This document shows positions 1-64,000 of a stretch of 64,000 nt of DNA, piece after piece. The stretch is from the NCBI RefSeq assembly GCF_932294415.1, contig NC_065536.1:50158354-50222353 (forward strand). The letters are read 5' to 3'. A model generated the notes under the pieces. The model ran no database searches. It was not told the DNA's origin and was given only the letters and a program-made list of their open reading frames with translations. How positions within the stretch are numbered: position 1 is the stretch's first letter; each line of letters opens with the position of its first letter. Position numbers and translations under genes: made by a program. Source of the stretch: Quercus robur (Eukaryota; Streptophyta; Magnoliopsida; Fagales; Fagaceae).

Positions 1-805
1 GATTTTGGCGGCATCTCAGGCATCTCTCATATGTTCTTATGGTTTTTTTTTTTTTTTTGATGTACTGATGTTGGTTGTTTTCCTGTGAGATGTTTTTTTT
101 TTTTAGATGTACTGATGTTAATTGTTTCTTATGAGATGGGTTTTTTTTGGGATGTACTAATGTTGGTTGTTTCTTGTCTGAGGATTGTGGTTTTAGTTTC
201 TTTTTTTTTTTTTTTTTTTTTTTTTGGCTGTAAGATGTTTGGTGTTTTTTTCCTGTGAGAGACGCTTGAGTTTTCAAAAAATTTTCTTTCCTTTTTTTTG
301 TAAGGATAAACCTAGAAATATGACTAAAGGCTTGAGTTGGTGAGAGATGTGAAAAAGAAGGGTATTTTGGTCTCTTTATTAATTTTTCTTTCTTCCTATA
401 TAGCTGAACCAATATCTAGTAAAAAGACAGCATAAAGTACTTTAAGACTATCATAAAAGCTGGGTATTAACGAGCACCGTGAGGTGCCTGTTATCACAGC
501 CCTTAATTAATATAAGTAATTCTAGAACAACGTAAAAAGTCATAATTTTTGTTATAATTATTCTAAGAAGTAGACTATGATGGTTGTTTGTCACTTTTAT
601 ATGAACCTATCTTTTTTTTTTTTTTCAACTACTAAGAATCTACCACACCGACAATTATGACAAAAATTATACCCTTTTTTGTGTTACTAGAAATTTTTTT
701 TGTGAGGTTGGTCACCAAATGGTAGAATTGACTAACTTACTTACCTGACCTCAGACACGCTTATGGGTCAAGCCCATGAACCTTCCCTATACTCTAAATA
801 GTTAG
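1..805. other. Gene-free T-rich flank with degenerate tandem repeat
   Basis: No coding region is supported here. Positions 59-235 hold three to four degenerate copies of a roughly 45-50 base unit (GATGTACTGATGTTGGTTG followed by a T-run), starting near 59, 105 and 149. The segment 742-805 is similar to 31663-31735, so the right-hand part belongs to a sequence present twice in this window. Confidence 0.6.
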
Positions 806-1247
806 TGATGTAGGATGCAGAAGCGTCAAGAAGCAGAACACATCTATATCTAGAAAACAAGAAATGAAACACGTTTGCTTTTGAAAATAACCTCGAATCC
901 ACGAGGATTCCCTGAATCCACGAGGAGAAAGGGTTCTAGAATCCACTAGAGAAATAATAGACAAAAATTTGAATTTTTATTAATATCAATAATTGTTACC
1001 AAAAAAACATTTACAAACTTAAGAGCTTATTTAAGGGCTCCGTAAAACTTGACAAACAAGAATATATATTCTAAAATAACTCCTAATTAATACCTAATCA
1101 TAACAAGAACCAAATTTGACTTAAAAAACATTAAAAACACCTAAAAACAAGGAAATAATAACCCTAAATCTAAAATAATGAAAATTACAAATTACTGCCA
1201 AAATTAATAAATTACAATAATTAAATAGTAAATTGTGTCCTACATCA
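806..1247 (-). repeat. 3' LTR (442 bp)
   Basis: Paired with 2346-2752. Both contain the phrase AACAAGAAA followed by AAACACGTTTGC, and both end with TTGTGTCCTACATCA. The longer left copy has an extra CGAATCCACGAGGATT-type duplication near 893-930. Confidence 0.85.
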
Positions 1248-1253
1248 GACCTC

Positions 1254-2217
1254 TCCACTTGAAACAAACTTGTCCTCGAGTTCATCTTTGAAATTTGAAA
1301 TCTTCTACTCCAAATAAACAAATACTTTGAATACTTGAGCCCTTTGATCTTCACTCCATACATGCAACTCATCAATGGAATAAACAAACCAACTTGAATT
1401 TCTTTTTCCTTGGTCTTCATGTAATTGTAGAGATTTACCAAATAAGAGATGACAATTGAATCAAATCTATCAACCCCAATAAAATCAATAAACTTCAATG
1501 TATCGCTTAGCACCAAAATAAGAGGATCTTGAGATTGACAATTATATGATTTGATTTCATTGAGATCCTTAAAACTTTCATCATCAATTTCTTCTTCAAT
1601 TGTCTCTGCCATCTCAACTTTAAGATTTTTCTTTATAATAGGGTTTTCATTATTCTCCTTCACAATCTTAATCAGATTCTTCTTCTATAACAATGTCTTC
1701 ATTAATTTCCTTAGAAATCTCTATATTTTCTTCAAGAAAAATATGTTGTTCAACATACAATTCTTCTCTTGATGGTGGAATATATGGTTCTTCAAAATAA
1801 TTCAAGTGTGAACTTCTTAGCCAATAATAATCTTGTTTTGTATACGACAAAAGGTCATCACAATCCAAAGGATAATATTTTGATAGCAAGCATCTTTTTC
1901 ATCCTTGGCCATGAATGAATTTTGTCTTTACCTTGTCAGATTCTATCGATCTATATTCGTTCCCACTAATGTAAGGCATACTCACTAAGTTTATACAAAG
2001 CAAGTTTAACTTTTTTTTTCTCATCAGAAATATTCTCATAGTCAAATAAATCCTCTAGTTTAAGTAACCAATCAAGAAAATTCATTTTACAAAAATAACC
2101 ATTAAAACTTGCAATTATTCTATAAGGCCTATATGAAATTTGCTTCCCAATAGGTTGCTTATGAGTTATGTCTTCGCGACAGTTATCCCTATTGTTTCCA
2201 TGCTCCAACGACAGCAT
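1254..2217 (-). pseudogene. Broken gag-like region of the LTR element
   Basis: Three minus-strand open stretches (about 2217-1966, 1889-1668 and 1663-1254) read in order from the primer site. The first contains NFLDWLLKLEDLFDYENISD followed by VKLALYKLSEYA, the signature of the Ty3/gypsy retrotransposon gag domain. The second and third are acidic and I do not recognise them. Stops and frame changes separate the pieces, and no protease, reverse transcriptase, RNase H or integrase motif is present. The gag assignment is family knowledge; that the later pieces are part of the same protein is inference. Confidence 0.6.
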
Positions 2218-2330
2218 CCTAGCAAAGATATTTGTGAGTGCTAGTTGTACGTCACGTAATACTTGCTAAGTTTTCTGTCACCAGAATTGTTACTATCTCA
2301 AACATTAGCCACCAGATCAAGATAAGTCAA

Positions 2331-2344
2331 GGCTCTGATACCAA
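2331..2344 (-). other. Primer-binding site (initiator Met tRNA)
   Basis: On the minus strand this reads TTGGTATCAGAGCC, one base inside the 5' LTR. It is the standard plant retrotransposon site complementary to the 3' end of initiator Met tRNA and fixes the orientation of the element. Confidence 0.9.
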
Positions 2345-2345
2345 C

Positions 2346-2752
2346 TGATGGAGATGTGGAAGCGTCAAGAAGTAGACCACGTCTACTCCTAGAAAACAAG
2401 AAACAAAACACGTTTGCCTCTGAAAATAGCCTCGAATCCACAATGAGAAAAAGGTTCTAGAATCCACTAGAGAAACAATAGACAAAAGTTTGAATTTTTA
2501 TTAATATCAATAATTTTTATAAAAAAAAAAAAAAAAAACACTTACAAACTTAGGGGCTTATTTAAGAGCTCCGTAAAACTTGAGAGATAAGAAAATATAT
2601 TCTAAAATAACTCTTAATTAATACCTAACCGTAACAGAAACCAAATTTGACCTAAAAAAACATTTCCCTAAATCTAAAATAACGAACATTACAAATTAAA
2701 TACCAAAATTAATAAATTACAATAATTAAATAGTAAATTGTGTCCTACATCA
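2346..2752 (-). repeat. 5' LTR (407 bp)
   Basis: Partner of 806-1247 and next to the primer site. It has an A-run of 18 near 2521-2538 that is absent from the other copy, which together with scattered substitutions shows the two LTRs have diverged since insertion. Confidence 0.85.
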
Positions 2753-5090
2753 GTTAGGACTTTTCCTTTTCTTTTTTCTTTTTTTGGAGAAAAAAAATGG
2801 TTAGGACTTAACTACCAAATAAAGCCCCTAGTTTCTGAGAGGTAAGAACCATGATGGCCTATCATATATTGATCCGTATTTTGGGTGCATTCAGCTCATT
2901 TTCTTGTTTTCCATGGAATGTTCCAAAGAAAAGAAACACCAAAGATACAACTTTTCTTCTAATATCACAATATTTATCACAATTTTTGCCATAATTTGTT
3001 GAAGTAGTCAACTTTAAGTGGTGGACAATTATTTTCATATGAAGTCATCACTTTTTTGTCTATCATACATAGTCTAAAATACCAAAGTCATCAAAAACAT
3101 TGTGACAGAAAATTATCTGTGAAAGCACTAAAGTTGAATCAAAGGAAGTTTCATCTAAGTAAAAGAAAGTTAAGAAGAAAGCTACTACAGAAGCTACTGC
3201 AGAAACAGAGGATAGGAAGAAAGAGGTTCCAAAGCTACAGGTCGTTTAGTTTATGTTGTAAACTACTTGTAGTTTAGCAGCTAGTTTGTAAATAATGGAT
3301 GACAGCTGTTAGTTCAAAAGTCCAGGCGGGAAAGTAAGTTAGTTTTTGTTTGTTAGTCTTTCAGTATAGGTATATATATTCTTTGTACACAAACAATAAT
3401 TAATTCAATCAATCATTTTTCCCAATTTAGTTTTGACATGGTATTAAAGTGAATTTGATCTCTATCTCCTCTATTTTATTTTCTATTTAAAATTTCATGT
3501 GTTGAGTCCAACTTATATTAAAAAGCAGTTTCCACATGTGTGGAAGAGCATTAGAATTATGTGGTTAAATAATTAAAATTATTGTATCTTAATAGTTTAA
3601 ACTTTTAAAAAAATCAATCATTTAATATTATTTTATGATTCTTTGCAGTTTGCTCTAACCCCGAGAGAGTGAGTAGATGTGTACAAGTTAAAAACCACAC
3701 ACTTCAAACACAAGGTTAAGTGGTATCATATCATAACAATAGCAGCATCTTTTCTACTTCCCAAGTAATGTGCACTGTGCACTCTTCTTCAATTTTTTAT
3801 TTTCCCTCTATCACTCTTTTTCTATTTTTTACTATTTGTTATTAAATTGATAAGTCATAAGATATATTTTCACATAACATATAAATATAATAAATTATTA
3901 TTAAACTGATAAAATATATGATACATCGAAGAAAATAACACAATATACATACTTTCTCCTCTCATATGTATATTGAGTTCCACTTTGAATTTAATGATTG
4001 GAATTCAATATTACATGAGAGGAGGGAGCAAATCATTATTGTACTATCAGTGTATAATTATTTAGATTGTTCTATACTAAAGAAATTACAAAATATTCTT
4101 GAAATAGTACAACTTATGTGGTATTTCATACCAATAAAAATAAGCCATTTAAAATATGACTTAAGCATAAAAAATCATGTGAAAAACTTAAAAGTTTTGT
4201 ATTAAGTGAGCTTGCTTTTATTTCTATGAAATAACATGTAGTTTTTTAATTGTACTTCAAGAATATCTAATAATTACTCATCATAAACATGAGAAATTTT
4301 TTCCCTAGACTTATAATACCATTCACTCAAATATCTTCTCTTCTATTATGATTTGTTAATGCAAAGGTTTAGAGCTAATATTGCAGTTTCACTACTGTTG
4401 CACATATGAAGTGAGCACTAGAATTGAATGTGACCTTGGGATATTTTGGGGAATCGAGAAATATCACACCCCTCACATGGGAGTGAATTCCACAAGTGTG
4501 ATATATCTTAGCAATACCAAATACCTTCTCATCCTAGAAAATTAGGAGCCAAATGGCATCCTATGTGTGTCACTGTGTGGGTTTAAAGCCATCATCTCTT
4601 GGAATCTATGCTCTTTAGTAGTTTTAATGATGTTTTGAACCCTCCGGACACATTCTTGCTAAATGTTTATAGCCTTGTTGTTGCTATAGTTATTGGAATC
4701 GACGGATTTAAAATAAAAACAAAAAAACAAAAACTTTACCCCAAAAAAAAAAAATCCAAAAATAATGGGAAAGAACATTGGTTTGTTTGCTAACAATAAA
4801 ATGTATAGTATAATTCTCTCACCGCCATACCCATGACAAGTGTAATTTCGGAAATGAGGAAGAGGAGACGACGATGACTTTTTCTGGATTCGAGAGAGAA
4901 TGTGTGGAATTTTGAACTTTATGTATAGTCAAAAGTTTTGTAATTCAACTAGACACCTTCTCCTTACACCTTCCCATATGCACGTATCTAATTCAATATC
5001 TGCTTCAATACATTTCAAGTTTTCAACCCATTTATTACTAAATGACAGGACCTCATACATTCCTGCATAAAGTCTCTGCTTTTATATATA
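2753..5090. other. Intergenic, no supported gene
   Basis: AT-rich, with no open frame that looks conserved. Positions 2868-3060 are similar to 33760-33915 and 2753-2850 to 31730-31800 (paralogous segment). Nothing else recognisable was found to 5090. Confidence 0.5.
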
Positions 5091-6690
5091 CTAGTGTGTA
5101 GCCCTGTGCATATGCACAAGGGTACAATTAAAAATAATCACAATTATACGGTTCAAATTATACCTTTTTTTTTTAGAATAGATTCAAATTATACATGGTA
5201 TTAGCTTATAATTAAAACCATACATTTCTAAAATATGTAATGGTTTCTCATTTTATATATATTAATATGTAACCCGTGCTTACGCATGAGAATGATAAAT
5301 TATAGTGGTGCTATTGACGTTAGTTTAAGTTATTAAACATATAGGATATAGTTCAACAAGGACATTTAGAGGTACTAAAATAGTTTTTCTTTGCAATTTT
5401 CCTGATATTGGTTATGCTAAGTTTCTCATTATATTGCTATTACGTATATAATCTTGAAAATTACTATTGGATACTACATATATAATATCAATTCACAATT
5501 ATGGTCTGTGAAATTATATTAAATATAGCCCAAAATAATAATAAATTGGTTAAATAGTATCTTTTAAATTGAATGGAGATAGGTGCATGGGATCGTTCAA
5601 CTCAACTATAGTTTGTTACGTTCAATATTTTTGCATACAAAATATCTGAATAAAAATAGTATAAAAAATATGCTCATTAGTTCAAAGAAAAAATAACAGC
5701 AAAAATCTAAACAATTTAATTTTTATGGAAAGCTAACAAAAGCAAAATTCAATTTTGATTTTAATTTATTTTTCTCTAAATTTTGGTGTTAAAAAGAAAA
5801 TATATATTACCTAGTTAATAATGGACCGTATATAGTCATGGTATATTACATAAATGACTTATAAATTTAAATTGTTTTTAGTTATACCAACCAAAAAAAA
5901 AAAGTCTCATAAATATAAAATCATTCAAACTCTCTTTTTATAATTTTATATAAAGAGTTAGATATAAGATTATGCTTTTTATGGTTTGTTAATATTAGAC
6001 TCATCATTTTCTACACTAAATTAATTCATTTGGCACAAAAATTTAAAAAAAAAAAAAAAGATTAGATGGGACACGTGGTGTAAAATTAAACTCTAATTGA
6101 AATTCAATTTTTACACTGAATTAATTCACTTGGCACAAAAATTTAAAAACTTAGATTAGAATCATTAGATGGGACACGTGGCGCAAAATTAAACTCTAAT
6201 TGAATTCTAATTTGAAATTTAATTGGATTTTCTCTCAGTTTTACCTATTAATATATATAATTTAGAATTTAATTGATTTTAGACTCTTCCGTTTTTTTAT
6301 CTAATTCATTTGCCACAAAAGTTATAAACTTAGATAGACATGTGACAAAAAATTGAACTCCAATTGAAATCCAATTTAAAATCTAATTGGATTTGTAATC
6401 TTCAATTTTTACGCTTAATAATTCACTTGGAACAAAATTAAAAATTAAATAGGACACATGGCGCAAAATTAATAATTCAATTAATATCTAATTGGATTTT
6501 CTCTGAGCTTTGACTATTAATATATATATATATATATAATAATTCAATTTTTATACTTAATAATTCACTTGGAACAAAATTAAAAATTAAATGGGATACA
6601 TGGTGCAAAATTAATAATTCAATTAAAATCTAATTGGATTTTTTCTGAGTTTTGGCTATTAATATATATATATATATATATATTGAATAT
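5091..6690 (-). mobile_element. Probable non-autonomous Helitron
   Basis: On the minus strand the segment ends CTAG followed by T (5094-5091, then 5090). A hairpin precedes it at 5102-5122, with arms CCCTGTGCAT and ATGCACAAGGG. Hairpin, short spacer, CTRR and T is the Helitron 3' terminus. The opposite end (about 6690) opens on the minus strand with TATATATTAATAGCCAAAAC and then CCAATTAGATTTTAATTG, resembling the AT-rich 5' ends of plant Helitrons. No Rep/helicase coding is present. The exact 5' base is uncertain because it lies in a TA repeat. A second hairpin-like 3' end (CCCGTGCTTACGCATGAG) at 5272-5290 suggests nesting or an internal duplicate. Confidence 0.5.
6003..6680. repeat. Degenerate tandem array, about 135-bp unit, five copies
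   Basis: Successive copies share TTAATTCACTTGGCACAAAA, then GATGGGACACGTGGCGCAAA, then AATTGGATTTTCTCTGAG, then CTATTAATATATA. Copies begin near 6003, 6108, 6290, 6407 and 6544. The last two are nearly identical. They look like repeated copies of the Helitron 5' end. Confidence 0.7.
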
Positions 6691-7344
6691 TGATTAAAAA
6701 AGGTCTAATAAAAGTTAAAAACTAATTTATTATAACACAAAATAAAGAATTAAAAAAAAGTACGATTAAATTAATAAAAATAACTAAATAGTCCTTTAAT
6801 TAATTCACTCAAGCAATAGATTCATATTTCTAACTATAATAAGGGCACATTAAACCCACCTTCATTGAGATTTTACAAAATCATACATACTCTCAAAATG
6901 TTTCATGAAATAGCACTCTTGCTTTAAGGTTTGTATAGATGTGACAGTTAATTGCATATCCTCTCAAATTGTGATTTCACTAACAAAAAATATTCTATTT
7001 TTAAAATAAAAATATTTTTACCTAAATTATGGACAAAATGACACTTCCTTTTGTTGAGGTTTGTGGATGAATAACACCTCCTTGAAGTGTGTATAAATTA
7101 ATATGAATTTTTTTTAAATGAAATATTTTTGTAATGAAAATTTAATTGTTGTATTTTTAAAAACTAGGGGTATTATTTTATGAAGCCTCGTATGGTTGTA
7201 ATTTATCCTTAAAACTATCTTTATTTACTCTATTTCTGATGACATGTGATATTCTTGAAGGTTTTTTTTTTTTTTTTTTTTGAGAAGAAATAATATACTT
7301 GAAGTTGATTCCTTCAAATATTAGAACACATAATACCTATAGAG

Positions 7345-7520
7345 CAAGACTTAGGTACAGTACTTAGGTGCTATTCCTTAGATTCCTCTCTTAAAATTCT
7401 ACTATGTGGCTTTTTTCTCATGGATGGAAGTGTATTTTTTAAGTTAAGTAACCACATGACAGAATCTTAAGAGGAGAACCTATGAAACAGCACCTAAAGT
7501 ACTATAAATAAGTTTTGTCC
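7345..7520. mobile_element. Foldback MITE
   Basis: A 176-base inverted repeat. The left arm has AAGACTTAGG, GTACTTAGGTGCTATT and CTCTTAAAATTCT; the right arm has the complements, ending AGTACTATAAATAAGTTTTG. It lies about 0.7 kb upstream of the NLR start codon. No clear target duplication was identified. Confidence 0.6.
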
Positions 7521-7924
7521 ATAATTATAATACAAGAGCCATAAGATGCTTTCTTACAAAATGTTTCAAATTTGATGTGTGAGACGGCTAGTCCTTAGAA
7601 TGCACGAACCATACTGGTGAAGAGTGAAATGCAATATGTCATGTTATAGCGATTTAAATAATAATATTAACATATGAAATAAAAAAGCTTAGGCTCTATT
7701 AAATATTTGATAATTACAAAGCTCTAAGCCTTGTAATTAGATTCTTGAGAATTTATAGGTTGCTTTGGCTCTGCATGAGTTTGGAGTATGTTTTTATTTA
7801 AAGGAACACAAAGGTAATGATTAACAGGAAGGAATCAACTTTTACTTTTATTTAATTATTTTTAGTGAGTTCGTAACATAAGGTGACTTAACAAATGAGC
7901 AATTGATTGAGAGAGAAAAGAATG

Positions 7925-8150
7925 AGACATAACAAGCCGACACTTGTGAAAGTGAAGGATACCATATCTTGTTTGCAGAGAAAAGAATCAAACATACATA
8001 ACATAATTGCAGGCCGACACTTGTGAACATGAAGGAGAATATTTTGTTTGTCATCGTTCACAAGCAAAGAATACGTGTGTTATTATCAATGTAATGCAAG
8101 CACGCAAAAGCACTTAGTATATATATTGGTTGCTCTGTGTAGTTCGTCCT
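7925..8150 (+). promoter_or_regulatory. Putative NLR promoter with duplicated box and TATA
   Basis: A TATA-like run TATATATAT lies at 8118-8126, 92 bases before the ATG, a normal 5' UTR distance for a plant gene. Upstream, GCCGACACTTGTGAA occurs twice, starting near 7936 and 8013. Each copy is followed by a similar GAAGGA.A tail and TTTGTTTG-like sequence, so roughly 78 bp has been duplicated. That these boxes regulate the gene is inference. Confidence 0.5.
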
Positions 8151-8217
8151 CCTCACAGAAATTGTTCTCATCTTACCCTCTTCACAAAGATAGCATTCAT
8201 TTAATTTCCAGAAAGAA

Positions 8218-11200
8218 ATGGCGGAAGGAGTTCTTTTTGACGTTACTAAGGGAATCATCGAGAAAGCTTGCAACCTTGCAATCCAAGAGATTGGACTACT
8301 ACGGAGTCTCAAAGACGAGATCGAAAAGCTCAATGACACAGTTTCGACAATCAGTGATGTGCTTCTGGATGCTGAGGAGCAGCAACAGCACAACAATCAA
8401 GTCAAAGTGTGGCTGAACAGGCTGAAGGATGCTATTTATGATGCAGACAACTTGCTGGATGACATCTCCACTGAAGCTTTACGACGGGAGGTAATGACAC
8501 AGCATAAGAAGGCAAAAGAGGTACGCATTTTCTTTTCCAAATCAAACCATCTTGCATATGGTTTTAAAATGGGTCGTAAGGTTAAGGCAATGAGGGATAG
8601 GCTAGATGCCATCGCAAAGGATAGGGGGTTTCACTTAGATGAACGTCATGTAGAGACACAAGTGGTTGGTTATGGGATGAGAGAAACTTATTCTTTTGTA
8701 CGTGATGAAGAAGTCATTGGGAGAGACTACGATAAGGATAAGATTATAAAAATTCTTTTGAATTCCAATGTTGAAGAGAGTGTTTTGATCCTTCCGATAG
8801 TTGGACTTGGAGGACTAGGAAAGACCACATTAGCTCAACTCATATTCAATGATGAAAAAATCCAAAATCATTTTGAGCAAAGGTTTTGGGTGTGTGTCTC
8901 TAATGACTTTGAAGTAGAAGTAATTGTTATGAAAATTTTAGAGTGCACAAAAAATAAGAAACCAGAAAACCTTGAAATAAACACAATGATTAATGATTTT
9001 AAGAAACAAATTGAGGGAAAGAGATACCTACTTGTGTTGGATGATGTATGGAATGAGGATCCTCAAAAATGGCAAAGCCTAAAAGATCTTTTAAAGGGTG
9101 GAGCAAGAGGTAGTAGAATATTAGTGACTACCCATGACATTAATATATTGGCAAAGATTACCCAAACGGTTCAACCATACATGTTAAAGGGTCTAGATGA
9201 TGAAAAGTCTTGGTCTTTATTTAAGCGGTTCGCATCTGCAAAAGGGCAAGACTTAGAAAATTCAAACATCAAGGCAATTGGAATGGAAATTGTTGCGAAG
9301 TGTAAAGGAGTCCCTCTTGCCATAAGGACTTTAGGAAGCGTATTGTACTTTAAAAACCCAGAAAAAGAATGGTTGTCTTTTAAGGACAATGAACTTTCAA
9401 AAGTAGCTCAAAAAGAAAATGATATCTTACCAATACTTAAGTTGAGTTATGATCATCTTCCATCATATTTGAAGCAATGTTTTGCATTTTGTTGTTTGTT
9501 TCCAAAAAATTATAAAATTCATAAACCAACATTGATTAAAATGTGGATGGCGCAAGGATTTATTAGATCTTCAAGTCAAAACCAATGCCTAGAAGATATT
9601 GGTCATGACTATTTTATGGAATTACTTTGGAGATCATTCTTTCAAGAAGACGAGCGGGGAGATATATTAAAAATCAAAGTACATGACCTTATGCACGATC
9701 TTGCGAAATTAGTAGTAGCATCTGATACTACCACTTTTTATTCAAAAGATGAAGACATTCATGAGAAAACTCTTCATGTGTCATTTGATCGAACGTTTCT
9801 CTCATTATTGGGAATTCCAGTCTCATTGTATAAAGCATGTGGGATAAGAACATTTCATTTGCCAAGTCAATTACAAGATCCACAAATAGGATTGGATAAG
9901 ACAACTTATAATTCAATTATTTTTAGTTTTAAGTTCATACGCTTGTTGGATCTACATGGTATGGGTATTGAAACAATTCCAAATTCTATTGGAAAGTTGA
10001 ATCATTTAAGGTATCTCGATCTATCTCATAATCACATAAGGATGCTTCCTAATTCCATCACAAGATTGCATAATTTGCAAACACTGAGACTAAGTAGATG
10101 TCCAATAAAAGAATTGCCTAAAGATATTAACAAATTAGTCAACCTCAGATATCTTGAGATCAATGGTTGTCCGTTGACCTATATGCCACATGGATTGAGG
10201 CAGTTGACTAAGCTTCGGACATTGTCACAATTTGTGATAGGCAAGAATAGCTATTTAGCTTTCAAGCATAACAGTGGATTGAAAGAACTCTACGGGCTGA
10301 ATGAGCTAAGAGAAACGCTAGAGATTAGAGGATTGAGACACGGGAAAGATGCTACATCAGAATCTAAGGGTGCAAATATGAAAGAGAAACAACATCTTCA
10401 AGGGTTGAAATTATGGTGGCAAAAAGAAGATGTGGATGATTCCGACGTTGGGTATGATGAAGAGTCACTTGAAGCCTTGCACCCACATGGCCCATCTTCA
10501 AATCTTCAACAATTGCATTTAATTAGATACATGGGAGTGAAATTTCCAAGTGGGATTTCCTTGCTTTCAACTCTTGTAAACTTTTCCTTATCTAATTGCA
10601 ATAACTTGCAATATTTGCCACCATTGGATCAATTTCATTCTCTCAAAGGTCTCTCTCTTGAATTCTTGAATGATTTAGAGTACATATCAGAGAGAGATTA
10701 CAATAGGGACTTATCTGATTCTTTAATCCTCCCATCTCTAGAGAAACTCCAAATTCATAATTGCCCTAATTTAAAAGGATGGTGGCAACAACAGAGGGAT
10801 TCTATTGAGAAGGTCAATAATCATTCACTTCCTTCATTTCCTCGTCTTTCCAACTTATATATCTCGGTATGCCTTAAGCTAACATCCATGCCTCTCTTTC
10901 CATATCTTGAAAAGCTAAAACTGGGTATATGTAGCTTGAAGCCATTGGAGCAAACAATTTCAATGGAGGTGATAAACATGACAACCTCAAGAAATCTAAT
11001 ATCAACCTTTTCTTCTTCTACCCTTGCCACTTCCTCGTTCATCCCTCTCTCCAAATTAAAGTCTATGTCAATTGAGTATATGGTAGGAACCCTACCCAAG
11101 GAGTTTATGTGCAACCTCATTTCTCTCCAAAGTTTAACGATAAAATATTGTTGTGGTCCTCTCCCTCTCTCTCGACATCTCACTGCCCTTCAGAATTTGA

Positions 11201-11523
11201 GAATTATTGGTCATAAAGAGTTTGATTTAACAAACGATGAAGATGAGATGGAATGGCATGGTCTTCAGAGCCTTCGCCACCTAATGTTCAACCATCTTCC
11301 AAATTTGGCCACTCTACCGATGGGGATTCAACATCTCACCGCTTTGCAAACGCTTGAGATTTACTATTGTCAAAGTTTGATGGCTATACCGGAGTGGATC
11401 TGTAACCTCACCTCTTTGCAGACACTAAAAATTCTAAGTTGTCCCATCTTATTGGAAAGATGCAAAAGGAGAGCGGGTAAAGATTGGAGTAAGATTGCTC
11501 ACATCCCATACTTGTATATATAG
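8218..11523 (+). CDS. CC-NB-LRR disease resistance protein (RGA-type NLR)
   Basis: This is a 1101-aa intracellular immune receptor in one uninterrupted exon. An N-terminal Rx-type coiled coil (about 1-120) is followed by an NB-ARC ATPase module with P-loop GLGGLGKTT (about 196-204), kinase-2 LLVLDDVW (about 271-278), RNBS-B GSRILVTT (about 299), a GLPL-like GVPLAI (about 363), and an intact MHD switch at 492-494 (HDLMHDLAK). Leucine-rich repeats run from about 560 to the C-terminus. Such proteins detect pathogen effectors or guard host targets, switch from ADP to ATP, oligomerise and trigger defence. The W in LDDVW marks it as non-TIR. Length and domain order match RGA2/RGA3-type genes. The start is the first ATG after a TATA box and is followed by MAEGVLFD, typical of the group. 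GLPL carries V and I in place of L and A, a mild variant. No integrated decoy domain is seen. The effector recognised cannot be predicted. Confidence 0.95.
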   Translation: MAEGVLFDVTKGIIEKACNLAIQEIGLLRSLKDEIEKLNDTVSTISDVLLDAEEQQQHNNQVKVWLNRLKDAIYDADNLLDDISTEALRREVMTQHKKAKEVRIFFSKSNHLAYGFKMGRKVKAMRDRLDAIAKDRGFHLDERHVETQVVGYGMRETYSFVRDEEVIGRDYDKDKIIKILLNSNVEESVLILPIVGLGGLGKTTLAQLIFNDEKIQNHFEQRFWVCVSNDFEVEVIVMKILECTKNKKPENLEINTMINDFKKQIEGKRYLLVLDDVWNEDPQKWQSLKDLLKGGARGSRILVTTHDINILAKITQTVQPYMLKGLDDEKSWSLFKRFASAKGQDLENSNIKAIGMEIVAKCKGVPLAIRTLGSVLYFKNPEKEWLSFKDNELSKVAQKENDILPILKLSYDHLPSYLKQCFAFCCLFPKNYKIHKPTLIKMWMAQGFIRSSSQNQCLEDIGHDYFMELLWRSFFQEDERGDILKIKVHDLMHDLAKLVVASDTTTFYSKDEDIHEKTLHVSFDRTFLSLLGIPVSLYKACGIRTFHLPSQLQDPQIGLDKTTYNSIIFSFKFIRLLDLHGMGIETIPNSIGKLNHLRYLDLSHNHIRMLPNSITRLHNLQTLRLSRCPIKELPKDINKLVNLRYLEINGCPLTYMPHGLRQLTKLRTLSQFVIGKNSYLAFKHNSGLKELYGLNELRETLEIRGLRHGKDATSESKGANMKEKQHLQGLKLWWQKEDVDDSDVGYDEESLEALHPHGPSSNLQQLHLIRYMGVKFPSGISLLSTLVNFSLSNCNNLQYLPPLDQFHSLKGLSLEFLNDLEYISERDYNRDLSDSLILPSLEKLQIHNCPNLKGWWQQQRDSIEKVNNHSLPSFPRLSNLYISVCLKLTSMPLFPYLEKLKLGICSLKPLEQTISMEVINMTTSRNLISTFSSSTLATSSFIPLSKLKSMSIEYMVGTLPKEFMCNLISLQSLTIKYCCGPLPLSRHLTALQNLRIIGHKEFDLTNDEDEMEWHGLQSLRHLMFNHLPNLATLPMGIQHLTALQTLEIYYCQSLMAIPEWICNLTSLQTLKILSCPILLERCKRRAGKDWSKIAHIPYLYI

Positions 11524-11767
11524 TCAGGTACCTATCTAAGTCACCATTACTTTTATCCCATTCCTAGATAGAATATCAAAATTTCAATTTCTTCTACTTC
11601 ACTAAATTTCCTGATAACTAAATTTCAGATGAAGAACCTACTCCTAGGATTTGGAGCTTAGTAAAACCGTTTGGGTGCTGTAATTGGTCAACAAGTCAAC
11701 AAACTCAGTGGTAATATCTCTTTTCCTTTTTCCTCTTTTAGATGCTCATAGGATTTACATTCTTTAA

Positions 11768-12110
11768 TGGGTAAATTGCAAATTAAGCATCTAAAATTTA
11801 GGGGTGTTTAAATTTTACATCCTGAAATTCCAAAATTTAGATTTTATCCCTAAAGTTTGAGGGTATTTGGATTTTACATCTTAGCGTATCAGAATTCGGA
11901 TTTTACCCCCTAAATGTTATGAGTGTTTGGATTTTACTCTCTAAAGTTTGAAGATGTTTAGATTTTACTCTCTGAAGTTTCAGAATTTTGGATGTAAAAT
12001 CCAAATACCCCCAAACTTGAGGGGGTAAAATCCAAATTCTAAATTGTCAATATGTAAAATTCAAACAAACCTGAACTTCAAGCAATAAAATCTAAATTTT
12101 GAAACTTTCC
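11768..12110. repeat. Foldback of short repeats downstream of the NLR
   Basis: Seven or so imperfect copies of a roughly 36-bp unit (GGATTTTAC then CTCTAAAGTTTGA) run in one direction to about 11990, then appear inverted (GTAAAATCCAAATACCCCC) to 12110. The whole forms a hairpin of MITE type. It probably lies in or just past the NLR 3' UTR. Confidence 0.6.
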
Positions 12111-12627
12111 ATGCCATTAGGAAAATGAATATGTGAATTTTCCCAAATCTATTTCTTCATTTTGGCAAATTACATCTTTGTATCTTGAACTAAGTTGATG
12201 AGTTGATCTGTTTTATATGCTTCATTTCTCGCTGTGTAAACAGAGTAAAATTGGGCACAAAGTGATATCGGGGTAATATTGTGGGAAGAATTAAATTTGG
12301 CAGCCATTTTGCAAGAACTAGCTAGTCATGCAGGTATTCCGTTGATTCAATATCTTGTTATATATGAACTTCCAACTTGCTGTTGTATCTTCTGAATTTT
12401 TTTTTTTTTTTTTTTTTGGGTGAATACTGTAATGTCTACAAATAATGAGTTTTTATTAAAAGCACTGCTTAATATATAAATCAACTGTTAATTTCTAATT
12501 GAACGGAATATGTTTCAAAACCAAAGAAACAGAGGTTTCACCAATAATCAATTGATATACATTGGGAATTCAATAACCAACAACATGATGGCATTGAATT
12601 GATATACATACATATATACATACATAC

Positions 12628-12710
<83 letters not shown>
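12628..12710. repeat. Compound microsatellite (GT)n(TA)n(GA)n
   Basis: A GT run leads into a TA run (about 12642-12665) and then a GA run (about 12666-12708). Any open frame across it is simple-sequence artefact. Confidence 0.95.
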
Positions 12711-12711
<1 letters not shown>

Positions 12712-12714
12712 GGA

Positions 12715-13690
12715 TTCAAGTTACATCTAGTGTAACTCTAAGCGATATTACACCACTTAATAACTTATTATTAGATGCGAAGTTTGACAAATCTACCATT
12801 GAATTACATTATATTCATATACTCTCTATGCTTGCAAAATTTCACAGTGATCAAAGATTAATAGTCATGTTATCAATTAATTGTTTGAATTCAAGTTTTT
12901 GTAATAAAAGGTGAGTTTATGGATCACAAGGTAAATAATATCCAATTAGTATGAAAATTGGCATGCATGTTAAGCATATATAGAACAGGTAATGCAACGG
13001 TGCGATTCTTAAAATATGAATTTAATAATAAGTAATTGGGTGGTGTAACATTGCTTAAAGTTACACCACCCAATAACTTGTTAATGAATTTATTTTTTGA
13101 AAATTCTACTGTTGGATTACATTTCTATATGTTCTAAACATACATGTCAATTTTCATACCAACCGGATATTATTTACCATTCAATCCATAAACTTATCTT
13201 TTATGCATTTAAACTACAAAAACTCAAATTTATACAATTGATAGATGATATGACTATTAATATTTAATCACCTTGAAATTTTGCAAGTATGGAGAATATA
13301 CAAAGATAATGTAATCCAACGGTCGATTTATCAAAATTCACATCCAATTAAAAAATATTAATTGGTGTTACATTGCTTAGTGTAACTCTAAGAAATATTA
13401 CACCACCCAATAACTTATTATTGAATTCATATGTTGAAAATCCAATCGTTGAATTACATGTTTTATATGTTCTTAACATGGCTGCCAATTTTCATGCCAA
13501 TCGGATGTAATTTACTATTCGATTCATAAGATCATCTTTTATGCATTATTTTAAACTACAAAAATTTGAATTTAAACAATTGATTGATGATATGGTTATT
13601 AATCTTTGATTACCTTGAAATTTTGCAAGCATAAAAAATATACAAAGATAATAAAATCTAACGGTAGATTTGTCAATTCACATCCAATTA

Positions 13691-13691
<1 letters not shown>
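12715..13691. repeat. Three copies of a 320-bp MITE-like repeat
   Basis: Copies 2 (about 13061-13375) and 3 (about 13376-13691) are in direct tandem. Copy 1 (about 12720-13060) is inverted. Shared landmarks are TTACACCACCCAATAACTT, GAATTACAT, AATTTTCATACCAA, TTTATGCAT, ACCTTGAAATTTTGCAAG and CACATCCAATTA. Units meet at GTGTAACTCTAAG / TTACATTGCTTA inverted ends. A diverged fourth member lies at 42345-42670 inside a helicase intron. Confidence 0.75.
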
Positions 13692-13721
<30 letters not shown>

Positions 13722-13723
<2 letters not shown>

Positions 13724-13744
13724 AGGTTGTCAAAATCGCGATCC
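13722..13744 (+). repeat. hAT left terminal inverted repeat
   Basis: Pairs with 17995-18017. The first 17 bases are perfect, then one mismatch (C against G), then GATCC matches. Confidence 0.9.
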
Positions 13745-13903
13745 GGATCGTAAAATCGCACGATTTTACGATCCCACCTCACCAAAAAGATTAAAATCGT
13801 AGCAGGATCGCAAAAATGTTAGGATCGTTTGTAGGATCGTGTAGGATCGTATAGGATCGTAGGATCGTATGGGATCCTACCGATCCTACCGATCCTACCG
13901 TTA
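13745..13903. promoter_or_regulatory. Subterminal transposase-binding-like repeats
   Basis: 13745-13774 is a perfect 14-bp palindrome with a 2-base centre (GGATCGTAAAATCG, CA, complement). It is followed by at least five AGGATCGT/AGGATCGC copies (13804-13870) and then three GATCCTACC copies in the opposite sense (13874-13901). Clustered subterminal motifs are the usual binding sites of hAT transposases; binding by this protein is inferred. Confidence 0.65.
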
Positions 13904-13914
13904 GGCTTTTTTGG

Positions 13915-13957
<43 letters not shown>

Positions 13958-14129
13958 GGGATTCATTTGGGTCATTTGGGTAAGTCCAATGAAATAATGC
14001 CCGGCCCACCTAAAGGTCCAATACCCACAAGCCCAATGAATTAAAGTCCTAAATTACCCCTCTCTCAAAATAAAATCCCAAAAAAACCTATACTACTTAA
14101 GTTAAGTTTTCAAACAAAACCTAAATATT

Positions 14130-14756
14130 TAGAAACACTTAAAAGCTTCAGCAGTCAACAGACTCAACACGCACGACGCACCTGCTGGTCCTGCTCCCTC
14201 CCGCGCGCCTCCAGGCCCTCCACAGTCCGACTCCCCTGTTGTCCGACTCCCCTGTTAAAAACCCAGCACTCAACCCTCTCAATGGTGAACTATTGGTGCT
14301 CTCAATCTTTCTTAAGTATTTAGAAGCATTCAAAAACCAGCACCTCAGTCCCGCACGGTCGCACCTGCTCAGTTCTCTGTCAAACGCTCCAGAATGCAGC
14401 AGCTCTGTCCCGCGCGCCATTGCTGCCTTTAAGCTTTCTGGTAATCTTTTTTGGTAGTTAGTACTTATTAAGTTAGTAGTTTATCATTTATTTGCACTTT
14501 GATAGCTTGATTCCAGATTGTTGTGTTGTGTTGTGTTGTGTTTATGTTTTTATTTTTCTATTTTGTTAACTAAATTAAGTAAAATTTGAAAAATTAAGAA
14601 ACAGAGTCTTTAGTATTTGATTCTTTGAGAAATATTAGTAAACACAATTAGTAGTTTAGAATTGCACATAACCTGTTTGATGAATTTTCTGTGTGATTTT
14701 TTTGAGCATGCTCTGTATCTTGGTGTCTTTTTTTGCAGCTCTAGTACAAATATACA
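14130..14756 (+). promoter_or_regulatory. 5' leader and UTR intron of hAT transposase gene
   Basis: 14150-14420 is locally GC- and CpG-rich, unlike its surroundings, and has pyrimidine-rich blocks. A splice donor TTCTG/GTAATC at 14440-14441 and an acceptor TTTTTTTGCAG/CTC at 14738-14739 define a likely 298-bp 5' UTR intron ending 18 bases before the ATG at 14757. Confidence 0.55.
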
Positions 14757-17499
14757 ATGTCTAATTTGGCTAGAAAGAAAATTAAGCGAAAAAATGCACC
14801 AGGAAATAGGTCTGACTTGGGATGGGAACATGGTGTTGAAGTAGGTTCAAGGCAAGTTCAATGTAATTATTGCAAAGAAATTCATAGTGGGGGTATATAT
14901 AGGCTGAAGCATCATTTAGCTGGGACTAGGAAAAATGTTTCAGCTTGTCCTAGTGTGCCAGAAAATGTGAGGGAAAAATTTGCGACTCTTTTGTATGCCC
15001 AATTTGAAGCATCTATAAAAAAGAAAAGGTGGTATACTATAGAAGAAGAGGATGATGGCAATGATGATGAATTAGTTGAAGTACAACAACCACATTCATC
15101 AAAAGGGAGGGGCAAACACATAGGCTCCATGGATAAGTTTGTTACAAAAAATAAGCAAGTAACAATGAATCGTGTGTTTAAAAAAGGAGAACGTGATCTA
15201 GTGATCCAACAAATTGCTAGATTCTTCTACACTAGTGCCATCCCTTTTAATTGTGTCAAAAATCCGGAGTTTCTGCAAATGATTGATATGATTTCAAGAT
15301 TTGGGATTGGCCTCAAGCCTCCTTCCTATCATGAGATTAGGGAGACATGCTTGAAGAAAGAGGTAGATTTTACACAACAAATGCTTGAAGAATATAAGGT
15401 TGAATGGAAAAAAACAGGTTGTTCAATTATGTCTGATGGCTGGTCTGATAAGAAACGGAGATCCATTTGTAATTTTTTGGTGAATAGTCCCAAAGGAACC
15501 ATTTTCCTATACTCTATAGACACATCTAACATATCTAAAACAGCTGAAAAAGTTTGTCAAATGTTAGATGAAGTTGTCGATAGGGTTGGAGAGGAGAATG
15601 TTGTGCAATTGGTGACTGACAATGCTGCTAACTACAAACTAGCTGGAGAGATGTTGATGCAGAAGAGAAAGTGCCTGTTTTGGACTCCATGTGCTGCCCA
15701 TTGCTTGGATTTGATACTTGAGGATTTTGAAAAAAAGATTAAGGACCATAAGTACACAATTGCAAAGGGGAAGAAGATTACAACGTTCATATATTCTAGA
15801 GCTATGGTTTTAAATTGGTTGAGGGATTTCACTAAAGGGAGGGAATTGATTAGACCTGCTGCCACTAGATTTGCAACATCATATTTGACATTGTCATGCC
15901 TTAATGAGTTCAAAGGAGAATTGATGGCAATGTTTTCTTCTGAACAATGGAGGTGTAGTAAATTTGCAAAAACAAAAGAAGGGAAAAGAATTCATGCCAT
16001 AGTTATGGATAACAATGGCTTTTGGCGACTTGTTGTCAAATGCTTGAAGGCCGCAATACCCCTTTTAAAGGTGCTTCGCCTGGTTGATTCTGATACACCT
16101 CCAATGGGATTCATTTTTCAAGAAATGGAAAAAGCAAAAGAAGAAATACAGAAAAATTTCAATAATGTTCAAAAGAGGTAACCATTTTATTTATATCTTC
16201 CTTAAATTTACATTTGTTTTTAATTCATTAGCTTATTAAATATATATTCTTTTTTTTTAATATAATATCCACTGTTTTAAATTGTAGTTACAAAGAGATA
16301 TGGGATATTATTGATGATCGATGGGAAATGCAACTTCATAGGCCTTTGCATGCTGCGGGATACTATTTGAACCCTTCTATTCATTATGATCCTTCTTTTG
16401 ATCCGGGTTCAGATATTAAATTAGGACTATATACGTGTCTTCAACGAATGGTTCCAGAAGTTAGTGATAGGAAAAAGATAGATATGCAACTTGAAAAATT
16501 CAAACAAGCAAAGGGACTCTTTGGTATTGAAGCTGCCATACTAGCCAGAGATACTAAACAGCCAGGTAACAATTTTGTTTTTTGTTTTTTGTTTTACATT
16601 CAAATTCATCTTTATTAATTGTAAATTTTATTCTTAAGACTAAGATATTATAATTCATATATGTATCAGCTGAATGGTGGGACTCATATGGAGATGACTG
16701 TCCTGAATTGAAAAAATTTGCTATAAGAATATTGAGCTTAACATGTAGCTCATCTGGTTGTGAAAGAAATTGGAGTGCGTTTGAAATGGTAAGACCAAAT
16801 GACTTTGGTATATTATGACAAGATGGTTTTCCATTTTCTTTCTTAGTAAAAGTTTGTTTCTTCCCCCCTCCCCTGTGTTTGAGAATTCTCAATTAAAATT
16901 ATTACAACTATAGGTACATTCAAAAAGGAGAAATCGCTTACACCAGAAAAAAATGAATGACTTGGTCTTCGTTATGTACAACTTGAAGATAAAACAAAAA
17001 AGAGCTAAACCATTGAGTACAAAAGAAGAAATTGGTTTGGAGAATTTGTCTTCTGATGATGAGTGGTTAGCAGCAGATTCTGTAGATTCAGAAAATGATA
17101 GTGCAGATTTTGATGAAGACAATGAAGGTATTAATTTATAACTTTAAAGCCTTCCTTTATAGCTAATATTTATATAAGTTATCAATGTATAGTTTGAATG
17201 TGTGACCACTAATCACTAATTTACATTTGTATACTTTACTTATCAAAAAAATTTGTATATTTTGGTTATCAATGTTAGGTGATGATGAGGTTTCAAGAGT
17301 TGCTGCCAAAGGAAAAAGTGTGCTAGTTCATGATGTTAGTGATGAATTTCATGAGAATGATGATGGTTCTAATGATGATGATAGTGATCGGCCCCCACCT
17401 GGATTTGAGAGAGTTAGGGATTTCGATGATTACACCATGGATGTTGATACTAGGAAGGATATAGATGATGAAATGAGATATGACAATGATAGTGACTAG
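14757..17499 (+). CDS. hAT transposase (BED finger, DUF659, dimerisation domain)
   Basis: Exons 14757-16177, 16288-16565, 16670-16788, 16914-17127 and 17279-17499 join at GT-AG borders with phases 2, 1, 0, 1 and total 2253 nt, giving 750 aa with no internal stop. A BED zinc finger lies near residues 34-64 (C36, C39, H52/H53, C64), followed by an acidic linker, a DUF659 region with MSDGWSD (D227) and VTDNAANY (D288), a CAAHCLDL motif, and the C-terminal hAT dimerisation region with CERNWS (E598). D227, D288 and E598 are candidates for the RNase H-like catalytic triad. The tail is strongly acidic. The protein should bind the element ends in the nucleus and cut and reinsert the DNA. It sits centrally between matched inverted repeats. 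Activity is inferred from intactness only. Confidence 0.9.
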
Positions 17500-17924
17500 A
17501 TTAGAAGAACTTTAGAATGGGAATTCTCTTTTGGATTTTATATTTGTAATTAGCTAGTTTACCTTAGATTGAGAATTCTCTTTTTGAATTACATATTGTA
17601 AATTTGTAGTTAGCTAGTTTTTATATGCTAACTAGCCTAACTTATTTTGGATTTGGAACTTAGAATTTGGAAAACATTTTCCATATGTGTAAATAATATT
17701 TTGGTACTTAGTTGCTAATTAAACATGTATTGAACTTTTTAGATATATTATGTCAAAAGTTAAATATATTTTGTTTCGTTAGAATAACATAAGAACAATG
17801 TAGTGCGTGTAAATTACATTTTATGATGCAATTTTTGTTTTTTAATGGATGAATTCATATTTTAAGTGATTATATAACATACAAAGTCATTATCAATAGG
17901 ATTTTTGCTTAAAATCTGAAAATA

Positions 17925-18017
17925 GGTAGGATCTTACGATCCACGATTCGATCCTACGATCCACGATCTTACCTACCTCCAACGATCCTACGTAGGATCC
18001 CGATTTTGACAACCTTG
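17925..18017 (-). repeat. hAT right subterminal repeats and terminal inverted repeat
   Basis: GATCCTACG, GATCTTACG and related motifs occur six or more times in both orientations between 17925 and 17999, mirroring the left subterminal array. The terminal repeat itself is 17995-18017, ending CCTTG against TATATATA. Confidence 0.8.
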
Positions 18018-18025
18018 TATATATA

Positions 18026-18183
18026 TCATAAGAGAATAAATGATTATTTATTTCCTTCCCAGCTATAGTAAAACATATTCTTGACACTGAATAGTCATCA
18101 CCTTTCGGTTTTTAATAAAAATTTCTGTTGCTTGTAGGAGCCCTATCGTTCAGTTAGGGGATTTAGCACATGTCTGGAAGCTT

Positions 18184-18219
<36 letters not shown>

Positions 18220-18888
18220 GATTTTCTGGAATTGGCCTGCAAGGCGAAAGTGAGGCCTTGTCTGAACCAAGCTATAAATGAGAAAGATCAATGCTCTTTT
18301 AAACGTGCACTTCCTCTTCTCTTGAATGATGGTGAGCACTCTTTCGCTCTCTCATTTGTTGTTTGTGGAGATTTTCTTTTTGGGTTGATGTAATTTTTAT
18401 TTATTTTTGAGGTGGGTATGTCACTTTTAGTGAGGATTGCCTTAAGATTGTAGATACTGGGAATTCATCTGTGTCCCATCTTAGCACAAAGATGCAAAAG
18501 AAGTGCGTGAGAATTTCCATAAGATTTTGTTACATCCTAGAGTTGGTTGGAAGTGAATCCATTTCAGAGGTAAGAAAACTCATCTCTACATTTCACTGTT
18601 TTTCCCTTTCCTTGATAGAAATCAATATCAAAATTTCTTCTTTGTTCTCTCCAAGAAATGGAGCTTAATGAAAACTATTTTCTCTTTTTCGGCCTGTCCC
18701 GACTAGTTTCGGCTTGAAATGAAGCCGGGATGATTTTTTTTTTTTTTTTTTTTTTGCTATTTTTTTGGTTTCAACAACTCAAGTGGTATTAGCATATTCG
18801 TTCTCTAGGCTTCTCTTTTTATGACCCAACCTGGGTCCACCTTAACTCATTTTCTAAATCCTGAATATCACTCATATATTCATCTAAT
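18026..18888. other. Intergenic, unrecognised low-coding stretch
   Basis: Includes a TA microsatellite (about 18190-18215) and a T-run (about 18737-18755). Between 18230 and 18570 some sequence has coding-like composition and possible splice signals (TTCAGAG/GTAAGA near 18570), but no frame is long or recognisable. It may be a relic exon; no function is assigned. Confidence 0.35.
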
Positions 18889-19070
18889 GAGTAATGCTAT
18901 AATCACAAACTATTTTACAATATTTTTACAAATGTTGATGTGGTCAACCTCTTATTAGTTTTCATCTAAGCCCACAATTAATATCACTTTTTTCATTTTC
19001 CAATAATCACTCACCATATCAACAGTTTATAAAAAATTTTGTAAAATAGTTTGTATCTCTAGCATTATTC
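18889..19070. mobile_element. 182-bp MITE with 10-bp target duplication
   Basis: The ends GAGTAATGCTATAATCACAA and the complement of the right end (GAATAATGCTAGAGATACAA) are imperfect inverted repeats, continued by CTATTTTACAA. Both sides carry TTCATCTAAT (18879-18888 and 19071-19080). A 9-10 bp duplication and no coding suggest a Mutator-type MITE. Confidence 0.85.
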
Positions 19071-19638
19071 TTCATCTAATATAGATCCATACCTTTCAAA
19101 CCAATGGCCATAGGCCTATTAGCGCATTCACTGGATTACTTGGATTTGCCCATTTATAGATCTAATAGTAAAAATATCATATTTTAGATTAGGTATTTAA
19201 TTTTGTCAATTATAATCCCAACAATGAAACAATTCCAATTTGAGGCATCAATCCATCTTTATTATTCATTTAATTTATTCTTACCATAACAGAACATATA
19301 AAAAGTGAAATTTATTGATTAAACTATGGGGCTTATTCATAAATCATTTTAATGGCCATTAAATAGAGAAGGTAGAGAGAAACTCTATTTAGAGAGGAGT
19401 AAAGTTTCACTTAAAGTGAGAAAGTGATTGTCAGAAAATTGAAACCAATTATCTAGGTGAAACATAATGTTTTTTTTAACAATTTCTTTTCTATTTTTTG
19501 CTTTACAATATAGCGTACAAATAATGTAAGTGAATAATAAAGATGGACAAAGACTTCCAACTGAAATAGTTCCATAAGTTTGAGACATTAATCGAAAAAA
19601 TAAAAAAAACTTGAGACATAATTTGAGATAGAGTATAT

Positions 19639-19930
19639 GTTTGGATACGGATGAAAAGCAACGCGTTTTGTATCTGCGTATCCTTTTTCTTTTTTTTTCT
19701 TTTTTTTGGAGCCATGATTTTTGACTTTTTTGTCAGTCCACTGTTCACACAAGCAAAATAAGCGGTGGATTGTGCACACCTGTGGGTCCCATGCACTGTT
19801 TATGAGACCCACAAACCTCACTTTTCAGCAACTTTTTCATTAAAAATGGGTCCCACGGTACTATTCACACATTTAAAAATTATTTTGCTATAGTGTTTTC
19901 AGTTTTCAGCAAAATAAACTGTATCCAAAC
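19639..19930. mobile_element. MITE with GTTTGGATAC ends
   Basis: GTTTGGATACGG at 19639 is matched by the complement ACTGTATCCAAAC ending at 19930. Short inverted ends, about 290 bp and no coding capacity suggest a MITE, possibly hAT or Harbinger type. No clear target duplication was seen. Confidence 0.55.
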
Positions 19931-21002
19931 GGACGAGTACTAAAAACTCTGGTCTGATTTATTATATAATTTCCCTTTCTTTTTTAATTATGACAATATA
20001 TACTTCCATGAATAGTTTAAAAATGCCATGTGTCATTTTTATATAAACAATAAATATAAAATCATCTTTCTTACAGATGGATTTGATTCTGTTTTCTGAG
20101 GTGTTAACAATCCTTCTTCTAATCACAATTATCTAGTTAGATATAATTTGTGAACTTATGATTAGGCTTTGAGGAATTTATTTATGAAAAAAGGTACAAA
20201 TATGTCATACTTTCACTAAAAATAGTTAATGCAAACTAAAGTGTTTGAGTATGGATTGTATTTAGTGCTCTTCTGCATTAGACACAACACATATACGACA
20301 TGTGTCCTAAAGTGAATATATATCGGCCCGTATCCCATTTAATGTATAGGAACATTGAACGGAAACCAAACCCATAATACTTTACAAGTCTATCGTGCCC
20401 TACTTAAATACTCCAATTTACAAGACCAATAAGGTCTGTCACGCCGTGGCCCAACAATTAATGTACATCTAATTGATTTTGCACTGGCCAAAAAATTGGA
20501 TACCATCAAAACTTAGGAATTGTACAAGATGCCACGGTATCCCATGGCTAGCAAACATATTTTTTTTTTAAATAATAATTAAAAAAAATATGTGACTGAA
20601 TTTTTTTTCTTTTTTATAATTTAATATTAAAACAAGGAAAAGGAATCTGAACCCTAAATGCTATGAAAACGCAAGAAAGTGCCAACAAAATTTACAAAGC
20701 TCTTGGCATATCTATGATTTGGATTGGATTTGGACAAGTTAAAAAAAGAAAAGAGAAGAAAAACCATAAAAAGTAAAGAGTTAGAAAAAATTAGGATAAA
20801 ATTAAAAAAATAAATAAATAAAAAAAATCAGATCCAATGACAGAAAATCAATTTAGTTTTAAAACTTTTTGCTAGCTATTGCGTCCGTGCAATTCCTAAA
20901 TCAATCATTCATGGCCAAATGTTCCTATGTTCCATTCTTCCCTTGTAAAGGATCTCTCTAGAACTCATGTTGATATTAATTACTTGTTCTTTTCAGCAGG
21001 AA
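19931..21002. other. Intergenic, no supported gene
   Basis: AT-rich with A-runs near 20740-20830. No open frame or repeat was recognised. Confidence 0.5.
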
Positions 21003-21807
21003 AAGCTAGCCAAATTTAGTCTTTAACGATGAGGATGAAGATGGCAATGACGTGCTCGAGCTCAAAGAAAAACTCGGTGCCTGTAACCTTGACTCATGTC
21101 CTGATCAATCAGCTGGTAAATGCTACATGCTTATATTTGTGTTTCCATTTTTCTTCTTCATAAAATCAATTGCAAGAGAACAAAATACAGTTATGTACAT
21201 TGATAGAATTTTTCAATGTTACAAGCGTCAACTAAAATTTCTACTTGAGATGCAGCAGAACTAATTAGTTTCTTGTGAATTTATCCATGATCTTTTAATA
21301 CGAACATTGTTTGAGTGCTTTTTCTGTTAGTATTCGTGAGTAAAATTTCTCTTTGTTTTTATGCCTGACTGCCATGGAGATTGAAATGCCTAAACTACCA
21401 ACCAAAAAGAAAGAACCTAGCAATTAAAAGGGCTGCTGCTGCTGCACAGAAGAAGTCCTTGGCAGCTGTTTTGGAGATATCTGATGATGATGAAGACTTT
21501 GAGCTCGAAGTTGTTGCTGTGCTCCAGAAACTGGGAAAAAGTGAGAAAGATGAGGGCATCTCCATTCAACAAGAAAAGTGGTTCGGTGTTGGGCAGGGTT
21601 GGTGAGGAAAATAAGGCAACTGAAGATGAAGAAAATTCGGGTTCTGCTTTTATTTCTGCCAGTAATTTAGAAACTATTGAAGTTGCACCAGCAAGAGCAA
21701 GACCTCAAAGGGTGAACCGCAGGCAGACAAGGTATGTGTTGAGTGACTCTGAAAGTGAACATGCCACTGAGGATTCCGACTTTGATGAAGAAGAGGGTCT
21801 AAAGTAG
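21003..21807 (+). pseudogene. DNA topoisomerase II C-terminal fragment, broken
   Basis: Three pieces read in order. About 21030-21115 gives DVLELKEKLGACNLDSCPDQ and ends at a donor-like GTAAAT. After a likely intron, about 21375-21590 gives EMPKLPTKKKEPSN, then a frame change to RAAAAAQKKSLAAVLEISDD. A second frame change leads to MRASPFNKKSGSVLGRV and an acidic tail with VNRRQTRYVLSDSESEH, stopping at 21805-21807. The lysine/alanine-rich then SDSE-rich tail resembles the disordered C-terminus of plant DNA topoisomerase II. No gate or ATPase domain is present, and at least two frameshifts or stops break it. The retained intron argues against a processed copy; a fragment moved by a duplication or transposon is more likely. 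The identification is by pattern recall only. Confidence 0.5.
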
Positions 21808-24700
21808 TTGTTCTGTTGAGAAGCTGACTGAAAAACTCTCATGGAAAACCCTTTTCGCTCCATTAACATGAATTTAATTAGTCAATTTATTAGTGAACAA
21901 GAGAGGAAATCAGCAACATTAAAATTACCTTCTGGGGGGCAACAAAAAGAGGATCCTATCAACTTGTTTCGAAATGGGAACCAAATCTCTTTCCCCTTGT
22001 AATGTACTCCTTGACTCTTGGTTTGTAATTTGGATAATCTGCTGAACTGCATTCCCTGGCAATGATCTTTGTCTATTGTGATTTGTTATGGGCAAGGATT
22101 TTCTTTCACCTTGCAATTCAACAATTACATCTCACTAATATCATAGAAGTTAGAATGCCAAAAAATAAGTGTAATTGGTTCATAAGAATTAGACGATTAG
22201 CTTGCATGTTAGAGGAGGGCGAAGTGCACAAACTGTATCAAATAATATGTCTCACTTGATTGATATTCTATCATATATAATGGAATGTGTCTTTAAACTT
22301 AAACCTCCCTTTAGTGCAATTACTCAAGAAATCAACAGAGTTAATGGTGGTTTGGTGCTTAAACCAAAACTCTTATGTGCTGAAATTGGAAACAACACAC
22401 ACGAGAATATCCACAACACATTTAGAAATCCAAATTGTTAGCACTATTATGGCCTTGTGCTCTTCCCGGTTTAGTGGACATGTACAAGAGAAAACCTTTT
22501 TACTCTTGCTAGAAGCGGTACCACTCCTATGTTCACAAAGGTGAAGTTCCTTCTTATGCCCCTGTTACACAGACATTTATGATTTATGATTTATGAACTT
22601 TATTAAAAGTTTAAACCCATCCTCAATTTCATCGTAACAGTCTGCACTAATCCATCTTGAATGAGACACAAATTTAGTGCTCTTACTAACCACATATCAA
22701 TAGCTTGTTGTTACCCTTTAAACCTCTTAGATATAATTAGTTTGAGGTTGAGTTTCCACTATTGGTGATTCTCTTAAAAGAAGGGTTTAGTCCCATTCCA
22801 ATAGATGTTATCCTTACCAAGTCTCGAGACACACTTCAGTAAAAGACTTATTTTATATATAGAATTACGTAGGCAATGGACTAGTCCAATCACATTTGAC
22901 TTGCCTTACGTATTCTTGTCTTAGACTTTTAAGTCTAAATTTACTTTGTATACAACTCATGTATATCATATGCATTGTGGTTTCACAACTATAGTACAAG
23001 GAATAGCTTACTATGGTCGTGGCCACGACACTTTATCAAAACCTTAGCCATTTTCTTTCCTTGCCCGTTACCATTATAATCAATGCTCTCAATTTAATTC
23101 TATAGTAGAGTAAATACATCTTATTTCTTTAATGCTTACACATAGCACCCCCACATGTAGTGATTATCTAACTAGACACAGATATTATCACTCACATCAA
23201 TAATAGAATTAAACTTGAATATTCTATACAATAGATATTTATCACAATTAAGTACATTCTAGTGATTAACCTCAAGTTTTAGAAATTTTGAAACTCTATA
23301 TACTGTGAAGGCAATGTCTAGTTTAGTTCCATACATGATACGCAACATGAACTTAATTCACTAGCAAACTCGAGTTGTGCATCCGCCCTTCCAGTAATTT
23401 CTTTATTTATTATTGGAATCAGAGTGTCTTTGCCTCTTTAAAGATATTAAAATCTAAGAAGCAAATTCTCAACACTAATCTCAACACAATGAGATAACAC
23501 AATTCCCAATAGAATGAGAAATCACTAATCTCAACACAATGAGATTACTCAAATCTCAACAAAATGAGATATCACAAATCTCAAAATTAGATTAATATAG
23601 TGCACATCTCCACTATATTTCTTTACTTGATTCCTATTCATAAAAGACTTTCATTTAATTAATTAAGGAAGTACAAACCCACAGGTCTTTCAAGAAAACT
23701 TCCTTACCAAAATCACTATTTAAGAAAGTCACTTCATATCTATATGATGCATACTCAAATTATATGTGGAGACACAATCCAATATTTCATTATTGATCCT
23801 TGAATGTTCAATTAATGAACTCACTTGCACTCTCTTTATTTCACAAAGAGATACTTTCAAAATAGGATCATCACATGTGCTTGATTAAACTTGAGACATC
23901 TACCACACATAACAAAATTTAATCACAATTAATTTAACATCCATCGATGTTGATTCTCAATACCTTTAACAAGTACATCTTTGATACACATTAGCATCCT
24001 TATGAGTCCATGACTCTTTTGAGGGTTATATCCCCACACTTCTTGGATATCATAATTCCACAATTTGAGTTTCTAAACCCCACAATTTGGGTTCTCAACC
24101 ATTCCAAAATTCACATATATACACATACTGTAATTACATATATCAAAATATAATAATAGAATATAGTGAATTTCTTTAAAATTATATGAATCGTTTTAAA
24201 GATATCAAACTAATAACACAAATAATTACTAGTGTATGGATATCAAAATCTATATTTTCCCTTTGTTTCAAACCTTTTACTATTAACCTTAGACCAAAAG
24301 ATTTTATATTTTATTCTAATACCCACTCACAACTAATTGGTTTTGAAACTAGAGATAGATCCAGTAAGACCCAATTATTATTAAATAATATCGAATCTAT
24401 CTTATCAGTAATAGCTTCTTACAATAGAAAGCTATGTCTTTTACAAGCACAAAGCTTTCTTAAACTTTAGGATCACTTTCCTCAAAGAGTACTATGTTTA
24501 TTTAATTAGGACTACATTTTTATTAACTTTAATAAGGTAAACAAGAGCTTCACATGAAATAAAAATTTGGATTAAAATCCTTTTTATTTCTCAAACTTTG
24601 ACACCACATTTGTTCACTTGGTGAACCACATTTAAATCTTTAATATCACTTAATGTGATATTTAACATTGAAGTCATTTACTCGTGTTTAAGTAGGTATC
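21808..24700. other. Gene-free AT-rich region, probable retroelement remains
   Basis: No supported gene. Positions 23474-23588 hold imperfect short repeats containing AATCTCAACACAATGAGAT, itself a small inverted repeat (ATCTCA/TGAGAT). The rest may be the 3' part of the decayed copia element whose clearer motifs lie at 24880-25830, but I could not identify its LTR. Confidence 0.4.
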
Positions 24701-24879
24701 GAGGTATCCTTGAAATCATCTTTGAATTTAAACTCAAAAAATTCAATATCCTTTGATTTCACTTTTATATTAGACATTAAGTATAATTAACTACATATCC
24801 TCAAATTTACTCAAAACTTACATATACACTTTATATAGCTCTTTGACTAATTAGTCCTCTTTGGTCTATCATTTTACAA

Positions 24880-25830
24880 GAGGTTAAACACCCCCACAAT
24901 TTAAAATGATAAGCATTTGGTCACATTCTCATTTCATAACACATGAAATTCCTTTGAAATGAAACTCTATTATGCACATAGCATACACTAAACAAAGCTT
25001 CTTCCCATTGATCAGATAAGAACTTAGCTGATTGCACTCAAGTTTATGGTATTCACCATATCTAATAGAGTTCTCTCTTTCGACTAAACCATTTTATTAG
25101 GGTGTATAAGGGACAGCACTTTGGTGTATTATGACATGTTCCTCACAAAGAAGAATATACATTTAGAAATATTCACCATTTCTAATCAATACACCATTCA
25201 ATTCAAATCATCATGCTGATATAAATTATATCATGCTTTGACATAAATTTCAAGAATTTGAAATTTAAATGTTCTAGTCTAGCATGTCACAAATAAAGAA
25301 TCAATAATATAAGCACAACCAAAACATATTGATAAATAACACTCAATTTGAACATGTCATTAGTAACCTATCCATTGCCTACTAATGTCTCATACTTGAA
25401 CAAGACCATTCTTAAATAACAAATTGACTTCTCTTGATATCGGGTGTGTGAAAAACATAGCATTGGTCAAGAGAGCTTCTTGCCAAAACTCAATTTCACT
25501 TCAACAATGCACTTTCCATAAACTTTTGCCTTACTATGGATATCCACAAGCACCTTTAGTTCTATGGAAGACTCCTCATAAGTCTTGAATTATGCCTTGT
25601 AGTTACACACATGCAACATTGCATCTAAATCAAAACACCAATCAGATGGATTTGTAATTACAGCCATATGAAATATAGTGATCAGTAATGTCCTTAATGA
25701 CAATTGCTTCATTTGCATTTTCATCTTCATCCTTCTTTTTCTTTAAGAACTTACATTCTCAAATGTAATGGTCTTTGTTTCCACAAAGGAAACATGACAA
25801 GTTCTACTTGTCATTGTTAGGATCCTTAGA
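24880..25830 (-). pseudogene. Decayed Ty1/copia retrotransposon (gag knuckle to integrase)
   Basis: On the minus strand, near 25795-25745, CFLCGNKDHYI, a stop, then EC gives a CX2CX4HX4C zinc knuckle with its last loop interrupted. It is followed by a lysine-rich stretch, as in copia gag. Further on (about 25290-25255) HARLEHLNFKFLK resembles the pre-integrase HxRLGHLN motif. Near 25100-25000, LIKWFSRKRELY then SAKFLSDQWEEALFSVCYVHNRV matches the integrase NGVAERKNRT...W.EA...A.Y..NR pattern. Many stops and frameshifts make it non-functional. Gag upstream of integrase fits copia order. Ends and LTRs were not located. Confidence 0.65.
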
Positions 25831-26109
25831 GTTGTTCTTCTAAAACCATTGACACACTCATTCACATTCAAGTGTTTATTGGTCTTACTAGAACTTCCAA
25901 ATTTAATATTGTTCACATTCACTTTAGAATCGATGTTAGTTACACCTCTAACCAGACTTTCCTCTTCAATTCAGTGATGTTGTCTGAATTGATCTAAAGT
26001 GAGATTTTTTGACATGTTATTTAATGTCTTCACATAGTTTAGAAAATCACTTAGGAAAATATTCACAAACTTTATCACTTTAAGAGTTTAAGTTCCCATC
26101 CTTTAGATT

Positions 26110-27529
26110 TTCTACTTCACTTTATAACATTTAAACATGTCAAAATTTTATTCTTATATCTCAATTCAAATAAATTCGCACAAATGCAAATATTCTAACA
26201 AAGAAGCTCATCAATCAATTTGAAATTCAAATTGCCCATAAACAAGTAATTCGTACCTTCATTGTTCAAACTATGAACATGGCTTTTAATGCATCCACAA
26301 TATGCAAGAATCATCACCTTGTCTTGCCAACAAAGAAACTTGTTTCTTTAAGCCAATTGAAGATTCATTGTGATCGATTCATCATTTGAAGAACTCTTCA
26401 AATCCAAGCCAATTGCTCTTTCTATCGTGTAAAATTGGATCCATCAAAACAATCCAATTTCACCAAACCATGATTCAACATCTTCAAAGTTGTACCATCA
26501 TTTACTCCCTATCTTATAGTAAAATATTGTCTAAGATTGTTGGGGATTTCACCAAATTAAGGAGTAATAATGAAAGAACAAATGAACATATCAAGTAAAT
26601 AGAAATTAGTAATTGACTTGGAGGCACAATTAAATGTTATCCTTAGACAATATTTGTCCCCATACGCAAGTTGCTAAAGGGTTTCTACAAACTTGTCCCC
26701 AAGATACAACCAAGTTTTTTGGGTTCTACAAATAGCAATTTTGGAGAATACCAACAGGATTTCTTGTGTTTCTTTGTAACTTACTATTTTCAAGTGAATA
26801 TTAACCTCTATTTATACCCTTAGGGTTATAACACTTCAAAAGGTACGTATGGAGAGTTAAAATGTTTCATAAAACCATTCACAAGGCTTGAAACCTCTTC
26901 AACCTTTCTGAACAGTTACCAGAAAATTCTGCAGAAAATTCAATTTTTTCGAGTTTCAATCGGTTGAGAGGTCCTTTCGATCGATCGAATGCTCTTTTTG
27001 ATCGATCGAATGCTCTTTTCAATTGATCGAATAGGAATCGAATAGCAATCGAACCATCCAGAAACTCCAAGATTATTTTCTTACTATTTCGATCGATCAA
27101 GCCAAAGTTTCGACCGATTGAAAATACTAAATTTCGAATTTTCACTTAGAAAATTCCAGAACTTGAATTTTCACTATAACAACTTTATGAAACAATATTC
27201 TCCAAACTCAAACATCATTATTATTACAACCTATCTATGTATATATCTATATATACAACAAAAGTTTAAAAAGATTAATTTCTAGGGCGCAGTACATTGC
27301 TGATGGTGATCCCATTTTGCCGAGCTCCCTTCTTCCCCATGCCAAATGCCTCTTTCTTTTGTTCTATTTCGTTTGCCTTTTCAATTTCTTTTTACTTGTC
27401 TTTTTTCATTATATTTGCTAACTCGCGGTTAACAAAATGATTTTATCTTTTTTACTTTTGTTGTTTTGTATGTCTGAGTTAGTTACCCATGTGAACATCA
27501 AATCAAACTTAACTCACTTTTTCTTTTGG
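26110..27529. other. Gene-free region with GATCGATCGAA iterations
   Basis: No gene was recognised. Between about 26955 and 27125, TTCGATCGATCGAA-like palindromes recur (TTTCGATCGATCGAATGCTC, TTTTGATCGATCGAATGCTC, TTTCAATTGATCGAA, TTTCGATCGATCAAG). They may be part of an LTR of the neighbouring copia element, but no matching partner was found. Confidence 0.4.
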
Positions 27530-29140
27530 CGTAAGTGCACTTTTAGTCCTTACATTTTGGATTTTTTATATTTTAGTCCCTACATTTTCATTTTACCACT
27601 TTTAGTCCCTAAACCAATTAACACGTGTTATTTTCATCCTTTCCGTCAGTCAATAGATGGAAACATCTGAGATGACTAACGGAGGAATTAAAATATTATT
27701 AAAAAAGCCACATCATATAAAATAATAATAAAATTTCTAACCTTCTTATTTTTTAAAAAAAAAGAAAAGAAAAAAATTAATTTTGTTTCTTCTCTTTTTT
27801 TTTTGGGAAGAACGTGAAGAACCCAGAAACTTCTAAGTTCTAACCCGTCAGTCCCTCCTACCTTCAAAGATTCAAAACACCTTCAACAAACCCAAAATCC
27901 TTACACACCTTCATCCAAATTTACAGACGCAATTATAATCTCTCATTCTCATTACAAACCCAAATTTACCCAAAAGAACAATTGGAATCTCTCAAGTTCT
28001 CTCTCTATGGGCTAATTGAAGGTGAGCTCTCTCTTTAAATCCATTGCTTAAACGATGAAGCCGTTGGTGGTGAGGTTTGTGAAGTCGAGTGCGATGGATT
28101 TGAGATAAAAGGAGGCTGAGATCGGCTTGATCTGGGTTAGAGAGATGCTGTGATCGGTTGCTAGCGGCAATATGGCCGGTGACGACACAACGTAGGGCCA
28201 GTGATAGCAAAGCTCAGTGGTGGAGTCGAATCTGGTCGGTCCGGTCTCGATCTCGCTGAATTTGGAGAAGAACTACCTCAATTTCTCGGAATCGGTATTG
28301 AACGATGTAGGGTTTGAGGAGTTTCGTTTAAGAAGAAGAAGAAGTTGTTGTACGTAGCGGTTATTGTTGTTGTTGTTGTACACAACCATTTTTCCTCATC
28401 TTCTTTAGAATCTTCTCTCTCTCTCTCTCTCTCTCACCATCTCTCCTCCAACCCGAGCCTCCATGGCCAACCATAGTCATCCTGGTTCTCTCTCCTTGAT
28501 CTGAACATACTCAGATCTATCTTCTTTCTCTATCTTCGATCTAGACGGTTAGACTGGGTTTTTGCCATTTGGGTTTGCTTGGGTCTGTAAATTTGGATTA
28601 AGGCGTGTAAGGACTTTGGGTTTGTTGAAGGTATTTTGAATCAGGTCTTTGTGTTTGTAATGGGAATGTGAAAGAATGACAGAGTAATTGTTGAATGTCT
28701 TTGTGTTTTGTAAATCTGTGGGCATGTCTTTGTGTTTGTAAATTTGACTGATTTTATGGGTTTCGTTGCTAAGGAAATACAAGAAAAGAGAAAAAAAAAT
28801 ATTGATTTTTTAAATTTCTGGGCAAGGTTTGCTGGGAAGAAAATGAAGAACATGATTAACGGGGAAGAACACATGTTCTAGATTCTTCATGTTCTTCCAA
28901 AAAAAAGAGAAACAAAATTAATTTAATTCTTTTCTTTTCTTTTTTAAAAAATTAGAAGGTTAGAAATTTTATTATTATTTTATCTGATGTGGCTTTTTTA
29001 ATAATATTTTAATTCCTCCATTAGTAACCTTAGATGTTTCCGTTTGTTGACTGACAGAAAGGACAAAAATAACACGCGTTAATTGGTTTAGGGACTAAAA
29101 GTGGTAAAATAAAAATATAGGGACTAAAAGTGCATTTACG
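27530..29140. mobile_element. Mutator-like element with about 300-bp inverted ends
   Basis: The left arm (27530 to about 27835) and right arm (about 28880-29140) are long inverted repeats. Both begin CGTAA(G/A)TGCACTTTTAGTCC, continue through CCACTTTTAGTCCCTAAACC, GGAATTAAAATATTATTAAA and AAGCCACATCA, and end near GGAAGAAC.TGAAGAA. Very long TIRs are typical of Mutator-like elements. The 1-kb interior is locally GC-richer, with (GTT)n and (CT)n tracts, and has no transposase, so it is non-autonomous. The flanks are T-rich and a 9-bp duplication cannot be called with confidence. Confidence 0.75.
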
Positions 29141-30832
29141 TCTTTTTTTTCTCCCTCTAAAGTTCAACTATAAATGAACGTGCACATTAGCTACTATTGT
29201 CGTGCAATCTTGAAAATAACAATATATATATATATATATATATCTACTATTATTTAAGGGGCTTCTTCTATTTGGATTCCTCATTTTTTTAGTTCAAAAA
29301 TGCCTCTACACCTCTATATTTAAGTAGAGACAAAACTAAAGGACAATCCGGTAAAAATGCAACTCTAACTCCCAATAAAACATTACCTAAAAAATAGGAC
29401 CACTCTCCTGTTAATTTTCAAATTGCTTTATCTACTTATAAATTAGATTTTCAAAATAAAAATTATATATATAAAATATAGAAAAATAAAATAAAAAATA
29501 AAAAATAAAAACACACAATTTTTTTTCTACAAATTAAGACCACTAAAAAAAAAAAAAACCTCATTGCATAATGAAATATGAGTTTATAATTTTAAATATT
29601 TTCAATAAATTGTATGAGCTTTGACTTATTAATATATAAAAATAAATAATTTTATATATATTGATATATATATATATATATTTAGCGGTAATTTTGAAAT
29701 GATACACCATTATTAACCAGTACCAAAATATCTCGTTTTTCTTACCAAACCGGTACGGCCTCCCGTACAAGATTGACTTCCTTAAACATAGTTCAAGTAA
29801 AAAACTACTACAGCTCTAAAGTTGAGTTCGTTGTTTTACTAAGTAAAGATTCAATGCAGGACACACATTCATGATGCATAATGAGATGTATTTTCTTGAT
29901 AATCTCTTTTTACTAAAATTTAATATTAATATGAGTGGGGGAATGTTGTAGCATTTTAATATTAAATAATTAAAATGAATAAAATTGACAACTTAAATGT
30001 AAATATGTGTGACTCACATGTTTAATCTCACATTGAAAATGAGAGACTATTTTATTATTTTTAAGTGTGGAGATTAATGGGTTGAAATATATTGAAGTAG
30101 ATATTGGGTCAAATACATGTGCAAAGGTAAGGTAAAGAAAGGAGGCACGAGGGCTTTAGTTGAATCTTTTTAAAAACAGTGAGTGTCATGTCTCAATTCA
30201 AATAATATTATGTAATCTGTAATCTCTTCTAGATAAATATTATTCAGTATTTTTATTTCTCTGGTACTATTTCCATTTTTTTTTTTTTTAATGTTTGCAC
30301 CGACACAGTTTTTGGGTCCTACCTCGCAAGTGTTATGGCCATCAAGGCTTCGGTCACATGAACTAAGAACAATTTTATACCCATTACAAAATCTACAAGT
30401 ATTTACACCCAGTGTTTTGTCATTCTAATATTCTATTACTATTGTCAAATTTTAATTAAAAAGTGCAATTTTTTTTTTAATGAAATCGCCAATCACATTG
30501 CCAACTAAAAAAGCGAAAATAACTCATTGTCAAAACAAAACAAAAAAAGCTTTTTTATTCAATTATTTTAAAAAAAAATGGCAATGTGATTGCCAATATA
30601 TATATAAAAGAAGTGATAATACTATTGTCAAACTTTCCATCAATTTTTTCGCTATTCGCATTTCTCTAAATTCTTTTGCAAAGAGGTTACAAGGCCCAAA
30701 AATACATTAAATGGTATTATACATTAAAATATCTACACCACACTATTCAACACTAAAAAGAGGTTTGTATTTTGTAACTCAACTGCATCCTTCTTATATT
30801 TTCAAAACAAAAAAATCTACACAGTACATGAC
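29141..30832. other. Gene-free region, possible copia LTR relic
   Basis: No gene supported. GAGTGGGGGAATG followed by TTGTAGCATTTTAATATTAA at 29934-29966 resembles a copia polypurine tract joined to an LTR start on the + strand, but neither the LTR end nor a partner was found. TA microsatellites lie at 29222-29243 and about 29663-29681. ATCTACTATTATTTAAGGGGC at 29242 could be another Helitron 5' end (weak). Confidence 0.35.
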
Positions 30833-31258
30833 TCATTGTTTCATCATGACCTTGAACTCCTCAAAATTAAGCACCCCATTGCCATCAAGATCAAACTGGT
30901 TAATCATAACAACACATTCTTCAAGTGTTCTTGACTCGCCAAGTCGGCTAAGCATACTCTTCAGGCTCTTTGGCGTGATGCATTCAGCTCCATCTGTGTC
31001 ATACATCTCAAAGGCCTCTCTCAAGTCCTTTATTTTCTCTTCTTCACTCCCACTTTCCATTAAACCAACGAAATCCTCCAACCCCAGCAGCCCATCTCCA
31101 TCTGAGTCCAAGGATTCAATCACTGTCTCCGCCTCTTCCATCAGCAACCCGCCACCTATTGATTCAATGCAACGACACAGCTCCAGGGCTGAGATTTTAC
31201 CATCTTTGTCTTCATCAAATTGTTGGAATACACGGTTGTATGCACTGCATTTGTTCAT
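30833..31258 (-). CDS. Calmodulin-like calcium sensor, CML37/38-like
   Basis: This is a 141-aa intronless EF-hand protein. Loop 1 is [12 protein letters not shown] (15-26), loop 2 [12 protein letters not shown] (51-62, D instead of E at the last coordinating position), loop 3 [12 protein letters not shown] (87-98) and loop 4 [12 protein letters not shown] (123-134). Loop 3 lacks the acidic twelfth residue and the usual glycine-hydrophobic centre, so it is probably inactive, leaving three calcium sites. Plant CML proteins of this size and pattern (CML37/38/39, rgs-CaM group) relay calcium signals in stress and wounding responses. No transit peptide, myristoylation glycine or membrane segment is visible. 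The first ATG gives a normal N-terminus just before EF1, and a TATA box sits 215 bases upstream. The exact orthologue is uncertain. Confidence 0.9.
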
Positions 31259-31470
31259 GGTTAATTCTACAACAACTGAAATAAGCTTAAGATTATATAA
31301 ACAAAGTGTTCAAGGGGAGATTTGAGAAAGTATTCAGTGTAGGTCCACGAAAATAAGCAGCTTAATATTCGTGGCTAGCTATGAACACCAGGGCTATAAA
31401 CTGGCAAAGTATAATTACTAGGCGACTGTGAATAAGAGTGGGCTGTAAAGGCTGAGTTATGAGACCTCCA

Positions 31471-31477
31471 TTTATAG
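31471..31477 (-). promoter_or_regulatory. TATA box of the CML gene
   Basis: The minus strand reads ACTATAAATGG, a canonical plant TATA, leaving a leader of about 180 bases before the ATG at 31258. Confidence 0.6.
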
Positions 31478-31639
31478 TTTTGGCAGACGCGTAGTTAGCT
31501 GAGCGGCCTAAGGTGAAACTTCTCGGAAAATGAAAATAACTCGTACGTGGCTTTTCTTCTTCTTCTTTTCCTCTGTTTTTTTTTTTTTTTTTTTAACTAG
31601 TTTTACCTTGGGATAATCTTATGGAGAAATAGGCAAGAA

Positions 31640-31800
31640 AGTGCGAACCTGACCTCAGACACGCTTATGGCTCAGGCCCATGAATCTTCCCTACTTTTTT
31701 TTTTGACTGAATGAATCTTCCCTACTTTAAGTAGTTAGGACTTAGGACTAACTACCCAACAAAGCCCCTAGATTTTGAAAAGCGAGAATCACGATGGCAC
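31640..31800. repeat. Paralogue of the 740-2850 flank, without the LTR insertion
   Basis: CAGACACGCTTATGG, then TCAGGCCCATGAATCTTCCC, then TAGTTAGGACTTA, then AACTACCCAACAAAGCCCCT parallels 742-805 joined to 2753-2850, with the single GTTAG where the other copy carries the LTR element. Similarity resumes at 33760-33915 against 2868-3060. The intervening stretch contains the hAT-type element at 32067. Confidence 0.75.
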
Positions 31801-32066
31801 ATATATGTTGGGGCCCTAATTTCTGATAAGCGAGAATCACGATGGATTTCTAGATCCTTTGACCAACAAAGTATTTAGGGTCTGTTTAACGTGTTTAAAT
31901 AATAAAAATTGTTGTTTAAATATTATAGTACGTATTTTTATATACATTTTTACCTATATGTATTTTCATAAAATTTAAATAACGTTAGTAAAAATCTCTT
32001 ACTAAATGGGTCCCTGATCTTTTCAAATATCTGATTATTTCATCAGGCATATGCATTCTTTCCATC

Positions 32067-33605
32067 CAGTGGCGGCGCCACGTTATGTTCAGGGTGTTCC
32101 CAACAACACCCTGACTTGAATTATATATATATATATATATATAATAATTAAAAAAAATTTATTTGCTTACCCTTAAAAAAAAAAAAAAAATAGGAACACC
32201 CTCAATCAAAATTAGGAACACCCTCAAATAAAAAAATGTATATATTTGTTCTACTTTCAAGCAAAAAAAAAAAGCCCAAAAAAAATTTTCAACTAAAATC
32301 TAAAAAAGAAAACAAAAATTTGTAACAGAGCAAAACAACAGACGGCAAGCCCAACATCAAGCCCACAGCAAGCCCAACAGATTACAAAAGAAGCAAACCC
32401 ACGGATTCTCAAAAAAAAAAAAAAAATACCAAACCCCAATACAGAGCAAATCACTAAATCAGAAACCTCAAATCAATAAATCAATACATCAAAAATCACT
32501 AAAACTAAAGCAAACCTAAAAACAAAGCAACAGAGCAATGCCTCCCCTTAGAAGTTAGATCGGTCCAGTCGCAATCCAAACTCCAGAGCACATCGTCGCT
32601 CATCGAAGATCGCTCGTCGGAGGTCACTCGCACATCGTCGGAGATCGATCCAGTCCAGAGCACATCGTCGCTAGGTCGCCTGTCATCGTCGCTCGCCCCT
32701 CATCATAGATCGCAGATCGCTCAGCACCTCGGCTACTTCGATACTCAATGCTCCCTCCCTCAAGGTATTTCTCTATCTTTTTCTCTCTAACTCTCTCTCA
32801 ATCTCTCACTGAAATGAAAAGTGAAAACTATGAAAATATGAAATGAAATTAATGAATAAGAGTCTAACTCTCTTTATTCTTTTAAGAGTTTAACTCTCTC
32901 TCTTTTGAACTATGAGTCTATGATTGGCTTATTGGCTGGCCGAATCTTTAGCTTTATTTTTATTTTATTTTTTTGGCCTGTTTTTTGACTTTTTGAATTT
33001 GGCTTTATCTTATTGTTGGTGTGTGTTGGTGTTGGTGAGATATTAATTGTCTTTTAGTGTAATGTATATTGTGATTTGTGATTGTGAAATTTTCTGATTG
33101 GTAGCTAGCTCTTGTGATTGGGGGCATCAGGCATGAGGCTTGTAATAAATCACTCTTTTTTAGACTTGGACTTAAGCTATAGGGCCTATATATTTTTGTG
33201 CTGCACAATTTATTGACTTTTTTTTTCTTTTTTTGGTTAAGAAATAGTGTGATATTCCAAGTATCAAACAACCATAGTAATTAGTTGAACTAATTAATTT
33301 TGTTTGTTTGGGATATCAATTAACCAATAATTAATTAAGGAAATCAACTAATAAACAATAATTAATAATTTAATTAACCAATACATTATAAAAGACAAAC
33401 AAATTAAATTATGTTAGGCTAAACAACAATTAATAATTTCATAATTAATGAAACAACAATATAACAAATTATAGTTTATAAAAGACAAAAAAATTAATGA
33501 AAGAACTAAACAACAATACATTTGGGAAAAATCCCTGGAGCCACCACTGGAAAAAATTATGTTTCTTAAGAAACACCCTGAGAAAAATTCCTGAAGTCGC
33601 CACTG
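32067..33605. mobile_element. Non-autonomous hAT-type element, 1.5 kb
   Basis: The left end CAGTGGCGG and TTCAGGGTGTTCC match the complement of the right end (CAGTGGCGACTTCAGG then CTCAGGGTGTTTC). Flanks are TTTCCATC (32059-32066) and CTTCCATC (33606-33613), a 7-of-8 target duplication. The interior has a CpG-rich block (32560-32750) with repeated CATCGTCG and GATCG, like a transposase 5' leader, but no transposase frame. A second end of the same family (complement of CCAGTGGTGGCTCCAGG) at about 33534-33551 shows a nested or duplicated terminus. Confidence 0.75.
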
Positions 33606-34340
33606 CTTCCATCTCATGCAAACTAAGTTATTATTACAATTTACAAGTAGAAATCTATTCAGATAGTTCAAGATGCCGATAAGAAGTTTTGAATCTAGAA
33701 TCTCATAAATATCAAGAGGTCCTAAGATTTAGGAACCACTTAACCAACCCCTACACTATATTGATTTAGTATTTTGGGTGTATTCAACTCATTTTCTTGT
33801 TATCCTTAGAATGTTCCACATAAAACAAACACCAAAAATACAACTTCTAGGACTTGTTGAAGTATTGGACTCTAAGTGGTGGGCAATTATTTTCATATGG
33901 AGCCATTACTTTTTTTCTTTTCACCCGTCTAACATAGCATGGTTATATTCTTAAAAAACACATAGCATAGTTATTGAATAAATTATGACACAAAATTATG
34001 TCCCTAAACTTTCTCATAATCTAATCGGGGATCTACTGTTTAACGTTTTGTATTTGTTTGTGTGAAATCCGTACGGGCATACCATGGGAACGGCAGTGGC
34101 TCTAAAGTAAAATGGCCGTAAGAAGCAAGGCATCTCTTTTATGCCAAAGGGAAACTATATTCAATAAAAAAAGACAAAACCTTAAATTGGTACATAATTT
34201 ATTCATCATCCTAATTTTAAACTATGTATCTGTGCTGTAAACTATAAATTTCTGCAATTTACAACCTAATTTACGATGAATTCGCAATATTCATCCACCA
34301 TCCAAATCAATGACCAAATTATTAGATTAGTAGGCCACTA

Positions 34341-34540
34341 TCCAATATAAACCATTGAGAGCACCAGTATAGTATATCAGTATTACAAAAATTCTATAAT
34401 CGAGGCTTTTATTTGAGATTAAGCCATTATATAATATATATCCGATATACACCATTGGAGTACTAGTATAGTATATCAGCATTACAAAAAATTCTATAAT
34501 CGAGGCTTTTATTTGAGATTAAGCTACCATCTAGTCTATC
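34341..34540. repeat. Tandem duplication, 100-bp unit, two copies
   Basis: TCC.ATATA.ACCATTG, then CTAGTATAGTATATCAG-like sequence, then ATTCTATAATCGAGGC recurs with a 100-base period (34341 and 34441), with few differences. Confidence 0.85.
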
Positions 34541-34666
34541 AGTTTAGATATTAATTTGAACAGTAGGCTAAACATTGTATATTATTGATTAATATTTTTT
34601 TTTTTTTTTTTTTTTTGAGAAAGAGGTAAGTGATTGATTAATAATATTTTATGGTTTATAATTTGG

Positions 34667-35298
34667 CAAATTACAACTTATCCACATAGTTTGACTGAAA
34701 TTTAAGTTGCCTAACTGTAATTTAAAATTAGACACTTAACCCACCTGAGATTTAACCAAAATTTAAGTTGTCTACCTATGGCTTGAAATTCCATAATGCA
34801 AGTGTTCCAATGGATAGTTTTTTATCTTATTTGATCTCGTATTTTTATGTTTTTTGTATTTTTGGAAGAGAGACATAAAAATGAAGCAAAATTACATATT
34901 TAGCTTTATTTTTAAGAAATGTGGGTTATAGAAATCTAATTGAGCTAACCTCTAAAGTGTCAAATTTCAAACTACAGATAAGCAACTTAAATTTCGGTCA
35001 AACCACATGTTGGTAAATTGTAATTTTCCGTTATAATTTGTTTAATAGAATTTAATAGTTTAGAATGGACAAAAAAAATATTGTGGAGCAAAATTACATA
35101 TTTAACTTTATTTTTAACAAATGTGGGTTATAAAAATCTAACTAAGCTAACCCCAAATGAGTAAAGTATTAAATTTCAAACCACAGGTAAGCAACTTAAA
35201 TTTCAATCAAATCATGTGTGGGTAAATTTTAATTTTCCGTTATAATTTGTTTAATAGAATTTAATATTTTAATGGTTTAGAATGGACAAAAAAAAAAA
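34667..35298. repeat. Foldback plus 202-bp tandem duplication
   Basis: AGCAAAATTACATATTTA to TTCCGTTATAATTTGTTTAA is present at 34886 and again at 35088. An inverted partner (AACTTATCCACATAGTTTGA, AAATTTAAGTTGCC) at 34667-34780 makes the first copy fold back on itself. This is consistent with a MITE that was then tandemly duplicated. No gene is seen from 33914 to 35640. Confidence 0.65.
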
Positions 35299-36073
35299 AA
35301 AAAAAAATCGTGGATTACTGCAATTAATGGCACATAGGTTTATGGACTTCAATATTCTGCTTCGTGCCATTCAACCAATGCACGTTAATGTTTTAGTCCT
35401 TCAATATTTCAACTTCTATTTTCACTCAAAAAGATAAAGCAAGCAAAATAAAAATTAAACAACTAAATTATTATTTTTTTTTTTAAAGGAAAATTTTTAA
35501 GCCAAGAATATATATGTGCTCTCTCTCTCTCTCTCTCTCACATATCATTTGGTCCTGGTTTATATAAGTTGACAGAAATTATGCTTAACAATATAACTAC
35601 GGGAAAAAGACTAAATTCTATCATTTCCATGCTGAAGGAGTGCAAACTTTCTATTTCCAGCTTTTTTGCCTGTTCAATCGAACAACTTGTTCTTTTAGGC
35701 CACTTTGGCCCCTATTAACCAGAACACGAGAACTAATCCTGTCAGCAAGTATTCCTATATGACAGGTTAGGATGTTAAGAAATTCTAAGAACCCATGTCT
35801 TCTTAGCAGTTTTACATCCCAAAACTGTTTCACCATCTTAAGAAACATTACTGGCGACATAATTATGCTAATTTAAATAAGCCAGTATCTTTATTTTTCA
35901 CTGGAACACTTGCATTGGTAAAATATTAACATTCTTTTTTTTTTTTTTCCTTTTTTTTCCTTTTTTTTACTTATTTTCATTGCAATTGGGAACAACAATT
36001 TCTTTCTTATGTCAAGAATAACACTATTCTACCGCATGAAACATGTGACTATTTCGTACAGTATAATTTACAC

Positions 36074-50270
<14,197 letters not shown>

Positions 50271-50520
50271 TGTTAATCAGCAAAAAATTCTAACAATCAA
50301 ACACCAAACAAACAAGTTCCACCTGCATATATTGCAAAACATGAAATCAAACACCGACAGAGTAAAGAAAAAATTATCGACAAAATTTACCAAATGGTAT
50401 ATACTTCAAATTCAGGCTATGATCAATAATTTCACAAACAACTTACTAGCTTCTGATAATTTGAATCGGAAAATTAAATTTTATAGGTATCGAAATTACA
50501 GGGAGAGCGGTTTGGCGTAC

Positions 50521-50780
50521 CTGTAAAAGTTTCTTAGGCTTGGTGAGATCGAGGTCCTTCAGTTCGAATGGTTTTTTTTTTTTTTTTTTTTTTCTTCTTC
50601 TTCTAGAAGAGTTGAAAAGGAAGAAGAGGAGTTGGTGTTTTAGAAATGGCACTCGACCGACCTAGGAGGACACTTGTTGGCGGCGGAGTGACTGCGATAT
50701 CATCTGTGAATCAGAGCGATTCGACACGAATTCGGGTATAGTCCGCTTGCCCCGATCTTTGAAATACTCTTCTTCTTTTT
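50521..50780 (-). promoter_or_regulatory. Helicase 5' UTR and promoter region
   Basis: The first untranslated exon ends at 50521 (TTTTACAG/GTACGCC) and joins 50322. It is purine-rich on the minus strand, with an A/G run complementary to 50571-50601. Upstream to about 50780 the sequence is less AT-rich than its surroundings; no clear TATA was found. The transcription start is not determined. Confidence 0.45.
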
Positions 50781-50834
50781 TAACTAAATCTGAAATAGTT
50801 ATTAGATGTTTTTACTTTTTGGATATCATCAAGG

Positions 50835-50916
50835 GTCGATATGTCCGAGTGGTTAAGGAGACAGACTTGAAATCTGTTGGGCTTCGCCCGCGCAGGTTCG
50901 AACCCTGCTGTCGACG
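50835..50916 (+). tRNA. tRNA-Ser (anticodon UGA)
   Basis: An 82-nt type II tRNA. The acceptor stem GTCGATA pairs with TGTCGAC (one G-T pair) and is followed by discriminator G916. The anticodon arm ACAGA CTTGAAA TCTGT has TGA at 50868-50870. A long variable arm TGGGCTTCGCCCGC (serine class) and T arm CAGGTTCGAACCCTG (B-box) complete it. It carries serine for UCA/UCG-type codons. CCA is not encoded, as in nuclear genes. Confidence 0.97.
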
Positions 50917-50924
50917 ACATTCTA

Positions 50925-50932
50925 TTTTTTTT
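50925..50932 (+). terminator. RNA polymerase III terminator
   Basis: Eight T residues begin nine bases after the tRNA 3' end, the standard pol III stop signal. Confidence 0.85.
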
Positions 50933-50935
50933 ACA

Positions 50936-51265
50936 TTTTGATTTTTCCTCTAAAATTATATATGCTTCCTATTGAAAATTTTAGAACTTTTTGTTTCTTT
51001 TTCTTCTTCTTCTTCTATTGAATATGTCTTAATTTTTTCTTTTATAGTATGAGATGTTGCTGAAAATGGTAGTCAATTATTGGTATTTGTGTTTTTTTTT
51101 TCATTCTGATTTTTAATCTAAAATTTTATATACTTCCTATTGAAAATTTTATAACTATTTGTTTCTTTTTCTTCTTCTATTGAATATGTCTTACTTTTTT
51201 CTTTTATAGTTTGAGATGTTGTTGAAAATGGTAGTCAATTATTGGTATTTGTGTTTTCAGTATAC
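50936..51265. repeat. Tandem duplication, about 165-bp unit, downstream of the tRNA
   Basis: CTTCCTATTGAAAATTTTA, CTATTGAATATGTCTTA, CTTTTATAGT.TGAGATGTTG and AAAATGGTAGTCAATTATTG occur in the same order in both halves (about 50936-51098 and 51101-51265). Differences are few and mostly in T-runs. Confidence 0.9.
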
Positions 51266-51676
51266 GCTATAGATTATAGTTTACCATTGGGAAAAATCTT
51301 CAACTCTTGTTGTTTCTCTCCTTGTTAGGGTCTGTTTGGTTAGAGGAGTGAAAAAGTGGGAGGATATAAAATTAGTGGGACGATGGAAAAATGAGAGGAC
51401 AAAAAAGATTTAATTTTCTCTCGTGTGTGTTTTGGTTGGAGGGGTAGAAAAGTCAGAGGGTGGAAAACTCTTCTATTTAGTTGAAGAGAAAAGTAAGAAA
51501 ATAGAAAATGTAGTTTATATAAATTGACTCTTATGCCCATGTTACATAATATGTAAGAAATAATTTATTTGTATGCATTAAATAATATAAAAAATAACAC
51601 ATCAAGAATATAAATTTATATTATTTTTCTTTATTATTATATAGAATATAATCTAATATATATACCATATTATAAT

Positions 51677-52428
51677 TGTGGGTGCCCGAGGACCGAGGAT
51701 GAAGCTAAAGGGTTGCGAAATTGGCCCGAGGACCGAGGAGGAAGTTGAAGGGACGTAGTAATGACGCAAAGGTGTAGTAAGCCATGGGCCCAAGGAAAGA
51801 AGCCGCCCGAGGAGGGGAAGAAACGAATCACGGTACTCAAAGGCATTTTGAGGGGAAGTCAGGATCAGAAAAGGGTGGAAGACAGTGGGTAGTAGGAAAG
51901 CTTTAGGCTTGGTGTAGCCTGTTGCATCCACATTAATTGAAAGGCAACAGCTTTATCAGCCGCATTAATGAAGAAGTGACCTGAACAGTGTAGGCCACGG
52001 CTAACCAAATTCCTACCACCACCTTCTTCAAATGTGAAAGGTAACAAGTGTCAGAAAAGAAGGAGAGTAGGGTAGAAATGGATGGTGAAGATGTGATGGA
52101 AGAGAGCTATATAATGAAAGGAAAGAGTATTGAAAACTGGATCGAAGGGAAGAGAGAGAAAAAGAGATAGAAAGGGGTGCATTGGAGAAGAAAAGGGAAT
52201 AGTATCATTTTCTACATGAATCCTGCCTCCTTGGGAGCCTTTGTGTAAAGTGTAATGCTCATTTCTTTTTTAATACAAATCTAATTCTCCCTTATAATTG
52301 TCCTCGGACAGAGCTCATTGCTGTTGTTCTTTCCCATCTCTAACAAATTTCATTGGTTTTGGCCAAGTTTGAAGGATACAACCCATTACTCTAAGTGGGC
52401 TTGAGCCACAAACTTTTTGGTCCTTACA
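51677..52428. mobile_element. Solo LTR (752 bp) with 5-bp target duplication
   Basis: Begins TGTGGGTG and ends CTTACA (TG...CA), flanked on both sides by ATAAT (51672-51676 and 52429-52433). It contains a promoter-like CTATATAATG at about 52108 and GC-richer sequence unlike the surrounding AT-rich DNA. No internal domain or second LTR is attached, so it is the product of LTR-LTR recombination. Confidence 0.85.
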
Positions 52429-52989
52429 ATAATACTTTTATTTTTAGGAACATATACTATATTTTAAAAATGTGGGCAAAAAAACACTATTCAACTATAT
52501 TTTAATACATTCTTTACTTGGGCAATAAAATACTATTCAACTAGATTTTAATATATTCTTTACTTGAGCAACAAAACATTATTCAACTAGGTTTTAATAC
52601 GTTTCTCAAAAAAAAAAACTAACTAACTAACTAAGTTTTAATACATTCTTCACCTGGGCACCAGAACACACTGTTTAACAAATATTTAGATTTTCTTCAT
52701 CAGGGCAACAAAACACATTATTCAACAAATATTTATACAATCTTCACCTATTTCAAAATATATTTATCAACAAACTATATATATACATTCTTCCACTAAG
52801 TAGCCAAAGCAGTCATGTTGAACATCAAATGATATTAATTATATTTATCCATAGCATAGTGCAAGTCAAAATATTACATTATCTTCTACTGTCTTAACCA
52901 AAGTACAATGTTATCAAATATTGCTAATTTCATAATATACTATATTTAGTCCATCAAAAGTCAGCAAAATGTTAAGTTGCATTTGTTTA

Positions 52990-53220
52990 GTATTATGCAA
53001 CTTTAACTACTACTACACGTCACTTTACACACCACTTCATCTATTAGCCCTGTACCCAAAGTCAATTGACAATTATCCATCCTGTAAGGTTCCATAGCAC
53101 ATATCACCTTTAATAATATTTGTCGGCGTAACTCACTAGTTGGCACACCAAAAAATACTCTCATTTTGGATGAATCTTTAATTAGGAATAGCATAGCATC
53201 AAGTTGCATGTCCGACGGTA
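52990..53220 (-). pseudogene. Harbinger Myb/SANT ORF, C-terminal piece
   Basis: The minus strand reads IPSDMQLDAMLFLIKDSSKM then RVFFGVPTSELRRQILLKVI, the conserved C-terminal part of the Myb/SANT-like protein encoded next to Harbinger transposases. Its other part continues at 57022-58100; the two were separated by the hAT insertion. Confidence 0.75.
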
Positions 53221-53228
53221 TTCCAACC

Positions 53229-56200
53229 TAGACGTGGCAAAATGGGTCGAGTCGGGTCAGGTCAATTGGGTTTGCAAGTCACGGGTCCAAATAGGTCATT
53301 TTTAAATGGGTCAATCGAATTGCAGGTCGGGTCACCTGTATTTTTCAAACAAGTTTTTTTTTTTTTTTTTCAATTACAAAAACAAATCAATGACAACCTA
53401 TTTAGAGAGAATGAATAAAATCAATTAAACAAATGAATTTCACTTAATGCCACTTGTTAATATCCTTCTAATTTTGACAGTTTTGAGCATGACAAAAATT
53501 ATTTATAGTCATAAATTCATGATGGAAAAAGTCTTCAATGTTAATAGTTCACTGTCAAAATACATATAATTACAAGTTTACATCTTCAAAAAGAGATAAA
53601 TCTTAAAATAAACAAAACAAGTAAGCCAGCAAAGTAGCAAGTTATCGGTCTTCTTAAGTGTACATGTTCCTGCTGCATTTAAAATAATAGTAAAGTTAAT
53701 TACTTAGAAAGATAAAATAAATTAAAAAATATTTAAAAATAAACATAACATATTAAGTAAAGAAGAATAAGTAAATATTTTATAAGAATTACACCTCAAT
53801 CTCAATCTACTCAACGTTGGTAGCAAATTCAGCACTGCAAATATTCATACTTGCAAATTGAAGTTCAAGTTGGCCAATTTCATCAGCATTTTCATCTACA
53901 ATACAATATTTTAATATAACTTATCATGAAAGCAAACCAATAAAGAATTAAAATTGTATAATTATGACTATAAAAAAATTAAATTACCTTCAAATCTATA
54001 TAGCCAACTTTTACTATAAAACGTAGCTTCCACATTCTCAGGTAAAAGACATGATCGATACGGAGTAAGAATTTCTTTTCTAGTGCTAAAACTTGATTCA
54101 GAAGCAACAGTGGTTATCAGAATGCTCATGAGATCTTGTGCCATTAAAGAGAGCTCTAGAAATTGATTGTAATGCTCAATCCACCAAGAGAGAACTTCCA
54201 ACTTTGAATTTTGCTTTTTGTTAAGTCTACACTCTTCTAAATACAAGTCCAAATGAGATTTTTTTTTTTTTTTTTTGGCACCACGACCGCTTTCATAATG
54301 ATCAAATTCCTAATCATTAAAAGAAATTGCAATGAAAAATGATACCACACAATATTACAATCTTTATTATTAAGAAAACATAGCACAACATATACCCAAC
54401 AAAATGCAATTCACTTACATCATCTTCCTTATCTTCATCATCATCAGGATCATCCACAGCACCGCTAGTATGACTAGAACTCCCAACACAAGATGAAACA
54501 TTTGTAGTGGCCATAGGCTTGGGGCATTCATATTCTGAAAAAAGCTTATACAATGTAGTCTCAATGCTCTCTACCTTCATTTCAGCAATGTGCTCAATTG
54601 GCTCTATTTTCTTCAAAATAAAGTCCACATAATCCAACTTATACCTTGGATCAAGAACAATGGCACAAGCTAGTACCACACTATAACAATCCCAATATTT
54701 GTCAAATTTACATTTCATTTGTTCTGCCATATTAGATAAATGAATCTTGGCTCTCCATTTCTTCAAGTAAGAGCAATTCAATTTGAGACATTCCTTGAAA
54801 GTATAGATTTGCGGTAGGATAATCAGTTCTAGAAAATAGAGTTGTAATGTCATTGAAAGGTTTCAAAAACCGAGTTATCCTTTCAACTCTATTCCATTCA
54901 TCCTTTGGTGAACAATGCTTGAAATTAGCATCTTCCTCTGCTAAACGGTTCAACACAAAACGATATCTCATAACATTGTTAATCATGTCATATGTTGCAT
55001 TCCATCTTGTACACACATCTAAACGTAAACCCTTTGTTCTCTTCATACCAACTATCTTGACACATTCATCAAATCTGAACATTCTACTCTCTAATCCTTT
55101 AAGATATTTCATAGTTTCTCGAATCTTAATCACCGAGTCACCTATTATTTTCAATCCTTCTTAAACAATAAGATTCAATATATAATATATGAGCACCACA
55201 ACGCACATGGAAAAAGATACCATCACATAACAATAAACCCCTCTCATTAAGCTTTTTCTTTATGAAATCTTGACAATTATCATTATTAGATGCATTATCT
55301 AAAGTAATGGAAAATATTTTCTTCTCAATACCCCATTCTTCCAAGAAACTTAAAATTTTCTCCGATAAAAGAGTTCCCATGTGTGGAGATGGCATATGAC
55401 AAAAATTCAAGATGATGTTTTTCGTAAGACAAATATATCCCTCACTTATAACAGAGGTCCATAAATCCAAAGTCAAACATATTCTACCAGGAATTGATTT
55501 CATCTTATTTTTAACATCATCCTTCTCTTTCTTATAAAGTTTTAGAACATCAGCTTTTGAAGTATTCCTAGAAATATGTTTAATATCTGAATTTAGATAG
55601 CCGAAAACTTTTCTAATGCCCTCATACTCAGCAAAGCTAAATGATAAATTATGTTTAATAATAGCCTCCGTTAACACTCACAAAACTCTTCTTGAGTTAT
55701 CTTGTTTTGTAACACCCTACCCTCTTCTTCACCATCTTGTTTTACTTCATTTCGTTTTAAGCATTTGAGAAAATGGCAATGCAAGTTTGATGTTCCATGA
55801 TGACTATCCGCCAAAAAAAAATTTCCCACCCCATTGACATGTAGCCTTACTTAACCCTTCTTCATTAATAGGCAATTTCACAAATTCAATCCAAACTGTA
55901 GAAGTGTGTTGTTTTTCCTTTTCCCTTCCCCCCCCCCCCCTAAAATTCTTTTTGGTTTCTTAAACTTTGATTTTGAATCAACTCTTAAAGATGGTGAAGG
56001 ATTAGTAGAAGTATCCATAATTACAGCATCATCATCACTTTCAAAATTTACAGCCGGAGCAGTCACTGTACTCTAATTATCAAAGCAAAATATATAATAA
56101 AAATTAAAATTCTAGTCTATTTAAAACATCTAAAGAAGTTGTGAACATAAGACATTCATCCAAATGACAATGAGTCAATGACATTTTCAATTTTTTCAAC

Positions 56201-57021
56201 AATCAAACACACAAACAATTAAATATAATGTTAGCAGAGGTAGAGTAGTATGCTATATTATTATTGCTAAATCATAAATTCATAATATTAAAAAATCAAT
56301 CTAAAAACTAAAAACATTTAGGGATTTAAGAGAATGATGAAAAGGATTTAACTTACTTTCACCATAGTTGATGATTTGTGGTTGTGCTCCTCTTAAATGG
56401 GTGAGCAGGTGGCAAGATCTAGGCTGTGTGGAATGTGTGAAGAAGGGCAGAGGCCAGAGGCGCAAGAGAAAGAGTAGAGGAACTGAACTGAGGAAGCTTT
56501 GGGGCCTTTTGTGGTTTGGTTTGTCACGTTTCAACTTTCAGATTTGTGTATTGTGCCTTTGGCTTTGGACAATGGACTACAACTAGTATTGAATGAGATT
56601 TTTTTTTTTTTTTAATGGTTATCTTAACAGCCTTGTGTAACGTGTTGCCTTGTCTCATGTCAAGCACTGAATCTTAGCTCTTATTAGTTGTGATGAAACT
56701 CAAATAGTCATTCTCTCATGTCATGTCTTGAAAACAATTTTAATTGTTTATAACTTTATATCTATAATATATTGATTTTAGTTTTGGTATTTTGTGCTTT
56801 ATGCACCTAGTATCAGGGCGTCATTTAAGTATTTTTTTTAGCGAAATTTTTTTAACAAGTAAGGTCACGGCTTATCCGGGTCGAGTCGGGTCAGGTTGAC
56901 CCGCAAAAAATCAGGCCGGGTCATGGGTCAACTGGTTTTTGCTTCAGGTCAAAAAAATTGAGTTCGGGTCAGGTATTTTTTGGGTCAGGTCAGAAAATTC
57001 TGACCCGTATTGCCATGTCTA
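53229..57021 (-). mobile_element. Decayed hAT transposon (3.8 kb) inside the Harbinger element
   Basis: The left end TAGACGTGGCAAAATGGGTC and the complement of the right end (TAGACATGGCAATACGGGTC) match at 17 of 20 bases. Iterated GGGTC(A/G)GGTC motifs follow at both ends. Flanks TTCCAACC (53221-53228) and TTCCTAAC (57022-57029) are a 6-of-8 target duplication. The interior encodes a broken hAT transposase on the minus strand. Poly-T runs at 53347-53370 and 54260-54278 are insertions or slippage. Confidence 0.85.
53968..56066 (-). pseudogene. Broken BED/RICESLEEPER-type hAT transposase
   Basis: Pieces in order on the minus strand: an acidic start (about 56066-55940, then a frame change at a C-run 55930-55940); a decayed BED finger (about 55860-55780); FSFAEYEGIRKVFGYLNSDI and ICLTLDLWTSVISEGYICLT with ITLDNASNN (55677-55138, D residues of the catalytic core); VGMKRTKGLRLDVCTRWNAT (55154-54732); MKCKFDKYWDCYSVVLACAI then LDPRYKL (54853-54317); and the dimerisation domain LSWWIEHYNQFL...ASESSFSTRKEIL (54252-53968). 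At least three frameshifts inactivate it. It differs from the intact hAT protein at 14757-17499 and belongs to another hAT branch. Confidence 0.8.
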
Positions 57022-58100
57022 TTCCTAACTTCACCAATTCAAAAAATACTTCTTCCTCAAAGTAACAATGTGGACGTCCTCTCCATGATAGTAAGTCCCT
57101 CCTTAACAATCTTATTTCCTTGCCTTATACTTGCTATCATATTATCAATTCCGGATTAAAAAATGTCCATTTGTTTTTCAAGCATTTCAACCATTTGAAC
57201 TGGTTTTTTCATCTTTTTGGATGACGTCTCACATGAGTAGGAATGAGAGTCCATTAGAAATGAGTAGCAATGAGAGTCCATTAGAAAATATGATTCAACA
57301 TTTGGCATACTAAACTCATTAAAGTCATCGACATTTTCTTCCAAATATACGCTATCCTCTTTTTCCTATTCCCATGGATGAGCTTTTTTCCTTTGAACCT
57401 TTACCATTTGCCATATCCTTGGAAAACAAATCAAATAGCTTCTCATAATGTTGAATTTGAATTTTTTTCTCTCTCTCCATTTTTTAGCAATTGGGTTTGT
57501 CTATAGGAATATAATACACACTTATTAATATTATTATTATTACAACAAAGTACCAATAAAATGTACTAACTTGTTCTAAAAAATCATTTCATGATATCAA
57601 AACAAATATAACTAACCTCTATTAAAGGTTTTCACACTTCAGCTTCAGCCTCAAAAAGTCCAGTAATTGGATTCCATGCAAATCCACTCAAGTTCATGAA
57701 AAGGTCATGACATGATAGAAAGTATCTTTCAAAGTTTTGATGCAATTCTTGATGTTACTTTTCTCAATTGCATAACCAAATATTGCATTACACTTTTTAC
57801 ACATATTAGAGTAAGCATGAGAATTCCATGTTTGATTGAGTATATTTCCATTGTTTTGTTCCTCCAACATGACATTAAGTAAAAAGTCATCTATGTCATT
57901 AGTTCATCTCATGCTATTCGCTTTAGGCTCACTATCAGTTGTTATCTTTTTCAATGTCTTAAATATCTTTAAAGACTGCATGTCAAACATATTATTCTTT
58001 ACAATATTATTACAAAGATTACATGCAACTACTGCAAACAAACCAATAAGACAAAATAAGACATAGAATAATATTACAACAAATAAACTAGTAATTGAAT
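57022..58100 (-). pseudogene. Harbinger Myb/SANT ORF, N-terminal and middle piece
   Basis: The minus strand includes DDFLLNVMLEEQNNGNILNQ, WNSHAYSNMCKKCNAIFGYA, NLSGFAWNPITGLFEAEAEV, then a serine-rich linker and KPVQMVEMLEKQMDIF. It ends with EEEVFFELVKLG at 57059-57024, one codon from the hAT junction. This is the trihelix/Myb-like DNA-binding partner that plant Harbinger transposases need. Several stops are present (after FS near 57705 and others). Confidence 0.7.
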
Positions 58101-58259
58101 TTTCTTCTAAAAAAAAGTCTAATTATTGAATAAAACATTAATAGGGCTACGATAATAGTTGTACAAAAGTAACAAAGTCAAATGTTCCGCGACAGTGCAT
58201 ACAAAACAACTATTACATTGAAAAAAATTTACAAAAGCAAGTCAAATCCATAACACAAT

Positions 58260-59735
58260 GACTAAAATTATTGATCATGCAATACATAATCATTCCACAT
58301 TCTAGTTGTTATACTAGTTCGTAATATTGTTTCTTTTCTAGCATCTACGTCACTATCATTTGTACTATTTCTAGCTTCATTATGTATGTCACCATTCGAG
58401 ATCTTTTGATCAATTTCTACAATCAACATTTCATCCGAATCCACTCCCATGAGATATTTGTGCAATATACAACAAGCCAAGATAATCTCAATAACCATAT
58501 CAACGGGAAAAAAAGTTCTGTCATTCCAGATATATTAGAAAATCGTTTCTTTAACACACCAAATGTCCTTTCAATGACATTGTGCAAGGAGGAATGTCAA
58601 TGACTAAATATTTTCTTAACATTTTCTAGGCCACATGCTAAATACTCTTTTAAATAATAACCTACACCCCTGTATGGCGTGATAAGTCCACTTCTCAGCA
58701 TAAATCTCACGTCTACTAGATAATATTTGCCTATTAAGAAAATAAGTTATATAACTTAACATTGTATTTATAACTTAACATTCCCTTTGGGGATTATAAG
58801 TTTTTCTTCCCTACTTAAAGCGTTTTTAATTATCCTCGAGTTAGAGGTAGTCCCTTCCCATCCAGGTAAAATGTATGTAATCTCATGTCAAAATCACATG
58901 TTGTCAATATATTTTGAGTTGTGTACTATTTCCTCCCTTGATATCTAGACACATCTTTTGATAACACTTTTACACGAATATGTGTCTCGTCAACTGTCCC
59001 TACACAATCTTAGAATCAAAATAATCTATTAAATCAATAATTCTTTACTCATATTAGAAAAAATTTCCATGTAGTTGCTTGAAAATATGTTTGCCTTAAA
59101 GTATGGATAAAATCTATGACTTTTTCATATTTGTGGGGGAACCTATACCCCATTCAGTTGTAGAAGAAATTTTGATTTTCCAAGTAGATGACTGCACTCA
59201 ACACATTGTGAAAATGACGGCTTATAGTTTCACTAGAATGACGGAAGAAAAAAGAAATTGTACGAATTCTCTCATTATTTGATAAAACGTAAACAAACTC
59301 GGCCACTTGCTCTTCAACAGAAGAATCCTTAATGTCTTGAAGATGACCAGTTTCTCAAAGAATTTCACATAACTTAGCAAAGGCATAAGGCCCCATTCGA
59401 ATTATGTCTCGACATTTCTCACTACGTCTCGACATTTCTCACTACATCTAAGTTGACTCATTAGTTCTTGCTAAATATTTTATTTCCCCACTACTTTGGA
59501 TATCCTATCCACATAACGTGGATTACAGTATATGTTTGTCATCCATATTGCATGCACCACATGTACAAGAAGTTGCAAAACTACTACATCTTGTCTTCTT
59601 TGCCAATCAATCAAAAATTGCAAACTAAATTAGTTCAATTCATAAATATTCCTTAATTGATCTTGACAATTTTCCTCTTAACTCTTACTTATATCTTCTG
59701 GTGGACTACTATCCCAATTAGTTGGATTATCCATC
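58260..59735 (-). pseudogene. Harbinger (HARBI1-like) transposase, degenerate
   Basis: On the minus strand the start MDNPTNWDSSPPEDISKS meets a stop. Then come SSVEEQVAEFVYVLSNNERI, FFFRHSSETISRHFHNVLSA, CVGTVDETHIRVKV (usual DGTH reads DETH), QNILTTCDFDMRLHTFYL, SPKGMLSYKY and, at the C-terminus, VIEIILACCILHKYLMGVDS (58498-58430). These follow the order of the DDE_Tnp_4 nuclease. Many stops and shifts destroy the frame. The enzyme class cuts and reinserts elements at TWA targets. Confidence 0.8.
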
Positions 59736-60589
59736 TACCAAAGACCCATCACAAGTAAGGAATAATCAACACATTTGTCATAATAATTACAAATCAAAGC
59801 ACCTTACCTTTGTATCTTAGTTCCTATCATCCCAAACATAACTAGCAAAGAGACTATAAAAAGACTACTACACATTACTAGTCACATAAAATAAACTATT
59901 TATAAATAATAATACAAATGAAAATTATTATGTACATCTATTTATAGAAAGCTTATTGAAATAAGTCTACATATAATATGAAACATAATCAAAGACATGA
60001 ATCTTAATCAACATGTGCTGCTCTTGCCACTAACACTTGAACTAACAAATCAAAACTTTGCACCAACATATTCTAACAAGCAAAACTAATATTAGATAAT
60101 AAAAACCAACCACATCAAAGCAGATGAACCTCAAAAAATCCATATGGTCTCTTTCACTCATAAAACACAATCACGAATAAATCAAAATCTTACACCAACA
60201 GATTCTAACAATCACAACTAATCCCAGATAATAAAAATCAATCTCATCAAAGCACATGAACCTTAAACAATCCACATAATCCCAGATGGGGTTTGCAAAA
60301 AACAAGAAATAAAAATAAAATTACCAAAGGGTCTAAGTATTAAAAAAAATTAAATAAATTAGAAATAAAAAACACAGATAATCTGAGTAAACAAAAATTG
60401 AGTAAAATGAACACAAAGAAAACATACAAATGGCGTGCAACTTGATTCTAAGTCTTCTATCTACGTTTTCAATGGAAAATAAAAAGAGCATAGAATTTAG
60501 ATAAAAAAAAGGAAAAAGAATAAAAAATATGGAAAAAAAAAACTGAAGAAAGAGGGAAAAAAAAGATTTAACATTAAAAACAAAGAGAG

Positions 60590-61060
60590 CGACAACAAGA
60601 AAGGGGGGAAAAAGGGCCAGAGTCATACCTAAGATTCTCAGCTGTAGAAGGAAAAAAAAAAAAAAAAAACAACAACAACAACAACAACAAACAAACAAAG
60701 AAGATTAACAATTGAAAGAGAGAGTGGTGTTAAGGATGAGGAAAAAAAAGAGAAGGTCATACTCGATTCTTATCTAGAAAAGAAAACAAATAGCAAAGAA
60801 GATAATAAAAGTGAGAATGACGACGAGGAGAAGGGAAAAAGAAAAGAGAAGGTCATACCTGATTCTTGGATGGAGAAGAAAAAAAAAGGCAAATAATAGA
60901 TTAACAAAAGAGATAATGACGACAATAAGGAGGGAAAAAAGGGTCAATGATACATGATTCTTGGCTGGAGAAGAAAACAAAAAAACAAAAAACAAAGAAG
61001 ATTAATACAATAGAGTGACAAGAAGAAGGGAAAAAAAGAGAAGATAAGCTAAGTCATTAT
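60590..61060. repeat. Tandem repeats (about 100-bp unit) in the Harbinger 5' region
   Basis: GAGAAGGTCATACCTGATTCTTGG-type sequence recurs about four times (near 60630, 60755, 60855 and 60945), each followed by TGGAGAAGAAAA, an A-rich stretch and GATAATGACGACAA. On the minus strand each unit carries CAGGTATGAC, a splice-donor-like sequence, so the element's leader has a multiplied donor. Confidence 0.6.
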
Positions 61061-61374
61061 TATTGTTGAGCTATGAAGAGGCTGGAGTGAAGAGAAGAAG
61101 ATTGATGAGAACTCTATGGGAAAATGGGAATTAGATAGAGGTAGGTGAGAGCAAAAAAACTGGAGGTAATTTTGTCTTTCATCAACAACAGGCGTTTTTC
61201 ATGCATGTTTTCTCTCTATTTCGGGAGGCTAATTTTTTGTAAGCTCAAGTGGAAAATGCTTAGGCCCCACCCAAAAATTTTCTATCCTTCCTCCTTATTA
61301 AACAGCACCCACTCCTTTTTTTCTCTCCTTTATTTTCCATCCACTGTATTCCATTTCAACCAAACAGACCCTAC

Positions 61375-62029
61375 AAAGATGACATAAAACCTAACTTTAG
61401 GGGCAGGTGTAATTCCAGTCCAAGTGGTAAAACAATAAACTACACACTATACATTATTTAGACCTCACTATTATTTGGTCATAAAAAAAATCCTAAAATC
61501 ATAGTTGTCACTATCTTTTGAAGGTTTAATCCTTTGCTACACAGCTCCATTTTACGTTATTTTTGTCTCTTTATAAATTTTATGCGACATACAACAACTT
61601 AGAATCAAGAATTACTCAAAAAGATTGAAATTTAAATGAGAAAATCATGTTATAAGTTGTGTTTCATATATACAAACCGAATGGAAAACTTGTAGTATCT
61701 CTCTTTATATCCATCCAATCCACACGTCATTTACTCCTACAGAACCTTTGAGATAAGGTAAGTCAATTGGTAGGTGGGGACATCAACAACTCATCAAAGA
61801 GTCACTAGGAATGAGGAACCCAAATGTGCTATATATGATCATGCTAATACTTCTAGCCCCCCTTCCAAAGGCCATCTATGATTTTGAAAGTCATGAAAAA
61901 TAGCCTATGGCTATGATACCTATGGAGGAAAAGCATATAGTATGGTTAAGCATCAATCTCATATAGTTTAGACACCTTAGTTTTTCATTGAGATGTCAAG
62001 TGTTGATGACACTTGTTTATGTGGCTATC

Positions 62030-62068
<39 letters not shown>

Positions 62069-62088
62069 GCCTATCAAAATTCTTATTT

Positions 62089-62120
<32 letters not shown>

Positions 62121-63401
62121 TATGGACCAAGCTCGTGTACTTTTTCTAAGGGAAAATTTGGGACATGTGGATTGGAGAGTAAAAGAGAGTTTTTCTCATC
62201 TATCTTGGGTTTAATGGAGAAGCTTTGAAAATGGGCTTGGGGTATTTGCAACACCCGTCAATCTATGAATAGCTCATTGTGCATAAAAGCTAAACACACA
62301 TAAAACCCCTTTACTTTTATTGGATATATTTCATTCTCAGTAACCTCAAAATCACCATAGATGGAATACTTATCACCATTTAATGTTATTTTTCACAATT
62401 CCACCGATTTAGCAAGTCTTTGGGGTCATGTTTCCCTTAAAGTCGTTAACCAAATAGGATTAAGCCAATTGAATTGGCCCAAACAACATAGAACCAAATC
62501 AACCCAACTTCTTCCATCAAATAAACCCATCATCATTAAATGATGATTTTCCCTTAAAGGAAGATACCATATGGGATTAAGACAACCAAATTGCCTCAAA
62601 CGGCATAAAGCTAGAACAACCCACCTTTTTATGAAATCCATTGTTCAAGGCTCTAACTTAGCCAAATACTCATCGATCGAATGAGTCGTTCTCTTGTGTG
62701 TAAGTGTGTGTGTGTGTGTTGTGTGTGTGTGGGGGGGGGGGGGGGGGGAGGGGATCTTTGCAGTATCTCTAAATTGCTACAAAAACCCTAAAAAAACTCA
62801 AAAAATAAACATCATCACCTATCTCACAAATATCACCAACTCTTCACGAGTTTCCTTACAAAAGTTTGTGTTCAATACATTCAACAGATACCATGATAAA
62901 TTTTCTATGTGTTTGAAAGTACAAACAAAAAGTTCATTTCTCCCTCACCACATCATTCCAAGTTTATCCACTATTATGATTCAAAATTATATATCGTTGT
63001 ACTTATCTCAAAATTTCATTTCCTTCTCTTTTGTAGGTTTGCTAGCTCAAGCATCATTTTGAGATGCACCACTAGCCTTCTTCACTTTTTGTGTTGATGC
63101 GAGTAGCATCGCTCAAACCTAACTTAAGACATGTTTCAAGCAATTGATGAACTCTCATTATTTAGGGTTTTGGTGAAATGATTATGGAAGCTTGTTTGAT
63201 AAAGAAGGATCTAGAGATAGAAAAATAGAGTTTTTTTCCAACCTCTATTTGTGATCCATGCAAAAAGTAGGGTTGCACAAAAACAAACTGATTTCTCTAT
63301 GCAAGACTTTCTCTCTCACAAATTCTTTGAAAGCCTTTTTTATTTTTATTTTTCTTGATTTTATAAAGAAAAATAATGTAGGAAATTTAAATTTTCCTCT
63401 T
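61375..63401. other. Gene-free region with microsatellites
   Basis: No supported gene. TA runs lie at about 62035-62063 and 62103-62123. A GT run followed by 18 G residues lies at 62704-62748. 62430-62630 contains a degenerate direct repeat (CCCTTAAA.., GGATTAAG.CAA..AATTG.C.CAAAC..CATA.A). Confidence 0.5.
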
Positions 63402-64000
63402 GTAGGGTCACGTTTTTCAAGTCAGGCCCAAGATGCATGGGACCTTAGACCAGTGAGCCCGGTACAATGAATTTGTAGAGAGTAGGCCAAAGAGCTAGGC
63501 TCTGATGTATGGACAACGGTTAACACCGTGTTCTTCACGATCAAGTTGAGATGGATTGAATTTACCAGAGATGATTGGTCCTCGGCAAAGTCCGGGAAGC
63601 TTTTTTTGGTGCCTCTAGTGTGTTGGGGGGATGGTTCCCCGCCCCTTCTGTTTCCCTCCACTCCCTTTTATAGTAGTTTCCTTCCTCATGGATAGAGCTC
63701 CTAGGGTAGGTACTTGTCCCATCAGCCATTCCCTTCAGTTGTTGGGAGTGGTTGTAAAGGCAGAAAAGCATGGCCATGTCAGGCACAAGGCACTGAACGT
63801 AATGATGGCACAGCACCTTTCCCTTAGATATTTCCCTTTCTCCCTCCGTTGTCCTTTTTTGTTGTCCCTTTTCCGCTTTTAGTACTTGTCCTATTCTGTG
63901 GAATGGTCTAGAGTGTCATTGCCAGTAGCAGGTTGCCTCCTTTATCCTCAGCTACATCCATGCCGAGGAGGATTCTCCCCCATGGCCAAGGAGGGGTTTT
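63402..64000. mobile_element. Possible LTR start, cut by the window edge
   Basis: Composition changes at about 63402 (TGTAGGGTCACG) from AT-rich to GC-balanced sequence with phrases common in plant LTRs (GAGCTAGGCTCTGATGTATG, CCTCGGCAAAGTCCGG, GCCGAGGAGGATTC). No partner repeat or target duplication can be seen inside the window, so this rests on texture only. It is not the same family as the solo LTR at 51677, despite a shared CCGAGG flavour. Confidence 0.3.

Follow-up and report, generated by a model that had tools for sequence, protein, structure and literature searches.

The window analysed here, a stretch of DNA of 64,000 nucleotides, carries on its forward strand a complete hAT element of 4296 bp (13722–18017), recognised by its terminal inverted repeats (TIRs), the target-site duplications of its sister copies and five near-identical full-length copies in the genome. 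The coordinates given in a preliminary description of this DNA were exact, and the TIR pairing reported there, 22 of 23 bases between the 5′ repeat (13722–13744, forward strand) and the 3′ repeat (17995–18017, reverse strand), was borne out; a pairing of 31/32 is a count that takes in the flanking TA, and the element ends alone give 22/23. The single mismatch (position 18, C at the left end and G at the right end) is a fixed asymmetry and a family trait, since it recurs in 17/17 bounded copies. The 17-bp end sequence has two exact matches in the window, both at the element ends, and three matches with up to three mismatches, against a shuffle mean of 0.37; the third, at 36371, has three mismatches. 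The end strings had no printed match in the literature searched and may be annotated elsewhere, for example in repeat databases. Among the titles returned by a literature search with the genus name, none described an active hAT of the oak genus, and 12 pattern matches to the element in viral contigs included no relative.

The window copy occupies a (TA)n tract and lies downstream of an NB-LRR gene. Both flanks read TATATATA, as had been described, forming a putative 8-bp target-site duplication within the (TA)n tract (left copy 13714–13721 and right copy 18018–18025, forward strand, 8/8 match), but in that context the pair is not convincing as a stand-alone duplication. Taken alone it is weak evidence, because the left copy belongs to an unbroken TA tract (13693–13720) and 31 TA tracts of at least 8 bp, both flanking ones counted, occur in the 64-kb window; as proof of target-site duplication it was rejected.

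Hexamers GGATCG and CGATCC are concentrated next to the ends, with 15 of the 20 occurrences in the 64-kb window falling within two clusters. The 5′ cluster (13739–13895, forward strand), a set of candidate transposase-binding sites, contains seven GGATCG and four CGATCC, and the 3′ cluster (17937–17988, reverse strand) contains four CGATCC and no GGATCG, the mirror image of the orientation that prevails in the 5′ cluster. This arrangement is kept in 17/17 copies, which have 7–12 repeats in the first 200 bp, where both orientations occur and GGATCG outnumbers CGATCC, and 2–5 in the last 200 bp, every one of them CGATCC. By analogy with Ac, whose transposase binds AAACGG repeats in the terminal 200 bp (passages of PMC3260210), and with Hermes, whose end repeats are bound by BED domains (passages of PMC10368747), the GGATCG clusters are probably transposase-binding sites.

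The transposase gene lies on the forward strand in five coding exons. Exon 1 (14757–16177) holds the ATG, a BED-like region, DUF659, D227, D288 and a CxxH motif (312–315); it is followed by exon 2 (16288–16565), exon 3 (16670–16788, with E598 and the hAT dimerisation region, scoring 35 bits for Dimer_Tnp_hAT alone), exon 4 (16914–17127, with Dimer_Tnp_hAT, residues 560–629, spanning the exon 3/4 junction), and exon 5 (17279–17499, with an acidic tail and the stop TAG), which is defined by an open frame and GT–AG only and has the weakest junction. The four coding introns of the five-exon structure proposed earlier stand, the junctions 16177/16288, 16565/16670, 16788/16914 and 17127/17279 all being GT...AG and leaving a spliced frame open for 750 codons, but a probable leader (5′ UTR) intron (14441–14738, forward strand, GT...AG) would make six exons. 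Its GT and AG are kept in nine of ten aligned copies, the AG being lost in L024. A spliced mRNA would thus encode a transposase of 750 amino acids.

In the spliced protein, Pfam profiles recognised DUF659 (E 3.2e-55) and Dimer_Tnp_hAT (PF05699, E 1.7e-13, 50.6 bits, cut-off 21.4), the latter spanning the exon 2/3 and 3/4 junctions, with exons 2 and 4 scoring nothing alone; zf-BED reached 17.7–18.6 bits, under the Pfam cut-off of 20.6. A phmmer comparison with solved sequences, accepting E-values of 1 or less, gave four matches (best 3.8e-8), of which two bear the name Hermes transposase and the others are labelled simply transposase; the similarity to Hermes was significant in a C-terminal stretch only. 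The residues D227, D288 and E598 named as candidate catalytic residues in the preliminary description are present and, together with the CxxH motif (312–315), align with the Hermes triad D180/D248/E572 and CxxH, D227 and D288 falling in a weak stretch of that alignment (i-Evalue 11–17) and being kept also in two relatives, L061 and L062. Structure prediction of exon 1 without alignment produced no usable fold (mean pLDDT 37.6). Genome relatives of exon 1 form a large set at about 34–52% identity; L061 (contig C38) and L062 (contig C41), which keep D227, D288 and a CAAHC motif, read through the exon 1/2 junction without an intron. The frame of L061 at the end of exon 2 reaches a donor-like CAG-GTAAAC site and then a stop, and the L062 comparison stops soon after the exon 1/2 junction, where the fetched stretch ends.

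The assembly that contains the window (785.7 Mb, 42 contigs) was searched for other copies; 20 loci were fetched from it, and four near-identical full-length sisters were found on other contigs. The resulting young set, 4273–4302 bp long and spread over five contigs, consists of the window copy (L009) and the copies on C39 (L010), C4 (L011), C35 (L012) and C38 (L013); older full-length copies (L015–L018) measure 4411–4447 bp. Pairwise, the five young copies differ by only 6–25 substitutions over 4259–4290 compared sites, which upholds the earlier description of the element as young. The four sisters differ from the window copy by 0.14–0.49% substitutions, the closest one found being that on C39 (6/4290 sites, 0.14%). 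The window copy carries just three substitutions (14395, 15091 and 15456) not shared by the other four young copies, and the one at 14395 is also present in the older L018. At a substitution rate of ~7e-9 per site per year, a general figure and not this plant's, the window and C39 copies separated roughly 0.1 million years ago, an estimate that would rise several-fold with the slower rates of trees. Provided that the differences accumulated in these two lineages, the window insertion should not predate this separation. CpG depletion was set aside as a sign of age: observed/expected ratios were 0.29 in the exons and 0.42 in the remainder of the window, compared with 0.87 and 1.01 in the two non-coding end regions of the element, where the CG-bearing end repeats may explain the high values.

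The five young copies are bordered by perfect, mutually different 8-bp duplications (TATATATA, AGCAGGAC, ATCCAGAT, GAGCCAAC and GGTACGGG). Over 17 bounded copies from 16 loci, the duplication matched at 8/8 in 14, at 7/8 in two and at 2/8 in L020; loci L014, L019, L022 and L024, with no recognised end on one side, were left out of this count. A second set comprised 20 fetched 3′ ends, namely those without a partner in the end-pattern list; in 14 of these, a TIR-like start adjoined an 8-bp duplication with no more than one mismatch, and six lacked such a duplication. Base counts were made on the 30 kept duplications, leaving out seven loci without one. In 24/30 the second base was T or the seventh was A, and the two positions together (T2 14/30, A7 17/30) gave 31/60 against an assumed 0.335 (tail 0.0028). 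The pattern resembles the Hermes target preference nTnnnnAn (given in passages of PMC2803484 and PMC10368747), and is not an exact match because T3 (17/30) and A6 (14/30) equal T2 and A7 in frequency. The counts did not support a preference of the family for (TA)n targets, TATATATA accounting for only 2/30 kept duplications.

Sites without the element were looked for through the flanks. The left flank consists of repetitive sequence, some 345 bp long, for which no fewer than 351 matches were counted, so the paralogous empty site came from the right flank, which from 18027 matches C4:43111197-43111878 at 79%. At this C4 paralogue (L059), the sequences corresponding to window 12145–12666 and 18020–18680 are only 30 bp apart, lying on the reverse strand as segments 7082–7585 and 7616–8304 of the locus with a TA/TG tract between them. 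The paralogue lacks both the hAT and the neighbouring repeat block of ~1 kb (12667–13692), so the hAT's own junction is not displayed there. A second flank paralogue (L060) is also without the element. At L027, a 934-bp derivative is nested in another family copy with the duplication ATTTTGGT, and the uninterrupted counterpart of this insertion site is found in the window copy at 17681.

This derivative belongs to a broader population of short relatives. Exact matches to the 22-base end pattern number 172 in the genome (86 per strand), against 0 for the reversed control, and among the matches listed the ends often belong to short non-autonomous relatives. Seven copies among the fetched loci are short elements of 934–1367 bp with 3′ ends 93–97% identical, and more distant short elements measure 508–1176 bp, with a duplication found in 14/20 loci.

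With the window exon map, 750 open codons were read in the window, C39, C35 and C38 copies, and the C4 copy stops at codon 11. The C39 copy carries D288N and has lost a catalytic aspartate, leaving the window, C35 and C38 copies with both frame and catalytic triad. The preliminary description had named inactivating changes shared by all copies as a finding that would speak against activity; across ten aligned copies such changes were not shared, the codon-11 stop occurring only in C4 (L024 is gapped at that codon) and D288N only in C39. In Hermes, alteration of the aligned catalytic residues affects transposition, and D248A is deficient in the first nick (passages of PMC2533014); because of this deficiency, the C39 transposase is by analogy probably impaired. 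L112P is private to the window copy, the other nine aligned copies having L. Among older copies, L016 has 750 open codons, but its first TIR base is altered and its duplication matches at 7/8, and L015, L017, L018 and L024 are frameshifted.

Within the young set, dN/dS was 0.24–1.71, with few changes and one pair undefined, scattering around neutrality with no sign of selection. Comparisons of young with older copies gave 0.24–0.55 for L015, L017 and L018, 0.76–0.83 for L024 and 1.5–4.2 for L016. For the window copy, the value was 0.41 against L017 (13/440 synonymous and 22/1807 non-synonymous, Fisher p 0.016), 0.46 against L018 (p 0.042), 0.78 against L024 and 1.83 against L016. Exons and introns diverged alike, the exons being not more conserved, and the difference between exon and non-exon sequence is due mainly to a faster 5′ non-coding part. 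These comparisons suggest, but not strongly, a past constraint on the transposase, the synonymous excess being modest.

The element is very likely a complete, recently mobile, autonomous-type hAT transposon with a DUF659 transposase, its completeness, as claimed earlier, being confirmed by the ends, the open 750-codon gene and the full-length sister copies. In the proposed mechanism, the BED-like N-terminal finger and the rest of the transposase would bind the 23-bp ends and the GGATCG repeats, a dimer or higher oligomer would form through the C-terminal region, and the D227/D288/E598 active site would excise the element, leaving hairpins on the flanks as in Hermes, after which the excised element would integrate elsewhere with a stagger of 8 bp. 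This transposase probably also mobilises the 0.93–1.4-kb derivatives, and perhaps the distant 0.5–1.2-kb ones.

The high identity of the copies would also be expected of segmental duplications or assembly duplicates, but an origin other than transposition is highly improbable for five young copies that lie on different contigs within different perfect 8-bp duplications, whose 25 bp outside each end differ (25 bp per side compared), and for which two flank paralogues without the element were found. Plant genomes contain domesticated transposase genes, and the open reading frame would suit a gene of this kind retained by the host; against domestication, which we consider most unlikely, stand the intact ends, the duplications, the five dispersed near-identical copies, the many short relatives and the lack of a selection signal among the copies. 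Lost ends and a fixed single locus, the hallmarks of domestication, are not seen here, the ends being intact and the copies multiple.

For a complete, recently mobile hAT transposon, activity at present is a separate matter, and judged from its sequence the element has about an even chance of being active. A family that was recently amplified and is now silent, methylation or subtle missense changes having stopped its movement, is compatible with the same reading of its past and concerns the present only. We hold such silence to be a real prospect, if somewhat short of an even one: two of the young set are already defective (one through the stop, one through D288N), the window copy carries its private L112P, and no depletion of non-silent changes is seen within the set, but three of the five keep frame and triad, and these three intact copies are 10–25 substitutions apart over about 4.27 kb. 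It is improbable, though conceivable, that the family is mobile now and regulated by fast-arising dead twins such as the C39 copy, which is full-length, apparently spliceable and one aspartate short; its transposase could join mixed oligomers and damp the intact sisters, or could alternatively occupy the ends to the same effect.

When an intact, recently moved DNA transposon is accompanied by matching short relatives, its activity can be tested directly, and D288N in the C39 copy offers a natural catalytic-residue comparison. The insertions are candidate polymorphisms, the one in the window lying next to an NB-LRR gene that has paralogues elsewhere, and an active element would be a new tagging element for the host plant.

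The element is a new family member of the hAT class, the mechanism of which is already established. Hermes of the housefly shares with it the aligned triad (D180/D248/E572) and CxxH, the dimerisation region, and, according to passages of PMC10368747, a putative BED-like N-terminus (zf-BED being sub-cut-off here) and ends with subterminal repeats; the TIR and repeat sequences differ. Ac/Ds of maize includes an autonomous element of similar size (Ac 4.6 kb, here 4296 bp), with 8-bp duplications, short TIRs, end-clustered hexamers and many short relatives as here, but its hexamer is AAACGG rather than GGATCG and its TIR is 11 bp rather than about 17–23 bp (passages of PMC3260210). It also differs from the element described here in that the protein of the latter carries DUF659. 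The L061 and L062 families are more distant relatives, in which D227, D288 and CAAHC are kept and the first intron is absent. The other DNA transposons of the window had been described as decayed or non-autonomous, a claim that covers more elements than the one hAT checked (53971–55677, reverse strand), for which it holds, the coding sequence being left in separate, partly overlapping open pieces. That hAT retains part of hAT-like_RNase-H (PF14372; 21.1 bits, below the 27-bit cut-off), which we take to be of the Ac-like type.

Comparison of window positions 13819-13929, within the complete hAT element (13722-18017, plus strand), with four near-identical young full-length copies on other contigs of the assembly (L010-L013) showed that the subterminal repeats and a poly-T run vary in length among the young copies, with a 12-bp gain in L010 (contig C39) and a 9-bp loss in L012 (contig C35). 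Repeat number at the ends of the hAT is thus changing even between near-identical copies.

Directly left of the element, a block of ~345-bp repeat units of partly palindromic structure (12728-13692) is bordered by TA tracts, with an additional AG tract on its left side. At least 351 matches to this repeat were found genome-wide, and elsewhere in the genome it forms arrays with at least 9 units. Since the block is absent from the C4 paralogue, a locus at ~43.11 Mb of contig C4 matching the flanks of the hAT, the TA tract that holds the hAT may also have gained or lost this block, which recalls microsatellite-targeted elements (PMC5907723).

The hAT lies 2.2 kb downstream of a long NB-LRR resistance gene frame (8194-11520, plus strand; 1109 aa, stop to stop), in which Rx_N, NB-ARC, winged helix and LRR domains were matched, and stretches paralogous to this region are located at C4:43.11 Mb and C4:78.79-78.85 Mb.

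A second, broken hAT (53971-55677, minus strand) is probably Ac-like, with matches to Dimer_Tnp_hAT (E 3.8e-24) and, weakly, to PF14372 on separate open pieces. Open frames at 45384-47725 (plus strand), the first carrying RVT_1 (E 2.6e-13), look like a LINE-type non-LTR retrotransposon. By eye, a 555-aa frame (36077-37741, minus strand) with the helicase C-terminal domains Helicase_C, HA2 and OB_NTP_bind was assigned as a putative DEAH helicase, gene or retrocopy, and a 158-aa frame (30836-31309, minus strand) looks like a candidate EF-hand, calmodulin-like protein. A tRNA-Ser (UGA) is located at 50835-50916 (plus strand).
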